A stretch of DNA of 64,000 nt from assembly GCA_019636475.1 (NCBI GenBank), contig JAHBXN010000007.1, positions 1 to 64,000 on the forward strand. The letters run 5' to 3'. Numbering within the stretch: the first letter of the stretch is position 1; every line of letters starts with the position of its first letter. Positions 1 through 64,000 of the stretch are shown in pieces. The notes beneath the pieces are model-generated. The model ran no database searches. It saw only the letters and a list, made by a program, of their open reading frames with translations, and had not been told where the DNA came from. Origin of the DNA: Phycisphaerae bacterium. GTDB lineage: Bacteria; Planctomycetota; Phycisphaerae; UBA1845; UTPLA1. A program made the translations under genes and the position numbers.

Positions 1-885
1 ATTGGTGCTCGCGGTGGGAATGGGGGGATGCATGCGGCCGAGGGAGGTTGCGGCGGTGACGTAGTCATACGCGGCTTTCTCGTGGGCTCTGGCGTTCGAG
101 GCGGCAGCGGAGGAAGCGGGGGACCCGGCGTTGATCGAGTTTCATGCCCAGGTGGTGAGGGTGGCACAGGTGGCCGGGGAGGGAACGGCATGGTTCTTTC
201 CTACACGATTGAGTCACCGAACATAGATGCTGGTGCGGCCCCGCGCGATCCAGGAACTCCAGGACAGGATGGAACTCCTGGTAATAACGCAACCGGAAAT
301 GCCGGGGGTGCCGGATCAAACGGGTCGCCATGTTCGTCAGGTGGAAAGGGTGGCAATGGCACGCCGGGCACGGGCGGCAAAGGTGGTGACGGCGGACCAG
401 GCGGTTCCGGCGCGCCAGGTGGCATTGGTGGAAAAGGTGGTGCAGGGGGATCAGGAACCGGCGGTGTTGGAGGCAATGGTGGCATAGGAGGATCCTGCTG
501 TCCGCCGCATGACGGTAACGGTGGCGCCGGCGGCAACGGCGGAGATGGTGGCGCCGGCGTGCCAGGCGCCGGCGGTAAAGGTGGCGCCGGCGGAATAGGA
601 ATTGGCGGATTTGGAGGTAACGGTGGAAACGGCGGAAGTGGTGGCACGGGTATCGGCGGCAGCGGCGGAATAGGCGGTTCGGGAGGTAATTCACTTACTT
701 CAGTTGGCGCGGGAGGAAATGGCGGGACCGGCGGCGCAGGCGCAGCCGGCGCAGGCGGCGCCGGAGGCACCGCAGGAGCAGGAAGTGCTGGCGACGGGTC
801 CCCCGGGGCCGCTGGCGGAACCGGCGGTCAAGCCAACGGTGCGGATGGTACAAATGGCTCGTCGGGAACGGGCTGCCCTGCCTAA
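1..885 (+). CDS. Gly-rich GGxGG-repeat protein, 5' end outside window
   Basis: The reading frame is open from base 1 and already Gly-rich before the first ATG at 28, so the gene starts upstream of the window. The visible 294 codons are almost entirely GGxGGxG triplet-type repeats with Ala, Asn, Ser, Thr and Lys at the variable positions, resembling PE_PGRS or collagen-like low-complexity proteins. Four short Cys/Pro-bearing spots interrupt the repeat (near 148-153, 328-333, 493-501 and the last residues GTGCPA). Such composition is typical of secreted or surface-exposed structural proteins, but no signal or domain is visible in this fragment. The antisense frames are Pro- and Arg-rich shadows of the repeat. 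It is followed by a strong intrinsic terminator. Function unknown. Confidence 0.75.
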   Translation: MGARGGNGGMHAAEGGCGGDVVIRGFLVGSGVRGGSGGSGGPGVDRVSCPGGEGGTGGRGGNGMVLSYTIESPNIDAGAAPRDPGTPGQDGTPGNNATGNAGGAGSNGSPCSSGGKGGNGTPGTGGKGGDGGPGGSGAPGGIGGKGGAGGSGTGGVGGNGGIGGSCCPPHDGNGGAGGNGGDGGAGVPGAGGKGGAGGIGIGGFGGNGGNGGSGGTGIGGSGGIGGSGGNSLTSVGAGGNGGTGGAGAAGAGGAGGTAGAGSAGDGSPGAAGGTGGQANGADGTNGSSGTGCPA

Positions 886-961
886 CGACAAAGTGCATTC
901 GTCAGTTTTGTATTTGCAGATTCAACGCGCGTCGAGTAATCATATCAGATTTGAATCCATG

Positions 962-992
962 CGTGCTGGTTAAATGACCAGCACGTTTTTTT
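962..992 (+). terminator. Rho-independent terminator of the Gly-rich gene
   Basis: A perfect 9-bp stem (CGTGCTGGT at 962-970 with ACCAGCACG at 977-985) encloses a 6-nt loop and is followed at once by seven T residues (986-992). It lies 76 bases after the stop codon of the Gly-rich gene and 104 bases before the next gene. Confidence 0.9.
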
Positions 993-1096
993 CTACCTAT
1001 CTTGAAGACCCATTTTCACCGAGACTTATAGGACGGTGCGACGAGTTTTCTTGATTGGCTGCAAACGTTCGCGTTTTTTTCGGAGATTCCGGAACC

Positions 1097-1870
1097 ATGT
1101 CCACTGATCTCATCCTTAGGCAAGTCGAAGGGTCCGTGGCGGTTTTGCGCCTCAATCGGCCCGACGTCCTCAATGCCCTCAACATTCCGTTGATGGACCA
1201 GTTGATCAGCATCCTCGAATCGATCGACGCCGATCCGGCCATCCGCTGTATCGTCCTCACTGGAAACGAACGCGCCTTCGCCGCAGGAGCCGACATCAAG
1301 GAAATGGCCGACGCGAGCGTGGTGGACATGTATGAGCGCAACAACCTCGCTCGCTGGGAGCGTATCAAGAAAGTCCGCAAGCCCATCATTGCGGCGGTGA
1401 ACGGCTTCTGCCTCGGCGGTGGCTGCGAACTGGCGATGCACTGTGACATGATCATCGCTGGCGAAAACGCTCAGTTCGGGCAGCCGGAAATCAATATCGG
1501 TGTGATTCCCGGCGCGGGAGGCACCCAGCGCCTGACGCGCGAGGCGGGGAAGTTCCGGGCGATGGAACTGATCCTCACTGGCCGCTTCTTCGGGGCAAAA
1601 GAAGCCGCGAGCATCGGCCTGGCCACGCGCGTGGTGGCGGACGCCCTCGTCGTCGAAGAGTCGATGAAGCTGGCGCGCGAGATCGCCGCCAAATCTCCCA
1701 TGGCGGTGCGCTTCGCAAAGGAAGCTGTCCTGAAGGCATTCGAAGGCACTCTGTCTGATGGTCTGGACTACGAGCGGAAGATGTTCTATATGCTGTTCGG
1801 CACCGAAGACCAGAAAGAAGGCATGAAGGCATTCATGGAAAAGCGCAAGCCAAACTACACGGGCAAATAA
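1097..1870 (+). CDS. Enoyl-CoA hydratase (crotonase superfamily)
   Basis: A 257-aa crotonase-fold enzyme that hydrates trans-2-enoyl-CoA to 3-hydroxyacyl-CoA in beta-oxidation-type pathways. The oxyanion-hole motif AGADIKEM and the segment GGGCELAMHCD...FGQPEINIG are intact. Both catalytic glutamates of the family are present, at about residues 111 and 131 (rat Glu144/Glu164). The ATG at 1097 is preferred over one at 1055, because conserved sequence begins just after it and a GGAG lies upstream. It is the first gene of a three-gene set with a PaaG-like crotonase and a 3-hydroxyacyl-CoA dehydrogenase. The pathway could be fatty acid, phenylacetate-type or branched acid breakdown; the sequence does not decide. 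Confidence 0.9.
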   Translation: MSTDLILRQVEGSVAVLRLNRPDVLNALNIPLMDQLISILESIDADPAIRCIVLTGNERAFAAGADIKEMADASVVDMYERNNLARWERIKKVRKPIIAAVNGFCLGGGCELAMHCDMIIAGENAQFGQPEINIGVIPGAGGTQRLTREAGKFRAMELILTGRFFGAKEAASIGLATRVVADALVVEESMKLAREIAAKSPMAVRFAKEAVLKAFEGTLSDGLDYERKMFYMLFGTEDQKEGMKAFMEKRKPNYTGK

Positions 1871-1957
1871 GGTCGCCATCGTGACCGCGACGCGCCTTTG
1901 CAGTGTCCGAGAAGAGCTTTGATACTTCTTGCGAGACGGTCCCATGAGGAAGATGAT

Positions 1958-2743
1958 ATGAGCTACGAAACTCTTCAGATCAGCGATGCCAACGGCGTCC
2001 GTACGATCACACTCAATCGTCCGGACGACATGAACGCCGCAAACGACCGCATGACGGCTGAGTTGACGAAGGAAATCCGTGGCGTCACCCGTGACAAGTC
2101 GATTCGCTGCGTGGTGCTGACCGGCGCCGGGCGCGCATTCTGCGTGGGGCAGGATCTGAAGGAAGCAACCTCGCGAGAAGGTCCTTACGACTTCGGGACG
2201 CGCCTTCGCAACGGCTACGGTCCACTCGTGACCGCCCTCTTCAAGTTGCCCATCCCCACCATCGCGAGTATTAACGGAGCCGCCGCGGGCGCAGGCTGGA
2301 GCCTGGCCTTGGCGTGCGACTTGCGAATCGCGGCGAAGAACGCGAAGTTTGTTTCGGCCTTCAGCAATATCGGACTTGTGCCCGATTGCGGGATGACCTG
2401 GCTTCTGCCGCGAATTGTCGGGTACGCCCGAGCGATCGAACTGGCGTGGCTTAGCGATCCCCTTTCGGCCGAATCCGCATTACAATTGGGCCTTGTCCAT
2501 CGGGTGGCGGAGCCGGATGCCCTCGCGTCGACGACTCGGCAGTTGGCCGAGCAGATCGCAAAGCGCCCGACGCGTGGTCTGGCGCTGACAAAACAGGCAA
2601 TGCTCGCGGGCTACGGGAACGATCTCGAAGCCCAACTGGAATATGAGGCCCAGCTTCAGAGCATAGCCGGCCGCACCAAGGATTACAGCGAAGGCGTTCG
2701 GGCCTTCATTGAGAAGCGAACTCCGGAGTTTTCAGGTGACTAG
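1958..2743 (+). CDS. PaaG-like enoyl-CoA hydratase/isomerase
   Basis: A second crotonase of 261 aa. The segment GLVPDCGMTWLLPR closely follows the PaaG (1,2-epoxyphenylacetyl-CoA isomerase / 2,3-dehydroadipyl-CoA isomerase) pattern, whose Asp in PDCG is the catalytic residue, and the Glu pair of classical hydratases is absent. CVGQDLKE supplies the oxyanion hole. The start at 1958 has an AGGA about 10 bases upstream. It lies 87 bases after the first crotonase and its stop overlaps the next start. Family knowledge points to isomerisation of an acyl-CoA double bond; the exact substrate is inferred only. Confidence 0.8.
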   Translation: MSYETLQISDANGVRTITLNRPDDMNAANDRMTAELTKEIRGVTRDKSIRCVVLTGAGRAFCVGQDLKEATSREGPYDFGTRLRNGYGPLVTALFKLPIPTIASINGAAAGAGWSLALACDLRIAAKNAKFVSAFSNIGLVPDCGMTWLLPRIVGYARAIELAWLSDPLSAESALQLGLVHRVAEPDALASTTRQLAEQIAKRPTRGLALTKQAMLAGYGNDLEAQLEYEAQLQSIAGRTKDYSEGVRAFIEKRTPEFSGD

Positions 2744-4004
2744 CGAGCGACTGTTTGGCGTAATTGGATCGGGCACGATGGGCGGCGGCATCGCACAGGC
2801 TGCCGCTGCGGCAGGCTTCATTGTTCACACTCTGGACACCAACCCGGACCTTGTGAAGTCCGCATATTCAAAAATCGCCGAGCGTCTCGACACCCGCGTC
2901 GCCAAAGGCAGCCTGCCGCGCCACGAACGCGACAACATCATGTCGCGTCTCCACGTCGCCCGGGACTATGACGCGTTCAAGGAATGCGAAGTCGTAATTG
3001 AAGCGGTATCCGAGGATCTGGCGCTGAAGCGTAAGATCATCGGTCAGCTCGATTCGGTCGCCTCACCGCGGACGCTGCTGGGCACCAATACCTCCAGCCT
3101 GCCGATCTCGAAACTCAGCGAGGGCCTGAAGCACTCCGATCGCTTTCTCGGCATGCACTTCTTCAACCCCGCGCCGGTCATGAAATTGATTGAACTGGTT
3201 CGCGGCGAAAAAACCTCCGAACAGGCGATGGTTGATGCCCGCGCAATTTCCACGGCACTCGACAAAACCGCCGTGAAGGTAAAGGACTCGCCCGGTTTCA
3301 TCGGCAACCGCGTCAATCGGCCATTTTACCTCGAAGCCCTCCGATTGCTTGAGACGGGTGAGGCGAACATTCGCAGCATCGACACAGCGATGAAGACGGT
3401 TGGCGGCTTCCGCATGGGGCCTTTCGAGTTGCTCGATCTGATCGGCCTCGACATCAATTTTCGGGTGACGGAAACCGTATACGAAGGCTTCGGAAAGCCG
3501 TCGCGGTTCGCGCCGAGCGCGATCCAGCAGAAGCTGGTCGCCGAAGGTCGTCTGGGACGAAAGAGCGGTTGCGGCTTCTACGACTATTCCAACGGCGAAC
3601 CCACGGTTGCCTACGAAACGAAGCCGAAGGATTGCACTTCCTGGAAGGCGAGCGAATCGCTGAAGCAATTTGCGGAGATGCTTGAGAAGCCCGCCGATCG
3701 AAATATGTGGATCTACAGCCGCATCTTCATGGCCGTCATGAATGAAGCCGCGATGACGGCCGACAGCGTCGCGCTGGCACGGGATGTGAACCTGACGATG
3801 GAGCTGGGCTTCAATTACCCCGAAGGACCTCTCGCGACGGCTGATTATGTCGGACTCGACATCTGCCAGCGTCTGCTGGCGGACTACCACCGCGACACAA
3901 ACGGCGATGAGCGATACGCACCCAATCCGCTGATGGACCGCCATGTCGCAAAAGGTGAACTCGGTGAGAAAACCGCCCACGGATTTCTCTATCACGCTCT
4001 GTAG
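2736..4004 (+). CDS. 3-hydroxyacyl-CoA dehydrogenase
   Basis: A 422-aa NAD-dependent 3-hydroxyacyl-CoA dehydrogenase of the PaaH/PaaC or FadB-C type. An N-terminal Rossmann motif GSGTMGGGIA is followed by the catalytic-His segment HFFNPAPVMKLIE. Next come two 3HCDH C-terminal domains, one beginning at GFIGNRVNRPF and the second ending in KTAHGFLYHAL. The GTG at 2736 overlaps the preceding stop by eight bases (GTGACTAG) and has CCGGAG at good spacing, so translational coupling is likely; a TTG at 2709 is less plausible. No thiolase or acyl-CoA ligase follows, so the pathway must be completed elsewhere. Confidence 0.88.
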   Translation: MTSERLFGVIGSGTMGGGIAQAAAAAGFIVHTLDTNPDLVKSAYSKIAERLDTRVAKGSLPRHERDNIMSRLHVARDYDAFKECEVVIEAVSEDLALKRKIIGQLDSVASPRTLLGTNTSSLPISKLSEGLKHSDRFLGMHFFNPAPVMKLIELVRGEKTSEQAMVDARAISTALDKTAVKVKDSPGFIGNRVNRPFYLEALRLLETGEANIRSIDTAMKTVGGFRMGPFELLDLIGLDINFRVTETVYEGFGKPSRFAPSAIQQKLVAEGRLGRKSGCGFYDYSNGEPTVAYETKPKDCTSWKASESLKQFAEMLEKPADRNMWIYSRIFMAVMNEAAMTADSVALARDVNLTMELGFNYPEGPLATADYVGLDICQRLLADYHRDTNGDERYAPNPLMDRHVAKGELGEKTAHGFLYHAL

Positions 4005-4356
4005 CCGCATATTTTCCGGGCTGGAGCGGCCCAATTCATTCCGACGGTCCAATCTGCCGCCGCCGGGGGAGCGATTTCGTGCGAATGCGTCGCACTATCC
4101 GGCATTGTCGGCTTCTTGCTTCCGGACCGTTCAAATCAACGCGTCCGATACCGCGGCGCGCTGACCCCGCTCTTCACTGTTCCGCCTGAAACTGGAGTTG
4201 AATCGACCGCCGATCCACGGGTAGGATTAAGGTTGGATAGCGGGTTGGAACTGCACCTCATCGGTCGACAAATAATGCAATCCAACTCGCTTTGCACTTC
4301 AATGTGATCGCGCGGACTACCGGGCTAAGGCTCCTTGGACCGAATCGGAGAATCCC
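4005..4356. other. Intergenic stretch, no gene recognised
   Basis: These 352 bases separate the dehydrogenase from the next secreted protein. Short frames exist but none has a ribosome-binding site or recognisable product. No hairpin with a T-tract was found. The last 15 bases carry the GGAG of the downstream gene. Confidence 0.5.
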
Positions 4357-6552
4357 ATGCGGATCGTTCTATTTCTGCGAGTACTCCCACTCATAATCCT
4401 TCTCGCTCGCGCCAGTATTGCGGATAATGCGCTCGCCGACGACCTGGTATTTACTGCGAATTGCAGCAACGTTTGGCAGGATTGCTGCGTGTGCGGTCCA
4501 AATCTTCAAATCAACTGGAATCGTCCTTGTACGGCAGGTGTCTGCCCCGCCGCGCCGAGCAAGCTCGATCAGGTCAGTGTCATGCAGGACTGCATTGTCG
4601 GTGCCAGCCCGTTCTCCGACGCCAACGCGAATATGCTGAGTCAGTCCAATGGAACGCTCACCCTTCTCGGAATTCTAAATGTGAAAACCGGCGCGACGTT
4701 CGACGGCTCGGTTGTCTGGCAGAGCGGAACTCTCGCACGCGCGGACTCCGATATACCTGTTTTGACGGTGAACAATGAGATGACATTGAGCGGTGCGGAA
4801 GACAAGTTGCTCGGCGCTAATGTTGGTCGCCCCATGGGACACATCACGCTATCGAACGCCGCAACCATCACTTGGCAGGACTCGGGAAATCTTGTCGTCG
4901 GCGTTGGGCCGGGCGGACTGCCCTCGGTGTTACGAATCGAAGCTGGTTCGCTGCTCGATCAGCAGACGGATGCGTCCCTGCTGACCACTCAGCAGTTCGG
5001 ATTCGGCAAAGTGACCAATCTCGGAACGATTCAAAAATCCGCCGGGGCAGGCACAAGCATCTGGAATATTAATCTGGAAAACAATGGACTCTTCGATATT
5101 AAATCCGGAAATGTCACGCTAACAGGCCAAGGAGCCTCGAACGGCGAATTTCGGGTCAGCACCGGTTCGACACTGACTTTTGCGACGTCCTTCGGCTTCG
5201 AGTTTCGGCAGGGAATTCAATTTATCGGAGATGGTGAAGTCGTTCTTGTCGACACTGGATCGAGTGCTGGAGTGATTGTCAACGAGGCCGTGGAACTGAA
5301 CCGATTAAAGGTCGCCGACTCGGGTGAAATTCGTTCAACCAATAACATGGGGAGCCTTCAGGTCACAGGAAGACTCGAAGTCGACGGTGCCCGAATCACA
5401 CCCCCTGTGACGGTGAAGCCCGGTGCCCGCATTGAGCAAAGCGGACCGCACGAAAGCTCTTTCGGCGACTTATTCATTGAGGGCACGGCAGAAATTCAGC
5501 AGGGAGTTCTTGCGACGGTGGATCGGACCCTCACGATTCAACCGGGCGGCGTCGTCGAAATCCATGACGGCGCGGCATTGCGTACCGCCGGCCTGGTCAA
5601 TCTTCCAATTCAAAATAATGGAACGATTCAGAAGACAATGGGAAGTGGCACGGCCGCAGTGAAAGCCGACTTCTTTGAGCTGTTCTTCAACAACGCCGGC
5701 GGACTGATCCATGTCGCGTCCGGCACACTCGATTTCGAGGACTCGAACATTCGAAACGAGGGTGGTGAGTGGCAAATCGATTCGGGTACAACGGTCAAAG
5801 CGCCAGGTTCGTTCGGGGGCATGTTCGAACTGAACGCCGGCGCCGTCCGTGGCAGCGGGAGTTTGTTGGTTCGGCGATTGAATAACAACGGCGGCGTGGT
5901 GGCACCGGGAAACTCGGCCGGAATTCTCAAGATAATCGGCGATGGTCCCACCGGCCGTCCGGGCGACTATCTTCAGGACGCAAACGGCACGCTCGAAATT
6001 GAGATCGGCGGGCTGACGCCCGAAACTGCTCACGACCAGTTGCAAATTGCCGGCAATGCCACGCTGGGCGGCACATTGAAGCTCAGTCTCCTCAACGGTT
6101 TCATTCCTGCGACAGACGATGAAGTAACGATCCTCACCGCGCTCACTCGTTCGGGGACATTTGCAACCGTCGATACCAGCGGACTCCCCGCCGGGCTTGA
6201 CGTGGAGATGGAGTATTCCGCGACGTCGGTCCTCGTGCGGTTCAACAACAACATCCCCGTGAACAACAACAACAACAACAATAACTCGAATTCAAACGGG
6301 AACGAGAACTCCAACTCCAACGCAAACAGTAATAGCAACGACAATACCAATTCGAACGACAATACAAACACGAACGGAAACGCGAATAACAACAACAATG
6401 ATAATTCAGGCGACCCTGCACCGAATCCCACGCCCAATTGCGGCGAAGGCGCCTGCGGGGCAGGCGGTGCAGGCATGATGCCGCTGTTGATTGCCGGACT
6501 GGTTTCGAGCCTGCGAAGACGCGGAGAGAGACGTCGTTCGCGCGTCAAATAG
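4357..6552 (+). CDS. Secreted repeat protein with Asn-rich linker and C-terminal anchor-like signal
   Basis: A 731-aa exported protein. Residues 1-28 form a signal peptide (hydrophobic run ending ADNALADD). The body is rich in short beta-strand repeats with recurring NxGTI/NNGGV phrases, as in autotransporter passenger-like or polymorphic outer-membrane beta-helix proteins. A segment around residue 530 (PGDYLQDANGTLEIEI) resembles the end of autotransporter-associated repeats. Residues about 630-690 are an Asn/Ser/Asp/Thr low-complexity linker. The tail is CGEGACGAGGAGMM, a hydrophobic stretch PLLIAGLVSSL, then RRRGERRRSRVK. This Cys/Gly motif plus membrane helix plus Arg cluster resembles C-terminal sorting signals such as MYXO-CTERM, without matching one exactly. 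GGAG lies seven bases before the ATG. Specific function unknown. Confidence 0.8.
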   Translation: MRIVLFLRVLPLIILLARASIADNALADDLVFTANCSNVWQDCCVCGPNLQINWNRPCTAGVCPAAPSKLDQVSVMQDCIVGASPFSDANANMLSQSNGTLTLLGILNVKTGATFDGSVVWQSGTLARADSDIPVLTVNNEMTLSGAEDKLLGANVGRPMGHITLSNAATITWQDSGNLVVGVGPGGLPSVLRIEAGSLLDQQTDASLLTTQQFGFGKVTNLGTIQKSAGAGTSIWNINLENNGLFDIKSGNVTLTGQGASNGEFRVSTGSTLTFATSFGFEFRQGIQFIGDGEVVLVDTGSSAGVIVNEAVELNRLKVADSGEIRSTNNMGSLQVTGRLEVDGARITPPVTVKPGARIEQSGPHESSFGDLFIEGTAEIQQGVLATVDRTLTIQPGGVVEIHDGAALRTAGLVNLPIQNNGTIQKTMGSGTAAVKADFFELFFNNAGGLIHVASGTLDFEDSNIRNEGGEWQIDSGTTVKAPGSFGGMFELNAGAVRGSGSLLVRRLNNNGGVVAPGNSAGILKIIGDGPTGRPGDYLQDANGTLEIEIGGLTPETAHDQLQIAGNATLGGTLKLSLLNGFIPATDDEVTILTALTRSGTFATVDTSGLPAGLDVEMEYSATSVLVRFNNNIPVNNNNNNNNSNSNGNENSNSNANSNSNDNTNSNDNTNTNGNANNNNNDNSGDPAPNPTPNCGEGACGAGGAGMMPLLIAGLVSSLRRRGERRRSRVK
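6245..6405 (+). repeat. Asn-codon low-complexity tract
   Basis: Inside the surface-protein gene, runs of AAC/AAT codons (AACAACAACAACAACAATAA near 6263-6282 and again near 6386-6402) alternate with Ser, Asp and Thr codons. The tract encodes the flexible linker before the C-terminal hydrophobic anchor. Trinucleotide slippage would change linker length in frame. Confidence 0.8.
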
Positions 6553-6652
6553 AGCCGTACCGCGGCACCTGGACGCGCGCCGAATCGTCAGCGATTACGT
6601 TTGTGCGAACGAGGGCCGGATCCGGCGTTTGATCGACGCACCGCCAACGAGA

Positions 6653-7222
6653 TCAGACCTCGGTGACTTCCTTCGTCTTTGCGGCCGCCAGCTCTTCGAG
6701 CATGCCTTCGAATTTCTTGGTGAGCTTGTCGATGTTTTCCGTTCCACGCTTGGCATCGTCTTCAGGAAGATCGCCGGCTTTCTTCTCCGCTTCGATCTTC
6801 TGAATCGCATCGCGGCGGGCATTCCGAATGACCACTTTCTGGGATTCGGCCAGCTTCTTGACCTGCGTCGCGATTTGCTGTCGCCGTTCGCCGGAGAGCG
6901 GCGGAATCGGCAGTCGAAGCACCTTTCCATCGCTCTGCGGGTTGATTCCCAGCGACGCCTCCTGCAGTGATCGTTCGATGTCCTTCAGCGTGGTCGGATC
7001 GAAGGGTTTGACGATGAGCATTCCGGCATCCGGCGCACTGATCGTCGCCAAAGCCTTTAATTCCATGGGCGCGCCGCCATATGCCGCCACTTTCACCTTA
7101 ACCTGGTCAACCAATCCCGGCGAGGCTCGGCCCGTCCGCACGCCGCGGTACTCCGATTTCAGATAGGTGACCGATTTCTCCATGGCCTCTTCGGCCTCGA
7201 ATTCGATTTCATCGAGCGGCAT
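6653..7222 (-). CDS. frr: Ribosome recycling factor
   Basis: A 189-aa RRF that, with EF-G, splits post-termination ribosomes in the cytoplasm. Family hallmarks are present in order: the helix EKSVTYLKSEYRGVRTGRAS, the segment ATISAPDAGMLIVKPFDP, the IPPLSGERRQQI turn, and the C-terminal helical arm. Length fits the family (about 185 aa). The ATG at 7222 is chosen over an upstream in-frame codon because AGGAG sits eight bases before it. The gene is convergent with the upstream surface protein and stands alone; the usual partners pyrH and tsf are not in view. Confidence 0.95.
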   Translation of the reverse strand: MPLDEIEFEAEEAMEKSVTYLKSEYRGVRTGRASPGLVDQVKVKVAAYGGAPMELKALATISAPDAGMLIVKPFDPTTLKDIERSLQEASLGINPQSDGKVLRLPIPPLSGERRQQIATQVKKLAESQKVVIRNARRDAIQKIEAEKKAGDLPEDDAKRGTENIDKLTKKFEGMLEELAAAKTKEVTEV

Positions 7223-7423
7223 ACGCCAATCTCCTGCTGCGTGATATTTACAGGGATCCGATTGTAAAGGCGATCCGGAGTTCAAACAATTCGCACGCCC
7301 TCCCCCTTTTCATTCCCAGCTTGATTTATCGATCCAACTTAACGACAATCCGTCGATTGTGTCAGGGTCAACTAAAGACAGAAATTGCACCGCGGGGAAC
7401 CTATTTTTTGGGAGTGATGGATA

Positions 7424-8596
7424 ATGCGCAGGCACAGATTCATACGGTTGACGTGGACGATGGCGGCCGCTGTCGGCATGGTTTCGTTCGGCGCGACCCG
7501 CGCGCCGGCCGACGACGTCGTGGTGGTCAAGGTCGAAGGCCAGGGGCTGGACAAAGACGGCGCGATCAAGGACGCCCTTCGCAAGGCGATCGAGCGCGGC
7601 GGGCAGAACGAAATCGCCAGCCGGTCGCAGACGAAGGACTTCGCGCTCGAATACGACGTGGTCCTGGCGCGGGCCTCGGGCCTCGTAAAGGACTACAAGG
7701 TGCTGCGGGAATCAAGCGGATCCGGCATCTTCACGGCTGAGATCGAGGCGAAAGTGAGCAAGAGCCTCCTGGACGCCACCTGGGCGGACGTAGCGATCGA
7801 GTTGAAGAAGCTTGGGCGGCCGAAGATCATGGTACTCTTTCGAGAGGCCATTCACGACATGGAACGCCCTGAGGGCAGCCGCGAAGTCGTCCAGAACAGC
7901 AGCCAGACCGGCGTGTACATCGAGCGAAAGCTGATGAAGCTGGGCTTCAAGGTCGTCAATCCCGGCGCGCTGAAGGAGATTGAACGCAAGAAGGCTGAAG
8001 TCGCCGCCGCCGAGAACGACACCGAAACGCTGAAAGCGCTGGCAACCAGCTATGGCGCAGCCATTGTTCTCAAGGGTGACTCGCGGGCCAGCGGGCCGCA
8101 GAAGACAAACACGCCTGCGGGCACGCTGAATATGTGGGAATCGGATGTGACCATCCAGGGTTTCTGGACCGAAACCGGCGATGGCATCTTTTCCAATGCC
8201 GTCACCTCGATTCGAGGTGGCTCCCGCGTTGCGGGACCCGCCGGAGCGACACAGACGCTCAACAAGACCGGTGAAAAGCTCGCCGATCAGAGCATTTACG
8301 ATCTGCTCGAAGCCTGGACTCGCGGAACGGCTGGCGGAGTCGGCGACATCATCGTTGAAGTCCGAAACGTCGGAAGCATCAAACAGGGCCTGGCGATCAA
8401 GAAGGCCCTGGCCGAAGTCAAGGGCGTCGAAGAAGTCACGAAGGAAGGCGCCAAAGGCACTGTGAAGTTCACGGTCGTGACCGCGATGAGCGCCGAAGAG
8501 TTCGTGGAACATGTCGTCGAAATGGCATTCGACGATTTCGAATGGGAAGTCGAGGATCAGAAGACCAAGACGATCATCTGCGTGGTTAAAGGCTGA
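7424..8596 (+). CDS. Secreted FlgT-like protein
   Basis: A 390-aa exported protein with a signal peptide at about residues 1-29 (ending RAPADD). Residues 30-115 follow the pattern of the FlgT/LPP20-type N-terminal domain: GQGLDKDGAIKDALRKAIERG, then a strand-helix region with GLVKDYKVL and a following beta hairpin. The remainder alternates alpha and beta with a middle part rich in Lys/Glu (residues 170-210) and a C-terminal ferredoxin-like stretch VKFTVVTAMSAEEFVEHVVEMAF. No flagellar gene is nearby, so a flagellar role is not supported; such domains also occur in envelope proteins of unknown role. GGAG precedes the ATG, and a hairpin terminator follows the stop. Confidence 0.7.
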   Translation: MRRHRFIRLTWTMAAAVGMVSFGATRAPADDVVVVKVEGQGLDKDGAIKDALRKAIERGGQNEIASRSQTKDFALEYDVVLARASGLVKDYKVLRESSGSGIFTAEIEAKVSKSLLDATWADVAIELKKLGRPKIMVLFREAIHDMERPEGSREVVQNSSQTGVYIERKLMKLGFKVVNPGALKEIERKKAEVAAAENDTETLKALATSYGAAIVLKGDSRASGPQKTNTPAGTLNMWESDVTIQGFWTETGDGIFSNAVTSIRGGSRVAGPAGATQTLNKTGEKLADQSIYDLLEAWTRGTAGGVGDIIVEVRNVGSIKQGLAIKKALAEVKGVEEVTKEGAKGTVKFTVVTAMSAEEFVEHVVEMAFDDFEWEVEDQKTKTIICVVKG

Positions 8597-8676
8597 CGCA
8601 TCGGTACATGAGTCTGCGCGGATGGGCGCTGTCGCTTCCATTCGCAGCAAGCCACCCCAAAATTCATGATCGTCCG

Positions 8677-8712
8677 GAAGCCGGCGGATTTGGACTCCCG
8701 CCGGCTTCTTCA
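8677..8712 (+). terminator. Hairpin terminator after the FlgT-like gene
   Basis: An 11-bp perfect stem (8677-8687, GAAGCCGGCGG, with 8698-8708, CCGCCGGCTTC) with a 10-nt loop, followed by a modest T-rich tail (TTCATTT). It lies 80 bases after the stop codon. Confidence 0.65.
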
Positions 8713-8739
8713 TTTCGGGAACACTTGACAATCCACCTG

Positions 8740-8752
8740 TATAATCGCCGCA
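8740..8752 (+). promoter_or_regulatory. Possible -10 element for a leaderless transcript
   Basis: A perfect TATAAT at 8740-8745 ends six bases before the ATG at 8752, which has no Shine-Dalgarno sequence. Transcription would be expected to start at or next to the A of the ATG, giving a leaderless mRNA. No good -35 lies 16-18 bases upstream; a TTGACA at 8725-8730 is only nine bases away. Confidence 0.35.
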
Positions 8753-10095
8753 TGATTCCTCCGGAACGCGCCATCCAACAAAACGATCCCCCTTCCGATC
8801 CGCTCGCGGTTGAACCGCGATGGAAGATGTGGGGGTGCCTCGCCCTGCTGATGGTTGCGCTTCTGATTGTCGTCGCACCGCGAATCAGCCTCTCCCGGTG
8901 GGAAGTCATCCGACACATGAACGCGGCCTTCGACGAAGCCATGCAATGGCGCGATGGCAAGCTGTATCTCTCGGATGCCGCACCCATCTGGGAAGCGCCG
9001 GCCGTCGATGGCCGCAAGTACAACGTCGTGGGGCACGTCTTCGTGCTGCTTTCACTCGTCGGCGTGTGGCTTTCGGAATTGACCGGTGCGCCGCCGGGGC
9101 AGTTTTACCCGCCCTATTACATTCTCATGCTCGCAGCGCCCGTGCCGTTGGTGGCCTTCGGTGTGTTCAGACTCCAGACCCGGTCCGCAGCATGGGGCGC
9201 GGTCCTCGCCGGATATTTCATCGCCGGCACCTGCATGCGTCCGGTCCTCTGGCACTGCCGGGGGAGCAGCATCTACTACATTAACCATGTCATCGCCGCG
9301 ACCGGACTGCTGATTTTCGCCGCGGACATGCTTGGCCGACGTCGAGTCTGGCCGGCAGCGATCGGACTCATTCTGGCCGCCTGGTCGAGGCAGATGACTT
9401 GCCTGTATGCGCTGCCATTTCTCTGGCTGACGTGGACGGCCTGCCGATCGCCCCGCGGCAATCCTCCTTCGGCGATCGGGATTGAATCAGCGTTCCGCGA
9501 GATAACTCCAGCCGGTCGCAGCGTGAGAACAAGTTACGTCAAGTTCTTCGCCGCCCTCGGCGTGGTCGCTGTGATCGGGCTATACCCGATGGCGATGAGC
9601 TACGCAAAACTCGGTAACCCGCTCGACTCAGGCTATCCCGGCATGTATGTCGGACGAACGGACAAGATCGCTCTCGACGCGCAATCCTGCTTCTGGGGCA
9701 CGCGATGGTTTCCGCGCCACTTCAAATCCATGAACCTCACGCTGCCGACTCCCGACATTCGAGAGAACACCATCTACTTCGATAACACCGACCGGGACGG
9801 AGGCAGCATCTGGTTCACAACCCCGCTTCTGCTGGCGGTCTTTGCCACCGCACGCCGATGGTGGCGCGATCCGGCCCGCCGGGCACTCATGCTCTCCTCC
9901 CTGCTGGTGATTTTCGGATTGTGGGGCTACCACACCACCGGCTCCCACGAGTGCGGCTATTATCGTTACGCACTGGATTTCATCCCGATCTGGTTCGCCG
10001 TGATTGCCCCCTACGTCACGACGCCGCGTGCCGCGCCATGGACACTCGCCTGTCTGGCATGGAGCACCTTCTACTTCTTCATGCTTCTTCCCTGA
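8752..10095 (+). CDS. Polytopic membrane protein of unknown function
   Basis: A 447-aa protein with about ten hydrophobic helices. The first is at residues 24-44 (CLALLMVALLIVVAPRI) and the last at the C-terminus (ending FYFFMLLP). Large loops follow helix 1 (MNAAFDEAMQWRDGKLYLS) and helix 7 (residues about 290-345, with GYPGMYVGRTDKIALD). The topology with a long first periplasmic loop resembles GT-C/GT39-type glycosyltransferases or PMT-like proteins, but the usual acidic pair (DE/DD) after helix 1 is not convincing. The ATG at 8752 is preferred; the frame extends upstream to 8608 but crosses the terminator hairpin. Confidence 0.7.
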   Translation: MIPPERAIQQNDPPSDPLAVEPRWKMWGCLALLMVALLIVVAPRISLSRWEVIRHMNAAFDEAMQWRDGKLYLSDAAPIWEAPAVDGRKYNVVGHVFVLLSLVGVWLSELTGAPPGQFYPPYYILMLAAPVPLVAFGVFRLQTRSAAWGAVLAGYFIAGTCMRPVLWHCRGSSIYYINHVIAATGLLIFAADMLGRRRVWPAAIGLILAAWSRQMTCLYALPFLWLTWTACRSPRGNPPSAIGIESAFREITPAGRSVRTSYVKFFAALGVVAVIGLYPMAMSYAKLGNPLDSGYPGMYVGRTDKIALDAQSCFWGTRWFPRHFKSMNLTLPTPDIRENTIYFDNTDRDGGSIWFTTPLLLAVFATARRWWRDPARRALMLSSLLVIFGLWGYHTTGSHECGYYRYALDFIPIWFAVIAPYVTTPRAAPWTLACLAWSTFYFFMLLP

Positions 10096-10279
10096 CCCAT
10101 CGGCGCCACCGGATTTCGACGGTCCGGATGCAGTCTCATCCCGATAATCCGATGCGCCACAACGCCATCGAGCGATTTGATTCGTCACCGGTGGATTGAG
10201 TTCCGGCGGCGCGAATATACTTGATAAGGAGCGACTGCGGCCGCGCCAATTCGATGCGCGGGCGTGACGTCGATCACCC

Positions 10280-10522
10280 ATGACAAGCGACGAATTTCAA
10301 CTGCAAATTGCGCGACTGCAATCAAAGATTGAAGCGTTGCCGCTCGCCGATCACGAGGCGATCGAGAAACTTCTGCGCGAAACCCTGGCCCGACACGCTG
10401 AGATTCAGGCCGCGCGGGCCGCCGCGCTCGACGCGCTGGATGACTGGCGTTTGACGATCAAATACGCCGTTTACGATGCCGAATGCGCACGACGCGAGCG
10501 GGACCCTTCCAGCGAGTCTTGA
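10280..10522 (+). CDS. Small hypothetical protein
   Basis: An 80-aa, highly charged, predicted all-helical protein (IARLQSKIEALPLADHEAIE and following) with heptad-like spacing in the first 50 residues and an Asp/Glu/Arg-rich end. No family was recognised. It lies 184 bases after the membrane protein and before tRNA-Leu. The ATG has no clear Shine-Dalgarno sequence. The frame is supported mainly by normal amino-acid composition and high third-position GC. Confidence 0.5.
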   Translation: MTSDEFQLQIARLQSKIEALPLADHEAIEKLLRETLARHAEIQAARAAALDALDDWRLTIKYAVYDAECARRERDPSSES

Positions 10523-10582
10523 AACCCCGGGATTCAAACCATCCACACACTCGCGCCCAACCGATCCGCCGCCCCGTCCCGG

Positions 10583-10610
10583 TTGTCGATTCCCAAGGCC
10601 TTGTTAGAAT
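10583..10610 (+). promoter_or_regulatory. Promoter of tRNA-Leu
   Basis: TTGTCG (10583-10588) and TAGAAT (10605-10610) are separated by 16 bases, giving four of six and five of six matches to the sigma-70 consensus. The predicted start, about seven bases on, leaves a leader of some 15 bases before the tRNA. Confidence 0.5.
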
Positions 10611-10632
10611 ACAATCCATGACGTGAACTTCG

Positions 10633-10716
10633 GCCGAAGTGGCGGAATCGGCAGACGCGCCGGATTCAAAATCCGGTTCCCGCAAGGGAGTGAGGGTTCA
10701 AGTCCCTCCTTCGGCA
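10633..10716 (+). tRNA. tRNA-Leu(CAA)
   Basis: An 84-nt class II tRNA. The acceptor arms GCCGAAG (10633-10639) and CTTCGGC (10709-10715) pair perfectly and A10716 is the discriminator. The anticodon stem CCGGA/TCCGG encloses TTCAAAA, giving anticodon CAA at 10667-10669 (reads UUG). A long variable arm CCCGCAAGGG is present, as expected for Leu. The T arm contains GGTTCAAGTCC. CCA is not encoded. Confidence 0.95.
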
Positions 10717-10822
10717 GTCCCCTCCAATTGACTCCTTCATTCAAAAGTAAACACACGATAGAACTTCACAGGCGACGGCCTGCCTGGCGATCGTGCCGCG
10801 CGCCGGTTGTCCTTCGCAACTC

Positions 10823-10866
10823 ATAAAAAGCAAACGGCCCCGCCGGATTGTCTCCGACGGGGCCGC
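10823..10866 (-). terminator. Terminator of the giant secreted-protein gene
   Basis: Arms 10835-10847 and 10853-10865 form a 13-bp stem with one mismatch (CGGCCCCG core). Read on the minus strand it is followed by TTTGCTTTTT. It lies about 80 bases beyond the stop of the long minus-strand gene. The plus strand also has a short T-run (TGTGTTTTC), so it may also stop read-through from tRNA-Leu. Confidence 0.8.
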
Positions 10867-10943
10867 TGTGTTTTCAGACTCCGAACGCCGAACTCATGCC
10901 CGTTGGCAGGAAGCTCGGACGTTCCGACTCATCGGATCACCGA

Positions 10944-13900
10944 TCAGGGACTGGTGATCACGAGGTCGTAGCTTCCGGGAACGGAACCCGTCCAGCCGCC
11001 AGTGCAGGCGAACTTGACGTAGTACACATTGCCCGGAGTCAGACCGGTCACTGACGCCGTCGAATAGTACGGCGCGGCGCCCGTGCATCCGTCATCATCG
11101 CATGCCAAGACAGGTCCTGCACAGCTTTCCAGCACGGCGATGATGCCGTCAACAAGCGTGCCGGCCGAGGCACAGTTCTGGACCGTCACCGAGCCATTGG
11201 CCGGCGCCGTGAACTTGTACCAGACGGTGTTGGTGCCCTGGGCAGCCGCACCGGTCCAGTGGCAAGCCGCCGGATAGAGCGGATCGGCTCCATTGGCCGT
11301 AGCCGTGGTGTTGTTGCCGCTGACGGCCGCGCCATTGATGTTCGCGGTGATGTCAATGGCATCGACACACTCGTCGTTGGTGATCGGGATGTAGTCGTTG
11401 CAATCCACGCCGATGCAATCCGACGCGAGCCCCAGATAGGTGCCGCCACCGTTCAAGCAATCTGCCTGGGTCACGAACTCGGTGCAGACCTCACCGGTGC
11501 AGCAAGCGCCTTCGTCACCGATCGGCGTGCATGCCAGGGTGGCCGTGTAATTCCACGGGCCGCCAGCACACGGATAGCCTTCGAACACGCTCGGCAGGAC
11601 GAGCACCCAGTAGGTGCCCGGGCCCACGTTCACGTTGACCGACGTCAACTGGCATGTCGTCGAAGCGGCAGAAGCGAGAATGTTCAGATTCGCGCAGCCA
11701 CTCGATGCATCCACGATGGCAATGAGGAAGTCGAAGTCCGCCGTGGCCGACCAGTTCAGGTTCGACGCCGTCGCAACGTTGACTTCATACCAGTCGGTGT
11801 CACGCGTTCCGCCATCGGCCCATGCAGTGCCGCAGACAGAATCGTTGCACGCGATCGGCGAGAAGATCACCGGAACGGAGTTGCATCCGCCGTTGAAGTT
11901 GTCCACGCCGCCACAGTTGCCCTCGAGCTCATTGTCCGTGCAGTTCACGCAGGAGACGCAGACGATATCCTCGCATGCGAAATCCGGCTCGAACTGATAA
12001 CCATTCGGGCACAGCAGGCCGGACGGAACGACAGTGCAGACGCCGTTCGGCGCACAGCACGCGCCGCCACCGCTGTTGTCACATTCAATGACCAGATCAA
12101 AGGTCCCGCCCGTACCACTGAAGGCATCAACGATGATGTAGTAGGTGATGCCCGTCGTGGCCGCGAAGGTCACCTGCTCGACCAGGGCCGGGAAGTTATC
12201 CGAGCCTGCCACGCAGGTGCCGAGGATGTCGAAGCAGTCGGTGACGACATACATCGAACCATCGAAGCTCACGGCCGTCGGCGTCATCGTGACGGTCATC
12301 ACGGTGTCCGCTGTCGGCGTGAATGAGTAGACCACGTCCGGACCGGTTGCCGCATAGCCCGTGCAACCAGCGGCGGTCGGGTCGTAGTTGTTGCCTGCAC
12401 CGATGTTCGAACCCGAAAGGAAGAACGTGTCGCAATCGATTGCGATCGCGGTCTCACAGGTCGGGTTCGGCTGCGGGCAGACAGTGGTTGCACAAGTGGT
12501 CAGAGCACCCTGGAAGACGCCACCAACGGCATCGCAGGCCGCAAGATTCGGCTGGTCGGTGCAGGTGCCGTTGTCCGGATCGCAGCAGGCGCCGCCATCA
12601 CCCGAGACACAGCTTACCGACAGGTTGAACGTGCCGTTCGCCGTGCCGAAACCGTCGCAGATGATGTAGTAGGTCGTGCCGGTGGAAGCCACGAACGAGA
12701 GCGACTCATCACCCGGGGCGACGACATTGTCATCCGCACCGGCGACGCATGAGCCGAGAACATCCGCACAGTTCGTCACCACGTACAGCGAGGCATCGAA
12801 CTCAGGGCTCGTGTCCATCAGGACCGAAACCAGAGCATCCGAGGCCGCCGTGAACGAGTAGACCACGTCCGGACCGGTGGCTGCAAAACCAGTGCAACCG
12901 GCTGCGGTCGGGTTGTAATCGTTCGATGCACCAACGGTGGAACCGGCCACGAACGCGCCGCACACAATCGGCGTAGCCGTCGCACAGGTGTCATTGCCGG
13001 TGCAAGGATTGGCACCGCAGTTCAATGCACCATTCCACGAGCCGCTCAGCGCATTGCACGCTGCCTGCGTGATGTCGCTGCACTGAACGCCTCCATCCTG
13101 ATAGCAGCAGCGGCCGATCGGCGGAGTGCAGCTCGGTGGATTGGCACAGGGAACTCCGTCGTCACTGACGTCAAGCTGATAGATTCCGAACGTCGCTGAG
13201 AAACCGCTGACGCGGATGTAGTACACCGTGTTCAGGGCTGAGCACCAGGTGAACGTCGACTTGCGGTTGAGGCCGCCGAGTGCACAATCCGGCGGAGAGC
13301 CAACCGTGTCGTCGTTGCCGCCGACGCAGATCAGGCTGCCGCATTCGCCGCAGAAGACTTCGAGCATCGTGTCGAAATTCGTCGTGATGTTGCAGGTGGA
13401 GACCCGAATGGTGTTGCCCGTGCCGGTGACCTTGTACCAGACGCCCTGATTCGGCGTGGAAACACCGCAGGCTGCCGGGGCCGCATCATCCGTCGCGAGC
13501 GTGTTGTCGCCGACCGTCGATGACGGGACGCCAACCGCAATCGCCTGAGTACAATCGTCCGGAATCACAGGACACGGATTGGCGGTGCAGTTCAGACCGG
13601 CCGCGAAGTTTCCGCCCAGAACGGCGCACTCCTCAGCCGTCACGCCATCCACGCAACTCGCACCGCTGTTGATGCAGCATCGGCCTTCGCCGTCGCCGCA
13701 GAACTTGTCGGTGAGACTGACGAGGATGTTCGCGAAAGCGGTCACGTCGGCGAGATCGACCAGGCCGCTCTCATCCGCATCCGCGCAGCCACAGCCGGCC
13801 GGCGGGATGCCGTTGAGGCTGTTGACCACACAGTCGGTGAAGAGCTGCACGTCGCGTCCGTCCAGACGGCCGTTGCCGTCCAGATCGGCCGGGCAGGTGC

Positions 13901-16886
13901 CGCACGGCTCGATCGGGCAAATGATCGAGAGCGTGAAGGGACCGCCGGCCGAAGCGCCGAACTTGTCGCAGATGATGTAGTAGGTGACGTTGGCGGCTGC
14001 CGCGAACGTCAAGGTTTCGTCACCCGGGGTGGTGACATTGCTGTCCGCACCGGCCACGCAGGTGGTCATGTCGTTGCAGTTCGTAACGACATACAGTGCC
14101 GCGTCAAACTCAGGACTCGGGTCCATCAGAATCGTGATGTTCCGAGCGAAAGGCGACGTGATCTTGTAGACCACATCCGCGCCGACTGCAGCGAATCCGG
14201 TGCAGCTCGGTCCCGGAATGGCGGGGTTGTAGTTATTGTTCGCACCGACCAGTGTGCCCTGGACGACGTCGCCGCAGTTAACCGCGATGGCATCTTCGCA
14301 GGTGTCGGGGAACAAGCAGGCATCCGGAGTGCATGGAGCACCCTGCGTCCAGGTACCGCCGAGGTCGTTGCAGGCGTCCTGATTCACGACTTCGCAGAAA
14401 TCAGTGCCTTCGATGTCGTAGCAGCACCGGCCCGTGGGGCAAGGATCGCTGCCGCAGTTCAGGTTGGCTGTCCAGATACCGGCGTACTGTCCGCCGAGAT
14501 CCTCGCAGGCCAACTGATTTGTGTTTTCGCAGAGGCTCATGCCGATTGCATAGTAGCAGCATCGGCCGGAGCAGGTGATGGAGGCGCAGCTGCCGCCGCC
14601 GGAGAACGTGTCATACAGGCCATCGCACTCGGACTCGAGAGCGCCGTCGGTGCAGGTGCCGTCACCGTGACAGCAGGCCCCGGTGGCGCAGTTGGAGGTG
14701 GAGCACTCTGTGTCGGCGCCAAGGTAGGTGCCGCTCAGGGCTGCACACGCGGCTGCATCAGCCACGTCGCTGCAGCCGCCGCCAGGCAGACAGCAGGCGC
14801 CCGGAGCCGCGCACGTCACGTTCAGGAAGAACGCCGGATTCGTCGGCGCGCTCGTGAACGCATCCGCGATGATGTAATAGGTTCCCGGAGGAGCGAACCA
14901 CGTGATGGTCTCTGTCACGCCGCTGCAGCAAAGGTCACTGCCGGCGAGGCAGGTGCCGTTGATGTCGCTGCAATTGGTGACAACGTAGAGCGATGCATCG
15001 AACGTGGTGCCGCCAGCGCCGGTCTGAACCATGGACACCGTGACCGTTCGAGCCGATGTTAGCGTCAGGCTGTACACAAGATCCGGACCATTGGCCGTGA
15101 ATCCGGTGCAGGGAATCGAGACCGCGCCGTAGTCGTTACCAGCGCCCAGCAGGTTGGCCAGGATGCTGTCGCCGCAGTTGATCGGCGTGGCAGTCGCGCA
15201 CGTGTCGTTCGTCGGGCAGGCCGTCGAGCAGGTCAGCGTGGAAGCCCATGTGCCACCCAGTGCGGTGCACTCGAGTTGCTGGACGACGGCGCAGTCATTG
15301 CCGCCGTTGTAGCAGCAGCGACCGGTCGGGCAGGCCGTCGCGCAGGTCGAGCCGGAGGTCCACGTTCCGCCGAGGAACGTGCACTCAGCCTGCTGAACGA
15401 CCGCGCAGGCGCCGACGCCGTTGTCGAGGTAGCAGCAGCGGCCGGTCGGGCAGGCCGTCGCGCAGGTCGAGCCGGAGGTCCAGGTGCCGTTGAGCGTAAG
15501 CAGGCACTCACCCTGAATGACAGGCGACGCGCAGGCGCCGACACCGTTATTGAGATAGCAGCAGCGGCCGGTGGTGCAGGCCGTCGCACAAGTCGAACCG
15601 GACGTAAACAATCCGCCGTAGACAACTTCGCAATAGACTTCGGTGACGTTGTCAACGCAGGCGCTGGCGCCGTTGTTCAAATAGCAGCAGCGGCCGGTCG
15701 GGCAGGCCGTCGCGCAGGTCGAACCGGAGGTCCAGTAGCCATTCAGCGCGGTGCACTCAATTTCCGAATTTGCAATGCAAGAGGTGGACCCGCCATTGAC
15801 GTAGCAGCAGCGGCCTTGCGGACAGCCCGTCGCGCAGGTTGAACCGGAGACCCAGAGGCCGCCAAGCGACCAGCACTCAGCATTTGTGTTTACCGCGCAG
15901 AGGCCCGAACCGCCGGAGATATAGCAGCAGCGGCCGGTTGTCGTCGGGCAGGCGGTCGCGCAAGTCGAACCCGAAGTGCCCCAGACGCCGTTCACCGCAA
16001 CGCATGCGCCGTACGAAAGGTCGGCACAAACCTGGCTGCCGCTGTCCCAATAGCAGCAGCGGCGAAGAACCGGCGTGCAGGAAGCAGCGGGCGTGCAGCT
16101 CTGGCCATTGCTCGTGACGGTCAACTCAATCGGACCGCCCTGGGGCGACGAGGTCGAGGTGAACGCGCCAACGTGGATCAGATAGGTCTGTCCGACGGCG
16201 GTGCACCAGGAAAGGCGGGACTTCCGATTGACACCAGATGAAGTCAGAAAACAGTCGTTCGCCGTGAAGTCATCATTGGAGTTGACACACGTGAAGTCAG
16301 AACAGCTATTGCCGCAGAACACCTGAACGACCGTATCCAGAAACGTTCCGGGATTGCAGGTGCTGACGGTGTAAGTCGTGCCGTCGCCCACCACGGAATA
16401 CCAGACGCCCTTTCGCGGGGCGGTGGTGCTGGCGGCGCACGATGAAGAATTCAGCGTATCAGTCGTGGCGAGAGTCGTGTCGACCGTGACGCTCGCGGGA
16501 ACCGCGAGAGCCTCGGCATTGGCGCACGCATCGTTCGCCGGGGCGCCGCCGCGGGGGGCGCCGACTTCGGCACCGATGCCGTCAGCGGCCATGCCAACTT
16601 CTTCGAAAAGAAAGACGGGATCGTCTGTGCCGAACTTCTGAATGAGTTCGTCCATCCCATCACTGCCGAACCGCTCCAGCATGAATTGATACATTAATCC
16701 CGGATCGCCCGAATTATGGACGTCCTCGCGATTCAGCGACATTTCCGAGCGGTCGACGGCCGGAATGACCGCCCTGCCCATCTTTTCGCTACTTTCATCA
16801 CCCACCGCCCGCTGCGAAGTCCATGACATCGTCATGGCACAACACAGCAAACCGGTACACAGACACCAGAACTTCTTCCCTAACAT
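10944..16886 (-). CDS. Giant modular Cys-rich secreted protein with internal dockerin-like pair
   Basis: A 1980-aa exported protein. Residues 1-29 are a signal peptide; the ATG at 16886 has GGGAGG seven bases upstream. Two module types alternate. The first is a Cys-rich unit of about 40 aa, (G)RCCY or GACC...C......C..LGG.W..G..C....C; I count about 16, with seven in tandem at residues 270-565. The second is a beta-rich module starting NDxCxxAxxV/I and containing GxDVVYxFT and DxxLYVVTNC, with seven to eight copies resembling PPC-type pre-peptidase C-terminal domains. At about residues 1000-1065 lies a pair of EF-hand-like loops, DLDGNGRLDGRDVQ and DADESGLVDLADVT, as in dockerin type I. No catalytic motif was found and there is no C-terminal anchor. 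Probably an extracellular adhesive or scaffold-binding protein; the role is inferred. Confidence 0.85.
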   Translation of the reverse strand: MLGKKFWCLCTGLLCCAMTMSWTSQRAVGDESSEKMGRAVIPAVDRSEMSLNREDVHNSGDPGLMYQFMLERFGSDGMDELIQKFGTDDPVFLFEEVGMAADGIGAEVGAPRGGAPANDACANAEALAVPASVTVDTTLATTDTLNSSSCAASTTAPRKGVWYSVVGDGTTYTVSTCNPGTFLDTVVQVFCGNSCSDFTCVNSNDDFTANDCFLTSSGVNRKSRLSWCTAVGQTYLIHVGAFTSTSSPQGGPIELTVTSNGQSCTPAASCTPVLRRCCYWDSGSQVCADLSYGACVAVNGVWGTSGSTCATACPTTTGRCCYISGGSGLCAVNTNAECWSLGGLWVSGSTCATGCPQGRCCYVNGGSTSCIANSEIECTALNGYWTSGSTCATACPTGRCCYLNNGASACVDNVTEVYCEVVYGGLFTSGSTCATACTTGRCCYLNNGVGACASPVIQGECLLTLNGTWTSGSTCATACPTGRCCYLDNGVGACAVVQQAECTFLGGTWTSGSTCATACPTGRCCYNGGNDCAVVQQLECTALGGTWASTLTCSTACPTNDTCATATPINCGDSILANLLGAGNDYGAVSIPCTGFTANGPDLVYSLTLTSARTVTVSMVQTGAGGTTFDASLYVVTNCSDINGTCLAGSDLCCSGVTETITWFAPPGTYYIIADAFTSAPTNPAFFLNVTCAAPGACCLPGGGCSDVADAAACAALSGTYLGADTECSTSNCATGACCHGDGTCTDGALESECDGLYDTFSGGGSCASITCSGRCCYYAIGMSLCENTNQLACEDLGGQYAGIWTANLNCGSDPCPTGRCCYDIEGTDFCEVVNQDACNDLGGTWTQGAPCTPDACLFPDTCEDAIAVNCGDVVQGTLVGANNNYNPAIPGPSCTGFAAVGADVVYKITSPFARNITILMDPSPEFDAALYVVTNCNDMTTCVAGADSNVTTPGDETLTFAAAANVTYYIICDKFGASAGGPFTLSIICPIEPCGTCPADLDGNGRLDGRDVQLFTDCVVNSLNGIPPAGCGCADADESGLVDLADVTAFANILVSLTDKFCGDGEGRCCINSGASCVDGVTAEECAVLGGNFAAGLNCTANPCPVIPDDCTQAIAVGVPSSTVGDNTLATDDAAPAACGVSTPNQGVWYKVTGTGNTIRVSTCNITTNFDTMLEVFCGECGSLICVGGNDDTVGSPPDCALGGLNRKSTFTWCSALNTVYYIRVSGFSATFGIYQLDVSDDGVPCANPPSCTPPIGRCCYQDGGVQCSDITQAACNALSGSWNGALNCGANPCTGNDTCATATPIVCGAFVAGSTVGASNDYNPTAAGCTGFAATGPDVVYSFTAASDALVSVLMDTSPEFDASLYVVTNCADVLGSCVAGADDNVVAPGDESLSFVASTGTTYYIICDGFGTANGTFNLSVSCVSGDGGACCDPDNGTCTDQPNLAACDAVGGVFQGALTTCATTVCPQPNPTCETAIAIDCDTFFLSGSNIGAGNNYDPTAAGCTGYAATGPDVVYSFTPTADTVMTVTMTPTAVSFDGSMYVVTDCFDILGTCVAGSDNFPALVEQVTFAATTGITYYIIVDAFSGTGGTFDLVIECDNSGGGACCAPNGVCTVVPSGLLCPNGYQFEPDFACEDIVCVSCVNCTDNELEGNCGGVDNFNGGCNSVPVIFSPIACNDSVCGTAWADGGTRDTDWYEVNVATASNLNWSATADFDFLIAIVDASSGCANLNILASAASTTCQLTSVNVNVGPGTYWVLVLPSVFEGYPCAGGPWNYTATLACTPIGDEGACCTGEVCTEFVTQADCLNGGGTYLGLASDCIGVDCNDYIPITNDECVDAIDITANINGAAVSGNNTTATANGADPLYPAACHWTGAAAQGTNTVWYKFTAPANGSVTVQNCASAGTLVDGIIAVLESCAGPVLACDDDGCTGAAPYYSTASVTGLTPGNVYYVKFACTGGWTGSVPGSYDLVITSP
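15228..16080 (-). repeat. Seven near-tandem 120-129 bp DNA repeats within the giant gene
   Basis: The 10-mer AGCAGCAGCG (plus strand) recurs at 15311, 15431, 15557, 15683, 15803, 15923 and 16052. The spacing is 120, 126, 126, 120, 120 and 129 bases, all in frame. Around it, long stretches such as CGGTCGGGCAGGCCGTCGCG and CAGGTCGAGCCGGAGGTCCA are repeated almost exactly in several units. Each unit encodes one GRCCY module. High DNA identity implies recent duplication or gene conversion. Confidence 0.9.
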
Positions 16887-17355
16887 GTGCTTGCCTCCCT
16901 GTTCGAGTTCATCGAACAACTAAAAGAAGTGGAAAAATACAGTAGGGTCGGTCCGGTCCCACAACCGGAGCCGATGAATTCGCGCAAAATTGAGTTTTGT
17001 CGCCGAACCTGCAAGAAACCTTCCCCTCATTGGACGCCGCTGCGCAGGTGCATGCACGCGCTGCTCGCATCCATTTATTGCCCGCCTGCCGAATGACACG
17101 CGAAGCAGTGAGCACCAGGCAGACCCGGTCAATCCCACCCGTTGGATTCACCAACCGGCAGAATTTGCCCCGCGCTCCGAAATCGAGAGTAACGAAGTCG
17201 TAACGCCAAATCAAGACTTTCCCCGATTCAGGATCATTTATCTCAAACAAGCGCTCGTGGAATCACTGCGTATTTTTTCGGACTGGCCGCCAGACTGTGC
17301 CTTAACACACGCTCATTCCAACCAACATCGCAGCCTTGAAAAGCCCTCGCGCCCG
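16887..17355. other. Upstream region of the giant gene
   Basis: These 469 bases hold the Shine-Dalgarno of the giant gene (16894-16899) and a perfect 6-bp hairpin (TCCGGT 16952-16957 with ACCGGA 16964-16969). On the minus strand the hairpin is followed about ten bases later by TATTTTT; it may be a weak terminator of the gene at 17356 or a leader structure. Plus-strand frames here have atypical composition and are not called. Confidence 0.4.
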
Positions 17356-18270
17356 CTACCGCGACGGCCGGCGGGGAATACTCAAATTCAAATCGACATC
17401 GATGTTTACGACATAAAGCGGCTGAAATACGGCGACCCGCATCAGCTCGCCAAGCAGGATGAAAGGCGTAAACATCGCGATCACCACCGCTTGCGTGATG
17501 GAAGACACAACAGCGACCGTCAGTTCAAAGAGAATCGGTACGACCGCCGCCAGAATTTCCACCAAAATGAAGCCCAAAGCGGCAAAGGCCGCGGCATGAA
17601 ACTGCACAAAAAACAGTATGAGCTGCTCCCTCGCAAATTCCTTCCCGGACCCGCCCGGGCCCCCCACGAGCTCCGACGAGGCGCTCCCCCGCTGGGCATC
17701 CAGCTGTCTCGATTTGGCGAGCGGATTGTCGGGCGGCTCGGCATTAATGATGTCGATGCCAAAAAGTTCTCGGACCTTGGCGGCGAGATCCCGGGCATTC
17801 TGTTCCAGATCTATATCAAAAGGAATTGATTGCTGACGGTCGGACTCGGGGACGGCGGCGAAATTCAAATCCGCCCGCCCCTTGACCCGGCGCGTCGAGA
17901 TCTCGTCATAATTCATCGACAGGGTGGAGCCGTCGAAGGCCTCCGCCGATTTGATGAACCCGTTGTCGAAAACGGCAAATGCCTCGTCCCCGTTTTCATC
18001 AACGAGCACCGCGCCATCGATTTCGCGAATCAACCCGCTTTCGAAGACGCTTCCGAAAAGAAACGCGGACCGACCATTGGGCAAGCGAATCGTACCCAGC
18101 AGCCCGCCGGTTCCGGCACGGTTCACGAAAAGACCGACGGGACTTGCTGGATTGAAGTCGACCGGGTTGAAGGCAGTCGAACAACCGACAATTCCGATCA
18201 TCTGAATCGCGGTGAGAAGACCCGTGACGGCAGATCCGAGCACGGTCTGCGGAAGGCGCGCGGCATTCAT
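17356..18270 (-). CDS. Putative lipoprotein with C-terminal membrane helices
   Basis: A 304-aa protein. The N-terminus has a hydrophobic stretch ending IGIVGCS, a plausible lipobox with Cys at about residue 30. Residues 60-150 look like a beta-rich domain (GTIRLPNGRSAFLFGSVFES). Residues about 155-205 are charged, with a Gly/Ser/Pro linker (GGPGGSG). Residues 215-290 contain two or three strongly hydrophobic helices (FAALGFILVEILAAVVPILF and following). A lipoprotein signal combined with C-terminal helices is unusual. The family is not recognised. A plus-strand frame of similar length at 16990-17829 overlaps its 3' end and is rejected on composition. Confidence 0.6.
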   Translation of the reverse strand: MNAARLPQTVLGSAVTGLLTAIQMIGIVGCSTAFNPVDFNPASPVGLFVNRAGTGGLLGTIRLPNGRSAFLFGSVFESGLIREIDGAVLVDENGDEAFAVFDNGFIKSAEAFDGSTLSMNYDEISTRRVKGRADLNFAAVPESDRQQSIPFDIDLEQNARDLAAKVRELFGIDIINAEPPDNPLAKSRQLDAQRGSASSELVGGPGGSGKEFAREQLILFFVQFHAAAFAALGFILVEILAAVVPILFELTVAVVSSITQAVVIAMFTPFILLGELMRVAVFQPLYVVNIDVDLNLSIPRRPSR

Positions 18271-18394
18271 GGGAGCGGCTCCGAGTCAGGCGAGGAGTCA
18301 GAGATTATCAACGAGCGTCGGCGGCGATTCAAGCAAAAGTACGCCGCGAGCAAACCTACAGTTCTTTCGAAATCGTCCGGGTTTGAAATTGTGC

Positions 18395-18934
18395 CTACAC
18401 CGGCTTGACCGTTAACAAAACGGCGAGTGCCGCGATTGCGATGACGCTCAGGATGGTCGCGACGATGACCTGTCGGCGGCGGCGCGCGACCGACCATCGC
18501 TCGAAGCATTCGGCTACTTCGATCAGTTCGACCCGGCTGACTTCGCGCGGAGCGGCCGACGTGAGCGATTCCGCACTCGAACGGCCCGAACGGCAAACGC
18601 CGATCTTCACGCCCCGCTTGCACCAGTCGCCGATATCGCCGTGCCCGTTCCAGATCATGGCTAGCAGGTCCTGCTGCGATTCGAAAACGACGTGGTCGAA
18701 CCCCCCTTTTTTTAGCTCGTCGTTCAACTCGGCCTGATCCTTCGGATGGAAGACGCGGGCCTGCATCGAAAATAGACGTGCGACATGATCTTGGAACGCC
18801 TCGCGCGCTGAACTGTCAGAGGGGAGCAAAACCGCTACGCGCGTCACGCCCTGCGCTCCGGGTGACGGATCGGCGGCGGCGTTCTCATGAGACTGCTCGG
18901 CGTCTTTTGAATGCTCCCGTTGCATGAGACCCAT
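18395..18934 (-). CDS. Hypothetical protein with C-terminal membrane anchor
   Basis: A 179-aa protein. Residues 1-25 are polar. Residues 30-120 look like a small alpha/beta domain beginning VTRVAVLLPSD, reminiscent of receiver or TIR-like folds but without their conserved acids. Residues about 155-175 form a single hydrophobic helix (VIVATILSVIAIAALAVLLT) next to a basic RRRR stretch, consistent with a tail anchor with its soluble part in the cytoplasm. The Met at codon 4 is an alternative start; neither has a convincing Shine-Dalgarno sequence. Family unknown. Confidence 0.55.
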   Translation of the reverse strand: MGLMQREHSKDAEQSHENAAADPSPGAQGVTRVAVLLPSDSSAREAFQDHVARLFSMQARVFHPKDQAELNDELKKGGFDHVVFESQQDLLAMIWNGHGDIGDWCKRGVKIGVCRSGRSSAESLTSAAPREVSRVELIEVAECFERWSVARRRRQVIVATILSVIAIAALAVLLTVKPV

Positions 18935-19014
18935 TGTGCTGGCATTTCACGGGACGGCAAGGCATAAGCTGATTGATCGCTCCCGGCTGAACGCAATGCG
19001 GCAGCGGGAACCGC

Positions 19015-19803
19015 CTATTGGCGACGCGCGATCAGCACCGTGAGAATGGTCAGGCCAACGGCGCCGACGACGCCAGCGTACGGATAGATACTTGCTCCGG
19101 TTAACCAGGACGGTCCCCGCGTCTTCAGGACCGGCCGCGCTCCCATGATCATCAGGATTCCACCGGCATGCAGGCCGATCGCCAGCCAGAGATTTCCCGT
19201 CACGGCAAACGCGATCGACAAGAAGCATCCGAGGACGAGATGTCCGGCGACCGTCCAGTAGCGCTTTGGACTGCGAACATAATGCGCCGCTGCAAAAACA
19301 ATCGCGGAGATTGCGACCACGGCCGGCATACCGAACAGACCTGACCGCTGCAGATCAGCCATGACCACACCTCGAAACACCATTTCCTCGACAGTTGCAC
19401 CGAATGCAGCGGAGAGCGGCACGAGTGCGATTCGCCGCGCGGTACGCCGTACGTCAAGCGCATCCGGCACGCGGAGTCGGTCGTTCAACAACCATGCGAG
19501 GTAGAGCAGGCAAAGAAAGAGTGTCGTGGCGGCACAGCCGCGGACCGCATCGCGCAGAGCAGCATCGAAGGGCAGCAGCTCCGCGTAGTACGCGATCGGT
19601 GATCGTCCGATGCAATATGGATAGACAATCGCCAGGGATGCCAGGGAAATCTGCGTCACGATCCGGCCGGCGCTCCGAACGATTGGCGGTGAATCTCCGG
19701 CGTCGATTCTGAAGCGAACGTGCAGGCCGTGCTTAATAAGGAGGCCGGTCTGCACGAGCCACATGATCACAGGGACAGCAAGCAGTAGCGGAATCGCGAT
19801 CAT
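19015..19803 (-). CDS. CPBP-family intramembrane protease
   Basis: A 262-aa polytopic membrane protein with about seven helices. It carries the CPBP (CAAX/Abi, Pfam CPBP_intramemb) motifs: motif 1 EExxxR as VEEMVFRG (about residues 138-145), motif 2 with the conserved His as FAAAHYV, and a final His in AIGLHAGG. The family cleaves or processes membrane proteins, and in bacteria roles range from bacteriocin immunity to envelope maintenance. Its ATG overlaps the stop of the upstream acyltransferase (ATGA), so the two are translationally coupled and may serve one envelope task. Confidence 0.85.
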   Translation of the reverse strand: MIAIPLLLAVPVIMWLVQTGLLIKHGLHVRFRIDAGDSPPIVRSAGRIVTQISLASLAIVYPYCIGRSPIAYYAELLPFDAALRDAVRGCAATTLFLCLLYLAWLLNDRLRVPDALDVRRTARRIALVPLSAAFGATVEEMVFRGVVMADLQRSGLFGMPAVVAISAIVFAAAHYVRSPKRYWTVAGHLVLGCFLSIAFAVTGNLWLAIGLHAGGILMIMGARPVLKTRGPSWLTGASIYPYAGVVGAVGLTILTVLIARRQ

Positions 19804-20936
19804 GCGGGTGCTTTCCGGGACTCTGGAACGGAGTTCAACGACGATCGATCGTTGAACTCGACCGCCGGTTTGGCGGCAGCCGCAGGCGCGGCGTATTCGG
19901 GGTCATTGGAGAAGAACCGGGTCCATCGATTGTCGGCCCAGAGGAACCAGAGATGCGGCGAATTCTGAACATAGCGGACGAAACCGTCCGCCCACGCCTG
20001 CATTGCCCGACGGACGCCCTCATGTCTTCCACCCTCCGAACGAGGTGGAAGCGGGACGGTGATCGGCTGTCCCGCATAAATAAGCTGCTGATCCTCGCAA
20101 GGCTTTGTGAAGATGGGGATGAGCGGCGCCTCGCAGAGCATCGCCAGCGACGCCGGCCCGGTCGGAAGCCAGCCAATCCGGTCGAACATTCGTACAGGCG
20201 TGCCGTTATTCGCTTCCTGCACGAGGTCCGGTGTGATCGCAAGGACCTTGCCGGCACGAATGGCGTCGGCGCAGATCATCGCGCTGCCGACGGGGTTCGC
20301 CGCATCGCGCGGCTCGATGATGACGTCGAGTCCCGCCGCTTCGCACCACTTCCGCTTCAGCTCGACCTTTCGCTGGTCCTTTGACCATCGAAGGTAAATT
20401 GACAGCGGCAGCACTTCGCGCAGCCGAACGAGTGAAATCAGGTAATTTGAACAATGAGCGGGGGCCAGAATTCCGCCGCGTCCTGACGCGAGTACATTGC
20501 ACGCATCGTGAACTGACTCATCCAGTTGGGTCTCGCGTCGTGCGATTTCCCTGATCCGCTCCGGGCACCGGCGATAATGGAAGATGCGGACGCCGTTAAA
20601 GAGATGGAGCGCGGCCTGCTTGAAATAATCACGCACGGCCTTGGGACGTGTGATTCCCGCGCTTCGCATGTTTCGGCGAACGAGCGATGCGAGCGGCGGC
20701 ACGAGCGGTCCCGCCCCGGCAATCGCATCCTGTGCGAACCGAATCAATGGCTCCGGAACGAAGGGCGCGGCATCGCATGCCGTCTGAATCACGGTGGCCG
20801 TGATGCGCCGCCGAATGGCTCGTAGCGTTGATTTGGCCGTCATGGGCTGCGTGTATTCCGCAAGGCATGCGACGATGCGCCGCAACAGGGAGATCCGACC
20901 GGTCGCCCCGGTGCGTCTGAGCCGCGGGGCAGGCAT
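19800..20936 (-). CDS. LpxL/HtrB-type lysophospholipid acyltransferase-like protein
   Basis: A 378-aa protein with the overall pattern of lipid A/lauroyl acyltransferases: an N-terminal basic helical part, a central strand GGILAPAHCSNYLISL, the segment LAITPDLVQEANNGTPV (family: hxxxDxxxxxxgxxvxFFG), and a C-terminal FVRYVQNSPHLWFLWADNRW like the family QYxWxHxRW end. In the usual HX4(D/E) motif (as in HxGNWE) the acidic residue is replaced by Leu (H-C-S-N-Y-L), so activity is doubtful or the motif has shifted. Starts at 20936 or at an internal ATG (MTAKSTL) are both possible; neither has a strong Shine-Dalgarno sequence. Coupled to the CPBP protease downstream. Confidence 0.75.
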   Translation of the reverse strand: MPAPRLRRTGATGRISLLRRIVACLAEYTQPMTAKSTLRAIRRRITATVIQTACDAAPFVPEPLIRFAQDAIAGAGPLVPPLASLVRRNMRSAGITRPKAVRDYFKQAALHLFNGVRIFHYRRCPERIREIARRETQLDESVHDACNVLASGRGGILAPAHCSNYLISLVRLREVLPLSIYLRWSKDQRKVELKRKWCEAAGLDVIIEPRDAANPVGSAMICADAIRAGKVLAITPDLVQEANNGTPVRMFDRIGWLPTGPASLAMLCEAPLIPIFTKPCEDQQLIYAGQPITVPLPPRSEGGRHEGVRRAMQAWADGFVRYVQNSPHLWFLWADNRWTRFFSNDPEYAAPAAAAKPAVEFNDRSSLNSVPESRKAPA

Positions 20937-21093
20937 ACTCTATGAGTTACGATGCGGCGCGACAACACAATGAAACGCCCTCCGGGCTGCCTTCCATGCT
21001 CGCTCGCCGGACGATCCCGGTTAAGATCGCCAACCCTTACTGATGGACCACGGGCAACAGATTGCCTGTCAAATTCACGGGAGAAACTGATTC

Positions 21094-23160
21094 ATGCGTT
21101 CAAACTTGAATGGAGTCGGCAAGCTCGTTGTGTCATGCCTGATTTGTCTTGGCCCCTTCGGCGTCAACCGCGCACTGGCCGATGAACCTCACAACTTTTC
21201 TGTGCACGACATGTGGGCGATGGAGCGGATCGGCGACCCGCAGGTATCGCCGGACGGTCAGCGGATCTGCTTCACGCTTCGCACCACGGACATGGCCGCG
21301 AACAAGGGGCTCACTGACCTCTGGCTCGTCCGCATCGATGGAACTGGAATGCGGCGGCTGACCTCGCATCCGGCCAGCGACTTCAACCCGCGCTGGCTGC
21401 CGACCGGCCAGACCGTGATGTTTCTCTCGACGCGGTCCGGCAGCTCGCAGGTCTGGCAAATCGCGGCGGATGGCGGCGAAGCGTCACAGGTAACCACCGA
21501 ACCACTGGATGTGTCAAATCTGGTTGTATCGCCGGACGGGAAAACCATCGCTTACACGATGGACGTCTTTCCGGATTCGCGCGGGCCGGCTGAAACCAAG
21601 ACCCGCCTCGACGAACTGGCGGCCAGGAAAACGACCGGGCAGGTTTATGACCGACTTTTCTTCCGCCATTGGGATACCTGGCGAGACGGCCGCCGGTCGC
21701 ATCTTTTCGTTCGCGACCTCTCTGGCGGAGAATCGATCGATCTGACTCGTCGGATGGACTTCGACATTCCGGAGAAGCCTTTTGGCGGTACCGAGGGTAT
21801 TGCGTTCACGCCGCAGGGCAAGGGCATCGTCTTCAGCGCTCGCAACGCCACGCATGACGAAGCATGGTCCACCAATATTGATCTCTTCGCCGTTCCGATC
21901 GATGGCTCGCTCAAGCCGACCTGTCTGACCGAACAGAACAAGGCCACAGACTCGACACCGGTCTTCTCGCCGGACGGTCTCACGCTTGCGTACCTTGCAA
22001 TGAAGCGGCCCGGCTATGAGGCCGACCGCCAGCGAATTGTCCTTCGCGACTGGAAGTCCGGCAAAGAGCGCGTGCTGACGGAAAACTGGGATTTTTCCGT
22101 CGGATCGCTCACATGGGCACCGGACGGCAAGACGATCTACGCGACCGCCGGCAACGTCGGCCAGGTGTCACTGTTCGCGATCGATGCGGCGACGGGCGAG
22201 GCGCGCCTGCTGGTGAAGGACGGGACCGTCGGATCCGTTCAGGCAGCCGGCAATTTGCTTGTTTACGGTCTGGATCACCTGAAATCGCCAGTCGAGCTCC
22301 ACACAGTGAAGCCCGATGGCAGCGGAGCGACACGCATCACCCATGTGAATGACGAGAAGCTCGCCCGCGCTCGAATGGGTGATTTCGAGCAGTTCTCATT
22401 CAAGGGCTGGAACGATGAGCCGGTTTACGCCTATGTCGTGAAGCCGGCACAATTTGACGAGCGAAAGAAGTACCCTGTCGCTTTCCTGATTCACGGCGGT
22501 CCGCAGGGCTCATTCGGCAACCACTTCCACTATCGGTGGAACCCGCAGGCGTACGCGGGCGCAGGCTACGCGGTGGTGATGGTTGATTTTCACGGATCGA
22601 CCGGCTACGGACAAGAGTTCTGCGACGCGATCCGAGGGGACTGGGGTGGAAAGCCGCTTGAGGACCTGCAGAAAGGACTGGCCGCGGCGATCGAGCGTTA
22701 CGACTGGCTCGATGGCAATCGCGTGGCGGCACTGGGCGCATCTTACGGCGGGTACATGATCAACTGGATTGCCGGTAACTGGCCGGACCGCTTCCGCTGC
22801 CTTGTGAATCACGATGGCAATTTGTGTGAGCGACTCGCGTACTACGACACCGAGGAGTTGTGGTTTCCCGAATGGGAGCATCAGGGCACTCCATGGGAAA
22901 ATCCGGAAGGCTATGAAAAACAGAATCCAATCAACTTCGTCAAGAACTGGAAGACGCCGATGCTCGTGATTCACGGCGGACGCGATTTCCGCGTGGTGGA
23001 CACTCAGGGGATGGCCACCTTCACCGCCCTTCAACGCCGCGGGATTCCGAGCAAGTTCCTTTATTTCCCGGATGAGAATCACTGGGTGCTCAGTCCGGCG
23101 AACGGCGTGCTTTGGCACGAGACCGTCATCGCCTGGCTGGATGAATGGACGCGGAAATGA
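21094..23160 (+). CDS. Secreted S9-family prolyl oligopeptidase/acylaminoacyl peptidase
   Basis: A 688-aa exported serine peptidase. A signal peptide (about residues 1-29) ends in RALADEP. Residues 35-400 form a WD40-like beta-propeller with repeated SPDGxxI and APDGKTIY phrases. The alpha/beta-hydrolase domain follows from about residue 430 (YPVAFLIHGGPQG). The catalytic triad is visible: Ser550 in GASYGGY, Asp631 in GGRDFRV, and His663 in DENHW. This matches S9C-type enzymes that trim peptides in the periplasm. GGGAG lies about ten bases before the ATG. It is monocistronic and divergent from the acyltransferase operon. Confidence 0.92.
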   Translation: MRSNLNGVGKLVVSCLICLGPFGVNRALADEPHNFSVHDMWAMERIGDPQVSPDGQRICFTLRTTDMAANKGLTDLWLVRIDGTGMRRLTSHPASDFNPRWLPTGQTVMFLSTRSGSSQVWQIAADGGEASQVTTEPLDVSNLVVSPDGKTIAYTMDVFPDSRGPAETKTRLDELAARKTTGQVYDRLFFRHWDTWRDGRRSHLFVRDLSGGESIDLTRRMDFDIPEKPFGGTEGIAFTPQGKGIVFSARNATHDEAWSTNIDLFAVPIDGSLKPTCLTEQNKATDSTPVFSPDGLTLAYLAMKRPGYEADRQRIVLRDWKSGKERVLTENWDFSVGSLTWAPDGKTIYATAGNVGQVSLFAIDAATGEARLLVKDGTVGSVQAAGNLLVYGLDHLKSPVELHTVKPDGSGATRITHVNDEKLARARMGDFEQFSFKGWNDEPVYAYVVKPAQFDERKKYPVAFLIHGGPQGSFGNHFHYRWNPQAYAGAGYAVVMVDFHGSTGYGQEFCDAIRGDWGGKPLEDLQKGLAAAIERYDWLDGNRVAALGASYGGYMINWIAGNWPDRFRCLVNHDGNLCERLAYYDTEELWFPEWEHQGTPWENPEGYEKQNPINFVKNWKTPMLVIHGGRDFRVVDTQGMATFTALQRRGIPSKFLYFPDENHWVLSPANGVLWHETVIAWLDEWTRK

Positions 23161-23184
23161 AAGGCGGGTGGTAACAGGCCCGCA

Positions 23185-24852
23185 CTACAGCCCGCCGGGA
23201 CTGATCCCGCGTGCGTTCATTCTGGCGAGCGCCGCCATCACCGGGCCGTGGTAGATTGCCACGGCGATGACACTGCCGACGACCGCACAAACGACGAGGC
23301 CGATCTTGATGCGCAGGATCTTGCGGTCAAATTGCCGGAGGGCGCCCTCATCCGCGACGAATGTTTCGATCAATCGGCATCGGGACTCGATGCTGCCGTG
23401 GCGCCAGCTCGGCGCGTCACGCGGGATCCCGTTCAGATCGGCGATGCGTGCGAGCGTGCGGCCGAAGAGGTTGGCGGCGGCGACGCAAATTCCCCTGCGG
23501 GCGACTTTGCCGTGAACCGGACAAGCCGGCACACAGCTCTCAATGTCGGGCGTGATGCAGCGGACTCCGTAGAGATCGGCCTGCCGTTCAAACTTCCGAG
23601 AGAGCCAGGCAAACCCGAAGAGCCACATCAGAAGCAGCGAAGTCAGCGCGGACAATTGGAGCATGGCGTTGTCGATTTCAACGCGCTCGCCCATGAGATG
23701 GTCGATCCAGAATAACAGGTGCATGACACCGCCGGCGACATACATCGATACGACCGTGAATACACCGAAGAACGGCAGGTGCCAGTGCTGAACGTGCCCG
23801 GCCTCGTGGGCGAAGACGGCCTCGATCTCTTCATCGTCCATGGATTCGAGCAGTGCATCGGAGACCAGGATAAAACGAAGCGGTGCAACAAAGCCCATGA
23901 CGGCGGCATTGACGGTCGCGCCATGGGTATGCCAAAGCAGAATCTCCCGGTAGCGAAGGCCGATGCGTTTGCATATTTTCTCGAAGCGATCGCGAAGCGG
24001 CCCGTTCGGCAGTGGTTCCGTCGACCAGGTGTATCGAAGCAGCCAGGGCGAAACCACCAACACCAGCACGGATACCAGGCCCAGCGCGCTGTTCAGAATG
24101 ATGTCCCGCATGAGCGCATCGGGTGGAAGTGTTACAAGCCGCGGGCCGTATTCATGAATGAGAAACTTCGCAACAAGGATGATGCACATGGGCGCGGCGA
24201 GTATCAGAACCTGATGGCGGAACTTGTCCGACAGGTGGGCAGGCAGTCCGATGCGCGGCGTGGATCTTGAGAGCGCCGAATCGCGCAGCGCAATAACCGC
24301 ATCACTTGGCGATTTCGACGCGGCGGCGGATTCGTGCGCAATCGGCGTCTCATGCATCGGCGCGGCCTCGCCGGAATGACCGCGGGATTGATCCGCGATG
24401 GCCGCTTCAGCCCGTAACCGCAATTCAACGCCGTAACCAATGATCCAGACTACGGTCAGCGACGCGAACAATGGCGCAAGGATGACCAGATCGCCGACCA
24501 GGGCGAATCGGCCGAGTCCCCACAGCACGCGGACGATCTGGACCCACGGGGTGCAGACAATCGAGAGGACCAGAAACCCCGCGAGCACGAAAAGCAGCGA
24601 ATCCTGAAATCGGCCATATGCGTCGACGGCTGCATCATGCCCGAATGGCGTTCCATCGAAATGCCTTGATGTGCGTCGCCGCTGAATGCCGGCATAGCAA
24701 CCGACCAGCACGATCTGTCCCAGAACGATTGCAAGGGTGCCCCAGATCGCGGTCGGAGAGTGAAACGGGTAACTTCGAAAGAGGTTACAGGCCTCGGGCG
24801 GCAGGTTGTCGCTGAGGACCAGAGCAAACGCCATAATAATGACAAAGTACAT
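23185..24852 (-). CDS. Membrane-bound M48 zinc metallopeptidase
   Basis: A 555-aa protein with several N-terminal membrane helices. The zinc motif HEAGH lies in VFAHEAGHVQHWH and the third ligand in the downstream ERQAD (ExxxD-type), both as in the HtpX/Ste24 family M48. Between them are two hydrophobic helices. After the catalytic core lies a Cys/His-rich insert with several Cys residues (CITPDIESCVPACPVHGK) that could bind a second metal, then a closing helix at about 530-550. A plausible role is quality control of membrane proteins. The start at 24852 lacks a clear Shine-Dalgarno; the Met at codon 7 is an alternative. Confidence 0.88.
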   Translation of the reverse strand: MYFVIIMAFALVLSDNLPPEACNLFRSYPFHSPTAIWGTLAIVLGQIVLVGCYAGIQRRRTSRHFDGTPFGHDAAVDAYGRFQDSLLFVLAGFLVLSIVCTPWVQIVRVLWGLGRFALVGDLVILAPLFASLTVVWIIGYGVELRLRAEAAIADQSRGHSGEAAPMHETPIAHESAAASKSPSDAVIALRDSALSRSTPRIGLPAHLSDKFRHQVLILAAPMCIILVAKFLIHEYGPRLVTLPPDALMRDIILNSALGLVSVLVLVVSPWLLRYTWSTEPLPNGPLRDRFEKICKRIGLRYREILLWHTHGATVNAAVMGFVAPLRFILVSDALLESMDDEEIEAVFAHEAGHVQHWHLPFFGVFTVVSMYVAGGVMHLLFWIDHLMGERVEIDNAMLQLSALTSLLLMWLFGFAWLSRKFERQADLYGVRCITPDIESCVPACPVHGKVARRGICVAAANLFGRTLARIADLNGIPRDAPSWRHGSIESRCRLIETFVADEGALRQFDRKILRIKIGLVVCAVVGSVIAVAIYHGPVMAALARMNARGISPGGL

Positions 24853-25067
24853 GTATACCCGGAGTTATGGAGTGTGAGCCCGTCATGTCGCGCGGACTTA
24901 ACGACATTCTAGGCTCTTGCCTTAACTGAACAAGCCGAAGCGTGTCAGATTCAAAAGGAACCGGCCGATTGGCAATTAATGACCGGTTCGGACGTTATGT
25001 ATTGAGGCGGCCTCGCAGAGATCGAGGCCGAGCCGTGTGGCACGAAACCATGAAATGGAGTGATCCC

Positions 25068-26030
25068 ATGCACTTGAAGCGTCAATGCCTCGCCGCGTTC
25101 CTGGTGGTCCTGGCTACATCTTTTGCGGTGGCTCAATCGCCGGGCAACCCGCCTCCGAACGAACGGCCGGCGCGCGAAGAAAGGCCAAGAGAAATGCGGC
25201 CCGGTCCCGGGATAGGCCGCGCCGCCCCGCCGGAAATGCAGCTCGAACATCTCAAGGAACAATTGAAGCTGGATGAAGCCCAGAGTGTCGCGGTTCGCAA
25301 GCTGATTGACGAACACCACGCCAAGGTCATGGCGGCTCGGGACGAGTTCCGGCCGACGCCTGAGGAGAGTGAAACCATGAATCGCCTTCGGAAGGCGATG
25401 GAGGAGGCCCGCCAATCAGATGATCCGACGAGAATCGACGAATTGAGAGAGGAAGCGCGCAAAATCCGCACGGAACGCGAAGCCAAACTTCAGCCGATCC
25501 GCGAACAACTGGAACAGTCGGAGAAGAATCTGCACGACGGTGTCTTTCAACTGCTGCGACCCGATCAACAGGAGGATTTTGAGAAAGTCTGGGCGGAGCG
25601 CGCCGCGTCGGGTTTCAATCGTGGCGGCGCCGGCCGCGATCCGCGAATGCTCAAAGCGATCATCGATCGGATACCCGATCTGACCGGCGAACAAAAATCT
25701 CAGATTGAAAAGCTCTTTGAAGAGTTCCGGCGGCCGCCGGAGAAGCCGTCGGACAGCGACAGGGAGGATGGCTCAAGACCCGCTCGACCGACACGCGAGG
25801 ATCGGATGAAGCTGCAGCGTGAGAAGCTTGAGAAGCTCCATGCCGACGTCATGGCAGTACTTACGCCGGATCAACAGAAGAGCGTGGAAGCGGAACTAAA
25901 GAAGTTGGAGGACCGACGACCCGATCGTCGTGAGCGTGGTCGCGGCGGTCGTGGCGGGCGGCTTCGTGGCGATGATTCGGACCGCGGCGGAAGAGGCAGA
26001 CCGGCCTCGGAAGATTCCGAATCGGACTGA
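25068..26030 (+). CDS. Periplasmic Spy/CpxP-like protein with RG-rich tail
   Basis: A 320-aa exported protein. The ATG at 25068 starts a signal peptide (MHLKRQCLAAFLVVLATSFA) and has GGAG eight bases upstream; earlier in-frame starts would precede the signal. The mature part is long-helical and Glu/Lys/Arg-rich, with three Spy/CpxP-like LTxxQ-type segments: LKLDEAQSVAV, LTGEQKSQIE and LTPDQQKSVE. The last 45 residues are an RG/DR-rich disordered tail. Family members are periplasmic chaperones or metal-stress proteins; the function here is inferred from the repeats only. Confidence 0.75.
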   Translation: MHLKRQCLAAFLVVLATSFAVAQSPGNPPPNERPAREERPREMRPGPGIGRAAPPEMQLEHLKEQLKLDEAQSVAVRKLIDEHHAKVMAARDEFRPTPEESETMNRLRKAMEEARQSDDPTRIDELREEARKIRTEREAKLQPIREQLEQSEKNLHDGVFQLLRPDQQEDFEKVWAERAASGFNRGGAGRDPRMLKAIIDRIPDLTGEQKSQIEKLFEEFRRPPEKPSDSDREDGSRPARPTREDRMKLQREKLEKLHADVMAVLTPDQQKSVEAELKKLEDRRPDRRERGRGGRGGRLRGDDSDRGGRGRPASEDSESD

Positions 26031-26324
26031 GAAAATCTGTCTTTGGTATTGACGTGGACTGTGGTGGATCGATTAACATGGTCCGTCAGCCAGAGGGCGA
26101 TGCTGAACGGATCGATCGTTCCGCAAGCGCAGTCTTCAATGACGTGTCTGACTCTGGTGAAAAGTCGATCGGGACAACTTGCTTCGGTTCGCGATGCGGC
26201 GCTGGCAGGCAACGAAAAGCCTGCGGCAGTGGTCGATGCTAGAATAGCTTGCTGACTGAAGCGCGACCTATCTGGTAAGGGTGGAGTGGCAAGCCTGGAC
26301 GGCTCGATGCACACCCGCGGTTCC

Positions 26325-26834
26325 TCACGGAGCGGCGAGCGTGCGCTCGACCGCTTCAGGCTTGTCTTCTTTTGCAGCCGCAGCGGGTCCCAAAGCGGCG
26401 CGAATGGACTCCATGACACGGTCGCGGTACTGAATCTGAATCGTGGATTCATCGATTTCCCACGACCCTGCCGGCCGTCGGTCGCGCCGAGTTATGAAGA
26501 TGTATTTCGGCCCGCCGGCATGACCGCCGGGCGCATAGACGCCGAATCGTCCGACTTCCTCCCACGCGATTTCGATCCTTCCCGAGAGCCGAACAAATCG
26601 TGCTCCGGACGCGTGGAGGACCAGCCTGCGGCCATAGCCGTGAAGCAGACCGAACAGGGACATCGCGAGCACGGCGGCCGACGAGATTTTCATCCAAACC
26701 GGCGTGCCTGAAACCGTCAGCAGGAATGCCATCAGCGTGCCGATGGGCAGCATCACCAAAAGATACGCTGCAAGCGGCGTTCGGAAGTACGGCCACGTTT
26801 CGGTTCGAGGGCGTTCGGTGCCAGACTCTGACAT
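26325..26834 (-). CDS. Small membrane protein with PH-like domain
   Basis: A 169-aa protein. Two hydrophobic helices (AAYLLVMLPIGTLMAFLLTV and KISSAAVLAMSLFGLLHGYG) are followed by a beta-rich part (RRLVLHASGARFVRLSGRIE, WEEVGRFGVY, KYIFITRR) that looks like a bacterial PH-type domain, and a charged C-terminus. ATG at 26834 is chosen; the frame extends to a TTG that overlaps the preceding stop. It lies 38 bases after the ABM-domain gene and is probably cotranscribed. Function unknown. Confidence 0.6.
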   Translation of the reverse strand: MSESGTERPRTETWPYFRTPLAAYLLVMLPIGTLMAFLLTVSGTPVWMKISSAAVLAMSLFGLLHGYGRRLVLHASGARFVRLSGRIEIAWEEVGRFGVYAPGGHAGGPKYIFITRRDRRPAGSWEIDESTIQIQYRDRVMESIRAALGPAAAAKEDKPEAVERTLAAP

Positions 26835-26872
26835 GGGTAGGTCATTCGCCGGGTCGCGCGCACCGGCGGCGA

Positions 26873-27157
26873 TCAATGGTCATAATAGGTATGTGTCGGC
26901 CGACCGGCGAGTATCTGTTCCTTGCCCCAGTTGGCAACGTTCCGGAAAGCGTCTGAGCCGATGAATGATTCGAAGGCGGCCTTGTCGCTCCATTCGGAAA
27001 GAATGACATAGCTCAGGGCATCGTCAATGTCGCGATACATTTTGGAGCCCGAGTGCCCTGCCATGTCACGCATGGCATGGATCACTTTCCGAAATGCGCT
27101 CTCGAACACTTCCTGCTTGCCCTGGAGCACTTTGTAGTTCATGCCGATCGTGACCAT
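26873..27157 (-). CDS. Antibiotic biosynthesis monooxygenase (ABM) domain protein
   Basis: A 94-aa ferredoxin-like-fold protein of the ABM/dimeric alpha-beta barrel type (MVTIGMNYKVLQGKQEVFE... VILSEWSDKAAFESFIGSDAF). Members degrade heme or oxidise small aromatics, or act as small stress proteins; the substrate cannot be read here. The ATG at 27157 has GGAGG seven bases upstream, which rules out the longer frame. A His-rich end HTYYDH is noted. Confidence 0.75.
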   Translation of the reverse strand: MVTIGMNYKVLQGKQEVFESAFRKVIHAMRDMAGHSGSKMYRDIDDALSYVILSEWSDKAAFESFIGSDAFRNVANWGKEQILAGRPTHTYYDH

Positions 27158-27293
27158 GTTGACGCCTCCGTGTCTGATACCGCCTTTCGGCGCGCGATCG
27201 TGGTGATCTCGGACGTTTCCTGGCAGAGCGGATCCGCCCATTGTCGACGCCGCGACGTCTTCGCGCGGCCCTATACAATGCGTTCACATCGGC

Positions 27294-28103
27294 CTATCTT
27301 AGTAAGGAAGCTACCGCACGCCAACGGCGCGCGTGGAGAGGTGTCCGAGTGGCTGAAGGTGCATGCTTGGAAAGCATGTGTACGGTAAAACGTACCGGGG
27401 GTTCGAATCCCCCCCTCTCCGTTTCATTTTCGAGGCCGTTCACAAACTCTTGAAACTCTCGCACTTGCGAAAGTTTCTCGATTGTTGACTGCCCGACTGC
27501 CCTCAAACTGCCCTCAAAACGCGAATCCGCATCACTCCGTTGCGAGAGCGATTCGGCTCCCGCCGCCAGCGCCAGCATCGCTTGCTGGCTGTCGTCGTCG
27601 TGCAGGTGATAGTAGAGATCGAGCATGTCGGACGACGAGTGGCCGAGCCATGCCAGGGCCTTGCGATGAGCGACGCCGTGATTGGCGCACAGACTGGCGA
27701 AATGATGCCGGAACGAGTGCAGCTTGAACTCGTCCGCCTTCTCAAACTCGCACGCCTTGCACAAATCCTTGAGGCGAGCGAGCAGCGTCCGCTCGCGGAT
27801 CGTCGAAAACACAAGACCGGATTTTTTCGCCGGAGGGAGCAGATTGGCGATGCGAGGATGCACGGGCACGAACCGCTCGTCCTTATCCTTCGTCGTGCCG
27901 TTCGAGCCGCCGCGTCGGACGTGCAGCATCATCGGCTTGCCATCCTTGAGCCGTATATCCTCCCATCGGAGTTGCTCGACTTCGCCGATGCGAAGCCCGG
28001 CGTAGCCCATCATGGCGAAGGCGGTTTTTTCTTCTCCTAGCGCCTTTTCGATGAGCGATTCCACTTGAGCGGTCGTGAAGCATGGCTGAGGCTTGGCCTT
28101 CAT
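27294..28103 (-). pseudogene. Tyrosine recombinase (integrase) lacking its N-terminal domain
   Basis: The 269-codon frame encodes the catalytic domain of a phage-type tyrosine integrase. The conserved Arg is in GYAGLRIGEVEQLRW, HxxR in LHSFRHHF, the second His in WLGHSSSDM, and the nucleophile in LDLYYHL. The N-terminal core-binding and arm-binding domains are missing. Upstream of codon 1 the frame stays open for about 20 codons only and ends at the IS3 remnant. The last 45 codons run antisense through tRNA-Ser, as expected when an element integrates into the 3' part of a tRNA and the integrase gene abuts attL. No second copy of the tRNA 3' end was found in the window. Probably inactive. Confidence 0.8.
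27335..27421 (+). tRNA. tRNA-Ser(GGA)
   Basis: An 87-nt class II tRNA. Acceptor arms GGAGAGG (27335-27341) and CCTCTCC (27414-27420) pair fully, and G27421 is the discriminator. The anticodon stem CATGC/GCATG encloses TTGGAAA, so the anticodon is GGA at 27369-27371. The variable arm GTACG-gtaaaa-CGTAC is five base pairs long. The T arm is GGGGGTTCGAATCCCCCC. CCA is not encoded. The 3' half lies under an antisense integrase frame. Confidence 0.95.
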
Positions 28104-28361
28104 CGACCAGCATCGCGGGCGATGTCGCCTGAGCTTCGTTTGCGAGGCCCTGGCGGTATGCGACGCTCAAACGGGAACTGATTAACCGGGATCGTTACGC
28201 GACACGCGACGAAGCCCGCCGGATCATATTCGAATGGATCGAGGTATTTTACAATCGCCAGCGGCTGCACTCGAGCCTGGGCTATCGGAGCCCGGCCGAT
28301 TATGAAACTGCCGCATGAACACACTTAACAACGTGTCCCACTAATATGGGGAATACCATCT
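27422..28361. mobile_element. Decayed integrative-element scar at tRNA-Ser
   Basis: A truncated integrase next to the tRNA target, directly joined to the end of an IS3 element, with no intact transposition or integration gene. The composition suggests an element that inserted at the tRNA, was hit by an IS3 copy, and was then deleted. The outer boundary toward 29700 is uncertain. Confidence 0.55.
28157..28318 (+). pseudogene. C-terminal remnant of an IS3-family transposase (OrfB)
   Basis: Translation of this short frame gives [14 protein letters not shown], then [20 protein letters not shown], then [19 protein letters not shown] and stop. This is the conserved end of IS3-type DDE transposases (LKxEL...R.EAR..IFEYIE.FYN..R.HS.LGY.SP..F). 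The first 80 percent of the gene is absent, and the 5' junction at about 28150-28160 abuts the integrase remnant. The sequence just downstream (about 28332-28361) could hold the right terminal inverted repeat. Confidence 0.8.
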
Positions 28362-28390
28362 GACGAAACCAACATTGATCTCCGGTGAAG

Positions 28391-29314
28391 TCATTGGCTT
28401 GGAAGACTTCGGATGTCCACGCACACGAAATAGTCGTTGACAATCTTCACAATGTCGCCGTGCATCGCTTGGAGTGCATTCAACAGGCAGGCCTTCAGTT
28501 TTTCGGGAGAGCCGGGACTCGGCGGCGTAGCGAGAGGCCGCGGACCATATGCCCTCCGGCAATCGGCATTGCGGGCGATATGTTCATCCTGAGCCTTGAT
28601 GACGCATTCGTCCATCTTCCCTTCGCAACTTTCGTCCGTCGGTGGATTCTGCTGTGCCGCCGTATGAAGACCAGCTACCAATTGTCCCATCCCGATGGTA
28701 GAGACGATCGAGGTCGCTCCGGTCGAAACGCCGGAGAATGACTTCATGACATAGCCCGCATCGACGCCCGATGCTTTCTCAGATTCCAATTTGGTGAGAT
28801 AGTAGGCCCAGATCGTCTGACCAGCGTACCATACGTGCGATGCGACCGGCGCTTGCACAATCTGCAATGCCTCCGGTGGATTGGTGGCATCTTCCCGCCA
28901 CCGGTGAATCATCGCATAACCTCCGGACTCTACATACGCGGCGAGCGCCGACGCATAAGCGGGCGATGCCTCCGCATGCCTCTCGGTCACTACAACACGA
29001 TCCCACGCAAAAGCCGGAAGCGTGTCAATGAAAGAAGACTGCGATGTAACGATCTGCACGTCGACATTGGCGTGATACGCCGACCACGCATGGGCGTACG
29101 ACCAGACCATGGCCCCGGGGGTGTTGTCTGTGTAGAGTAAAATGCGCTTAGCCGGTCCGTTTGGTGCTTCGTCGCCATGCACCGCTGTCCCAAGACTACA
29201 GGCGAGTGAAAAGCAGACCACGATGCAGTATCCGATCCCTGAGAGAGGCAGATGCGTGCGAGTGTGTTTTGAAACCGGTTGTACTGCGACTGCTACGCAA
29301 GGTTTCGCCGCCAT
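28391..29314 (-). CDS. Secreted hypothetical protein
   Basis: A 307-aa protein. The ATG at 29314 has GGAGG seven bases upstream, better than an ATG at 29356. A long polar N-region precedes a signal helix (GYCIVVCFSLACSLGTAVHG). The next 100 residues look alpha/beta, with KRILLYTDNTPGAM, DVQIVTSQ and WDRVVVTERHAEASP, like a Rossmann-type or glutamine-amidotransferase-like strand order, but no catalytic motif is clear. The last third is Cys-containing (DESCEGKMDECV, NADCRRAYG, KACLLNAL, YFVCVD), possibly forming disulfides. It sits in the lower-GC stretch beside the mobile scar and may be acquired. Function unknown. Confidence 0.65.
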   Translation of the reverse strand: MAAKPCVAVAVQPVSKHTRTHLPLSGIGYCIVVCFSLACSLGTAVHGDEAPNGPAKRILLYTDNTPGAMVWSYAHAWSAYHANVDVQIVTSQSSFIDTLPAFAWDRVVVTERHAEASPAYASALAAYVESGGYAMIHRWREDATNPPEALQIVQAPVASHVWYAGQTIWAYYLTKLESEKASGVDAGYVMKSFSGVSTGATSIVSTIGMGQLVAGLHTAAQQNPPTDESCEGKMDECVIKAQDEHIARNADCRRAYGPRPLATPPSPGSPEKLKACLLNALQAMHGDIVKIVNDYFVCVDIRSLPSQ

Positions 29315-29716
29315 TTGAGTTCCTCCATTTAATGTTGACCATGAGCTTCCTACCATCCCGAGACAAAAATCCTCAGGACACGTGAGGCGTATTGGTAACT
29401 ATCAAATAGCGTCGGCTGGGTTGAATACTGCGTTTTCAGCCGAATTCTAGCACGATATGATTCCGCGGAACTACAAACAACACAGCATAAATACGCTAAC
29501 GGCACCGATGTAAGCCCTATCTTATCCTCCCCCCCCCCAAAAAAAACAAGCAAAATATTTAACGAATTTCCGCAAAATGCTCCCGCCCTGGGAATGCCCC
29601 TCCTCCGCGTTGCCTGGGATATCAGTGGGCGGCGTTCCGAAGCATCCGGCATCGCGTAACCATAGAACAGTATGCCACTCGTCTGACAGCCAGCCCGTTC
29701 ACTTGGCGTGAGCCGC
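29315..29716. other. Lower-GC intergenic region with homopolymer tracts
   Basis: About 400 bases with no supported gene. It contains the ribosome-binding site of the secreted protein at its left end and a C10-A8 tract at 29529-29546. The AT content is visibly higher than elsewhere, compatible with promoter DNA or a horizontally acquired segment. Confidence 0.5.
29529..29546. repeat. C10A8 homopolymer tract
   Basis: Ten C residues (29529-29538) followed directly by eight A residues (29539-29546). It lies outside any supported gene. Such tracts are slippage-prone and also prone to assembly error. Confidence 0.85.
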
Positions 29717-30394
29717 TCACACTCGCCACGACGCCAGCCCCATCAGGTCATCGAACTCATGGTCCGGCGTATGGGTACCGATGTCGTGAATGCGGTGCGA
29801 TCGATTGATCCAGACACTGCGGATGCCCGCGACCATCGCCCCGCCGACGTCGCTGTGCAGCGAATCGCCCGCGTGGATGACGCGGTCGCGACGCCAGCCG
29901 GTCTGCGCCAGCGCTGCCTCGAAGATGCGCCGATCGGGCTTGTAGGACCGCGTCGATTCCGACGTGACGATGTGATCGACGCGCAGGCCGTGCGTCGCGA
30001 CGACGGCCTCGGCATCGGCATGGTCGGCGTTGGATACGATACAGACGGGGAACTTCACCGATTCGAGAAAGGCTTTCGCGTCCGGCTGAAGCGGCGGGCT
30101 CCGCCAATACTCCTGAAGCATCAGACAGTACGGCTCCGGATCCATCGCGACCCCAAGCTGCGCCATCGTGTCCACCAGCGTCCTGCGCTCTACATCGAGA
30201 AGTGTCATAAATTCGGCACCATTGCAGAAATCCAGAAAGTGAAAGAATCGGTCGCCCCATGCGATAGCCAGTTCGTGCGCCGAGAGCTTCACACCGGTGT
30301 CGCGAACAACCTCAGTGCAGACGCGCTCCACTGCATCGCGGTCGCCCGACGTCAGCGTGCCGTACATATCGAGAAAAATGCCATCGAGTTCCAT
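29717..30394 (-). CDS. HAD-superfamily hydrolase
   Basis: A 225-aa haloacid-dehalogenase-type phosphatase with an alpha-helical cap. Motif I is DMYGTL with the two Asp/Tyr positions (FLDMYGT), motif II is IVSNAD, motif III Lys is in RSYKPDRRIF, and motif IV is HAGDSLHSDVGGA. This arrangement is that of subfamily IA enzymes such as phosphoglycolate phosphatase or YjjG-type nucleotidases; the substrate is not determined. The ATG lacks a Shine-Dalgarno sequence, and TATGAT lies eight bases before it, so a leaderless transcript is possible. Confidence 0.88.
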   Translation of the reverse strand: MELDGIFLDMYGTLTSGDRDAVERVCTEVVRDTGVKLSAHELAIAWGDRFFHFLDFCNGAEFMTLLDVERRTLVDTMAQLGVAMDPEPYCLMLQEYWRSPPLQPDAKAFLESVKFPVCIVSNADHADAEAVVATHGLRVDHIVTSESTRSYKPDRRIFEAALAQTGWRRDRVIHAGDSLHSDVGGAMVAGIRSVWINRSHRIHDIGTHTPDHEFDDLMGLASWRV

Positions 30395-31022
30395 GAGATG
30401 GTATCATACCGGAATCCCGCGTCCGGCGGCCGGGCCGTCTTGTCGCAGCGAACACCCTCGAAAAATCGCAATTCCTGCCGGGCTGGATCTCGAAAAGGCC
30501 GCGTCGAACCGTCTGGGGCCAACCACGATCGACGCTTTTGATTAATCAGTGGGCTATCAATTCGAGGCTCCCCGCCTCCGCGGTCGCTTCGAATCTGCAC
30601 TCCGATAGTTTGACCAATACGCCGCTCCGCCGAACGAGCGTGGTTTGACTCCGTGGCCCAGCCCCGACCGCGCTTCCATGCGTTGCTCGTTCTTCGGCAG
30701 TAGCCATTGCAGTCACCACGTCGGCCGCACAGGGCAAACTGGAATCATCCCACGCAAAATTTCTCAAAGGTGACAGTGCGGTCGAGCGCCGAAGCGGGAC
30801 CGTGCCGGCAGGAACGGGCGGCGCGACCGGAACACACGGCAGGCCGGGCAAGCAGGACCCTGAGGCTTCAACGCTTGCACCAATGCTCGCACCAAACCTA
30901 GGCCCATGTGGTCATTCCGAAGCTGCTGGTGACAAATCGACGACATCGTTCGCCGAATGCGAAATCGTCGAAAATGCCTTAAATCATGGGGAAATGTCAA
31001 CTGCCGACATGCACGGTCACAA
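30395..31022. other. Intergenic stretch, no confident gene
   Basis: About 630 bases between the HAD gene and tRNA-Gly. A minus-strand frame at 30546-30851 (101 codons, ending FEATAEAGSLELIAH) has acceptable composition but no ribosome-binding site or recognised family. A plus-strand frame at 30802-31083 runs into the antisense of the tRNA and is unlikely. No hairpin terminator was seen. Confidence 0.4.
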
Positions 31023-31094
31023 AGCGGGCGACGAGACTCGAACTCGCAACGTCCAGCTTGGAAGGCTGGTGCTCTACCATTGAGCTACACCCGC
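31023..31094 (-). tRNA. tRNA-Gly(TCC)
   Basis: A 72-nt tRNA. Minus-strand acceptor GCGGGTG pairs with CGCCCGC (one G-T wobble) and the discriminator is T, as in bacterial tRNA-Gly. The anticodon stem CCAGC/GCTGG encloses CTTCCAA, giving anticodon TCC (plus-strand 31060-31062). The T arm contains AGTTCGAGTCT. CCA is not encoded. Confidence 0.95.
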
Positions 31095-31096
31095 GA

Positions 31097-31116
31097 GATG
31101 GTGGCATACCACCATC
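31097..31116 (-). other. Leader hairpin next to tRNA-Gly
   Basis: A perfect 8-bp stem (GATGGTGG 31097-31104 with CCACCATC 31109-31116) and a 4-nt loop, two bases upstream of the tRNA 5' end on the transcribed strand. It would lie in the leader removed by RNase P. Confidence 0.6.
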
Positions 31117-31130
31117 ACCGATCCGCCGCG

Positions 31131-31159
31131 ATTATCCGCTCGATTCGCCAATCTCGCAA
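31131..31159 (-). promoter_or_regulatory. Promoter of tRNA-Gly
   Basis: On the minus strand TTGCGA (31159-31154) and GATAAT (31136-31131) are separated by exactly 17 bases, giving four of six and five of six sigma-70 consensus matches. The predicted start at about 31124 gives a leader of some 30 nt that contains the hairpin. Confidence 0.65.
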
Positions 31160-31385
31160 GTTAGCGGCAGCCCCTTCCGTCGTAATCGACATTCGGACTT
31201 CAGAGAATTTTTAAGCCGCGATCTCCGATTCCGACCAGGGCCGGCCACGGCAAATCACCGCCCTCTGCTCAGCCGCGTGCCGCTTCCATCATACGGCGGT
31301 TCCGCTAAGATGCTATGTTTTTCGGTCATGATCGGTGCCCGTGCTGAACGGCACGGCACCGCAGCAACAGCGAGTACCCAACCGA

Positions 31386-32732
31386 ATGAAAATACTGGTT
31401 GTCGGAGGCGGTGGGCGCGAACACGCCCTATGTTGGAAGCTGGCGCAATCGGCGCGCCGGCCGCAGATTTTTTGCGCCCCGGGAAATGCGGGCACCGGCT
31501 CTCTGGCAAAGAACATCCCCATCGCCGCCGAAGATGTCGCCGGCCTTAAGGCGTTCGCTACGAAGGAGCGGATAGACCTGACGATCGTCGGCCCGGAAGC
31601 GCCGCTATGTGCAGGAATTGTCGATGAGTTCGTGTCGGCAGGCCTTCGCATCTTCGGCCCCACCAAGGCAGCTGCTCGCATCGAGGGCGACAAAGCCTAC
31701 GCCAAGCGACTCATGCGGGAGGCGGGCGTCCCCACGGCCGAAGCGCGCATTTTCGAACCGACGCAGCAGGAATTGATTTTCGCCAGGCGCACCAAGGAAG
31801 GAGAGGATCCCCCACCGAAGATCGATCGCGGCTTCGACATGGCTTATCGATATGTTGCATCACGCGACGAGGGCGTCGTCGTAAAGGCGAGTGGGCTCGC
31901 GGCTGGCAAGGGTGTTTTTGTCCACGAAGACCCGGCCGATGCACTCGTCACGCTCGAACGGTTGATGCTGAAAAAGGAACTGGGCGAAGCCGGCATGAAA
32001 GTCGTGGTCGAGGAAATCCTCCAGGGTCCCGAAGTCAGCGTCCTGGCACTCGTTGACGGTCGGAATATCTACATCCTCGAATCAGCCGCGGATCATAAGC
32101 GCCTCGGCGAGCAGGACACCGGCCCCAACACGGGCGGCATGGGTGCATTCAGTCCATCGGGGCTGCTGACCGAAAACGACCTCGCGATCATCGAACGCGA
32201 TGTGTTCGTCCCGATCATTGACGCACTGCGGCGTGAGGAAATCGAATACAAGGGCGTGCTCTACGCTGGCATGATCATCACCGCCGGCGGACCCAAGGTG
32301 CTGGAATTCAACTGTCGATTGGGTGATCCCGAAACTCAGCCGCTGATCATGCGGCTCGAAACCGATTTGATTGAAGCAATTGACGCCGTGATCGACGGGC
32401 AGCTCGATCAGATTCAGCTTGAATGGAAGCGGTCCGCGGCCTTGTGCGTGGTCATGGCGTCCGGAGGATATCCGGGTCCCTATGACCGAGGTGTACCGAT
32501 TGAAGGGCTGAACGCCGCCGCAGAGTTACCCGACGTGCAGGTGTTCCATGCCGGCACGGCGCGAACGCCCGAAGGTCTCACCGTCTCGGACGGCGGGCGC
32601 GTGCTCGGAGTCACGGCCCTGGGCGAAGATGTTCATCAGGCGCGTCAGCGTGCCTATGAAGCGGTGCGGGCGATTTCATTCAAGGGCGCGGTTTTCCGCG
32701 GTGACATCGGCATGCGGGTGTCAAATCGGTGA
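31386..32732 (+). CDS. purD: Phosphoribosylamine-glycine ligase
   Basis: A 448-aa ATP-grasp enzyme that joins glycine to 5-phosphoribosylamine, the second step of de novo purine synthesis. The N-terminal MKILVVGGGGREHAL is canonical. The ATP-grasp part shows KASGLAAGKGVFV, VVVEEILQGPEVSVLA and the signature DHKRLGEQDTGPNTGGMGAF. The C-terminal EFNCRLGDPETQPLI binds metal and ATP. ATG 31386 starts exactly at the conserved N-terminus; an earlier in-frame start at 31335 adds an unconserved extension. No other pur gene is nearby. Confidence 0.95.
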   Translation: MKILVVGGGGREHALCWKLAQSARRPQIFCAPGNAGTGSLAKNIPIAAEDVAGLKAFATKERIDLTIVGPEAPLCAGIVDEFVSAGLRIFGPTKAAARIEGDKAYAKRLMREAGVPTAEARIFEPTQQELIFARRTKEGEDPPPKIDRGFDMAYRYVASRDEGVVVKASGLAAGKGVFVHEDPADALVTLERLMLKKELGEAGMKVVVEEILQGPEVSVLALVDGRNIYILESAADHKRLGEQDTGPNTGGMGAFSPSGLLTENDLAIIERDVFVPIIDALRREEIEYKGVLYAGMIITAGGPKVLEFNCRLGDPETQPLIMRLETDLIEAIDAVIDGQLDQIQLEWKRSAALCVVMASGGYPGPYDRGVPIEGLNAAAELPDVQVFHAGTARTPEGLTVSDGGRVLGVTALGEDVHQARQRAYEAVRAISFKGAVFRGDIGMRVSNR

Positions 32733-32791
32733 CGATCGGGCCCCTGCGCAGAAGGTGACGTTCACGCGTCGCGATCGATTTCAGCGGAGCA

Positions 32792-33130
32792 TCAGGCCTC
32801 GAGCTGAACGCTCGCCAATCCACTGGCGACGTTGTCACAGAATTCGAAAATCTTATCCAGACCGGTGACGAGAAACACGCCCCAGACGCCCGTATTGATT
32901 GCGCAAAGACGCAGCTTGCCGCTGCCCGAACCCAGCATGTGCTTGCGAAGCTTCAGCAACTTGGCGATGTTTGATGAGTTCAGGTAATTCACGTTGGCGA
33001 AGTCCAGCACGACATTGCAATTCTGTCGCGATTCGATCATTTCCTGAATCAGATTCAGATCTTCGGAAAAAAGCGGATCGTCCTGCAACTCGCCGACGAT
33101 GATGTTCTCAGACCAATTCTTGACGGCCAT
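32792..33130 (-). CDS. STAS-domain protein (anti-sigma factor antagonist-like)
   Basis: A 112-aa single-domain STAS protein. The strand-loop-helix VVLDFANVNYLNSSNIAKLL corresponds to the SpoIIAA/RsbV phosphorylation loop (DSSG); the conserved Ser is retained, while the usual Gly is Asn. This suggests partner-switching control by an anti-sigma kinase, though no kinase gene is adjacent. The ATG at 33130 has GGAG five bases upstream; a longer frame to 33214 lacks support. Confidence 0.8.
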   Translation of the reverse strand: MAVKNWSENIIVGELQDDPLFSEDLNLIQEMIESRQNCNVVLDFANVNYLNSSNIAKLLKLRKHMLGSGSGKLRLCAINTGVWGVFLVTGLDKIFEFCDNVASGLASVQLEA

Positions 33131-33377
33131 CGCTGCTCCATCCGGGTCATCCGCCCATCCGGAGTGGCAACACTGCCCTCCGCCGAGCCGGAACAGCCTT
33201 CCCAGCGCCCGCATACGGTCGGCTGACTGGCGACAGTCGACCGCAGAAAACCTGGGCGAGGTCCGGACACCTGCGGACCGTATCCCGAGCCGCGCGGGGT
33301 GTCAATAACGCGGGGTACCCGCGCGCGGACTGCGTCCCTGCGACAGGCATCCCAGCAAGCCGCCCTGATGAAGTGGA

Positions 33378-33830
33378 TCATTCAAAAGTCAGAAATGGCC
33401 CGATGCGGGCGAGCGTCTGCGACCCGATGCCGCGAATTGCCAGCAAATCGACTGGACCGTTGAAAATGTGGCCGGCCCTCGTGCCGCCCCCCGCCTCGGA
33501 GCAACGAAGTTCCCGATATTCCACAACACGCTTGCCCACGCTCGCACCAAGGCCCGGCAACAAGGCAATTTCCGACCAACTCGCGGTATTCGGGTTGATT
33601 CCACGTCGCACACCGTCCGCGAGCCGGGGTTCGACCGACGAATCGCTTCGGTCCCCGATCGGCGTGCCTCTGATGCCCCCGATTGCGGCCAGACACAGCG
33701 CCACTGCCACATATGTGACATCCACGAGGCGAACTCGCTCGATCCGGCGGCGCTGTTCCCCCGCAATCGAGCGGGAATCAGCGGCCCGATTGATGTAATT
33801 CCGGAGCGAATCACGTGTCTCAGTGAACAT
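33378..33830 (-). CDS. Membrane-anchored helix-hairpin-helix (ComEA-like) protein
   Basis: A 150-aa protein. A basic N-terminus precedes one transmembrane helix (VTYVAVALCLAAIGGI, about residues 38-54), then a linker and two helix-hairpin-helix units: INPNTASWSEIALLPGLGAS and the C-terminal LLAIRGIGSQTLARIGPFL. This is the layout of ComEA-type DNA receptors in the periplasm, although the N-terminal length and lack of other com genes leave the role open. GGAA lies seven bases before the ATG. It lies 27 bases downstream of the SPFH pair and may be in the same operon. Confidence 0.8.
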   Translation of the reverse strand: MFTETRDSLRNYINRAADSRSIAGEQRRRIERVRLVDVTYVAVALCLAAIGGIRGTPIGDRSDSSVEPRLADGVRRGINPNTASWSEIALLPGLGASVGKRVVEYRELRCSEAGGGTRAGHIFNGPVDLLAIRGIGSQTLARIGPFLTFE

Positions 33831-33857
33831 CGCGCTTTCCGAAGCGTCGCATTCAAC

Positions 33858-35597
33858 CTATTTTTGTCGGCCACCCTGCTTCGTCGCTTCAGGCTTTAGC
33901 AGCCTGGCCGCGCCGACCTCCTCCAGCCGCGTCAGGTCCGTCCAGAACGTGCCGTCGCCCGCGTAGATCAACTTGATCGAATTCGGCTGAAAACTCTCCG
34001 CAAAGGTAAAAAGGTTATACGCCTGCGGAGAACCAAAGGCCTCGACAAGCATCCGATAGCCCTGTGCTTCGGCATCCTTCCTGAATCGCTCCACATCCGC
34101 TTTGGCCTGACCGAGAATTTCCGTGCGCCGGGCATCGAGCGTCGCAACCTGCTGCTGGATGGTCGCAACCTCCAGCTCGGCCCGCGCGCCGATTTCAGCC
34201 GCCTGCTTCTCGCCGTCGGCTATGACATCCGCCACCATCACGCGCGTTTCGGCGTTGATCGATTCACGTGCGATATCGACCTTCTTTTTCACTTCCTCAA
34301 GCTGCGCTTTGACAACCGCCGCCTCACGCTGTTTGTCCTTGGTGAGTTGACTCTCCATCGCGATGTAGCTCTGCTGAATGGTTCGCTTGAGGTCTTCCAT
34401 CACGCTGCCGCCGAGTTCGCCACCGGTTGGCGCGTGCACCTCGATTTCGCGAACAAGCGCGAGCAGGACTTCGATATTCTTGGCGCGGCAGATTCGCTGG
34501 AGTTCGGCCGTCAGGTCCTGTTGAAATTTCTCGCGTTTTTCGCCCTGTATGAAGTCGCGTGCAGCGTAGGTCGAACCAATGTTCCGACAAATCGATCGCA
34601 ACTGAGGCACAATGACCTTGTCGAGAACGCCGTCGACATTGCCGAATTCGTTGATGATCTCCGCTGCATGACTCGGATCAATTCCCCATACCACGGTCAC
34701 GCCGACGGAAATCATGAATCCGGTATCCGACGGAAATGAAATCTGCTCCGTCGCATCGGTCTGCATGTGCAACTGGGAATATTCATTAAAACCGATTTCA
34801 ACAAGGGTCACTTTCTGGACACGCGGGTTGATGAAGTAGATTCCCGGCTGCAAAACATCGCGCTGCGTGCCGCGCTGACCCGCCTCGGCCAACGGTCGAA
34901 CGTGCATCTCGAGTTCGGGTTGCGTCGATGCAATCTCGTCATCGCTGTCGCGCGCACTGGTTCGGCTGGTATCCGTGACATCCGGCACGATGCGTTCTGC
35001 CGCATTCGACGAGGCACGAGAATCCATCAAATTGGTGACGACGCCGACAAAACCGGTCGGGACGAATGTCGCCGGATAGAGTTCGACCGAGTACACGTTC
35101 GGGTTCAACTTGTAGGTGCCAGGCGTCAGCACTTCTTCCAGAATGCCCTGATACCCGCTGGATCGCTTGACCACGAGACGACCCTCAGGCGCCTTCTTCC
35201 CGACACGTCGCGTTACGACACCGATGCGCGGCAGATGCTCGACCACCTGATCCATCATCTTCCGAACCGCGTCAGGCTGATAAGCTGGAACCATTGATCG
35301 AAAGGTCCATTTTGTCGGGTCGCCGGCGGGGATGACCGTCTGCGGCACGAGTTTCCATTCGTAACGAAGGGGATCGCGGAAATGACGTCCGGGGCCCAGC
35401 ACCTCCACCTGAATTCCGCGCTGCTGCGGTTCTGTCGCGACCGACTCGCTGCCCGGAAGGGGTTCGCCGGTTTTCTTGATCAACACGGCGCACATTCCCG
35501 CTGGCACATAAATTCGGCAGGTCATCCATGCGACGATGCCGGTGACGCCCGTACCCAGCAATGCGATGCCGACAATGATAAGAACGATTTTCCGCAT
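33858..35597 (-). CDS. SPFH/band-7 domain membrane protein (second of pair)
   Basis: A 579-aa protein. Residues 4-24 form a single N-terminal transmembrane helix. There follow two beta-rich modules of the pattern GVLxxxxGxPLP...VLxPGxY/HxxNP. Then comes the SPFH core (about 240-390) with ISVGVTVVWGIDPSHAAEII and VPQLRSICRNIGSTYAARDFI, and a long coiled coil rich in Ala/Glu/Gln/Lys (about 400-510). The C-terminus is FTFAESFQPNSIKLIYAGDG. SPFH proteins oligomerise in membranes (flotillin, HflK/C). The start codon overlaps the stop of the paralogue upstream (TAATG), so they are translationally coupled and probably hetero-oligomerise. Confidence 0.88.
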   Translation of the reverse strand: MRKIVLIIVGIALLGTGVTGIVAWMTCRIYVPAGMCAVLIKKTGEPLPGSESVATEPQQRGIQVEVLGPGRHFRDPLRYEWKLVPQTVIPAGDPTKWTFRSMVPAYQPDAVRKMMDQVVEHLPRIGVVTRRVGKKAPEGRLVVKRSSGYQGILEEVLTPGTYKLNPNVYSVELYPATFVPTGFVGVVTNLMDSRASSNAAERIVPDVTDTSRTSARDSDDEIASTQPELEMHVRPLAEAGQRGTQRDVLQPGIYFINPRVQKVTLVEIGFNEYSQLHMQTDATEQISFPSDTGFMISVGVTVVWGIDPSHAAEIINEFGNVDGVLDKVIVPQLRSICRNIGSTYAARDFIQGEKREKFQQDLTAELQRICRAKNIEVLLALVREIEVHAPTGGELGGSVMEDLKRTIQQSYIAMESQLTKDKQREAAVVKAQLEEVKKKVDIARESINAETRVMVADVIADGEKQAAEIGARAELEVATIQQQVATLDARRTEILGQAKADVERFRKDAEAQGYRMLVEAFGSPQAYNLFTFAESFQPNSIKLIYAGDGTFWTDLTRLEEVGAARLLKPEATKQGGRQK

Positions 35598-37189
35598 TAC
35601 TTTCGCTCCTCCGTTTTCACGGCCGACGACATCTTGAACGACTGGAACTGCTTGAAAATGTCCGCAAAAGTCCCCTCGGTATTGGAAACGATCGACTGAA
35701 TGGCCGGCGCCGTTTTTTGCAGGAAGAAGTGCTGTGCGTAGGCGGCTCCGTCACCAAAGGCCGCGACGGACTTCGCCAGCGGTTCGGCCTTTGCCTGAAA
35801 TCCGAAAAGGATCACCTTGGCCTCGGCTTCACCGCGGGAACGCAGAGCGGCCGCTTCCTTTTCGGCTGCCTCGAGTTGCAGCTTGGCGACCTCGAGCGCC
35901 CGATTCGCCTGCGTGACGGATACGACCTTGCCCTGTTCGGCATCTTTTGTCATCGTGACGACATTGCGTCTGGCATCGCCCAGTGCGGTATTGCGGCCCG
36001 CCATTTCCTGCTGTTCGACCAGCAAAGCCTCGCTTTTCGCTTCTTCCATGCGATTCGTGGATCGTTCGATTTCCTGATCCGCCTGCTCTCGCTGACTGAT
36101 GAGCGCCGCGATTTCGCTCGGCGGTTGAATATCCCGAACCAGGGCCGCCCTGATATCAATGCCCTGCTTCCAGCACTCGTCCTTCAATTCGGTCAACAGC
36201 CGCGTTTGAAACGCCGACCGCGTCCGGCCGCTGATGAATTCCCTCGCCTTGAGCTTGGAGCCCTGAATGCGAGCGATACTGCGAGCATTCGGAAGAATAA
36301 TCTTGTTCAGAATGTCATCCACATCACCGTACGCGACCGTCACTTCGGCCACCCGGTCCGGCCGGATGGCCCATTCAATGGTGCCTTCAATCGTAATGGT
36401 GAAACTGTCGCTCGACGGGAAGTAGATCGCGTCATTCCCGACGGTGTCATACTTGTGGCTGCGAATATCAACAATGTCGATTCGCTTCAAATAGGGATTG
36501 AAATACTCCAATCCCGGCGGAAGTGTTTCGCGCTGGACGCCCTTTTCACCAGGCGCCACGGTGTAGGTGTTCTTCACCTTCGGCTCATTGCCTGAGAGGA
36601 GCGTTACGACTCCGACATGTCCTTCCGGAATGGAGATCGCCGGGTACTTCTGAACGTCGTACGCCAGCAGATTCACATCATGTCGGCCCGGGCCGAGCAC
36701 CTGCGCGACGGGCCCCCGTTCGTCCGGCTCCGTCGCGACGGTCTTCGGATATGGTAACGGTCTGCCAAATTTCCGAATCAACACGCCCACCTGTCCCTGT
36801 TCAATAATTGTCGTGTCGATGACCCGAGGCTCGCGCGACCACGGATTGGGAAAGTACCGGCCTTCCTTGTTCACTTCGTACTGAATGCCCTTGTACCCTT
36901 CGCGAACGGCCTGCTCGCTATTGCCGGTTGACGCCGCAATTCCCGCCACGAGTTCCGGATAGAGAATCACCTGATCGCCGTAATCGTCATACAGCGTCTT
37001 CGGCAGGTCCTCACCGGATTTATTCACCAACACCAGCAGTTTGTTCGTGCCCACCTCGACCCGAATGACAAACCACAAAACGAACAGACCGAAGACGATC
37101 AACGCGATCGCTCCGATGGCGAGCATTGTGAAAATCGGCAGCTTCGCCAGATTGACTCTTCCAATAGACTTGCTCGGCGCTCCTGACAT
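35597..37189 (-). CDS. SPFH/band-7 domain membrane protein (first of pair)
   Basis: A 530-aa paralogue of the following gene. One transmembrane helix lies at about 19-42 (AIGAIALIVFGLFVLWFVI), then beta modules including GRPLP...VATEPDERG...QVLGPGRH, which recurs as VATEPQQRG...EVLGPGRH in the partner. The SPFH core shows ITIEGTIEWAIRPDRVAEV and IILPNARSIARIQGSKLKAR, and a long coiled coil (about 370-470) follows. The ATG at 37189 has GGAGG five bases upstream; the longer TTG start is rejected. A role in membrane microdomains or protease control is known for the superfamily, but the specific role is unknown. Confidence 0.88.
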   Translation of the reverse strand: MSGAPSKSIGRVNLAKLPIFTMLAIGAIALIVFGLFVLWFVIRVEVGTNKLLVLVNKSGEDLPKTLYDDYGDQVILYPELVAGIAASTGNSEQAVREGYKGIQYEVNKEGRYFPNPWSREPRVIDTTIIEQGQVGVLIRKFGRPLPYPKTVATEPDERGPVAQVLGPGRHDVNLLAYDVQKYPAISIPEGHVGVVTLLSGNEPKVKNTYTVAPGEKGVQRETLPPGLEYFNPYLKRIDIVDIRSHKYDTVGNDAIYFPSSDSFTITIEGTIEWAIRPDRVAEVTVAYGDVDDILNKIILPNARSIARIQGSKLKAREFISGRTRSAFQTRLLTELKDECWKQGIDIRAALVRDIQPPSEIAALISQREQADQEIERSTNRMEEAKSEALLVEQQEMAGRNTALGDARRNVVTMTKDAEQGKVVSVTQANRALEVAKLQLEAAEKEAAALRSRGEAEAKVILFGFQAKAEPLAKSVAAFGDGAAYAQHFFLQKTAPAIQSIVSNTEGTFADIFKQFQSFKMSSAVKTEERK

Positions 37190-37324
37190 TACTGCCTCCT
37201 CAACTCGCAATCCTCTGTGCTAAAGTCCACCGGGCGGTACCCGATCTCCGCCGGTGCGTTCAATGCGACCTGTCTTGGTCCGGCACCCGTGGGAGGAATC
37301 GCGCATCGATGCGCGACCCCAAGC

Positions 37325-37546
37325 CTATTCAATCCGCTTGCCGCATTTTCCGCAGAATGATCCATCCTGCGTATTCAGATGCCCGCAGCCTTCGCAACGT
37401 CGATATTTCGAGGCCGCCCCGACCGAATCATTCGCAGGTCTTCTGCCCGATTTCCGCTGCAAACGATTTGCCGTGCCCACACGATACAGGATGATCAGCC
37501 CGGCGGATACCGCCGCCAGCGACACAATGATGATGATCCGCGTCAT
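37325..37546 (-). CDS. Small membrane protein with zinc ribbon
   Basis: A 73-aa protein: an N-terminal transmembrane helix (IIIIVSLAAVSAGLIILY), a basic linker, and a C-terminal CxxC...CxxC zinc ribbon (CEGCGHLNTQDGSFCGKCGK). GAGG lies eight bases before the ATG. It is 135 bases upstream of the SPFH pair on the same strand and may be an accessory protein to it. Confidence 0.75.
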   Translation of the reverse strand: MTRIIIIVSLAAVSAGLIILYRVGTANRLQRKSGRRPANDSVGAASKYRRCEGCGHLNTQDGSFCGKCGKRIE

Positions 37547-37706
37547 CTAACCGGCCTCGCACACAACGACCCGGCCGGGATCGTCTCGTTTCGTCCAAAG
37601 TATAACGCTACCCGAGCAGACCTGTGATTATAATCCGCACGTTCGTTTCAACCGCACGATTGCAAGCCGTTTGAATGCCAATCAGACGGGCTGCGACTTT
37701 GCGCAC

Positions 37707-38783
37707 TCATCCGTTTGAACCATACATCCTGTTGTAGTAATCCCGGTAAGCGCCCGACGTGACTCGATCCAGCCAGGCATCATTTGAGATATACCACTGG
37801 ATTGTTCGCTGCAATCCGTCTTCAAATGTAACCGTTCGTCTCCAGCCCAGTTCGCTTTCGATTCGAGAACAATCGATCGCGTACCGATAGTCATGACCGG
37901 GACGATCCTTGACGAATGTGATCAGGGATTCCGGCTTGTTCATCATTCGCAGGATGGCTTTGACAACATCGATGTTCCGCCGTTCGCTGCTGCCGCCTAT
38001 ATTGTAGGTGCGGCCCGGCCTTCCCTTCGTCAATGCCGCCCAAATCGCCGAACAATGATCCTCGACGTACAGCCAATCCCGCACGTTGCGGCCGTCTCCG
38101 TAGACGGGCAACGGCCGATCCAGTCGCGCATTATTGATCATGAGCGGGATCATCTTTTCAGGAAATTGATAGGGTCCGTAGTTGTTCGAGCATCGCGTAA
38201 TCAAGACAGGAAGCCCGTACGTCGTGCCGAAGGCGGAGACAAGATGATCAGCTGCCGCTTTACTGGCACTGTACGGTGAGTGCGGGTCAAGTGGCGTCAG
38301 CTCGGAGAACAGCCCTTCGTTTCCGAGCGAACCATACACTTCATCGGTGCCGACCTGAAGGAATCGCAGATTTCCGCAGGATCTCGCCGCTTCGAGCAGA
38401 CTCAGCGTCCCCTGGACGTTGGTGCGAATGAAGGGAGCCGCACCTTCAATCGACCGGTCTACATGGCTTTCCGCGGCAAAATTCACGATCGCATCGACAC
38501 CGTGCCGGTGACACAGCGCTACCACCGTCGCCGTCTCGCAGATATCCGCCCTGGCGAAGACGTACCGCGGCTCATCGGCTGTCACGTCCGCCAGATTTTC
38601 GAGATTTCCGGCGTAGGTGAGGCAGTCGAGGTTGATGATGCGGGTGCCGCCGGTTTCCCCGGTTCGAGCAAGCACATGGCGAATGAAATTCGAACCGATG
38701 AATCCCGCTCCGCCGGTGACCAGAACGCACTTCGGCGAGAAACCATCCTGCTGACCTGCCTGAGATGCGGAGACTCCGTTCAC
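37707..38783 (-). CDS. rfbB: dTDP-glucose 4,6-dehydratase
   Basis: A 358-aa extended short-chain dehydrogenase that converts dTDP-glucose to dTDP-4-keto-6-deoxyglucose for surface-sugar synthesis. The Rossmann motif TGGAGFIGSNF, the active-site GTDEVYG (Thr-Asp-Glu) and YSASKAAADH (Tyr-xxx-Lys) are intact. The GTG start overlaps the stop of rfbA (GTGA), which fixes the start and implies coupling. rfbC and rfbD do not follow in the window, so the final product (rhamnose or another 6-deoxyhexose) is undetermined. Confidence 0.95.
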   Translation of the reverse strand: MNGVSASQAGQQDGFSPKCVLVTGGAGFIGSNFIRHVLARTGETGGTRIINLDCLTYAGNLENLADVTADEPRYVFARADICETATVVALCHRHGVDAIVNFAAESHVDRSIEGAAPFIRTNVQGTLSLLEAARSCGNLRFLQVGTDEVYGSLGNEGLFSELTPLDPHSPYSASKAAADHLVSAFGTTYGLPVLITRCSNNYGPYQFPEKMIPLMINNARLDRPLPVYGDGRNVRDWLYVEDHCSAIWAALTKGRPGRTYNIGGSSERRNIDVVKAILRMMNKPESLITFVKDRPGHDYRYAIDCSRIESELGWRRTVTFEDGLQRTIQWYISNDAWLDRVTSGAYRDYYNRMYGSNG

Positions 38784-39511
38784 GCTGTCCCTTCCCGCTC
38801 AATCAACTGATTCACCCGCGCAAGGGACTCAAACGTGCCGGCATCACTCCACCAGCCCCTGATGAAGCCGTGCGATAAGTCGCCCCGCTGAAGATACGCA
38901 TTGTTTACGTCGGTAATCTCCAATTCGCCCCGACCCGACGGTTTCAGCGCGCGCACCATGTCGAACACGTCCGCGTCATAAAAATAAAAGCCCGTGACGG
39001 CATAGGAAGACCGTGGCCGGCTCGGCTTCTCTTCAATGCCAACGATTCGGTCATCACGAAGTTCCGCCACGCCGAAGCGATGCGGATCGGTGACTTCCTT
39101 AAGAAGAACGCGTGCTCCGCTGGATTGCTTCGAAAACCGGATGGCCTCGTCCGCGAGAGAATCGCAGGTGATGTTGTCACCGAGAATCACAAAGACCTTC
39201 TGACCGCCCGCAAAGTTTTCAGACAACCCGAGCGCCTGAGCGATTCCACCCGCCTCATCCTGGACCTTGTAGGTAAACCGAACGCCGAATTCCCTGCCCG
39301 AACCCAACAGACCGACCACATCTCCCATGTGTTCAACGCCTGTCACGATCAGGATTTCCTCGATGCCCGCGCCCCGAAGCTGTTCAATTGGGTAGTAGAT
39401 CATCGGCATTCGACCGACCGGCAGCAGATGTTTGTTCGTGACCTTGGTCAACGGCCACAACCGCGATCCGGTGCCGCCCGCCAGAACAATGCCCTTTATC
39501 GTCGAACCCAT
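38780..39511 (-). CDS. rfbA: Glucose-1-phosphate thymidylyltransferase (short form)
   Basis: A 243-aa nucleotidyltransferase that makes dTDP-glucose. The nucleotide-binding LAGGTGSRLWPLTKVTNKHLLPVG, the segment ILGDNI, the sugar-binding EEKPSRPRSSYAVTGFYFYD and the C-terminal WWSDAGTFESL (metal Asp) follow RmlA. It is about 50 residues shorter than enterobacterial RmlA and resembles the short bacterial/archaeal form. The ATG at 39511 has AGGAG six bases upstream. It forms a two-gene operon with rfbB. Confidence 0.9.
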   Translation of the reverse strand: MGSTIKGIVLAGGTGSRLWPLTKVTNKHLLPVGRMPMIYYPIEQLRGAGIEEILIVTGVEHMGDVVGLLGSGREFGVRFTYKVQDEAGGIAQALGLSENFAGGQKVFVILGDNITCDSLADEAIRFSKQSSGARVLLKEVTDPHRFGVAELRDDRIVGIEEKPSRPRSSYAVTGFYFYDADVFDMVRALKPSGRGELEITDVNNAYLQRGDLSHGFIRGWWSDAGTFESLARVNQLIEREGTA

Positions 39512-39679
39512 TCGGAGCTCCTTGAAACGCAATCCGGCCTATTGTTGACGAGAAGCGCACGGGTATCAATTCCGATGCTTATCGGCATCGTCGGGACGCC
39601 GCGCCGCCGCCCATGAGCCGATCAGGCGTCGATGCACTCGGCCGCCTTGACGTGGAGGGCGACGTTGAGAAGTGAGGCA

Positions 39680-40588
39680 TTACCGATTCAGAAACCCGGT
39701 GACCGTGCTGACGAATTTCTGCGGTTCTTCATCCATCGGCAGATGACCCGACTGATCGAAGCGCACGAACTGAGATCCAGTCAGTTGCTTGTGAAGATTC
39801 TCACCGACGGAAATCGGGATGATGTTGTCGTGCTCACCCCAGATGATCAAGGCGGGCTGCCTCACATCGCGATAGGCAAAATCAAGTGGATCGCCGGCGG
39901 AACCTCCGAGAAGTCCCTCGATCGCTCGGCCCAGACCCTCGATGCGAATCCGCGAATAGTATGCCGAAACGAACTCATCCGTGACGACCTGAGGTCGATA
40001 GACACTGGAAGTCAGTCCCCGCCGGACTGTGTCCTCGCTGACTACGAATGTCTGAATCAGCGCGGATGCCAGCGGCAGCAGTTCTCTCGGAATACCTGAT
40101 GAACCGCCCGTGCGCGGCCCGGCGCCATCGACCGCAATGACGGACGTCACACGATTGCGCTCCTGCACCGCCAACAGCATCGCAATGCCCGCGCCATACG
40201 AGTGCCCTAGAACGTGCGCTTCGCGAACGCCGAGGCGATCCATCAGTCCGGTGACCAGCGCGACCTGGCCCCGCGGCGAGTAGGGTTCCGCACCGAATGG
40301 TCTCTCGGTGTATCCGAAGCCGTTCAAGTCGACGGCGATCACATCGAAGGATTTTGCGAGCCCGTCCATGACCTGCCGGTATGAGAAGGTGGAACCCGCG
40401 AAGCCGTGGATAAGAATCAGTGAATCGCCGCTGCCCTTGCGTTCGAAATGGACCCACTGCTCACCGACCTTCACAAACTCGTGGCGCGGTACGGTTTCAA
40501 GGATGGTTGCATACGGCGTCAAAGCAATGCAGCCGCCGCCCGTGAAGCAGCACGCGATCGCGATAGACGGACCTGCAAGGAGCTTCAT
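39680..40588 (-). CDS. Lipoprotein alpha/beta hydrolase
   Basis: A 302-aa protein with a lipoprotein-like N-terminus (hydrophobic run ending TGGGC, Cys at about residue 20). The alpha/beta-hydrolase fold follows with oxyanion segment LILIHGFAGS, nucleophile elbow GHSYGAG, acid in WGEHDNIIP, and His in SGHLPMDE. It is close to lipases and haloalkane-dehalogenase-like hydrolases; the substrate is unknown. It is probably anchored at the outer membrane. GGAGG lies six bases upstream of the ATG. Confidence 0.85.
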   Translation of the reverse strand: MKLLAGPSIAIACCFTGGGCIALTPYATILETVPRHEFVKVGEQWVHFERKGSGDSLILIHGFAGSTFSYRQVMDGLAKSFDVIAVDLNGFGYTERPFGAEPYSPRGQVALVTGLMDRLGVREAHVLGHSYGAGIAMLLAVQERNRVTSVIAVDGAGPRTGGSSGIPRELLPLASALIQTFVVSEDTVRRGLTSSVYRPQVVTDEFVSAYYSRIRIEGLGRAIEGLLGGSAGDPLDFAYRDVRQPALIIWGEHDNIIPISVGENLHKQLTGSQFVRFDQSGHLPMDEEPQKFVSTVTGFLNR

Positions 40589-40675
40589 CCCTTTCCTCCA
40601 GCGGACTTCGCTCGACGCGAATTGTCCATTCCAGACTCGACATCGGACGCTAATGAAACGTCGGCATTCTGTCCC

Positions 40676-41557
40676 TCAGTGAATGCCACCTGAGAGGTTC
40701 AGTCCGGTCGCGAATGCAACGAGTTCCATCATGGATCGGCCGACAAAGACACCTCGATCCGGCGATATCTTAACCTCACCGGCCGCAACGCCCCCCAATG
40801 CCAGATGCACGCCCAACGATTGCAGTTCACTTGCCAGTTGAGCCATTTGCGAACTGAGCGTCCTCGGATTCTGCGCGATACTGATGCTGACCCAGACAAA
40901 TGTCGGTTTGTGGGTCTCAACGGCCGTCAGAAAGGAATGGATGGGCGTATCGGGACCCAGGTTTATCGCTCGAAAACCATCTGACGCGAGTACGACCGAT
41001 GTTGCCAGTGATGAGAGCAGATGGGAATCGCCTGGCGGTGCGCCGCCAATCGCTACGGCACCGTCAGCCGGCGGCTCGAACATCGATCGGATTCTTGAGA
41101 GTGCCTGAATGCAAATATCCGAAGCACGATGCTCCAGGAAGATCCCGTCTCCGTTTCGATGCTTCCACAACTCACCGATCTTCGACATGGCGGCGGACAG
41201 CGGCCCGTCACAGATTGATGCGACGGAGTGACCGCGCAGATAAAGCGAAAGCAGCAGCCCTCGAGCGCGCGGCGCGTCGCCGGTCAGCAGGGCCTGTAAG
41301 AGGTTTTCGTCGGTTTTTTCGACTGGCACATCCTGGGCCGAGCTGCTGGCTTCGGGGGGCAATCCCAGAACGTCGGGATGAACAATCGGGGTCTGGCTTT
41401 GACGAATGAAACGCAGAACCTCGTCGATCGCGATTCGCCGATGTCCCCCGCTGGTTTTTGTGGCGACGATGAGTCCATCATCAACCCACCGTTTGATCGA
41501 AGACTCGCTCACGCCAATGGCATAAGCCAGATCTTTCGGAGAGACAACAGGTTTCAC
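40676..41557 (-). CDS. CarH-like MerR-family B12-binding transcriptional regulator
   Basis: A 293-aa regulator. Residues 1-55 are a MerR-type winged helix (PKDLAYAIGVSESSIKRWVDDGLI). Residues about 85-170 are the helical cobalamin-cap domain with an EH at LEHRASDICIQAL preceded by W and ten residues (CarH proteins have W-x9-EH). Residues about 175-290 form the Rossmann B12-binding domain with APPGDSHLLSS, the His being the expected lower cobalt ligand. CarH represses in the dark with adenosylcobalamin and releases DNA in light; light sensing here is inferred. The start is GTG with GGAGG five bases upstream. A palindrome lies in the divergent promoter region. Confidence 0.82.
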   Translation of the reverse strand: MKPVVSPKDLAYAIGVSESSIKRWVDDGLIVATKTSGGHRRIAIDEVLRFIRQSQTPIVHPDVLGLPPEASSSAQDVPVEKTDENLLQALLTGDAPRARGLLLSLYLRGHSVASICDGPLSAAMSKIGELWKHRNGDGIFLEHRASDICIQALSRIRSMFEPPADGAVAIGGAPPGDSHLLSSLATSVVLASDGFRAINLGPDTPIHSFLTAVETHKPTFVWVSISIAQNPRTLSSQMAQLASELQSLGVHLALGGVAAGEVKISPDRGVFVGRSMMELVAFATGLNLSGGIH

Positions 41558-41869
41558 AGACTCCTCCAGATTGCCCGCACCTCTACATGATAGTTACTCG
41601 CATGCCATTAGAAAATGGATTTGCACGAAATTTCGTTCACCGCTTTGATTCCGGTCGGATTGCTGCCGCTGGACCGAATCTTCCGAGACGATCGACGTTA
41701 ACCTGCGGCGGATTCGCACGGCGAGGAGCAGGCAGAATAATCCGGACTCCGTTTATCAACAATATCGACAGAATGGTACTGTGTCGAAGAACTTGGACGA
41801 AAATCCCGATCCGGCTCCCATGCTGGGATTGATTCCTCGAATGCCATCCGACGAGAATTCCCATCGCCC
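41558..41869. other. Divergent intergenic region of carH-like gene and bpt
   Basis: These 312 bases separate two divergent genes. They contain the Shine-Dalgarno of the regulator, an inverted repeat CCATT-n4-AATGG (41605-41618) and the larger palindrome at 41622-41639. No gene was recognised. Confidence 0.5.
41622..41639. promoter_or_regulatory. Palindromic operator candidate
   Basis: A perfect 12-bp palindrome ACGAAATTTCGT (41625-41636) extends to 16 of 18 symmetric bases (TG...CA flanks). It lies 65 bases upstream of the GTG of the CarH-like gene. MerR-type regulators bind palindromes in their own promoter, so autoregulation is plausible but unproven. Confidence 0.4.
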
Positions 41870-42607
41870 ATGGACAAGCCATACAACGACTCGAATGACT
41901 CGGCGGACGCGACGCACGGGATTCGCCTGCACCTTTACGTGGGAGAGGCTCAGCCGTGCGCTTACCTTCCTGGCCGCGCTGCGACCAACGAGTTTGTGTA
42001 CCTCGATGGACTCGGTTCGAGTGTTTACCAGAATCTGATGGACCTCGGGTTTCGTCGAAGCGGCGACGTCGCCTATCGACCGCGCTGCGACGGGTGCGTC
42101 GAGTGCGTGCCGATTCGGGTGCCGGTGAATGACTTCAAGGCCACCCGATCGCAGCGCCGATCGGTCCGCAAGAATCGTGACGTTCGGATTTCGATCACGC
42201 GGCCTCAGGCATCAGACGAGAAGTGGGACATGTACCGCTCGTACCTCGCGGAACAGCACGATGGAACGATGAGCGATGATCGTGAGTCGTTCGAGCGATT
42301 TCTCTACCGGTCCCCCATCGACACGATTGAAATGACTTACCATATCGATGGCGACCTGGTCGGTGTCGGCATTCTTGATGTCACCCCTTCCTGCCTGTCT
42401 TCCGTTTACTTCTACTTCGATCCGAACCATTCCCGCCGCAGCCTTGGCGTGTTTTCGGTGATCATGGAGATTGAAGAATGCCGCCGGCGCGGGCTGCCGT
42501 ACTGGTACGGCGGATACCATGTCGCGGAGTGTCAGCGAATGGCCTACAAGGCCGATTTTCGTCCGAATGAGCGGCTTGGAGCCGACAGTCGGTGGCATCG
42601 GGAGTGA
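41870..42607 (+). CDS. bpt: Aspartate/glutamate leucyltransferase (N-end rule)
   Basis: A 245-aa protein of the ATE1/Bpt family that transfers Leu (or Arg) from aminoacyl-tRNA to N-terminal Asp or Glu, tagging proteins for ClpS-ClpAP. The N-terminal CAYLPGRAATNEF and the Cys cluster YRPRCDGCVECVPIRV are diagnostic. The C-terminal GNAT-like half shows SSVYFYFDPNHSRRSLGVFS and WYGGYHVAECQRMAYK. Length fits Bpt. The start has only a weak GAG upstream. Monocistronic, divergent from the CarH-like regulator. Confidence 0.92.
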   Translation: MDKPYNDSNDSADATHGIRLHLYVGEAQPCAYLPGRAATNEFVYLDGLGSSVYQNLMDLGFRRSGDVAYRPRCDGCVECVPIRVPVNDFKATRSQRRSVRKNRDVRISITRPQASDEKWDMYRSYLAEQHDGTMSDDRESFERFLYRSPIDTIEMTYHIDGDLVGVGILDVTPSCLSSVYFYFDPNHSRRSLGVFSVIMEIEECRRRGLPYWYGGYHVAECQRMAYKADFRPNERLGADSRWHRE

Positions 42608-43034
42608 CAGCGGAGCGGAGCGCTTTCGGATAATGGGAATTTTTTCCGCGATTTTATTGAATGGTCCGGATTGAGCTGAACTCTTCGATGCCGCGCGTCG
42701 ATATCTGGTTCGCCGCGGAGCGGCCCGCACACTCGCGGAAGCTCGTACGGAGTACGACGCCGACCGAAGTACGAAGCTGGAACGGTCCCCACCGCAATCC
42801 AGGGCATCGGTCAGTCGGCACATCATGCATGCAGAACGCGTCGAGGCCGCTGGAGGGCGGCCTCATGCGTTTTTACCCGCAGACACGTGACCGCGGTTCA
42901 CATCGAGCGATTCGACGATTCTCGCCTCGAGCGGCGACGTCGCAGGCCCGAAAATGGACGTAAAGCGCTGCCCATCGTTCGACGATAACAGATGTGGCCG
43001 TCGAAACCGTGACGGCGTCCTGGAGCGAACAGCC
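42608..43034 (+). other. Region between bpt and HDOD gene
   Basis: About 430 bases. A strong terminator hairpin lies at 42843-42874, 236 bases beyond the bpt stop. The frames within it (42661-42963 plus, 42544-42807 minus) have no recognisable product. It may be a long 3' UTR or hold a small RNA. Confidence 0.4.
42843..42874 (+). terminator. Rho-independent terminator
   Basis: An 8-bp perfect stem GAGGCCGC (42843-42850) with GCGGCCTC (42857-42864), a 6-nt loop, then ATGCG and five T residues (42870-42874). The minus-strand reading has no T-run, so it acts on plus-strand transcripts. Confidence 0.65.
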
Positions 43035-43976
43035 ATGATGCACTCGGAGACTCTTGAATCGATCAAGCGATCGGCCTCGTTGCCGTCGATTCCGATTATC
43101 GCGACGCGCTGCTACGAGATGACGCAGGACCCGAACTGCGACTACAACAAGCTGGTGGATCTGCTTACGACGGATCCCGGAATCGCGGCCAGCGTGCTGC
43201 GTCTGGCGAATTCGCCGCTGTTTGGCGTGACGCGCCAAGTCAGCTCGCTGAAGCAGGCGATCTCGCTGCTCGGCGTGAAGCGCATCCGAGAACTGGTGCT
43301 GGTGCGATATCTCGTTCAGAAGACCGAGGAAATCCCCTCGGACAAGATCGATATCAATTATTACTGGCGGCTGTCCCTGACGACGGCAATCCTCACGGCC
43401 AAGTTTGCCGACGCGCTGGCGCCACAATTCCGCGATGAGGCGTTCATGGGCGGCCTGCTCGCGGACGTGGGTGTCATTGTTTTGGCACGTTCTCTTCCGA
43501 AGCAGTACGGACCCATCGCGGCGAAGTATCAGCCGCATGAATCCGAGGACTGGATACAGGGCGAGTACAATCTAATGGGGGTGACGCACGGCGAAGTCAC
43601 CGCGATGGTGCTCGAACAATGGAACCTGCCGCAGACGCTTGTGCAGGCGGTCAAGTATCATCATGCCTCACCGGCCGACATCCCGGCCGACTGCACGGGC
43701 GCTGTTCTCGCTCGAATCATCAACGGGTCGAGTACCATCGCCAAGGTACTGTCGCAGGCGAGCAACTCCACTTCGGCCGTCGAATCCTGCAAAACAGCGA
43801 TGGATCGCGTGGACCTTGATGTGGCGGTGCTCATTCGCGCGCTCGACGGCATTGAGGAGGAGATTGAACGCATGGCCCAGCTTCTGGGCGTCGACGTGCT
43901 GAACAGCAAGGTGTTCAGTCTGATCTGCAAGCAGCTTGTGTCCCATCTCGAGCAGGCCTCAGCGGTTGCAAGCTGA
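43035..43976 (+). CDS. HDOD-domain signalling protein
   Basis: A 313-aa HDOD protein. The domain spans about residues 10-215 with LPSIPIIATRCYEMTQDP, the segment DPGIAASVLRLANSPLFG and the helix VSSLKQAISLLGVKRIREL. The HD-type acids of phosphodiesterases are absent, as in HDOD. HDOD proteins act in chemotaxis, quorum or stress signalling as non-enzymatic output modules. The ATG at 43035 has GGAG about ten bases upstream; ATG 43038 is also possible. It ends 45 bases from a convergent glycosyltransferase. Confidence 0.88.
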   Translation: MMHSETLESIKRSASLPSIPIIATRCYEMTQDPNCDYNKLVDLLTTDPGIAASVLRLANSPLFGVTRQVSSLKQAISLLGVKRIRELVLVRYLVQKTEEIPSDKIDINYYWRLSLTTAILTAKFADALAPQFRDEAFMGGLLADVGVIVLARSLPKQYGPIAAKYQPHESEDWIQGEYNLMGVTHGEVTAMVLEQWNLPQTLVQAVKYHHASPADIPADCTGAVLARIINGSSTIAKVLSQASNSTSAVESCKTAMDRVDLDVAVLIRALDGIEEEIERMAQLLGVDVLNSKVFSLICKQLVSHLEQASAVAS

Positions 43977-44020
43977 TGGACCACTTCGATCGGGCACTGG
44001 CCGGATGTGGCTGGTTTGGT

Positions 44021-44836
44021 TCAGCGCCGGCAATTTGGCAGCCCGTGGTACTTCGCGACGAACTGAATCAGACTCTTGAAGTGATGCCAACCGGCTCTGG
44101 AGAGCGGTCGCCGGCTGGAGCGCCGATGATCGTGAACGCACTCGATCTCGGGCAGATAGACAACTCGCCGACCTTTTTGCCATACTCGGCAACATAAATC
44201 GACATCCTCGAAGTACAGGAAGAATCGCTCATCAAATGGACCGCGGCCGGGCGCGTTTGAATTCGCGGTCAGTCGCTCAATCTCCGCTCGCCGCAGAAAC
44301 ATGGCGGCACCCAGGCCCCAATCAACATCCTGCTGTCGATCGCGGTCGGCGAATTCCATCAGATACTCGCGAAAGAATCGCGGCGGCGGGCCGATGCCGC
44401 GTAACGGCGAGCGTGCATACAGCACGACCGGCCAGGTGTAGAACCTGCGGATCGAAGGCTGAATTTCGCCATCAGGATATCGAAGCCGCGGCATCAACAC
44501 GCCGACATCGTCATTCGTGCGAAGAAAAGACTCGGCGCGTGTCAGCGTGTTTTCGGCGACTCGGACATCGGGATTCGCGATGAAAATGATATCGCCTCGC
44601 GATTTACGGTACGCCAGGTTGATTCCGGAACCAAAGCCAACGTTCTCGGATTCCAGAATCTCAACCGTCAGTTGCTGATCGCTTCTCAGGTCGCCCGCGG
44701 GCTCGACGGGCTGTTCCGGTGAGTTGTTCGTGACAATGAGTTCAATCGGCAATCCGCCGGCGTGTCGTCGCAGCGATGCCGCCAGACCGCGCAACTCCTG
44801 TGCGGAGCAATAGTTGACGGTGAGCACGCTGATCAT
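44021..44836 (-). CDS. Family 2 glycosyltransferase (second of pair)
   Basis: A 271-aa GT-A glycosyltransferase: N-terminal ISVLTVNYCSAQELRGL, sugar-nucleotide region LESENVGFGSGINLAYRKSR, DxD-equivalent FIANPDVRV, and acceptor/catalytic FFLYFEDVDLCCRVW. The layout matches rhamnosyltransferase-like GT2 enzymes (WbbL/RfbN type). The start overlaps the upstream GT2 stop (ATGA). It probably acts in cell-surface polysaccharide assembly together with the nearby rfbAB. Confidence 0.88.
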   Translation of the reverse strand: MISVLTVNYCSAQELRGLAASLRRHAGGLPIELIVTNNSPEQPVEPAGDLRSDQQLTVEILESENVGFGSGINLAYRKSRGDIIFIANPDVRVAENTLTRAESFLRTNDDVGVLMPRLRYPDGEIQPSIRRFYTWPVVLYARSPLRGIGPPPRFFREYLMEFADRDRQQDVDWGLGAAMFLRRAEIERLTANSNAPGRGPFDERFFLYFEDVDLCCRVWQKGRRVVYLPEIECVHDHRRSSRRPLSRAGWHHFKSLIQFVAKYHGLPNCRR

Positions 44837-45840
44837 TCCGTCGTGCCCCCGACCAGCGCATTCTTAGTGAAACGCGAAAAGACATGGAGCCCCCACCAAT
44901 TTTTGGTGAGCCGCGACTCGATCAAGGCAATTCGTGCCGGGTCATCGGCATTGCTCTGAAGCCGCTTGGCTGCGATCCATGAGGACGACGATTTGGCCGC
45001 CCGTCGTCCCGCATACCATGCTCGAAAGCATCCCTGTCGCAGCTTGTTTGCGCCCTGCAGCATGAGAAAGAGCCGCCGGGCGTGGCGGTGTCGATGCTGA
45101 AGCGTCTGAGGCAAATCCGCCTGCCAGACGATTTCGGCATTGCGTGCGCTGTTGAAATGATATCGCCAACCGGTCGGGCTGTACGAAGAACTCAAATGGT
45201 GATAGCAAATGGAGCGCGGCGCGAATCGGCATCGATATCCCGCATGGGCGAGACGAAAGCCGAGATCGACATCCTCATAATAACTTTCAAACGCTTCATC
45301 AAGGAGGCCGACGCGCTCGACGCAGTCGCGTCGAAAAAACGCCGATGCACCACTGGCCGAGAAGCAATCGCGACTCAAGCCACCGGCCGTCTCGCGCGGC
45401 ATGAGATGGTTTCGCTTCACCGCCCCGCCTGCAACTGAATAGACATCGCCGGCAGTGTCGATCAGATGCGGCGGATCCGCCATCACGACGAGCGAAGCAA
45501 CCGACGCGACATCCGCCGAATCAAAGGCTTGCAGTCCTTGCGCCATCCAGTCTGAATCGACGTGTGTGTCATTATTGAGCAAGACCACGAAGGGAGAGCG
45601 GGCCGCGCGCATTCCAGCATTACACGACCCGGTAAACCCCAGATTGCGTTCATTTACAATCAGATGGATCCGGCCATGCGTTTGACGGAGATACTCCACG
45701 CTCTCATCGCTAGAGCCATCGTCAACTATGGTAACTTTGAACCGGGATTCGGACTGTGAATTGAGAGAATCGATAAGGCGCGGCAGAAACCGCATGCCGT
45801 TATAATTTGGAATGACGACGGTCGCGATCGGCTCAGCCAT
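44833..45840 (-). CDS. Family 2 glycosyltransferase (first of pair)
   Basis: A 335-aa GT2 enzyme. It begins ATVVIPNYNGMRFLPRLIDS with VDDGSSDES, followed by NLGFTGSCNAGMRAARSP, the metal-binding LLNNDTHVDSD, and the ED motif SYYEDVDLGFRLAHAGY. The C-terminal third is basic and helical. It is coupled to the following GT2. Both are probably used for an O-antigen or exopolysaccharide; the sugar and linkage cannot be read. Confidence 0.88.
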   Translation of the reverse strand: MAEPIATVVIPNYNGMRFLPRLIDSLNSQSESRFKVTIVDDGSSDESVEYLRQTHGRIHLIVNERNLGFTGSCNAGMRAARSPFVVLLNNDTHVDSDWMAQGLQAFDSADVASVASLVVMADPPHLIDTAGDVYSVAGGAVKRNHLMPRETAGGLSRDCFSASGASAFFRRDCVERVGLLDEAFESYYEDVDLGFRLAHAGYRCRFAPRSICYHHLSSSYSPTGWRYHFNSARNAEIVWQADLPQTLQHRHRHARRLFLMLQGANKLRQGCFRAWYAGRRAAKSSSSWIAAKRLQSNADDPARIALIESRLTKNWWGLHVFSRFTKNALVGGTTE

Positions 45841-45860
45841 GTTCTAGCGGCGACGGAGAG

Positions 45861-45906
45861 GGCATGTCCATTCACATGCCGTCACCGCCGGATTCAAAAG
45901 TATAAT
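45861..45906 (+). promoter_or_regulatory. Inverted repeat and -10 element upstream of CDF gene
   Basis: A perfect inverted repeat GGCATGT (45861-45867) / ACATGCC (45874-45880) with 6-bp spacing, flanked by a further CGGCG/CGCCG pair (45848-45852 and 45886-45890), lies just upstream of a perfect TATAAT at 45901-45906. The repeat overlaps the expected -35 zone. It could be an operator for a metal-responsive repressor or a structured leader of the divergent transcript. Confidence 0.4.
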
Positions 45907-45986
45907 GCCGACTGTTCTCGCGAGCGACGGAGTCCGACACTTTTGCAACAGCAGCCCCAGGCAGACCGGTTGTAACAAGCTTTTTC

Positions 45987-46964
45987 ATGAATCAATCAGC
46001 CGAACAGTTGGAGACAAACCGCCGATTGCGGGCCGTGAAGGTCTGCATTGCCGCCAGCCTTCTGGTTTGCGTCGTGGAATTCAGCATGGGTTGGTTGCTG
46101 GGCCTGAAGTCGCTTGTCGCGGAGGGCATCCACACATTTCTTGATGGTCTCGACTCGGTCATTGTGCTGATCGCGGTCATCCTCGCGGCACGCCCTGCGG
46201 ACCGAACCCACCCATACGGGCATGGCAAATTCGAAGCGCTCGGCGCGGCTATCGAAGGCTCCTTCGTAATCATGGCCGGAGTTGCGATTGCGTACGATTC
46301 CGTGGGGCGTCTGATTCGCGGGGAGGCGCCACCTGAGATTCCCTATTACGTCGCCGGCGTGATGGCGGCCACCTCGATTTTCTATTACGGCTTGTCCATT
46401 TATCTGATGCGCGTCGCTCGTGAGACGCGGTCGCCGGCCGTACTGGCCGAATCACTGCATCTTCGGACCCACATCTACATCACCGGAGGCCTTGCCGTGG
46501 GCCTGCTGTTTGGAGCCTGGGGTCGTAAGCCGATTGTGGATTCCATCCTCGCCGTGGCTGTGGCGGTTTGCCTGGCATTAATCGCGCTGCAGATTTTTCG
46601 CGAGGTTTTCAAGCAATTTATGGATGAAGCGCTGCCGGACTCCGAAATTAACGAACTTGCCGACGTCTTGAAAGAGTTCGAATCTCGCTTCGTCGAGATT
46701 CACGGGCTTCGCACGAGGCGAGCCGGCGTCGAGCGGCATATCGAGATGCACCTTGTCGTTCTTCCCGACACCACTGTCAGCGACTCTCACGAACTAAGCC
46801 ATGAAATTGAAGATGCCATTTCCCGAAAATGGCCGGCAGCCCGAACGGCAATTCATGTCGAGCCGGTCAATACGGAGCATGAGGATTTTCCCAAGTGGAT
46901 TCGCGGCGGGACGAAAGTCCGCACCAATGACCCGTCTCCAGATGATCGCGAACACATTCACTGA
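45987..46964 (+). CDS. Cation diffusion facilitator family metal exporter
   Basis: A 325-aa CDF transporter (Zn/Co/Fe/Mn-H+ antiporter type). Six helices fill residues 18-215. Metal sites are GIHTFLDGLDS (HxxxD) in helix 2 and the canonical HPYGHGKFEALGA loop. The C-terminal cytoplasmic domain (about 220-300) ends in IHVEP as in the family. Metal choice cannot be read. No Shine-Dalgarno precedes the ATG; the TATAAT 80 bases upstream implies a short leader. Confidence 0.9.
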   Translation: MNQSAEQLETNRRLRAVKVCIAASLLVCVVEFSMGWLLGLKSLVAEGIHTFLDGLDSVIVLIAVILAARPADRTHPYGHGKFEALGAAIEGSFVIMAGVAIAYDSVGRLIRGEAPPEIPYYVAGVMAATSIFYYGLSIYLMRVARETRSPAVLAESLHLRTHIYITGGLAVGLLFGAWGRKPIVDSILAVAVAVCLALIALQIFREVFKQFMDEALPDSEINELADVLKEFESRFVEIHGLRTRRAGVERHIEMHLVVLPDTTVSDSHELSHEIEDAISRKWPAARTAIHVEPVNTEHEDFPKWIRGGTKVRTNDPSPDDREHIH

Positions 46965-47105
46965 ACTCATTCTCCGGAACGGACTCCGAAGCTCCACGGG
47001 CGTCGGAAGCCTCCTTGCGGCCACTCGATCCCCGTCTGCTTCCCCGCGGCCGCCATTGCGGATCGATCGACCCGACCAGCGGGCGCCGAAATTTGCGCAC
47101 GGATA

Positions 47106-47126
47106 AGGGAGAATTCCCCTCTCCCT
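47106..47126 (+). other. Hairpin downstream of the CDF gene
   Basis: A perfect 7-bp stem AGGGAGA (47106-47112) / TCTCCCT (47120-47126) with a 7-nt loop, about 140 bases after the CDF stop and 90 before the next gene. There is no T-run, so termination is uncertain. Confidence 0.4.
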
Positions 47127-47216
47127 CAAACAATGGGGTGTCTTGTGTCGAGGGGTTCTGTTTCCGTATGCTATATGCTTGAACGGCGAGCCTCCGTTCA
47201 ACCCTGGAGAATACAA

Positions 47217-48920
47217 TTGAACAGTGCATTTCTCGCGCGCTCGTTTTCCGCTGCAAACCAACTGTGGCCACACAACTGCACACGACGCAGCGTCCCGCCT
47301 ACCGCCGCCGGACATTCGCGCGGGGGCATGGCACTTGGCCTCGTCGCTCTGTTACTTTCCGCGGCTCCGTGTCTTGCACAATGGTCCGCGGATCCATCGG
47401 TGAACCTGGCGATTGCAGATTCACCCGGGGAACAGACTCAATCAAAGATCCGTTCGACGGCTGATGGCGGCGCCTATATCAGCTGGTTTGACAATCGTTC
47501 CGGTGGATACGACGTCTACCTGCAGCGTATTGACAAAAATGGCGTGGAGCAGTGGCAACACAATGGCATTCTGATTGCTGATCGAAATTTTTCCAGCACG
47601 CAGGATTACGGGTTGGCGGTCGATGCGGACGGCAACGCCCTCATTACGTATCGCGATGACCGATTCGGAGGAACCCAAATCGGAGCCAATCTTGTGTCAT
47701 CGGACGGCACGCTACTCTGGGGTGCGAACGGCGTAACACTTACCTCCAGCGCAAACGGCAACGCTCCGAAGTGCGTGGTGCTCAGCGACGGAACCTATGC
47801 CATCGGCTGGACGGGCGCGACCAGCCCGGCCTCGGTAGTCGTCCAGCGTCTGAATTCCGGAGGTGTCGAGCAATGGTCACCCCCGGTTTCCCTGTCGGAA
47901 GCGAGCCGGCCGTTCAACCTGAGTGACATCTGCGACGGAAGCGACGGCAGCGTGATCCTGCTGTGGGTTCGATGCAGCGGAACAAACTGCGTGACAAGCA
48001 ACAAACACCTCTACGCTCAGAAACTTGCCAGCGACGGTTCGCCCAGCTGGAACTCCGGTTCGCCTGTGATTGTATTCAATACAACATCGCTGCAAACCGC
48101 AAACTTCCCGACGATGGTGGCCGACGGAAGCGGGGGCACGGTGACTTCGTGGTATGAAACCGGCGGATCACGAAACGCGTATGTCCAGCATCTCGACGCC
48201 GACGGGAATTCTCTATTCCCGGCCCCGGGCAGCGTGGTCAACACCACGGCCGGCGTGTATCGAATCTCGGCATGGGCGGACTACGATCGGACGACTGGCG
48301 AGACGGTGGCCGTCTGGACCCAATCGAACACAACGCAATCGATGTGGGGGTTGTCTGCGCAAAAGTTTGACGAGACCGGCACGCGCCTCTGGGGTGACGG
48401 TGGAGTGGAACTGTTGCCGATGAGCACAAATCAGAGCTCCTTTGCGCGCGTCGTGTCCTATGCGGGGGGCGCGATTGCTTCCGCCTTTGATGCACGCAGC
48501 GTGACGACAGGTGTCGTTATCGCGGCACGCCTGGATTCCGACGGCAGCCCGCTCTGGGCGGGGACCGCGATCGAGGCCTGCTCAGTCGAAAGCGGCAAAT
48601 CCCGGCTCGACGCGGCGCAGAACGGTTGCGATCTGCTGCTCACTTGGGGCGATTCCCGCTTTGATGCGCGGGATATCTTCATTCAAAATGTCAAAGCCAA
48701 CGGCTCTCTGGGGCCGACTGTTCCGGCGCCCGGCGACATGAACTGCTCCGAGACGATTGATTTGAACGACATCGAACCTTTTGTGACTGCCGTTCTGAAT
48801 GCCAACGCCTACAACGCGCAGTTCCCATGCTGTAATATCGCAGCGGCGGACATGAACGAAGACCTGTTGGTCAACGGCGTCGACATCGCGCTTTTTGCCG
48901 CAGCGCTGATCGGAAACTGA
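47217..48920 (+). CDS. Secreted repeat protein with C-terminal dockerin-like pair
   Basis: A 567-aa exported protein. A TTG at 47217 with GGAGA eight bases upstream gives a long n-region and a signal helix ALGLVALLLSAAPCLAQ; ATG 47328 would start just before it and is the alternative. The body has repeated units of the type SWFDNRSGGYDVYLQRID, VEQW/LxWG, DGN and DDRFGGTQI, suggesting a beta-propeller. The C-terminus has two EF-hand-like loops, DMNCSETIDLNDIEPF and DMNEDLLVNGVDIALF, as in dockerin type I. No anchor is seen. Presumably extracellular and possibly docked to a cohesin-like partner not in the window. Confidence 0.75.
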   Translation: MNSAFLARSFSAANQLWPHNCTRRSVPPTAAGHSRGGMALGLVALLLSAAPCLAQWSADPSVNLAIADSPGEQTQSKIRSTADGGAYISWFDNRSGGYDVYLQRIDKNGVEQWQHNGILIADRNFSSTQDYGLAVDADGNALITYRDDRFGGTQIGANLVSSDGTLLWGANGVTLTSSANGNAPKCVVLSDGTYAIGWTGATSPASVVVQRLNSGGVEQWSPPVSLSEASRPFNLSDICDGSDGSVILLWVRCSGTNCVTSNKHLYAQKLASDGSPSWNSGSPVIVFNTTSLQTANFPTMVADGSGGTVTSWYETGGSRNAYVQHLDADGNSLFPAPGSVVNTTAGVYRISAWADYDRTTGETVAVWTQSNTTQSMWGLSAQKFDETGTRLWGDGGVELLPMSTNQSSFARVVSYAGGAIASAFDARSVTTGVVIAARLDSDGSPLWAGTAIEACSVESGKSRLDAAQNGCDLLLTWGDSRFDARDIFIQNVKANGSLGPTVPAPGDMNCSETIDLNDIEPFVTAVLNANAYNAQFPCCNIAAADMNEDLLVNGVDIALFAAALIGN

Positions 48921-48951
48921 CGATTGAATCCAGAACGGAGATGACGGCCGC

Positions 48952-49680
48952 TCAGGGCTGCGCCGTGCGCTCGATGATTCGCGAATCCCGATCGGATTGC
49001 GGCAGCGGAAGGAGCGTCGCCGCGGAACCTGAAATTCTTGACAGGATGATCTCCGCAAGGCGGAGAAATCCGTCCGGCTCGTCATTTTGAGGGACGGCTG
49101 TTCCGATGATGGGAACCGATGGATTGATTCGGTCGATATCTTCGCGAACGACCGCCAGATTGAACCGGACAAACGGCAGCAGGTCGCACTTGGTGACCGC
49201 CACTATCGCAACATCCTTGAAGAGAAGCGGATACTTCGAAGGCTTGTCATCCCCCTCGGTCACACTGAGCACGGCAACACGGAAATGCTCTCCGAGGTCG
49301 AAATTCGCCGGGCAAATCGGATTGCCGACGTTTTCGATGATGAGTAGATCAATCTCGGCGAGTGGAAGTTCCTTTAGCGCGTGGCTGACCAGTGTGGCGT
49401 TAAGGTGACAACCGCCTTCGGTGAGAAGCTGGACCACCGGCACGCCGAGTGCTGCAATGCGTTCGGCATCGCGAGTGGTCGCCAGATCGCCCTCCAGCAC
49501 GGCGATTCGCTTCGAATCCGTGAGGATCGGAATCAAGCTTTCGAGGACCGACGTTTTTCCTGAGCCGGCTCCGCCGAGCAAGTTGACGCAGCACACGTTA
49601 TTTGCGTCGAACAGCGCGCGATTTTCTTTCGCCGCATTTTCATTTTTCTCAAACACATTTCGCAGCACACTGAACTTCAT
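48952..49680 (-). CDS. hypB: Hydrogenase nickel-insertion GTPase HypB
   Basis: A 242-aa SIMIBI-class GTPase that, with HypA, loads nickel into hydrogenase precursors. The P-loop is GGAGSGKTS, the metal site GGCHLNATLV (Cys-His at the dimer interface), the switch segment ENVGNPICPANFDLGE and the guanine motif TKCDLLP. The N-terminal CxxCGC of E. coli HypB and a His-rich stretch are absent. The start at 49680 has GGAG seven bases upstream and overlaps the end of hypA by 32 bases. Last gene of the hydrogenase operon. Confidence 0.95.
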   Translation of the reverse strand: MKFSVLRNVFEKNENAAKENRALFDANNVCCVNLLGGAGSGKTSVLESLIPILTDSKRIAVLEGDLATTRDAERIAALGVPVVQLLTEGGCHLNATLVSHALKELPLAEIDLLIIENVGNPICPANFDLGEHFRVAVLSVTEGDDKPSKYPLLFKDVAIVAVTKCDLLPFVRFNLAVVREDIDRINPSVPIIGTAVPQNDEPDGFLRLAEIILSRISGSAATLLPLPQSDRDSRIIERTAQP

Positions 49681-50026
49681 CTGGTATCTCCGCGTCAATT
49701 GAGACAATCTGCAACTCGTCTCCGCCGACGCCGTACACCCCTTCCGCTCCGCAGCGAGGGCAGCTCCAGACCCATTCTAGCACTTCGAAAGACGAATCAC
49801 ACGATTTACACTTCGTATGAACATGCGAGATTTCAACTTCCAGATTCGAGGCGGAACAACAGGTCCCTTCGGCGCAGAGCGTGAAGGCCTCTGCAAGAAG
49901 GGAGGCTTCTATCTGCCGCAACACACCGACTCGAACCAGTACGGAGGTTACCCGACTGGCGCCGACCTCTTCTGCCGCCTTCTGCACCTGCTCGACGATC
50001 ATTCTCGCGACCGCAAACTCATGCAT
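49649..50026 (-). CDS. hypA: Hydrogenase/urease nickel incorporation protein HypA
   Basis: A 125-aa nickel metallochaperone. It begins MHE, whose His2 and backbone bind nickel, and has a zinc site formed by CKSC and CPRC. Length is slightly above the family mean owing to a C-terminal extension (DAEIPDEVQCAAKCV) that overlaps hypB. Starts three bases after the endopeptidase stop. Confidence 0.95.
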   Translation of the reverse strand: MHEFAVARMIVEQVQKAAEEVGASRVTSVLVRVGVLRQIEASLLAEAFTLCAEGTCCSASNLEVEISHVHTKCKSCDSSFEVLEWVWSCPRCGAEGVYGVGGDELQIVSIDAEIPDEVQCAAKCV

Positions 50027-50029
50027 CGC

Positions 50030-50536
50030 TCAAGCCTCCGTTGCGATGGGTCTACCGCTCAGTGCCCGCACTGCTTCCACGATGGCGCTTGCAACCTCAT
50101 GGGAAGCCTGATCCACTTCCGAAGTCAGCGATTCAGCATGCCGGACATCGCCCACGGCAATCGCATAAACCCAGACCGCGTCGGCGCGTCTTGGTGCATT
50201 GACCACGAATTTCAACCCGACATCCACGCTGAGCGAGTGCGTCGACGTCGCGCACCGTGCACGGACGCGCTCGGGCGCGGCCAGATAGTCGATGCACTGC
50301 CATGTCCCGGGCGGGTGTGTTTCGTCGCTCCGCGCCGAGTCAATGACAATCAGTAAGTCCGTCTGCTCCAACTCAGCGGCAATATCGGTGCCCGGCGATT
50401 CGGTTGTCCGAACTACAACATCCGGAATCCGCCGGGCGGCCACTCGCTCCGCGGTGATCAATCCAACCTGATCGTCACCTCGAAACCATCGCCCACAGCC
50501 GATGATTGTCACGGATTTCCGGGTCTCCGCCGTCAT
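50030..50536 (-). CDS. Hydrogenase maturation endopeptidase
   Basis: A 168-aa protease of the HycI/HybD/HoxW (M52) family that removes the C-terminal peptide of the hydrogenase large subunit once nickel is inserted. The nickel-sensing residues are present: Asp in CGRWFRGDDQVG, Asp in LLIVIDSAR, and His in STHSLSVD. The ATG at 50536 overlaps the large-subunit stop (ATGA), so the longer frame is rejected. Substrate specificity is implied by the neighbour. Confidence 0.9.
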   Translation of the reverse strand: MTAETRKSVTIIGCGRWFRGDDQVGLITAERVAARRIPDVVVRTTESPGTDIAAELEQTDLLIVIDSARSDETHPPGTWQCIDYLAAPERVRARCATSTHSLSVDVGLKFVVNAPRRADAVWVYAIAVGDVRHAESLTSEVDQASHEVASAIVEAVRALSGRPIATEA

Positions 50537-51843
50537 TCGTCCACCCATTCGACATCGAGTAGATGTGTCGCGCACGAAATGCACGGATCGTACGCACGCA
50601 CGAGCATCTCGAGTTGCAGCGTGATTTCCTCGCGACCGAGGTCGCGATCCAGCAATTGCGGCACGAGCGCCCGCATGTCGGCCTCGATATTGGCGAGATT
50701 CTGTCCCGTCGGGATCACCAGATTCGAGCTCTCGATGCGGCCGGATGAATCGACGCCATACTCATGAAACAGAACACCGCGCGGCACCTCGCTCGCGCCG
50801 GCGCCCAGTCCGAATCGGGTTGGTTTGACGAGCGTTTCCGGCCTAAGGCCTGTGGTCAAGAGGCGATCGATCAACTCGATGGCCGATTCGATGCAATGGA
50901 CGGACTCCACGAGTTGCGCGGTGTTGTTGTGGTAGGGGTTGGTGCAAATCGGTTCCAGTCCCAGTTCCCTGGCGATCGCCGCCGCGACGGGGTGAAGCTG
51001 ATCATGGTTGTTGTTGAAGCGTGCCAGCGCCCCGACCGCATACGTTTCAGCGTTTGGTGATCGACAGTGTTTTGCCGCCGAATGCGGAACCACGTGTTCG
51101 ATGACTCGATCGCGATAGGCCGAGACCGGGGTCGGGTTGGGGTCCAGCGTCGACACGATGTCCCCCTCGTAGAAGGCATACTCACCGTTTCCGACGACTC
51201 TGAGCGAAACATATTCCGTGTCGCGATTGAACTGCGGCACCGAAAGGGACTTGAACAAATCAACCATTTCACGCATGTCGGATCGCGAATCCTCCAGGCG
51301 CGATTTGATATCGCGAAGTTCCTCCGGCCTGGGCACGTGCGAAACCCCGCCGACCTGCAGCGCGATCGGGTGAATGTGCCGACCTCCGATCACACCGCAC
51401 AGATCGTTGGCCAGCTTCTTCATGCGCAGAGCCCGCTTCACCACATCCGGATGGGTCGTTGCAAGCGGCACCACCGAGCCGACGCCGAGAAAGTCGGGCA
51501 CTGCAAGAAAATACAGGTGGAGAAAATGGCTTTGCAGTTCCTCACCATACAGTGCAAGCTTGCGCAGCATGTCGGCCTGCTCGGATACCTTGATGCCGCA
51601 GGCCATCTCCATCGCATGAACGCTGGCCGTTGTGTGACCAACTGAACAGATGCCGCAGATTCGGCAAGTGATGTGCGGGGCTTCGTACCATTGCCGCCCG
51701 CGCAGGAAGGACTCAAAGAACCGCGGACTCTCGACGATGGCCAGTTCGAGCCGGGTAATCTCGCCGTTCGACACATTGATCGCAATGTTGCCGTGCCCCT
51801 CCACGCGGGTGACATGCTTCACATCGATGGTGACGTTTCTCAT
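50533..51843 (-). CDS. hydA: [NiFe]-hydrogenase large (alpha) subunit, group 3b type
   Basis: A 436-aa catalytic subunit that holds the NiFe(CN)2CO centre. The L1 motif RICGICSVGH and the L2 motif DPCISCATH supply the four Cys ligands. Typical N-terminus VTRVEGHGNI. Residues after the final His (LLDVEWVDE) are the short peptide expected to be cut by the endopeptidase encoded next. ATG 51843 is set by the ATGA overlap with hydD and by the conserved N-terminus; about 100 unconserved upstream codons are rejected. Group 3b is inferred from the hydBGD neighbours. Confidence 0.93.
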   Translation of the reverse strand: MRNVTIDVKHVTRVEGHGNIAINVSNGEITRLELAIVESPRFFESFLRGRQWYEAPHITCRICGICSVGHTTASVHAMEMACGIKVSEQADMLRKLALYGEELQSHFLHLYFLAVPDFLGVGSVVPLATTHPDVVKRALRMKKLANDLCGVIGGRHIHPIALQVGGVSHVPRPEELRDIKSRLEDSRSDMREMVDLFKSLSVPQFNRDTEYVSLRVVGNGEYAFYEGDIVSTLDPNPTPVSAYRDRVIEHVVPHSAAKHCRSPNAETYAVGALARFNNNHDQLHPVAAAIARELGLEPICTNPYHNNTAQLVESVHCIESAIELIDRLLTTGLRPETLVKPTRFGLGAGASEVPRGVLFHEYGVDSSGRIESSNLVIPTGQNLANIEADMRALVPQLLDRDLGREEITLQLEMLVRAYDPCISCATHLLDVEWVDE

Positions 51844-52583
51844 GGCAGATCGCCTTCCTGATAAGCGCCGTACAGACGAAGATCGTCCATCACATCCTTG
51901 ACGGAAGCGTTGTAGGTCTCGCGTATGTTCACTCCCGCGGCTGCGAGCCCCTCCCTGCTGATCAAACCGCGACACCCTTCGCACTTCGAGCCGAAAGTGG
52001 GGCAGATTGCAGAACACCCGCCCCGCGTGACCGGCCCCAGACAGAAGATTCCCTGATCGTAGAGGCAAGGGTTTCCTCGCTTCTTGCACTCGACGCATAC
52101 CGGAGAATCGGGCAAGCGAAACACTTTTCCCATCAGCATGCACTTAACGAATTCAAGGAACTCCTCCTTGACCATTGGACAACCGGGCAACTCGTAATCG
52201 ACTTTCACGATCGCTGACAACGGCTTGGCTCTTGTGGTCGGAAAGTAATTCGCCATGTCGCCGTAGACGCATCGCCGATAATCGCTTTCTGACTGGTAAT
52301 TCTTCAGAGTATTGACGCCACCCAGGCATGCACAGGCCCCGATCGCGACGAGCACCCTGCTTTTCTCACGAATGTGCTGAATCTCCTTGGCGTCCTGCGG
52401 CGTTGAGACTGCCCCATCAACAAAGGCGATGTCGATGTCCCAGTCGCGATCGGTCATTCCTTCGCGGAAATTCACGATCTCGACGGCGCCGAGGATATCA
52501 AGAAGGTGATCCTCGAGTTCCAGAATCGCGAGCGAACAGCCTTCGCAGCTCGTTAGACTGAAGATGGCGATTTTAGGCTTCAT
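51840..52583 (-). CDS. hydD: [NiFe]-hydrogenase small (delta) subunit
   Basis: A 247-aa electron-transfer subunit. The proximal 4Fe-4S cluster is bound by SLTSCEGCSLAIL, GACACLGG and ELPGCP. Unlike short small subunits, it has a further Cys-rich C-terminal part (CVECKKRGNPC, CLGPVTRGGCSAICPTFGSKCEGCRG) for additional clusters, as in group 3b HydD. No Tat signal, so cytoplasmic. Starts 66 bases after hydG and overlaps hydA. Confidence 0.93.
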   Translation of the reverse strand: MKPKIAIFSLTSCEGCSLAILELEDHLLDILGAVEIVNFREGMTDRDWDIDIAFVDGAVSTPQDAKEIQHIREKSRVLVAIGACACLGGVNTLKNYQSESDYRRCVYGDMANYFPTTRAKPLSAIVKVDYELPGCPMVKEEFLEFVKCMLMGKVFRLPDSPVCVECKKRGNPCLYDQGIFCLGPVTRGGCSAICPTFGSKCEGCRGLISREGLAAAGVNIRETYNASVKDVMDDLRLYGAYQEGDLP

Positions 52584-52649
52584 CGATTGATTCCCGGTTG
52601 CCGATCGGCTTGACGGTGGACGCTGCCGTCCGCGCCGCCGAATTAATTA

Positions 52650-53507
52650 TCATTCCACCGCTTCGCGCATGGCCTTGAGTCGTCCATATTTGAACACCGG
52701 ACCATCGAGGCACACATACACATCATTCGCCTGACAGTTTCCACACTTTCCGATTCCGCACTTCATGCGGCGCTCCAGCGAACAGTAAATGCTCGATTGC
52801 GGAATGCCGCGGGCGAGGACTTCCAGCACAACAAACTTGAACATGACCGGCGGCCCCACGATGACCGCCTTCGTGGTCGACGGATCGAGCCGGGGCAGAC
52901 CACGGAACAGCGTCGTCACGACGCCCGTCTTTCCGCGCCATTGTTCATCAGGACGGTCAACGGTCACTTCGAAGTGCAATCGCGGATCGAGCCGCCAATG
53001 TGTCAGATCATCTGCAAAAAGCAGATCGGCCGGCTGTCGCGCGCCGTAGAGCACATAGAATTCTCCGAAACGATCGCGCTCATCGAGGACGTACTGGATC
53101 AGTGATCGCACCGGCGCCAGGCCCAGGCCGCCTGCGACAATGAGGATGTCCTTACCGTGCAGTTCGTCCACGTTGAATCCGTGTCCCAGCGGCCCGCGAA
53201 TGCCAAGCACATCGCCGACGCTCATTCGATGGATCGCCTCCGTCACCATGCCCACCCGTCGGATGCACATCTGAAAGACCTGCGGCCGCGTCGGTGAGGA
53301 GCAGATCGAGATGGGACACTCTCCAAAACCGAAGACGGAGACCTGAACGAACTGCCCCGGCGCATGACCCAGCGGCCGGCCCCCGGGCATTTCGATATCA
53401 AACAGCCGCTCATATTCGGTCAGCCGACGAATTTTAGTGATCATGCCGGGCTCGGGGACATAGAGGCCGGGTTCCTGAATCGCGCCGGCAGAGATAGTCG
53501 CAGACAT
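52650..53507 (-). CDS. hydG: Hydrogenase FAD/NAD(P)-binding (gamma) subunit
   Basis: A 285-aa ferredoxin-NADP reductase-like subunit. An FAD domain (HAPGQFVQVSVFGFGECPIS) is followed by an NAD(P) domain with DILIVAGGLGLAPVRSLI, and a C-terminal 2Fe-2S motif CGIGKCGNCQANDVYVCLDG like dihydroorotate dehydrogenase B electron-transfer subunits. It passes electrons between NAD(P) and HydB. The ATG at 53507 has AGGA upstream and begins one base after the hydB stop; the longer frame to 53603 is rejected. Confidence 0.92.
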   Translation of the reverse strand: MSATISAGAIQEPGLYVPEPGMITKIRRLTEYERLFDIEMPGGRPLGHAPGQFVQVSVFGFGECPISICSSPTRPQVFQMCIRRVGMVTEAIHRMSVGDVLGIRGPLGHGFNVDELHGKDILIVAGGLGLAPVRSLIQYVLDERDRFGEFYVLYGARQPADLLFADDLTHWRLDPRLHFEVTVDRPDEQWRGKTGVVTTLFRGLPRLDPSTTKAVIVGPPVMFKFVVLEVLARGIPQSSIYCSLERRMKCGIGKCGNCQANDVYVCLDGPVFKYGRLKAMREAVE

Positions 53508-53508
53508 A

Positions 53509-54561
53509 TTAGATTTCCTCCGCGAGCTGGTTGTAGATCTCCACCGAATTAATCTTCGCGGTGCATGCCCGGTCGCAGCGCGCACAGCCAACACACCCTG
53601 CAATCCCCGACTGGTCCTTCACCCACTTGGCTTTTCGAAAAATTCGATGTCGCAGCCGGGACGCAGCCTTGGGACGAAAATTGTGTGGTCCGGCAACCTC
53701 CGCAAACTTCTCCAGTTGGCAGCCGTCCCATTCTCGCTTGCGTTCGCCGCGCGTCAGGGTCATGTCGGTTTCATCGAAGATGTTGAAGCAGTAGCAGGTC
53801 GGGCACGCCATATTGCAACTCCCGCAGGAGTAGCACCTCCGCGCCGTCGCCTCCCATAGCAGTGAGTCGTAAGAGCGATTCAGCAGCGACGGCAGTTCTT
53901 CCAGACGGGTCTTGAGCCGGTGCGGAAAAGCCGCTTCTTTGCGACGCTGGTACTCCTCCATCGCGCGCTCGTCGGCAGCCTTGGGTATCGCGCCGATCGA
54001 TCCCTTCTGAAGCCGCACCTCCCCACGCTTGGAACCGAAGACCAAGCCGTACCGCATGTCATTCGGCCCGCTGCCCTGCTCCAGCGGAAAGAGCATCAGA
54101 TCAAAGCCGTCTTTCGCGACATTGCCGTGCATGTCCGCGCAGAACACACCCACCGTGCATTCCTTTGCGCAATCGACGCCGATAATGAACGCACACTCCC
54201 GGCGGGACAAGTAATGCTCATCGCGATGATCCTTCGAAAAGACGCGGTCCAACAGGCGAATCGCATTAATATCGCAGGGATGCACCCCCACAAAGGCCGT
54301 CGGAACCCGCTCAATCGAAAGAGTGGACTCGAATCGACCATTCTGCCTGCTGAACTGAAACAGCGTCTCTGTCGGCGGAAACAGAAACGCTCGCGGGCCA
54401 TAGACGCAGTAGGAGAACGTCAAGTCGAGCCCGGATAAGTCGGTCAGTATCTCATAGAAGTACTGACCACCACGCAGAACCGGCCCGACGATTCGATGTT
54501 CAGGGGCCAGATCGGCGACGATCCTGAGCACCTCCGCATGAGTGATGATTCGATCCAACAT
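53509..54561 (-). CDS. hydB: Hydrogenase 4Fe-4S (beta) subunit
   Basis: A 350-aa iron-sulfur subunit. Two ferredoxin-type clusters are near the C-terminus: CYSCGSCNMACPTCYC and CVGCARCDRAC. The N-terminal part contains FVGVHPCDINAIRLLDRVF and GVDCAKECTVG, as in the HydB/AsrA family, which can be linked to sulfite or polysulfide reduction. GAGGG lies seven bases before the ATG. First of the four structural genes. Confidence 0.92.
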   Translation of the reverse strand: MLDRIITHAEVLRIVADLAPEHRIVGPVLRGGQYFYEILTDLSGLDLTFSYCVYGPRAFLFPPTETLFQFSRQNGRFESTLSIERVPTAFVGVHPCDINAIRLLDRVFSKDHRDEHYLSRRECAFIIGVDCAKECTVGVFCADMHGNVAKDGFDLMLFPLEQGSGPNDMRYGLVFGSKRGEVRLQKGSIGAIPKAADERAMEEYQRRKEAAFPHRLKTRLEELPSLLNRSYDSLLWEATARRCYSCGSCNMACPTCYCFNIFDETDMTLTRGERKREWDGCQLEKFAEVAGPHNFRPKAASRLRHRIFRKAKWVKDQSGIAGCVGCARCDRACTAKINSVEIYNQLAEEI

Positions 54562-54780
54562 CGTTCGACCCTCATCGGACCCATCGCCGAAAACTCACGA
54601 CGTGGGCGTCACTTCTAAACTCGTGCAAGCGGCGCACCAGTTGGCCAGGCTCATTAACGGATGAGGGCGCCCGACCGATGAACCGCGCAGTCGTTACGTC
54701 CGCGTGACTTTGGCTTCTGCGCAATAAACGGCGGAGTGCGTAATACTACGCGGTTGCGGTGCCAAGAACCGGACCCTGAA
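54562..54780. other. Internal gap of the hydrogenase locus
   Basis: About 220 bases between the receiver-domain gene and hydB, the largest gap in the locus. It has a small inverted repeat GCGTA-n4-TACGC (54736-54749). It may hold a promoter for the structural genes, but no clear -35/-10 pair was seen. Confidence 0.35.
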
Positions 54781-55209
54781 TCACTCCACCGAACGCATCC
54801 AGCGGCCGCCAAACGAGTTCGATTCCAGTGTTTGCAGGACAATCTGTCGCAGATGTGCCGGTTCGATCGGCTTTGCAATGAATTGCTGGGCGGGCAGATA
54901 ATCGGTCCCTAACTCCCGTGCCAAGTCGATGTCGGTCTTGACGTGTACGTCCGTGGAGACAATAACCGGCATTTTCCGGAAGATCTCGTCGCGCCGAAGA
55001 TCGTATAGCAGATGCAGACCCTCTGTGGCGCCGCCGGTACCGATCTCCAATATCAGCATATTCGGGACCAGTTCTCGCAGAATCTTACGCCCCTGCGATA
55101 CGGACTCGACCGCTTCAACCAGAATGTGCTCTGATGATAGTGCCGCCCGCATCATCTGATGAACGCCTTGATCATGATCGATCAGCAGGACGATCGCGCG
55201 TGTCTTCAT
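54781..55209 (-). CDS. Stand-alone receiver-domain protein with Glu at the phospho site
   Basis: A 142-aa CheY-like receiver with no output domain. The acidic pocket is LLIDHDQG, the conserved Thr lies in VIVSTDVHV and Lys in FIAKPIEP. The position normally holding the phospho-acceptor Asp reads MLILEIGTGG, that is Glu. It is therefore either phospho-mimetic or not phosphorylated in the usual way. ATG 55209 has GGAGG nine bases upstream. It lies between hypE (51-base gap) and hydB on the same strand, suggesting a role in hydrogenase expression or activity. Confidence 0.8.
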   Translation of the reverse strand: MKTRAIVLLIDHDQGVHQMMRAALSSEHILVEAVESVSQGRKILRELVPNMLILEIGTGGATEGLHLLYDLRRDEIFRKMPVIVSTDVHVKTDIDLARELGTDYLPAQQFIAKPIEPAHLRQIVLQTLESNSFGGRWMRSVE

Positions 55210-55260
55210 CGTGTAGGTCCTCCAGAGATCAGGCCGTGCCCTCACATCGCGCAACTGCGA

Positions 55261-56298
55261 TCAACAGATTCGGGGCAACTCCTCGCCATACGGCCGCTGA
55301 ACGATACGTCGTCCGCCAGAGCGTGTAATTAACTCCACGAGTGCAGGATGTTCATCCGTTACGCGTCCAATGACCGCGGCGTGTCTTCCTTCAGGCCACA
55401 TTCTCATCGCTGAGACCACAAGCGCCGCTTCCTCCATTGGGACAAAGCAGACGACTTTTCCCTCATTCGCGATTGTCAGAGGATCCAGCCCAAGCAGATC
55501 CGCCGCGCGCTGCGCCGTCGGCGTAATCGGAATATCCGATTCGTCCACGATAATGCTTGCGCCGGATGCCTCACTCACATCGGCCAGGACTCCGGCAAGT
55601 CCACCGCGCGTGGCGTCGCGCATGAATCGGACCGTCGCACCACATTCCAATACACGCCCGATCAATCGATTCAGGGGCGCGGCATCGCTTCGCATGTGTG
55701 AATCGAATTCCATGCCGGCGCGAAGCGACATGATCGCCAGTCCGTGCTCGGCAATCGGACCGTTCACGATCACCGCGTCGCCCGGGCAGACCTGATCCGC
55801 CGCCAGTTTCGGCCGCTCCGGCGTCAATTCTCCGAGGCCGGAGGTGTTGATATACATTCCATCGCCGGACCGCCGTTCGAGAACCTTCGTATCGCCCGTC
55901 ACGATTCGAACTCCCGCTTCCGCCGCAGTCGCTGCGATCGACGCGATGATTCGATCCAACACGGCGATCGGCAGTCCTTCTTCGATGATCATTCCCAGGC
56001 TTAGCGCGATGGGTCGAGCGCCCATGACGGCCAGATCGTTGACCGTTCCCGCCACCGCGATGCGTCCGATGTCGCCACCCGGAAACTCCAGCGGCGACAC
56101 CACGAACGAATCCGTCGTGAAGATCACGTCACCGCCCCGCCACGGCACAATCGCGCTGTCCTCAAAGCGATCCAGAATCGGATTACTGAGCATCGGCGCG
56201 ATTCGCTCCCGAACGAGGCGCGCGGTCATCTCGCCGCCCCCGCCATGCGCCAGAACGATCCGCTCCATGTTATTCGAGACGGCTGTGAATCCGTTCAT
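55261..56298 (-). CDS. hypE: Hydrogenase expression/formation protein HypE
   Basis: A 345-aa PurM-like ATP-dependent dehydratase that turns the carbamoyl group on its C-terminal Cys into a thiocyanate for Fe-CN synthesis. The N-terminus LAHGGGGEM, the ATP-site FTTDSFVVSPLEFPGGDIG and DATRGGLAGVL are canonical, and the chain ends in PRIC with the essential terminal Cys. ATG 56298 overlaps the hypD stop (ATGA). Confidence 0.95.
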   Translation of the reverse strand: MNGFTAVSNNMERIVLAHGGGGEMTARLVRERIAPMLSNPILDRFEDSAIVPWRGGDVIFTTDSFVVSPLEFPGGDIGRIAVAGTVNDLAVMGARPIALSLGMIIEEGLPIAVLDRIIASIAATAAEAGVRIVTGDTKVLERRSGDGMYINTSGLGELTPERPKLAADQVCPGDAVIVNGPIAEHGLAIMSLRAGMEFDSHMRSDAAPLNRLIGRVLECGATVRFMRDATRGGLAGVLADVSEASGASIIVDESDIPITPTAQRAADLLGLDPLTIANEGKVVCFVPMEEAALVVSAMRMWPEGRHAAVIGRVTDEHPALVELITRSGGRRIVQRPYGEELPRIC

Positions 56299-57413
56299 GT
56301 CACGCCCTCCATTTTCGCGTCCGACGGCTCCGCGCTCCGTCCTGGTTTCGGGCCGTACTTGAACCAGGCTGAACATGCACCCTCACCGCTCACCATGCAT
56401 GGTCCGATCGGCGTCATCGGCGTACAGCCCCCGCCGAACAGCGCACAGCGGTTCGGTTCGACTCGCCCCTGAATCACCTCCCCACAGCGACAGACCGGGT
56501 GATCGACATCTTCACCGAGGGCCATGCCGAATCGACGAAGCGCATCAAATCGTCGATAGGCTGGGGCAAATTCAAGGCCACTCACAGGAATGACACCGAG
56601 AGCACGCCATACCGTATCCGCTTCAACAAACACCCGCGAGAGTAAACCGAGCGCGACTGAATTACCTTCCGGTCGGACGACTGCGTCATAGACGTTCTCA
56701 AGTTTCGGCGTCCCGCATTCAATCTGCCGGAGCAAATGCACGAGGCCGGCGAGCATCTGCCCGAACTCGAATCCGGCGACGACGCAGGGCTTGCCAAAGT
56801 CATCCACGATCGGGCGATAGGCCTCGGATCCGATAATGACACTGACATGCCCTGGACATAAGAAGCCGTCAATCGGCACATCGCCCGCAGAGAGCAGTGC
56901 CCGCATCGCCGGAATCACCAGTTTGTGACAGCTCAAGACCGAGAAATTCTCGATACCGCCCGCTTCCGCCTCCAGCACCGTCGCCGCGGCCGCGGGCGCC
57001 GTTGTCTCGAAGCCAACACCGAGAAACACGACTTCGGAGTTCGGCTCGTTGCGGGCAAGTTCCAGCGCTGCTCGAGCCGAAGTGACGACGCGAATCCTGG
57101 CACCGAGAGACCGAAGACGCTCCAGGCTTCCGTTTCGGCCCGGCACGCGCATCATGTCGCCATATGTGGCGATCGCGACCGTTTCGCGCCTCGCCAGTTC
57201 AAGCGCCGCGTCGATGTGCCGCTGGGCCGTCACGCAGACAGGACAGCCCGGACCGCTCAGCAGTTTCAGATTCGCCGGGAGCATCGACTTCAATCCGCTG
57301 CGAAACGCCGAGACCGTGTGCGTGCCGCACACCTCCATCAACTGCACGCGCCGCCCGATCCGGTCGCACAGTCGAATCAGCTCCCGTCGCAAGTTCTCAA
57401 CGTTATTGTTCAT
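56295..57413 (-). CDS. hypD: Hydrogenase formation protein HypD
   Basis: A 372-aa iron-sulfur scaffold that, with HypC, assembles the Fe(CN)2CO unit. Conserved motifs are MEVCGTHTVSAF, LLSGPGCPVCV, VGFETTAPA and the Cys-rich C-terminus CRCGEVIQGRVEPNRC...FGGGCTPMTPIGPCMVSGEGAC that binds the 4Fe-4S cluster. The ATG at 57413 overlaps the end of hypC by 11 bases. Confidence 0.95.
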   Translation of the reverse strand: MNNNVENLRRELIRLCDRIGRRVQLMEVCGTHTVSAFRSGLKSMLPANLKLLSGPGCPVCVTAQRHIDAALELARRETVAIATYGDMMRVPGRNGSLERLRSLGARIRVVTSARAALELARNEPNSEVVFLGVGFETTAPAAAATVLEAEAGGIENFSVLSCHKLVIPAMRALLSAGDVPIDGFLCPGHVSVIIGSEAYRPIVDDFGKPCVVAGFEFGQMLAGLVHLLRQIECGTPKLENVYDAVVRPEGNSVALGLLSRVFVEADTVWRALGVIPVSGLEFAPAYRRFDALRRFGMALGEDVDHPVCRCGEVIQGRVEPNRCALFGGGCTPMTPIGPCMVSGEGACSAWFKYGPKPGRSAEPSDAKMEGVT

Positions 57414-57678
57414 CGCTTCTCGCCGTCTCGGTTTGCTCGACCGCCTCGACAAACTCAACCTCATTGCCTGAATAACATGCCTTCAGGTAGTCCCATGTCT
57501 CCATTGCCGAAGATTCCGGGATCGTCGAAATTGCAAAGCCGGCGTGAACCAGTACCCAGTCGCCGGGACCGGCCTTGGGCGTCAGAACCCGACTGACGCG
57601 CAGCCGATTGCCCTCAAACGCCACCGTCGCCTCATCCCCCTCGCAGTCGACGATTTTACCCGGCACCGCTAGGCACAT
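57403..57678 (-). CDS. hypC: Hydrogenase assembly chaperone HypC
   Basis: A 91-aa HypC/HupF chaperone. The invariant MCLAVPGKIV start gives the Cys2 that carries iron ligands to the large subunit. The beta-barrel continues with GDWVLVHAGFAI. It overlaps the hypF-like gene by ten bases and hypD by eleven. Confidence 0.95.
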   Translation of the reverse strand: MCLAVPGKIVDCEGDEATVAFEGNRLRVSRVLTPKAGPGDWVLVHAGFAISTIPESSAMETWDYLKACYSGNEVEFVEAVEQTETARSDEQ

Positions 57679-58895
57679 TGTTGCACCCTATCGCTGACGG
57701 CCGCACCGGCAATGCACTGTCCAAGTGCCAATGTCTCGTCACCCCAAAGAAGCTGTCTCGAAGCGCACACGCGAAGATGGCGGTCCTCCAGTCGCTGGGT
57801 CAGCCGTGACCGCAGCTTCCGATTAGCGAAACAGCCGCCGGCGAGGACAACCGTTGTCAAACCACACGCATCGCAGGACATCAAGGCGGTAGCCGAGAGC
57901 ATTCGCGCCACGGTCTCATGAAATCGTGCCGAGATTTCAGCTGCGGAATGCCCAGCGGCGATGTCTCGCACGATTCCACGAATCATTGGCGCCGGCGACA
58001 TGATCATCGCGCCTCTTTCGAATCGTGTTTCATAGGGATAAGGCTCGGCGCGGCCGTCGACGGCGATTGCTTCGAGCGCGGAGGCCGCATCCGCCAGCCC
58101 GGTGTTGCGGTCGCAAATTCCCAGCAGGAACGCAACCGCGTCGAACAATCGCCCCATGCTGGAAGTCACCGGCGCATTGAGCGCGCGCGTCCGCATCTGC
58201 TCGAAAAGTTCCAGCGTCAACTGCGGAATGCGTGCGAATATCGGGGCGCAATCGACACGCCAATTGTTGCCGAATGCCTGGCATGCCAGCGCGGCCGCCG
58301 GCCGCCATGTCTCCACGGCCGCAAGGTTGCCGCCGACAAGGGGAAAGTATTCCAGATGCGCCCGCCGCTCGAAACTGGCGGTGTCACACGAAAGCACTTC
58401 GCCCCCCCAGGCCGCACCATCCGTTCCGTATCCAACCCCGTCACAGCAAATCGCGACAACTCGGCGGTCGATGCCCCACTCAGCCATGACGGACACGGCG
58501 TGAGCGTGATGATGCTGCACACCGACACAAGGCAATCCGATGGACTTGGCCAATATGGTCGACAGATACTGCGGATGCAGGTCATGTGCGATTACATCCG
58601 GTCGATAGTTGTCGTTCTTCATGATCGAACTGACGATTCTCGTAAAGTGCCGGTACACACTCGGCACTTTCAAATCGCCAACAGGCCCCATGAGCACGGC
58701 CCGCCGACCCCTCGTGGAGCAAACGGTTGACTTGAGTTCCCCACCGACGCCCAAGACGCGCACCCGAGATGCACGAAACAGTCGCAAGTGCCGAATCCGA
58801 AATGTTCGGTTCCGATCAGACGTTGCCGAATCGCTCTGCACGCTGTGTTCGAATGAGAGACTCGGGCTCTCTGTATTTACACCCGCTTTCGCCAT
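57669..58895 (-). CDS. hypF: HypF-like protein containing only the C-terminal Kae1-like carbamoyltransferase half
   Basis: A 408-aa protein matching the second half of HypF, which is normally about 750 aa. It starts in the inter-domain linker (VLGVGGELKSTVCSTRGRRA) and contains the metal-binding VQHHHAHAVS, the nucleotide-site CDGVGYGTDGAAWGGE and VVLAGGCFANRKLR. The N-terminal acylphosphatase, zinc-finger and YrdC-like domains are missing. The ATG at 58895 has GGAG eight bases upstream, and no such domains are encoded upstream on this strand. It would transfer a carbamoyl group to HypE, but formation of carbamoyl-adenylate would need another protein. I recall a truncated HypF1 in Cupriavidus necator; this is from memory. 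Confidence 0.88.
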   Translation of the reverse strand: MAKAGVNTESPSLSFEHSVQSDSATSDRNRTFRIRHLRLFRASRVRVLGVGGELKSTVCSTRGRRAVLMGPVGDLKVPSVYRHFTRIVSSIMKNDNYRPDVIAHDLHPQYLSTILAKSIGLPCVGVQHHHAHAVSVMAEWGIDRRVVAICCDGVGYGTDGAAWGGEVLSCDTASFERRAHLEYFPLVGGNLAAVETWRPAAALACQAFGNNWRVDCAPIFARIPQLTLELFEQMRTRALNAPVTSSMGRLFDAVAFLLGICDRNTGLADAASALEAIAVDGRAEPYPYETRFERGAMIMSPAPMIRGIVRDIAAGHSAAEISARFHETVARMLSATALMSCDACGLTTVVLAGGCFANRKLRSRLTQRLEDRHLRVCASRQLLWGDETLALGQCIAGAAVSDRVQQCA

Positions 58896-59347
58896 CGATT
58901 GAACTCCGTTTCATAGATCCGCCGATGTCAGAGCGGTCCACTGAACTGGCATGTCGCAAACTGAGTGCCATTCGTGTGATGAGATTTTCAACGGGCCGGC
59001 CCGGGGGTGAACCGAATCTCGATGCCAATTCACGAATCGACTTGGAGGAATGTGGAGGCACTGCGAACTCCATCCACTTATCGGGACCGATCGGATCACT
59101 ATGGCTGCCCCGGCAGAACTCGCCGGATGGAGTCCATTCGTGTATTTCCTCGCAACCCTGCGCGACAACTCGCACTTGAGCGGCGAGCGCGCCTCGAAGC
59201 ACCGACTTCTCACGAGCCCAGGGGGCATCGGCGGACGTTCAATCCTTGCCGATAACGATCGGCAATCGAATTGCAGTCGCAAGAGTGCGATGACTGCGTT
59301 GCCGCCGAGCGCCGGCACCCGAGGGAACCTGGAGGCACGAGGTGGAG
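58896..59347. other. Divergent intergenic region at the hydrogenase operon start
   Basis: About 450 bases between the divergent hypF-like and PLP-enzyme genes. It holds both ribosome-binding sites. Short frames on both strands (for example 58911-59318 minus) have atypical composition and no recognised product. The operon promoter should lie here, but no consensus pair stands out. Confidence 0.5.
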
Positions 59348-60694
59348 ATGGACCTGACGCACAATCGATCTGACGGAGGCAGTCCAGTGAAAAACAAACA
59401 GGATGAGAAGAGTCCCGAACGACGCGCGCACCTGCGGACCCGCATGATTCACGGTCACGACCGCTCTCGTCATTGGGAATACAGTCACCATGTCGTCCCC
59501 CCCATCACGAGCTCTGTGACGTTTCGGCTTGACTCAGTCGAGCGTGGCGCAAAAGGTTTCACCGATTTCACTCACGAAACGGACGCAGACGCGAACCCGG
59601 TACCGATTTTCATCTACGACCGCCTCGACGAACCGACACGAGGCATGCTCGAAGAGAATCTCGCGTCAGCAGAGGGGGGTGACACTGCGCTTTGTTTTGC
59701 ATCGGGCATGGCAGCGATCAGCGGCATTGTGCATTGCCTGCTCCGCTCTGGCGATCACATTGTCACACACCACGTTCTCTACGGATGCACCTATTCGCTG
59801 TTTACGAATTGGCTACCGCAGTACGGCATGGATGTCACGTTTGTCGACATGACGGACCTGAACTCAGTACGCGCCGCGATTCGGCCGAATACGCGAATTA
59901 TCTACTTTGAGACGCCGATCAATCCCGACATGACGATCATTGACATGACCGCCGTGCGGGACATCGTCGCCGAATGCAACCGTTCCCGAAGCGAATCTCA
60001 GAAAATCCGGTCCATCGTCGACAACACATTCGCCACGCCTCACTGTCAGCGGCCGATCGAATTCGGAATGGACATCGTGTGCCACTCACTGACCAAGGGC
60101 ATCGGCGGATTCGGCACGGACGTTGGTGGCGTGGTCGTAGTTCCGAATGAACTGCATGGCCGGCTGCTTCTGTATCGAAAGGATTTCGGAGGCATCCTGT
60201 CGCCCAAGTCGGCATGGGCGACGCTGGTGTACGGGCTTCCGTCATTGGCGGCCCGAATGGTCAACTATCAGAAGACCGCTCATCACGTCGCCAGGTTTCT
60301 ATCGGAACATCCTAAAGTTGAGCGCGTCTTGTATCCGGGGCTCGAGTCTTTCCCGCAATTCGCATTGGCGAAGCGTCAAATGCGCGACACCAAAGGCCGA
60401 TTCTCACCGGGCAGCATGCTCTATTTTGTGCTCAAAGACGCGACACCGGAAGGCCGGCGCGGCGCGAGATTCGTCGACTATGTCGCGAGAAATGCGTATT
60501 CCATCTGCCTGGCTGTCAGCCTGGGCCAGATCAAGACCCTCATCGAATGCCCATTTCACATGACACATTCGGCATTACCGCCAACGGAAATGGCGAGGCA
60601 CGGCGTTGTGCCGGGAGGAATTCGCCTAAGCTGCGGACTCGAGGATTGGGAAGACATCGTCGCGGACCTCGCTGAAGCACTGGATGCGATCTGA
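59348..60694 (+). CDS. PLP-dependent Cys/Met-metabolism type enzyme
   Basis: A 448-aa fold-type I PLP enzyme related to cystathionine gamma-lyase, methionine gamma-lyase and O-acetylhomoserine sulfhydrylase. PLP contacts are YDRLDEPTRGMLEENLA (in place of the usual YSRxxNPT), FASGMAAISG, ETPINPDM, VDNTFATP, and the Schiff-base Lys in HSLTKGIGG. Substitution of the NPT motif by EPT marks a divergent branch, so the substrate (cysteine, methionine or homocysteine) is not assigned. ATG 59348 is annotated; a GTG at 59387 with GGAGG seven bases upstream is an equally good start. Divergent from the hydrogenase operon. Confidence 0.8.
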   Translation: MDLTHNRSDGGSPVKNKQDEKSPERRAHLRTRMIHGHDRSRHWEYSHHVVPPITSSVTFRLDSVERGAKGFTDFTHETDADANPVPIFIYDRLDEPTRGMLEENLASAEGGDTALCFASGMAAISGIVHCLLRSGDHIVTHHVLYGCTYSLFTNWLPQYGMDVTFVDMTDLNSVRAAIRPNTRIIYFETPINPDMTIIDMTAVRDIVAECNRSRSESQKIRSIVDNTFATPHCQRPIEFGMDIVCHSLTKGIGGFGTDVGGVVVVPNELHGRLLLYRKDFGGILSPKSAWATLVYGLPSLAARMVNYQKTAHHVARFLSEHPKVERVLYPGLESFPQFALAKRQMRDTKGRFSPGSMLYFVLKDATPEGRRGARFVDYVARNAYSICLAVSLGQIKTLIECPFHMTHSALPPTEMARHGVVPGGIRLSCGLEDWEDIVADLAEALDAI

Positions 60695-60739
60695 TTTCAT
60701 AATCGCGACCGATACGATCAGGCCGGCGCGCCGCGAACG

Positions 60740-61564
60740 TCAAACCGGCCTGAACGCGATCAATGATGCAACGAATCGCCTCGGAGCCGCGAGTCCCTCC
60801 GATTTGTGGATAATTTCCCATCCCGGGAAATACCTACACAACTCGCCGTTCTTCAGCAGGTGAAGATCACTTCGAGGCTTGCCGAACAGCCGGCGTTGCT
60901 CCTCCACGAACGTTTCGTAAACTACGATTCCACCGGGCCGCACACCTCTTGCAATCGACGCCATCAGCGGCCGGTGCAGAAAGTTAAAACAAACGATTGC
61001 GTCATAAGCAGCGTCTTCAATCGACAGATCACATTCGACATCTCCAACACACGCGGTGAGGCGCACGCCATTCCGATCGGCCAGATCGCGGCAACGCTCG
61101 AGCGCATCCGGTAGAATGTCCCATGCCTCGACCGACATGCCGTGGAGCGCCATACTCACGGCATCGCGTCCAGTCCCACAGGCGATATCCAGCGCGCGAC
61201 GACCGACGAGTCCTCCCCACCTTGATTCGGCCACCTCCAGACCCCGAAGCAGCAGGCTGTGTGGCGACCAGAGCCGTCCCATCGAGCGTCCACACTCGAT
61301 CGGTCCGGACAACAACCAGTGCCTGCCGGCACGCCAGACCACCTGATCACGTCCGCGCGCCCGCAGTCGGGAAACGGCCCACCGCGCGCGACGCGCATCG
61401 TCGTCGTAAATGCAGACCGGGGCATGTCGCGACGGCAGTTCGTGAATCCGCGCCGTTAGTTCCTCCAGTGCGATGTTCACCGCACCCGAGCGATGCCCCT
61501 TCTCGAATGCCGACGGTTGCCGCACATCCAGAATGGCGATCCTGAATTCCGGACTCTTATCCAC
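60740..61564 (-). CDS. Inactive rhodanese-like domain fused to SAM methyltransferase
   Basis: A 274-aa fusion. Residues 1-100 are rhodanese-like (ILDVRQPSAFEKGHRSGAVNIAL, then PVCIYDDDARRARWAVSRL). The catalytic Cys expected at the active loop is replaced by Asp (YDDD), so sulfur transfer is unlikely. Residues about 115-270 are a class I methyltransferase with RALDIACGTGRDAV and a TehB-like continuation (YDAIVCFNFLHRPL). The start is GTG with AAAGGT upstream. Its 3' end forms an AGGCCGG/CCGGCCT inverted repeat with the intergenic space. Confidence 0.8.
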   Translation of the reverse strand: MDKSPEFRIAILDVRQPSAFEKGHRSGAVNIALEELTARIHELPSRHAPVCIYDDDARRARWAVSRLRARGRDQVVWRAGRHWLLSGPIECGRSMGRLWSPHSLLLRGLEVAESRWGGLVGRRALDIACGTGRDAVSMALHGMSVEAWDILPDALERCRDLADRNGVRLTACVGDVECDLSIEDAAYDAIVCFNFLHRPLMASIARGVRPGGIVVYETFVEEQRRLFGKPRSDLHLLKNGELCRYFPGWEIIHKSEGLAAPRRFVASLIAFRPV

Positions 61565-61759
61565 TTAACAGACCTTTCCAGCGTCTCTATTTGCTTCGTC
61601 GCCAGGCCCGCCCCGCTTTCGCCGCTTTGCGCGAGGCGGTCAGTTCCACCGATCGCTGGCATTCGCCCAGCCGTTTCGTTCTAATGAATGAAGCGGTTCC
61701 AGTCGGCCTGGCATGGGTTTGGAACGCCTTGCCACGCTGCATTCTCGCCGGGAATGACT

Positions 61760-62596
61760 ATGTCCCCCGCCGTTATCCATCTCAGCGGACCAGCCGGAAG
61801 CGGCAAGACAGCGATGGCCAAACTGCTCATCAATGCACTTCCGGCGGAGCGATTCTATCACGTCCGGTTCGACATACACCGTCATAACACGCCCCACATG
61901 CTACGGGTCGTCTCCGGTGACGACGGCCGTGAAAAAAACTTCCATTGCTATGTTCGACCCGATATCGTATTCGAATCGTTTTCGGAGCTTGTCCCCACGA
62001 TTGCGGCCGACCCCCAGCGTGCCGTCATCATCGCCGAAACAGATGTTCATCCCTGCTTTCGACATGCTTATCCATACGACGTCAAAATTTTCATTTTCGG
62101 CCCCCCGCCCTCGATCGGAGAGCTATTCCGATCCGAGAACGAGACGGCCCACGCGATCGATCGGGCAATGCATGACACCGCGGAGTTTGCCGCTGAGTTG
62201 TTCGGGCTCGATCGCGTCGGTCCGCAGGATTCGGCATGGGTTCCGGCGCTTGATTCAATGGATCAGGAGTTGCATGCCGGGCGGCAGACGTTTGACGACT
62301 TTCTTCAATCGCCTGTCGGCGCGGAGATCGCCGCTCGACTCCGACTGCGGCCCGAGTTCCAGGGCATCGTCGACAGCGACGTTGTGTTTCTTAATTGCTC
62401 GATTCGCCCTATCATGGGCCGACTGATTGACTATGTTGAACGTATCGAATCGCTGCTCACGCCGCTTCGGAATCGACTCGAGCGGCAAATTTACTTCGCA
62501 GCGTGTGATCCGACTGATCTCTGCGATCCGAAATCCGAAGCGGGCATCCAGAGAATTGCCGAGGCGCTGATCGAAGCTCGAACGAGCCTTCAATGA
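61760..62596 (+). CDS. P-loop NTPase of unknown function
   Basis: A 278-aa protein with Walker A GPAGSGKTAM at about residues 10-18, a likely Walker B region AVIIAETDVHP and a DVKIFIFGP strand. The rest is helical with Arg/Asp/Glu-rich stretches. It resembles small kinases or ATPases of the uridine-kinase or CTP-synthase neighbourhood, but I cannot place it in a known family. A GGGA lies about seven bases before ATG 61760; ATG 61754 is an alternative. Its stop overlaps the DUF971 start (ATGA), linking it to that gene. Confidence 0.65.
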   Translation: MSPAVIHLSGPAGSGKTAMAKLLINALPAERFYHVRFDIHRHNTPHMLRVVSGDDGREKNFHCYVRPDIVFESFSELVPTIAADPQRAVIIAETDVHPCFRHAYPYDVKIFIFGPPPSIGELFRSENETAHAIDRAMHDTAEFAAELFGLDRVGPQDSAWVPALDSMDQELHAGRQTFDDFLQSPVGAEIAARLRLRPEFQGIVDSDVVFLNCSIRPIMGRLIDYVERIESLLTPLRNRLERQIYFAACDPTDLCDPKSEAGIQRIAEALIEARTSLQ

Positions 62597-62976
62597 CCGA
62601 AAACGAACTCATCGATCTCGCACTCAATCAACCGCTTGCCGCGAGCCAATTCAAACCGGTCGACCTGCGGCTGGATCGTCGCGATGGATTGACAGTCGTT
62701 TGGGGTGACGGGCGGACCAGCACATATTCGCTTGTGTTTCTCCGAAAAGTCTGTCCTTGCGCCTCTTGTCGGACCGCGCGAGAGACTCCCGGACCGAAAG
62801 GCTCGCCGCTTTCATTGAACATCCTGCCGGCGGGAATCGAGAAGGCGACCGAGTTTCGCAATGCGGGCCTCGTGGGGAAATATGCCATTCAGATCGACTG
62901 GGCCGATGGGCACAACACCGGCATCTATGACTTTCGATATCTCCGGTTGATCGATCCGAACGAACCGCGCGAATAG
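62593..62976 (+). CDS. DUF971-domain protein
   Basis: A 127-aa protein of the DUF971 family (also the N-terminal domain of gamma-butyrobetaine hydroxylase). The VCPCASCRTA motif with CxCxxC and the end GIYDFRYLRLI are diagnostic. Zinc or iron-sulfur binding is likely. DUF971 genes often neighbour mrp/apbC Fe-S carriers. Translationally coupled to the P-loop gene. Confidence 0.88.
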   Translation: MTENELIDLALNQPLAASQFKPVDLRLDRRDGLTVVWGDGRTSTYSLVFLRKVCPCASCRTARETPGPKGSPLSLNILPAGIEKATEFRNAGLVGKYAIQIDWADGHNTGIYDFRYLRLIDPNEPRE

Positions 62977-62978
62977 CC

Positions 62979-64000
62979 ATGGCGAAACAAACAAAGCGCC
63001 GGCAGGTCGTTCAATTCTCGCGGCAGCCCGCGCCAACGCGAATCGTTACCCTTCCAAGAATTCCACGGCGACCCCGGGATTCCCACAAAGGTGATTTTGG
63101 CCGAGTGCTGGTGATCGCCGGATCGCGGGAAATGATCGGCGCTCCGGCGTTGGTCGCTTTGGCGGCGCTCCGGAGCGGCGCCGGATTAGTAACGATCGGA
63201 TGCCCCCGCAGCGTGCAGCCCGCCGTGGCCGCGCTCTGCCCTTGTGCAACGTCGCTGCCCCTGTCGGAGGATTCCAACGGATGCATCCGACCGGCGGACG
63301 CGATTGCGATTCTTGAAGAGAACGAATGGTTCGATGCCCGATCGGCGCCGTCCGTTGTCGCGGTCGGCCCGGGAATCGGACAATTGGGCGTGAATGCGGG
63401 CGATTTCGTCGAACTGATTCGGCGGTTTACGCGTACGCCGCTGTCAATTCCACTTGTCCTAGATGCCGACGGACTCAACGCGGTTTCCTCAGTTCACAAT
63501 CCGGCCGGCGGAAACCTGACTTGGGCGATTGGCTCGAATGTCGTATTGACGCCGCATCCCGGCGAGATGGCTCGCATGTACGGCATCTCCTCGAAGGCCG
63601 TGCAATCGGACCGCGAGCGCGTCGCGCGCCAGGCAGCATTCGATATTTCCACTGCAAATGGCACAGCACAACTCGCGAGTGACGCTCATTCGGTTTCCGA
63701 GGCCAGCCCCATCGTTCTACTGAAAGGAGCCGGGACGATCGTCACTGACGGCCGGCGCGTATTCAAATGCAAGACCGGAAACCCCGGAATGGCAACGGGC
63801 GGCTCGGGTGACGTTCTCACCGGCGTCATTGCCGGACTCATCGCACAGGGGCTCGCAAGATTCGACGCAGCCGTACTTGCTGCACATCTTCACGGGCGCG
63901 CCGGAGACATCGCGGCTGCAAAGCTAGGTCAAATCTCCTTAATTGCAAGCGATCTGATCGACCACCTGCCGGGCGCATTCCGAGAACTCTCGCGCCACGT
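62979..64000 (+). CDS. nnrD: ADP-dependent NAD(P)H-hydrate dehydratase, 3' end outside window
   Basis: The frame from ATG 62979 runs open to the window end (about 340 codons) without a stop. It encodes the CARKD/NnrD sugar-kinase fold that repairs damaged NAD(P)H hydrates. Motifs in order: KGDFGRVLVIAGS, VGPGIG, LVLDADGLN, VLTPHPGEMARM, VLLKGAGTIV, and GNPGMATGGSGDVLTGVIAGL. The N-terminal epimerase half (NnrE) is absent here, so it is the stand-alone dehydratase. It starts two bases after DUF971. Confidence 0.93.
   Translation, partial: MAKQTKRRQVVQFSRQPAPTRIVTLPRIPRRPRDSHKGDFGRVLVIAGSREMIGAPALVALAALRSGAGLVTIGCPRSVQPAVAALCPCATSLPLSEDSNGCIRPADAIAILEENEWFDARSAPSVVAVGPGIGQLGVNAGDFVELIRRFTRTPLSIPLVLDADGLNAVSSVHNPAGGNLTWAIGSNVVLTPHPGEMARMYGISSKAVQSDRERVARQAAFDISTANGTAQLASDAHSVSEASPIVLLKGAGTIVTDGRRVFKCKTGNPGMATGGSGDVLTGVIAGLIAQGLARFDAAVLAAHLHGRAGDIAAAKLGQISLIASDLIDHLPGAFRELSRH

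Follow-up and report, generated by a model that had tools for sequence, protein, structure and literature searches.

A HypF reduced to its Kae1-like half as the sole HypF in 26 genomes of a planctomycete order

HypF is the enzyme with which synthesis of the hydrogenase's iron-bound cyanide begins. Canonical HypF (E. coli 3TSP; 3VTH/3VTI) carries acylphosphatase, zinc fingers, and YrdC in one chain with its Kae1-like transferase domain, and its tunnel shields labile carbamate until the adenylate forms (PMC12134894). The window, by which we mean the whole 64,000-nucleotide stretch of Phycisphaerae DNA that was analyzed, encodes a short HypF that has the Kae1-like fold and metal site of the canonical protein and is expected to act likewise on HypE, but it has none of the other domains. 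The locus raises the question of whether such a protein works as a HypF and, if so, where its activated carbamoyl group comes from. Classes of Kae1-family transferases have been described (PMC9633730). The features of the locus are the following.

58904-58907, minus strand: Shine-Dalgarno-like GGAG, 8 nucleotides 5' of the hypF ATG, read from the sequence
57669-58895, minus strand: short hypF, 408 amino acids from an ATG start, Kae1-like (HypF_C plus HypF_C_2), by Pfam and TIGR00143
57403-57678, minus strand: hypC, with the start MCLAVPG (Cys2 present), overlapping hypF by 10 bases
56295-57464, minus strand: hypD, with CGTH and GPGCPVC motifs, by profile match and motifs
55261-56376, minus strand: hypE, with a C-terminal PRIC holding the acceptor Cys, by profile match and motif
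54781-55254, minus strand: stand-alone receiver-domain protein between hypE and hydB, by domain match and operon comparison
53509-54561, minus strand: hydrogenase Fe-S subunit (sulfhydrogenase beta-like), by model match
52650-53603, minus strand: hydrogenase FAD/NAD(P) subunit (gamma-like), by model match
51840-52583, minus strand: hydrogenase small subunit (delta-like), by model match
50533-52143, minus strand: hydrogenase large subunit (alpha-like), by model match; true start likely near 51849
50030-50584, minus strand: hydrogenase maturation protease-like protein, by operon position and conservation, the family by sequence reading
49649-50026, minus strand: hypA, by domain match
48952-49707, minus strand: hypB-like GTPase, by sequence and conserved operon place

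The gene order is hypF-hypC-hypD-hypE-receiver protein-hydB-hydG-hydD-hydA-protease-hypA-hypB, and the hydrogenase operon is otherwise complete, as a prior sequence-only reading had it, with hypA and hypB at its far end. In the large subunit, HydA, the motifs CGIC and DPCISC are present, and the C terminus bears a cleavable tail. The subunits resemble NAD(P)-linked sulfhydrogenases, with scores below the cut-offs of those models. The receiver-domain gene (54781-55254, minus strand) recurs at the same operon place in many relatives, including genome G109, which has a full HypF. Elsewhere in the window, 60740-61564 (minus strand) encodes a Rhodanese domain fused to a methyltransferase.

The Pfam matches of the short HypF are HypF_C at residues 45-139 and HypF_C_2 at 149-393, besides a weak overlapping match to TsaD, and acylphosphatase, zinc-finger, and YrdC domains are absent. 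TIGR00143 aligns over its positions 373-739 of 741 only, and the resulting 247 bits fall below the equivalog cut-off of 466 for the full-length four-domain chain, which bears out the claim that only the Kae1 half of HypF is present. Against the TsaD equivalog the protein scores 38.8 bits (cut-off, 296). Its AlphaFold (AF2) model has a pLDDT of 90.5, with the HypF chains 3vth, 3vti, and 3tsp as the closest in the PDB, and Foldseek ranked HypF far above TsaD. What identifies it as a HypF is the Kae1-like C-terminal transferase domain with its conserved His/Asp metal site, accompanied by hypCDE and the genes of a [NiFe] hydrogenase; as an intact gene for the Kae1 half only, in a hyp operon, it is of the HypF1 type discussed below.

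A missing half might have lain upstream in another frame or elsewhere in the genome, and neither was found. A stop codon 5 codons 5' of the hypF ATG closes the frame, the gene upstream is divergent (a PLP enzyme, from 59342 on the plus strand), and tblastn queries made from seven full HypFs, each cut to its N-terminal half, matched nothing in the 64-kb window; the observation of a genuinely short gene was therefore right. The same queries matched nothing in loci from short-HypF relatives either, their sole match being the window genome's own stand-alone acylphosphatase. The GGAG 8 nucleotides before the ATG and the ten-base overlap with hypC were both seen where they had been reported, and no other HypF was found in the window genome (4.4 Mb in 18 contigs, 95% complete).

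HypF is present in 73 of the 114 genomes of the order. The lengths of its open frames are bimodal, mostly about 770-930 amino acids for the full form and about 345-550 amino acids, stop to stop, for the short form, which is the only HypF in 26 of the 73 genomes, a count made after contig-edge cases had been set aside. The short gene heads a conserved operon, hypF-C-D-E-(RR)-hydBGDA-protease-A-B, in most of the 26. Where genes in the relatives' loci are complete, HypE keeps PRIC, HydA keeps CGIC and DPCISC, and HypC begins with MCLA (VCLA in one), its Cys2 intact; HypD is intact where found. G109, of the window's own family, has a four-domain full-length HypF at the same place in the operon, and the short and full proteins are therefore orthologues. 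In genome G049 (L044), a short-HypF operon lies near hydrogenase subunits with only distant similarity to those of the window (large subunit, about 129 bits), and the short HypF may thus work for different types of hydrogenase. Across a sample of the whole phylum, HypFs were almost all of full length, plus a few frames that are short by length; among 80 loci from named genomes, 71 were full length and only two were clear short forms, both planctomycete (L084 and L105). Viral relatives of the short HypF were sought, and none were found.

Phylogenetic trees of 62 and of 135 Kae1 domains, both quick and with long branches, place the short forms in several positions. One group is a clade of 15, mostly from family f8, and a second is a clade of about 10 that includes the window sequence; G015 falls among the full HypFs of f3 and GSL.Bin20 among those of f7. 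On the 135-domain tree 5 changes are needed, and the starred branches force at least 4. These placements suggest that the missing half was lost independently at least 4-5 times, including once in the lineage of Cupriavidus necator HypF1. We infer that the direction was loss and not gain, since the short forms are nested among full HypFs and the four-domain chain is general.

The residues expected of a working transferase persist throughout. Short forms with as little as 35% identity all keep H128, H132, D152, the GxGxG stretch, D386, and others unchanged, and most of these residues are common to full HypFs. The His and Asp of the Kae1 metal site do not vary among C. necator HypF1 and 20 short forms from planctomycetes. 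With the short form alone in 26 of 73 genomes, these active-site residues invariant, and HypE, HypC, HypD, and HydA intact where found, the short HypF is a maintained form rather than a product of decay, as had been supposed from its ribosome-binding site and overlap with hypC.

Two positions behave differently. At the position of window residue P71, 106 full HypFs from many phyla have His in 101, Tyr in 4, and Phe in 1, and none of these three residues occurs in any of 29 short forms. Gly387, which adjoins Asp386 (presumably a metal ligand), is Gly in 104 of the 106 full HypFs and gapped in the remaining 2, but Gly in only 2 of the 29 short forms, Ala being the main replacement. For the loss of His71, the supported independent contrasts of the tree (4 of 4) run in the same direction, so few that a sign test cannot go below 0.125. 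Because the signature was found post hoc, by scanning alignment columns, it is a lead for mutation and not proof of mechanism, and at both positions the residue replaced may just be one that used to touch the missing half. Relative to HypD, the divergence of the Kae1 domain has a median ratio of 1.91 in short forms versus 1.47 in full ones, and relative to HypE it is 1.79 versus 1.38, i.e., the short domain evolves about 1.3 times faster. This rate counts against the explanation that we prefer, although it fits relief from contacts with the lost half, as opposed to neutral decay.

The sequence-only reading took the gene for a candidate of a less described variant, which does not hold for its architecture. 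C. necator H16 HypF1 (pHG1, WP_011153939, 394 amino acids), reportedly described originally by Wolf et al. in 1998, likewise consists of HypF_C and HypF_C_2 only. Its gene also precedes hypC with a 10-base overlap, and it too has no His at position 71 and has Ala in place of Gly387. Its origin is separate, however; in the tree HypF1 joins HypF2 of C. necator with a support of 99, whereas the window form is nested within planctomycete HypFs, so that the two do not share a single origin as short forms. Acidovorax temperans pEP1 encodes another such protein (WP_026436963, 393 amino acids), with HypF_C, HypF_C_2, and a weak match to TsaD that overlaps them. The gene lies in a hyp operon and shares 10 bases with hypC; unlike the window form, it groups with HypF1 beside C. 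necator HypF2 (plasmid pEP1 was covered). On pEP1 (L203:2980-4161, plus strand) it is annotated only as a hypothetical protein.

C. necator, unlike the window genome, also has hypF2 and hypF3, and HypF1 is therefore not its sole HypF. An external supply of carbamoyl adenylate has already been proposed for HypF1, which comprises one of three HypF domains and likely needs it, with the supply perhaps sufficient only aerobically (PMC9100943). Its seeming inactivity under anaerobic conditions (PMC9100943) counts against our preferred explanation. An E. coli hypF mutant was not complemented by HypF1, whose synthesis was undetected there (PMC5350229); E. coli does have a TsaC, and this result likewise counts against our preferred explanation. 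What is new here is the short form as the sole HypF across a planctomycete order and, on the alignments examined, an apparent residue signature at 71 and 387 common to short HypFs.

It had been suggested that a stand-alone YrdC-like or acylphosphatase protein feeds the short HypF. Separate genes of two of the three kinds to be sought turned up, one acylphosphatase and one YrdC protein, and no zf-HYPF domain scored over the cut-off in the window genome. The YrdC protein joins TsaC and a low-molecular-weight phosphotyrosine phosphatase (LMWPTP) in one chain.

L001:1006-2130 (G000:C5), minus strand: TsaC-LMWPTP fusion, by Pfam

It is of a housekeeping type, alike in relatives with full HypF. A TsaC of fusion length with a phosphatase-like motif occurs in 40 of 40 other genomes of the order compared. 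The stand-alone acylphosphatase was rejected as a HypF partner, being near-universal in the order, with or without HypF, and showing no association. Across the order, 23 of 26 short-HypF genomes (mostly 91-98% complete) have a single genuine YrdC protein, versus two in most full-HypF genomes. The other three (G104, G107, and G108) have a second YrdC, each a strong full-length match and that of G104 Sua5-type by Pfam, but none adjoins hyp genes, and they were rejected as dedicated partners; a protein of about 600 amino acids in G021, G047, G093, and G096 (L234-L237) was discounted as a second YrdC, having only a 20-bit partial match. Nor does TsaC appear adapted in short-HypF genomes, since no alignment column discriminates 19 TsaC proteins of short-HypF genomes from 20 of full-HypF genomes. 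With YrdC usually single, TsaC-LMWPTP alike in both groups, and acylphosphatase near-universal, there is no recognizable dedicated partner, and the suggestion of one specific to the short HypF was not borne out.

With only the transfer half encoded, carbamoyl delivery must differ from the canonical one-protein tunnel, as had been anticipated. In the model that we favor, the Kae1-like domain of the short HypF would bind carbamoyl-adenylate and carbamoylate HypE on its C-terminal Cys, after which HypE would form the cyanide ligands; that the protein is catalytically active on HypE is predicted with good confidence. Carbamoyl-phosphate hydrolysis and carbamate adenylation would no longer reside in the HypF polypeptide, and since many relatives also have no partner gene for the missing half, another component of the cell would have to activate the carbamoyl group. 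The short HypF would take up carbamoyl-adenylate in trans, from solution or from TsaC, and we consider such a supply reasonably likely. It is made plausible by t6A synthesis, where TsaC/Sua5, a YrdC protein on its own, produces the adenylate without depending on the separate Kae1-family protein (PMC9654439). TsaC/Sua5 and TsaD are separate YrdC and Kae1 proteins joined by an adenylate intermediate, as a reduced HypF would work, but the group is threonylcarbamoyl, the acceptor is tRNA, and the transferase belongs to another family.

Among homologues, the likeliest supplier would be TsaC-LMWPTP, which is the one YrdC protein of the cell. The usual substrate of TsaC is the carbamate of threonine, which it adenylates; with plain carbamate, derived from carbamoyl phosphate or from ammonia plus bicarbonate, the reaction would be of the same kind and the substrate smaller, and we infer this activity from the shared chemistry. 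Nothing marks TsaC as adapted, given the lack of a discriminating column, and this counts against it. We hold TsaC as supplier to be a tentative possibility. The fuller proposal, that the t6A enzyme TsaC doubles as a carbamoyl-adenylate synthase while the supply domains of HypF were lost repeatedly and two of its otherwise near-invariant positions changed, is likewise doubtful. A functional HypE carbamoyltransferase fed in trans, whatever the supplier, is a prediction in which we place fair confidence.

Two other readings would leave no functional short HypF. That an assembly or sequencing error removed the first half has nothing in its favor except surprise itself, and the chance of it is close to negligible, because the short frame recurs: a like truncation is seen in the plasmid records of C. 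necator and Acidovorax, both complete, as well as in 26 genomes, and no frame of the loci holds a trace of the N-half. Alternatively, the gene could be decaying or inactive and leave the hydrogenase immature or without normal cyanide ligands; the faster evolution of the short domain would favor this, as would the failure of C. necator HypF1 to act when tested in E. coli. Yet the active site has stayed invariant through two deep clades, one of about 10 members and one of about 15, the operon and the HypE acceptor Cys are intact, and there were several independent origins, so that this reading appears highly improbable.

Two further readings keep the protein active but change the source of its carbamoyl group. 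There might be a dedicated adenylating partner that is unrelated to YrdC or whose gene is missing from the assembly; domain searches are blind to a nonhomologous replacement, and the window genome is 95% complete. We think this unlikely, as 23 of 26 short-HypF genomes have no second YrdC, and the only recurring extra operon gene among those compared, encoding the receiver-domain protein, is found also in G109 with its full HypF. Alternatively, the short Kae1 domain may have changed its chemistry and use carbamoyl phosphate directly, with or without ATP, and with neither adenylate nor YrdC. The change, along with truncation, of positions near-invariant in full HypF (His71 in 0 of 29, Gly387 in 2 of 29) would suit this, as would the failure to find a dedicated YrdC to make adenylate, but the short forms retain the metal site and conserved residues of a Kae1 fold that uses the adenylate, and residues 71 and 387 may once have been contacts with the missing half. 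To our knowledge no Kae1-family transferase uses carbamoyl phosphate directly, and we regard the reading as distinctly unlikely.

Organisms with a tunnel-less HypF as their sole one would show the canonical carbamate-protecting tunnel to be dispensable. The source of carbamoyl-adenylate, a question confounded in C. necator by HypF2 and HypF3, can be posed cleanly in these planctomycetes, and repeated truncation has yielded a residue signature that is testable by mutation. Should the TsaC reading be true, tRNA modification and hydrogenase cyanide synthesis would share one adenylating enzyme.
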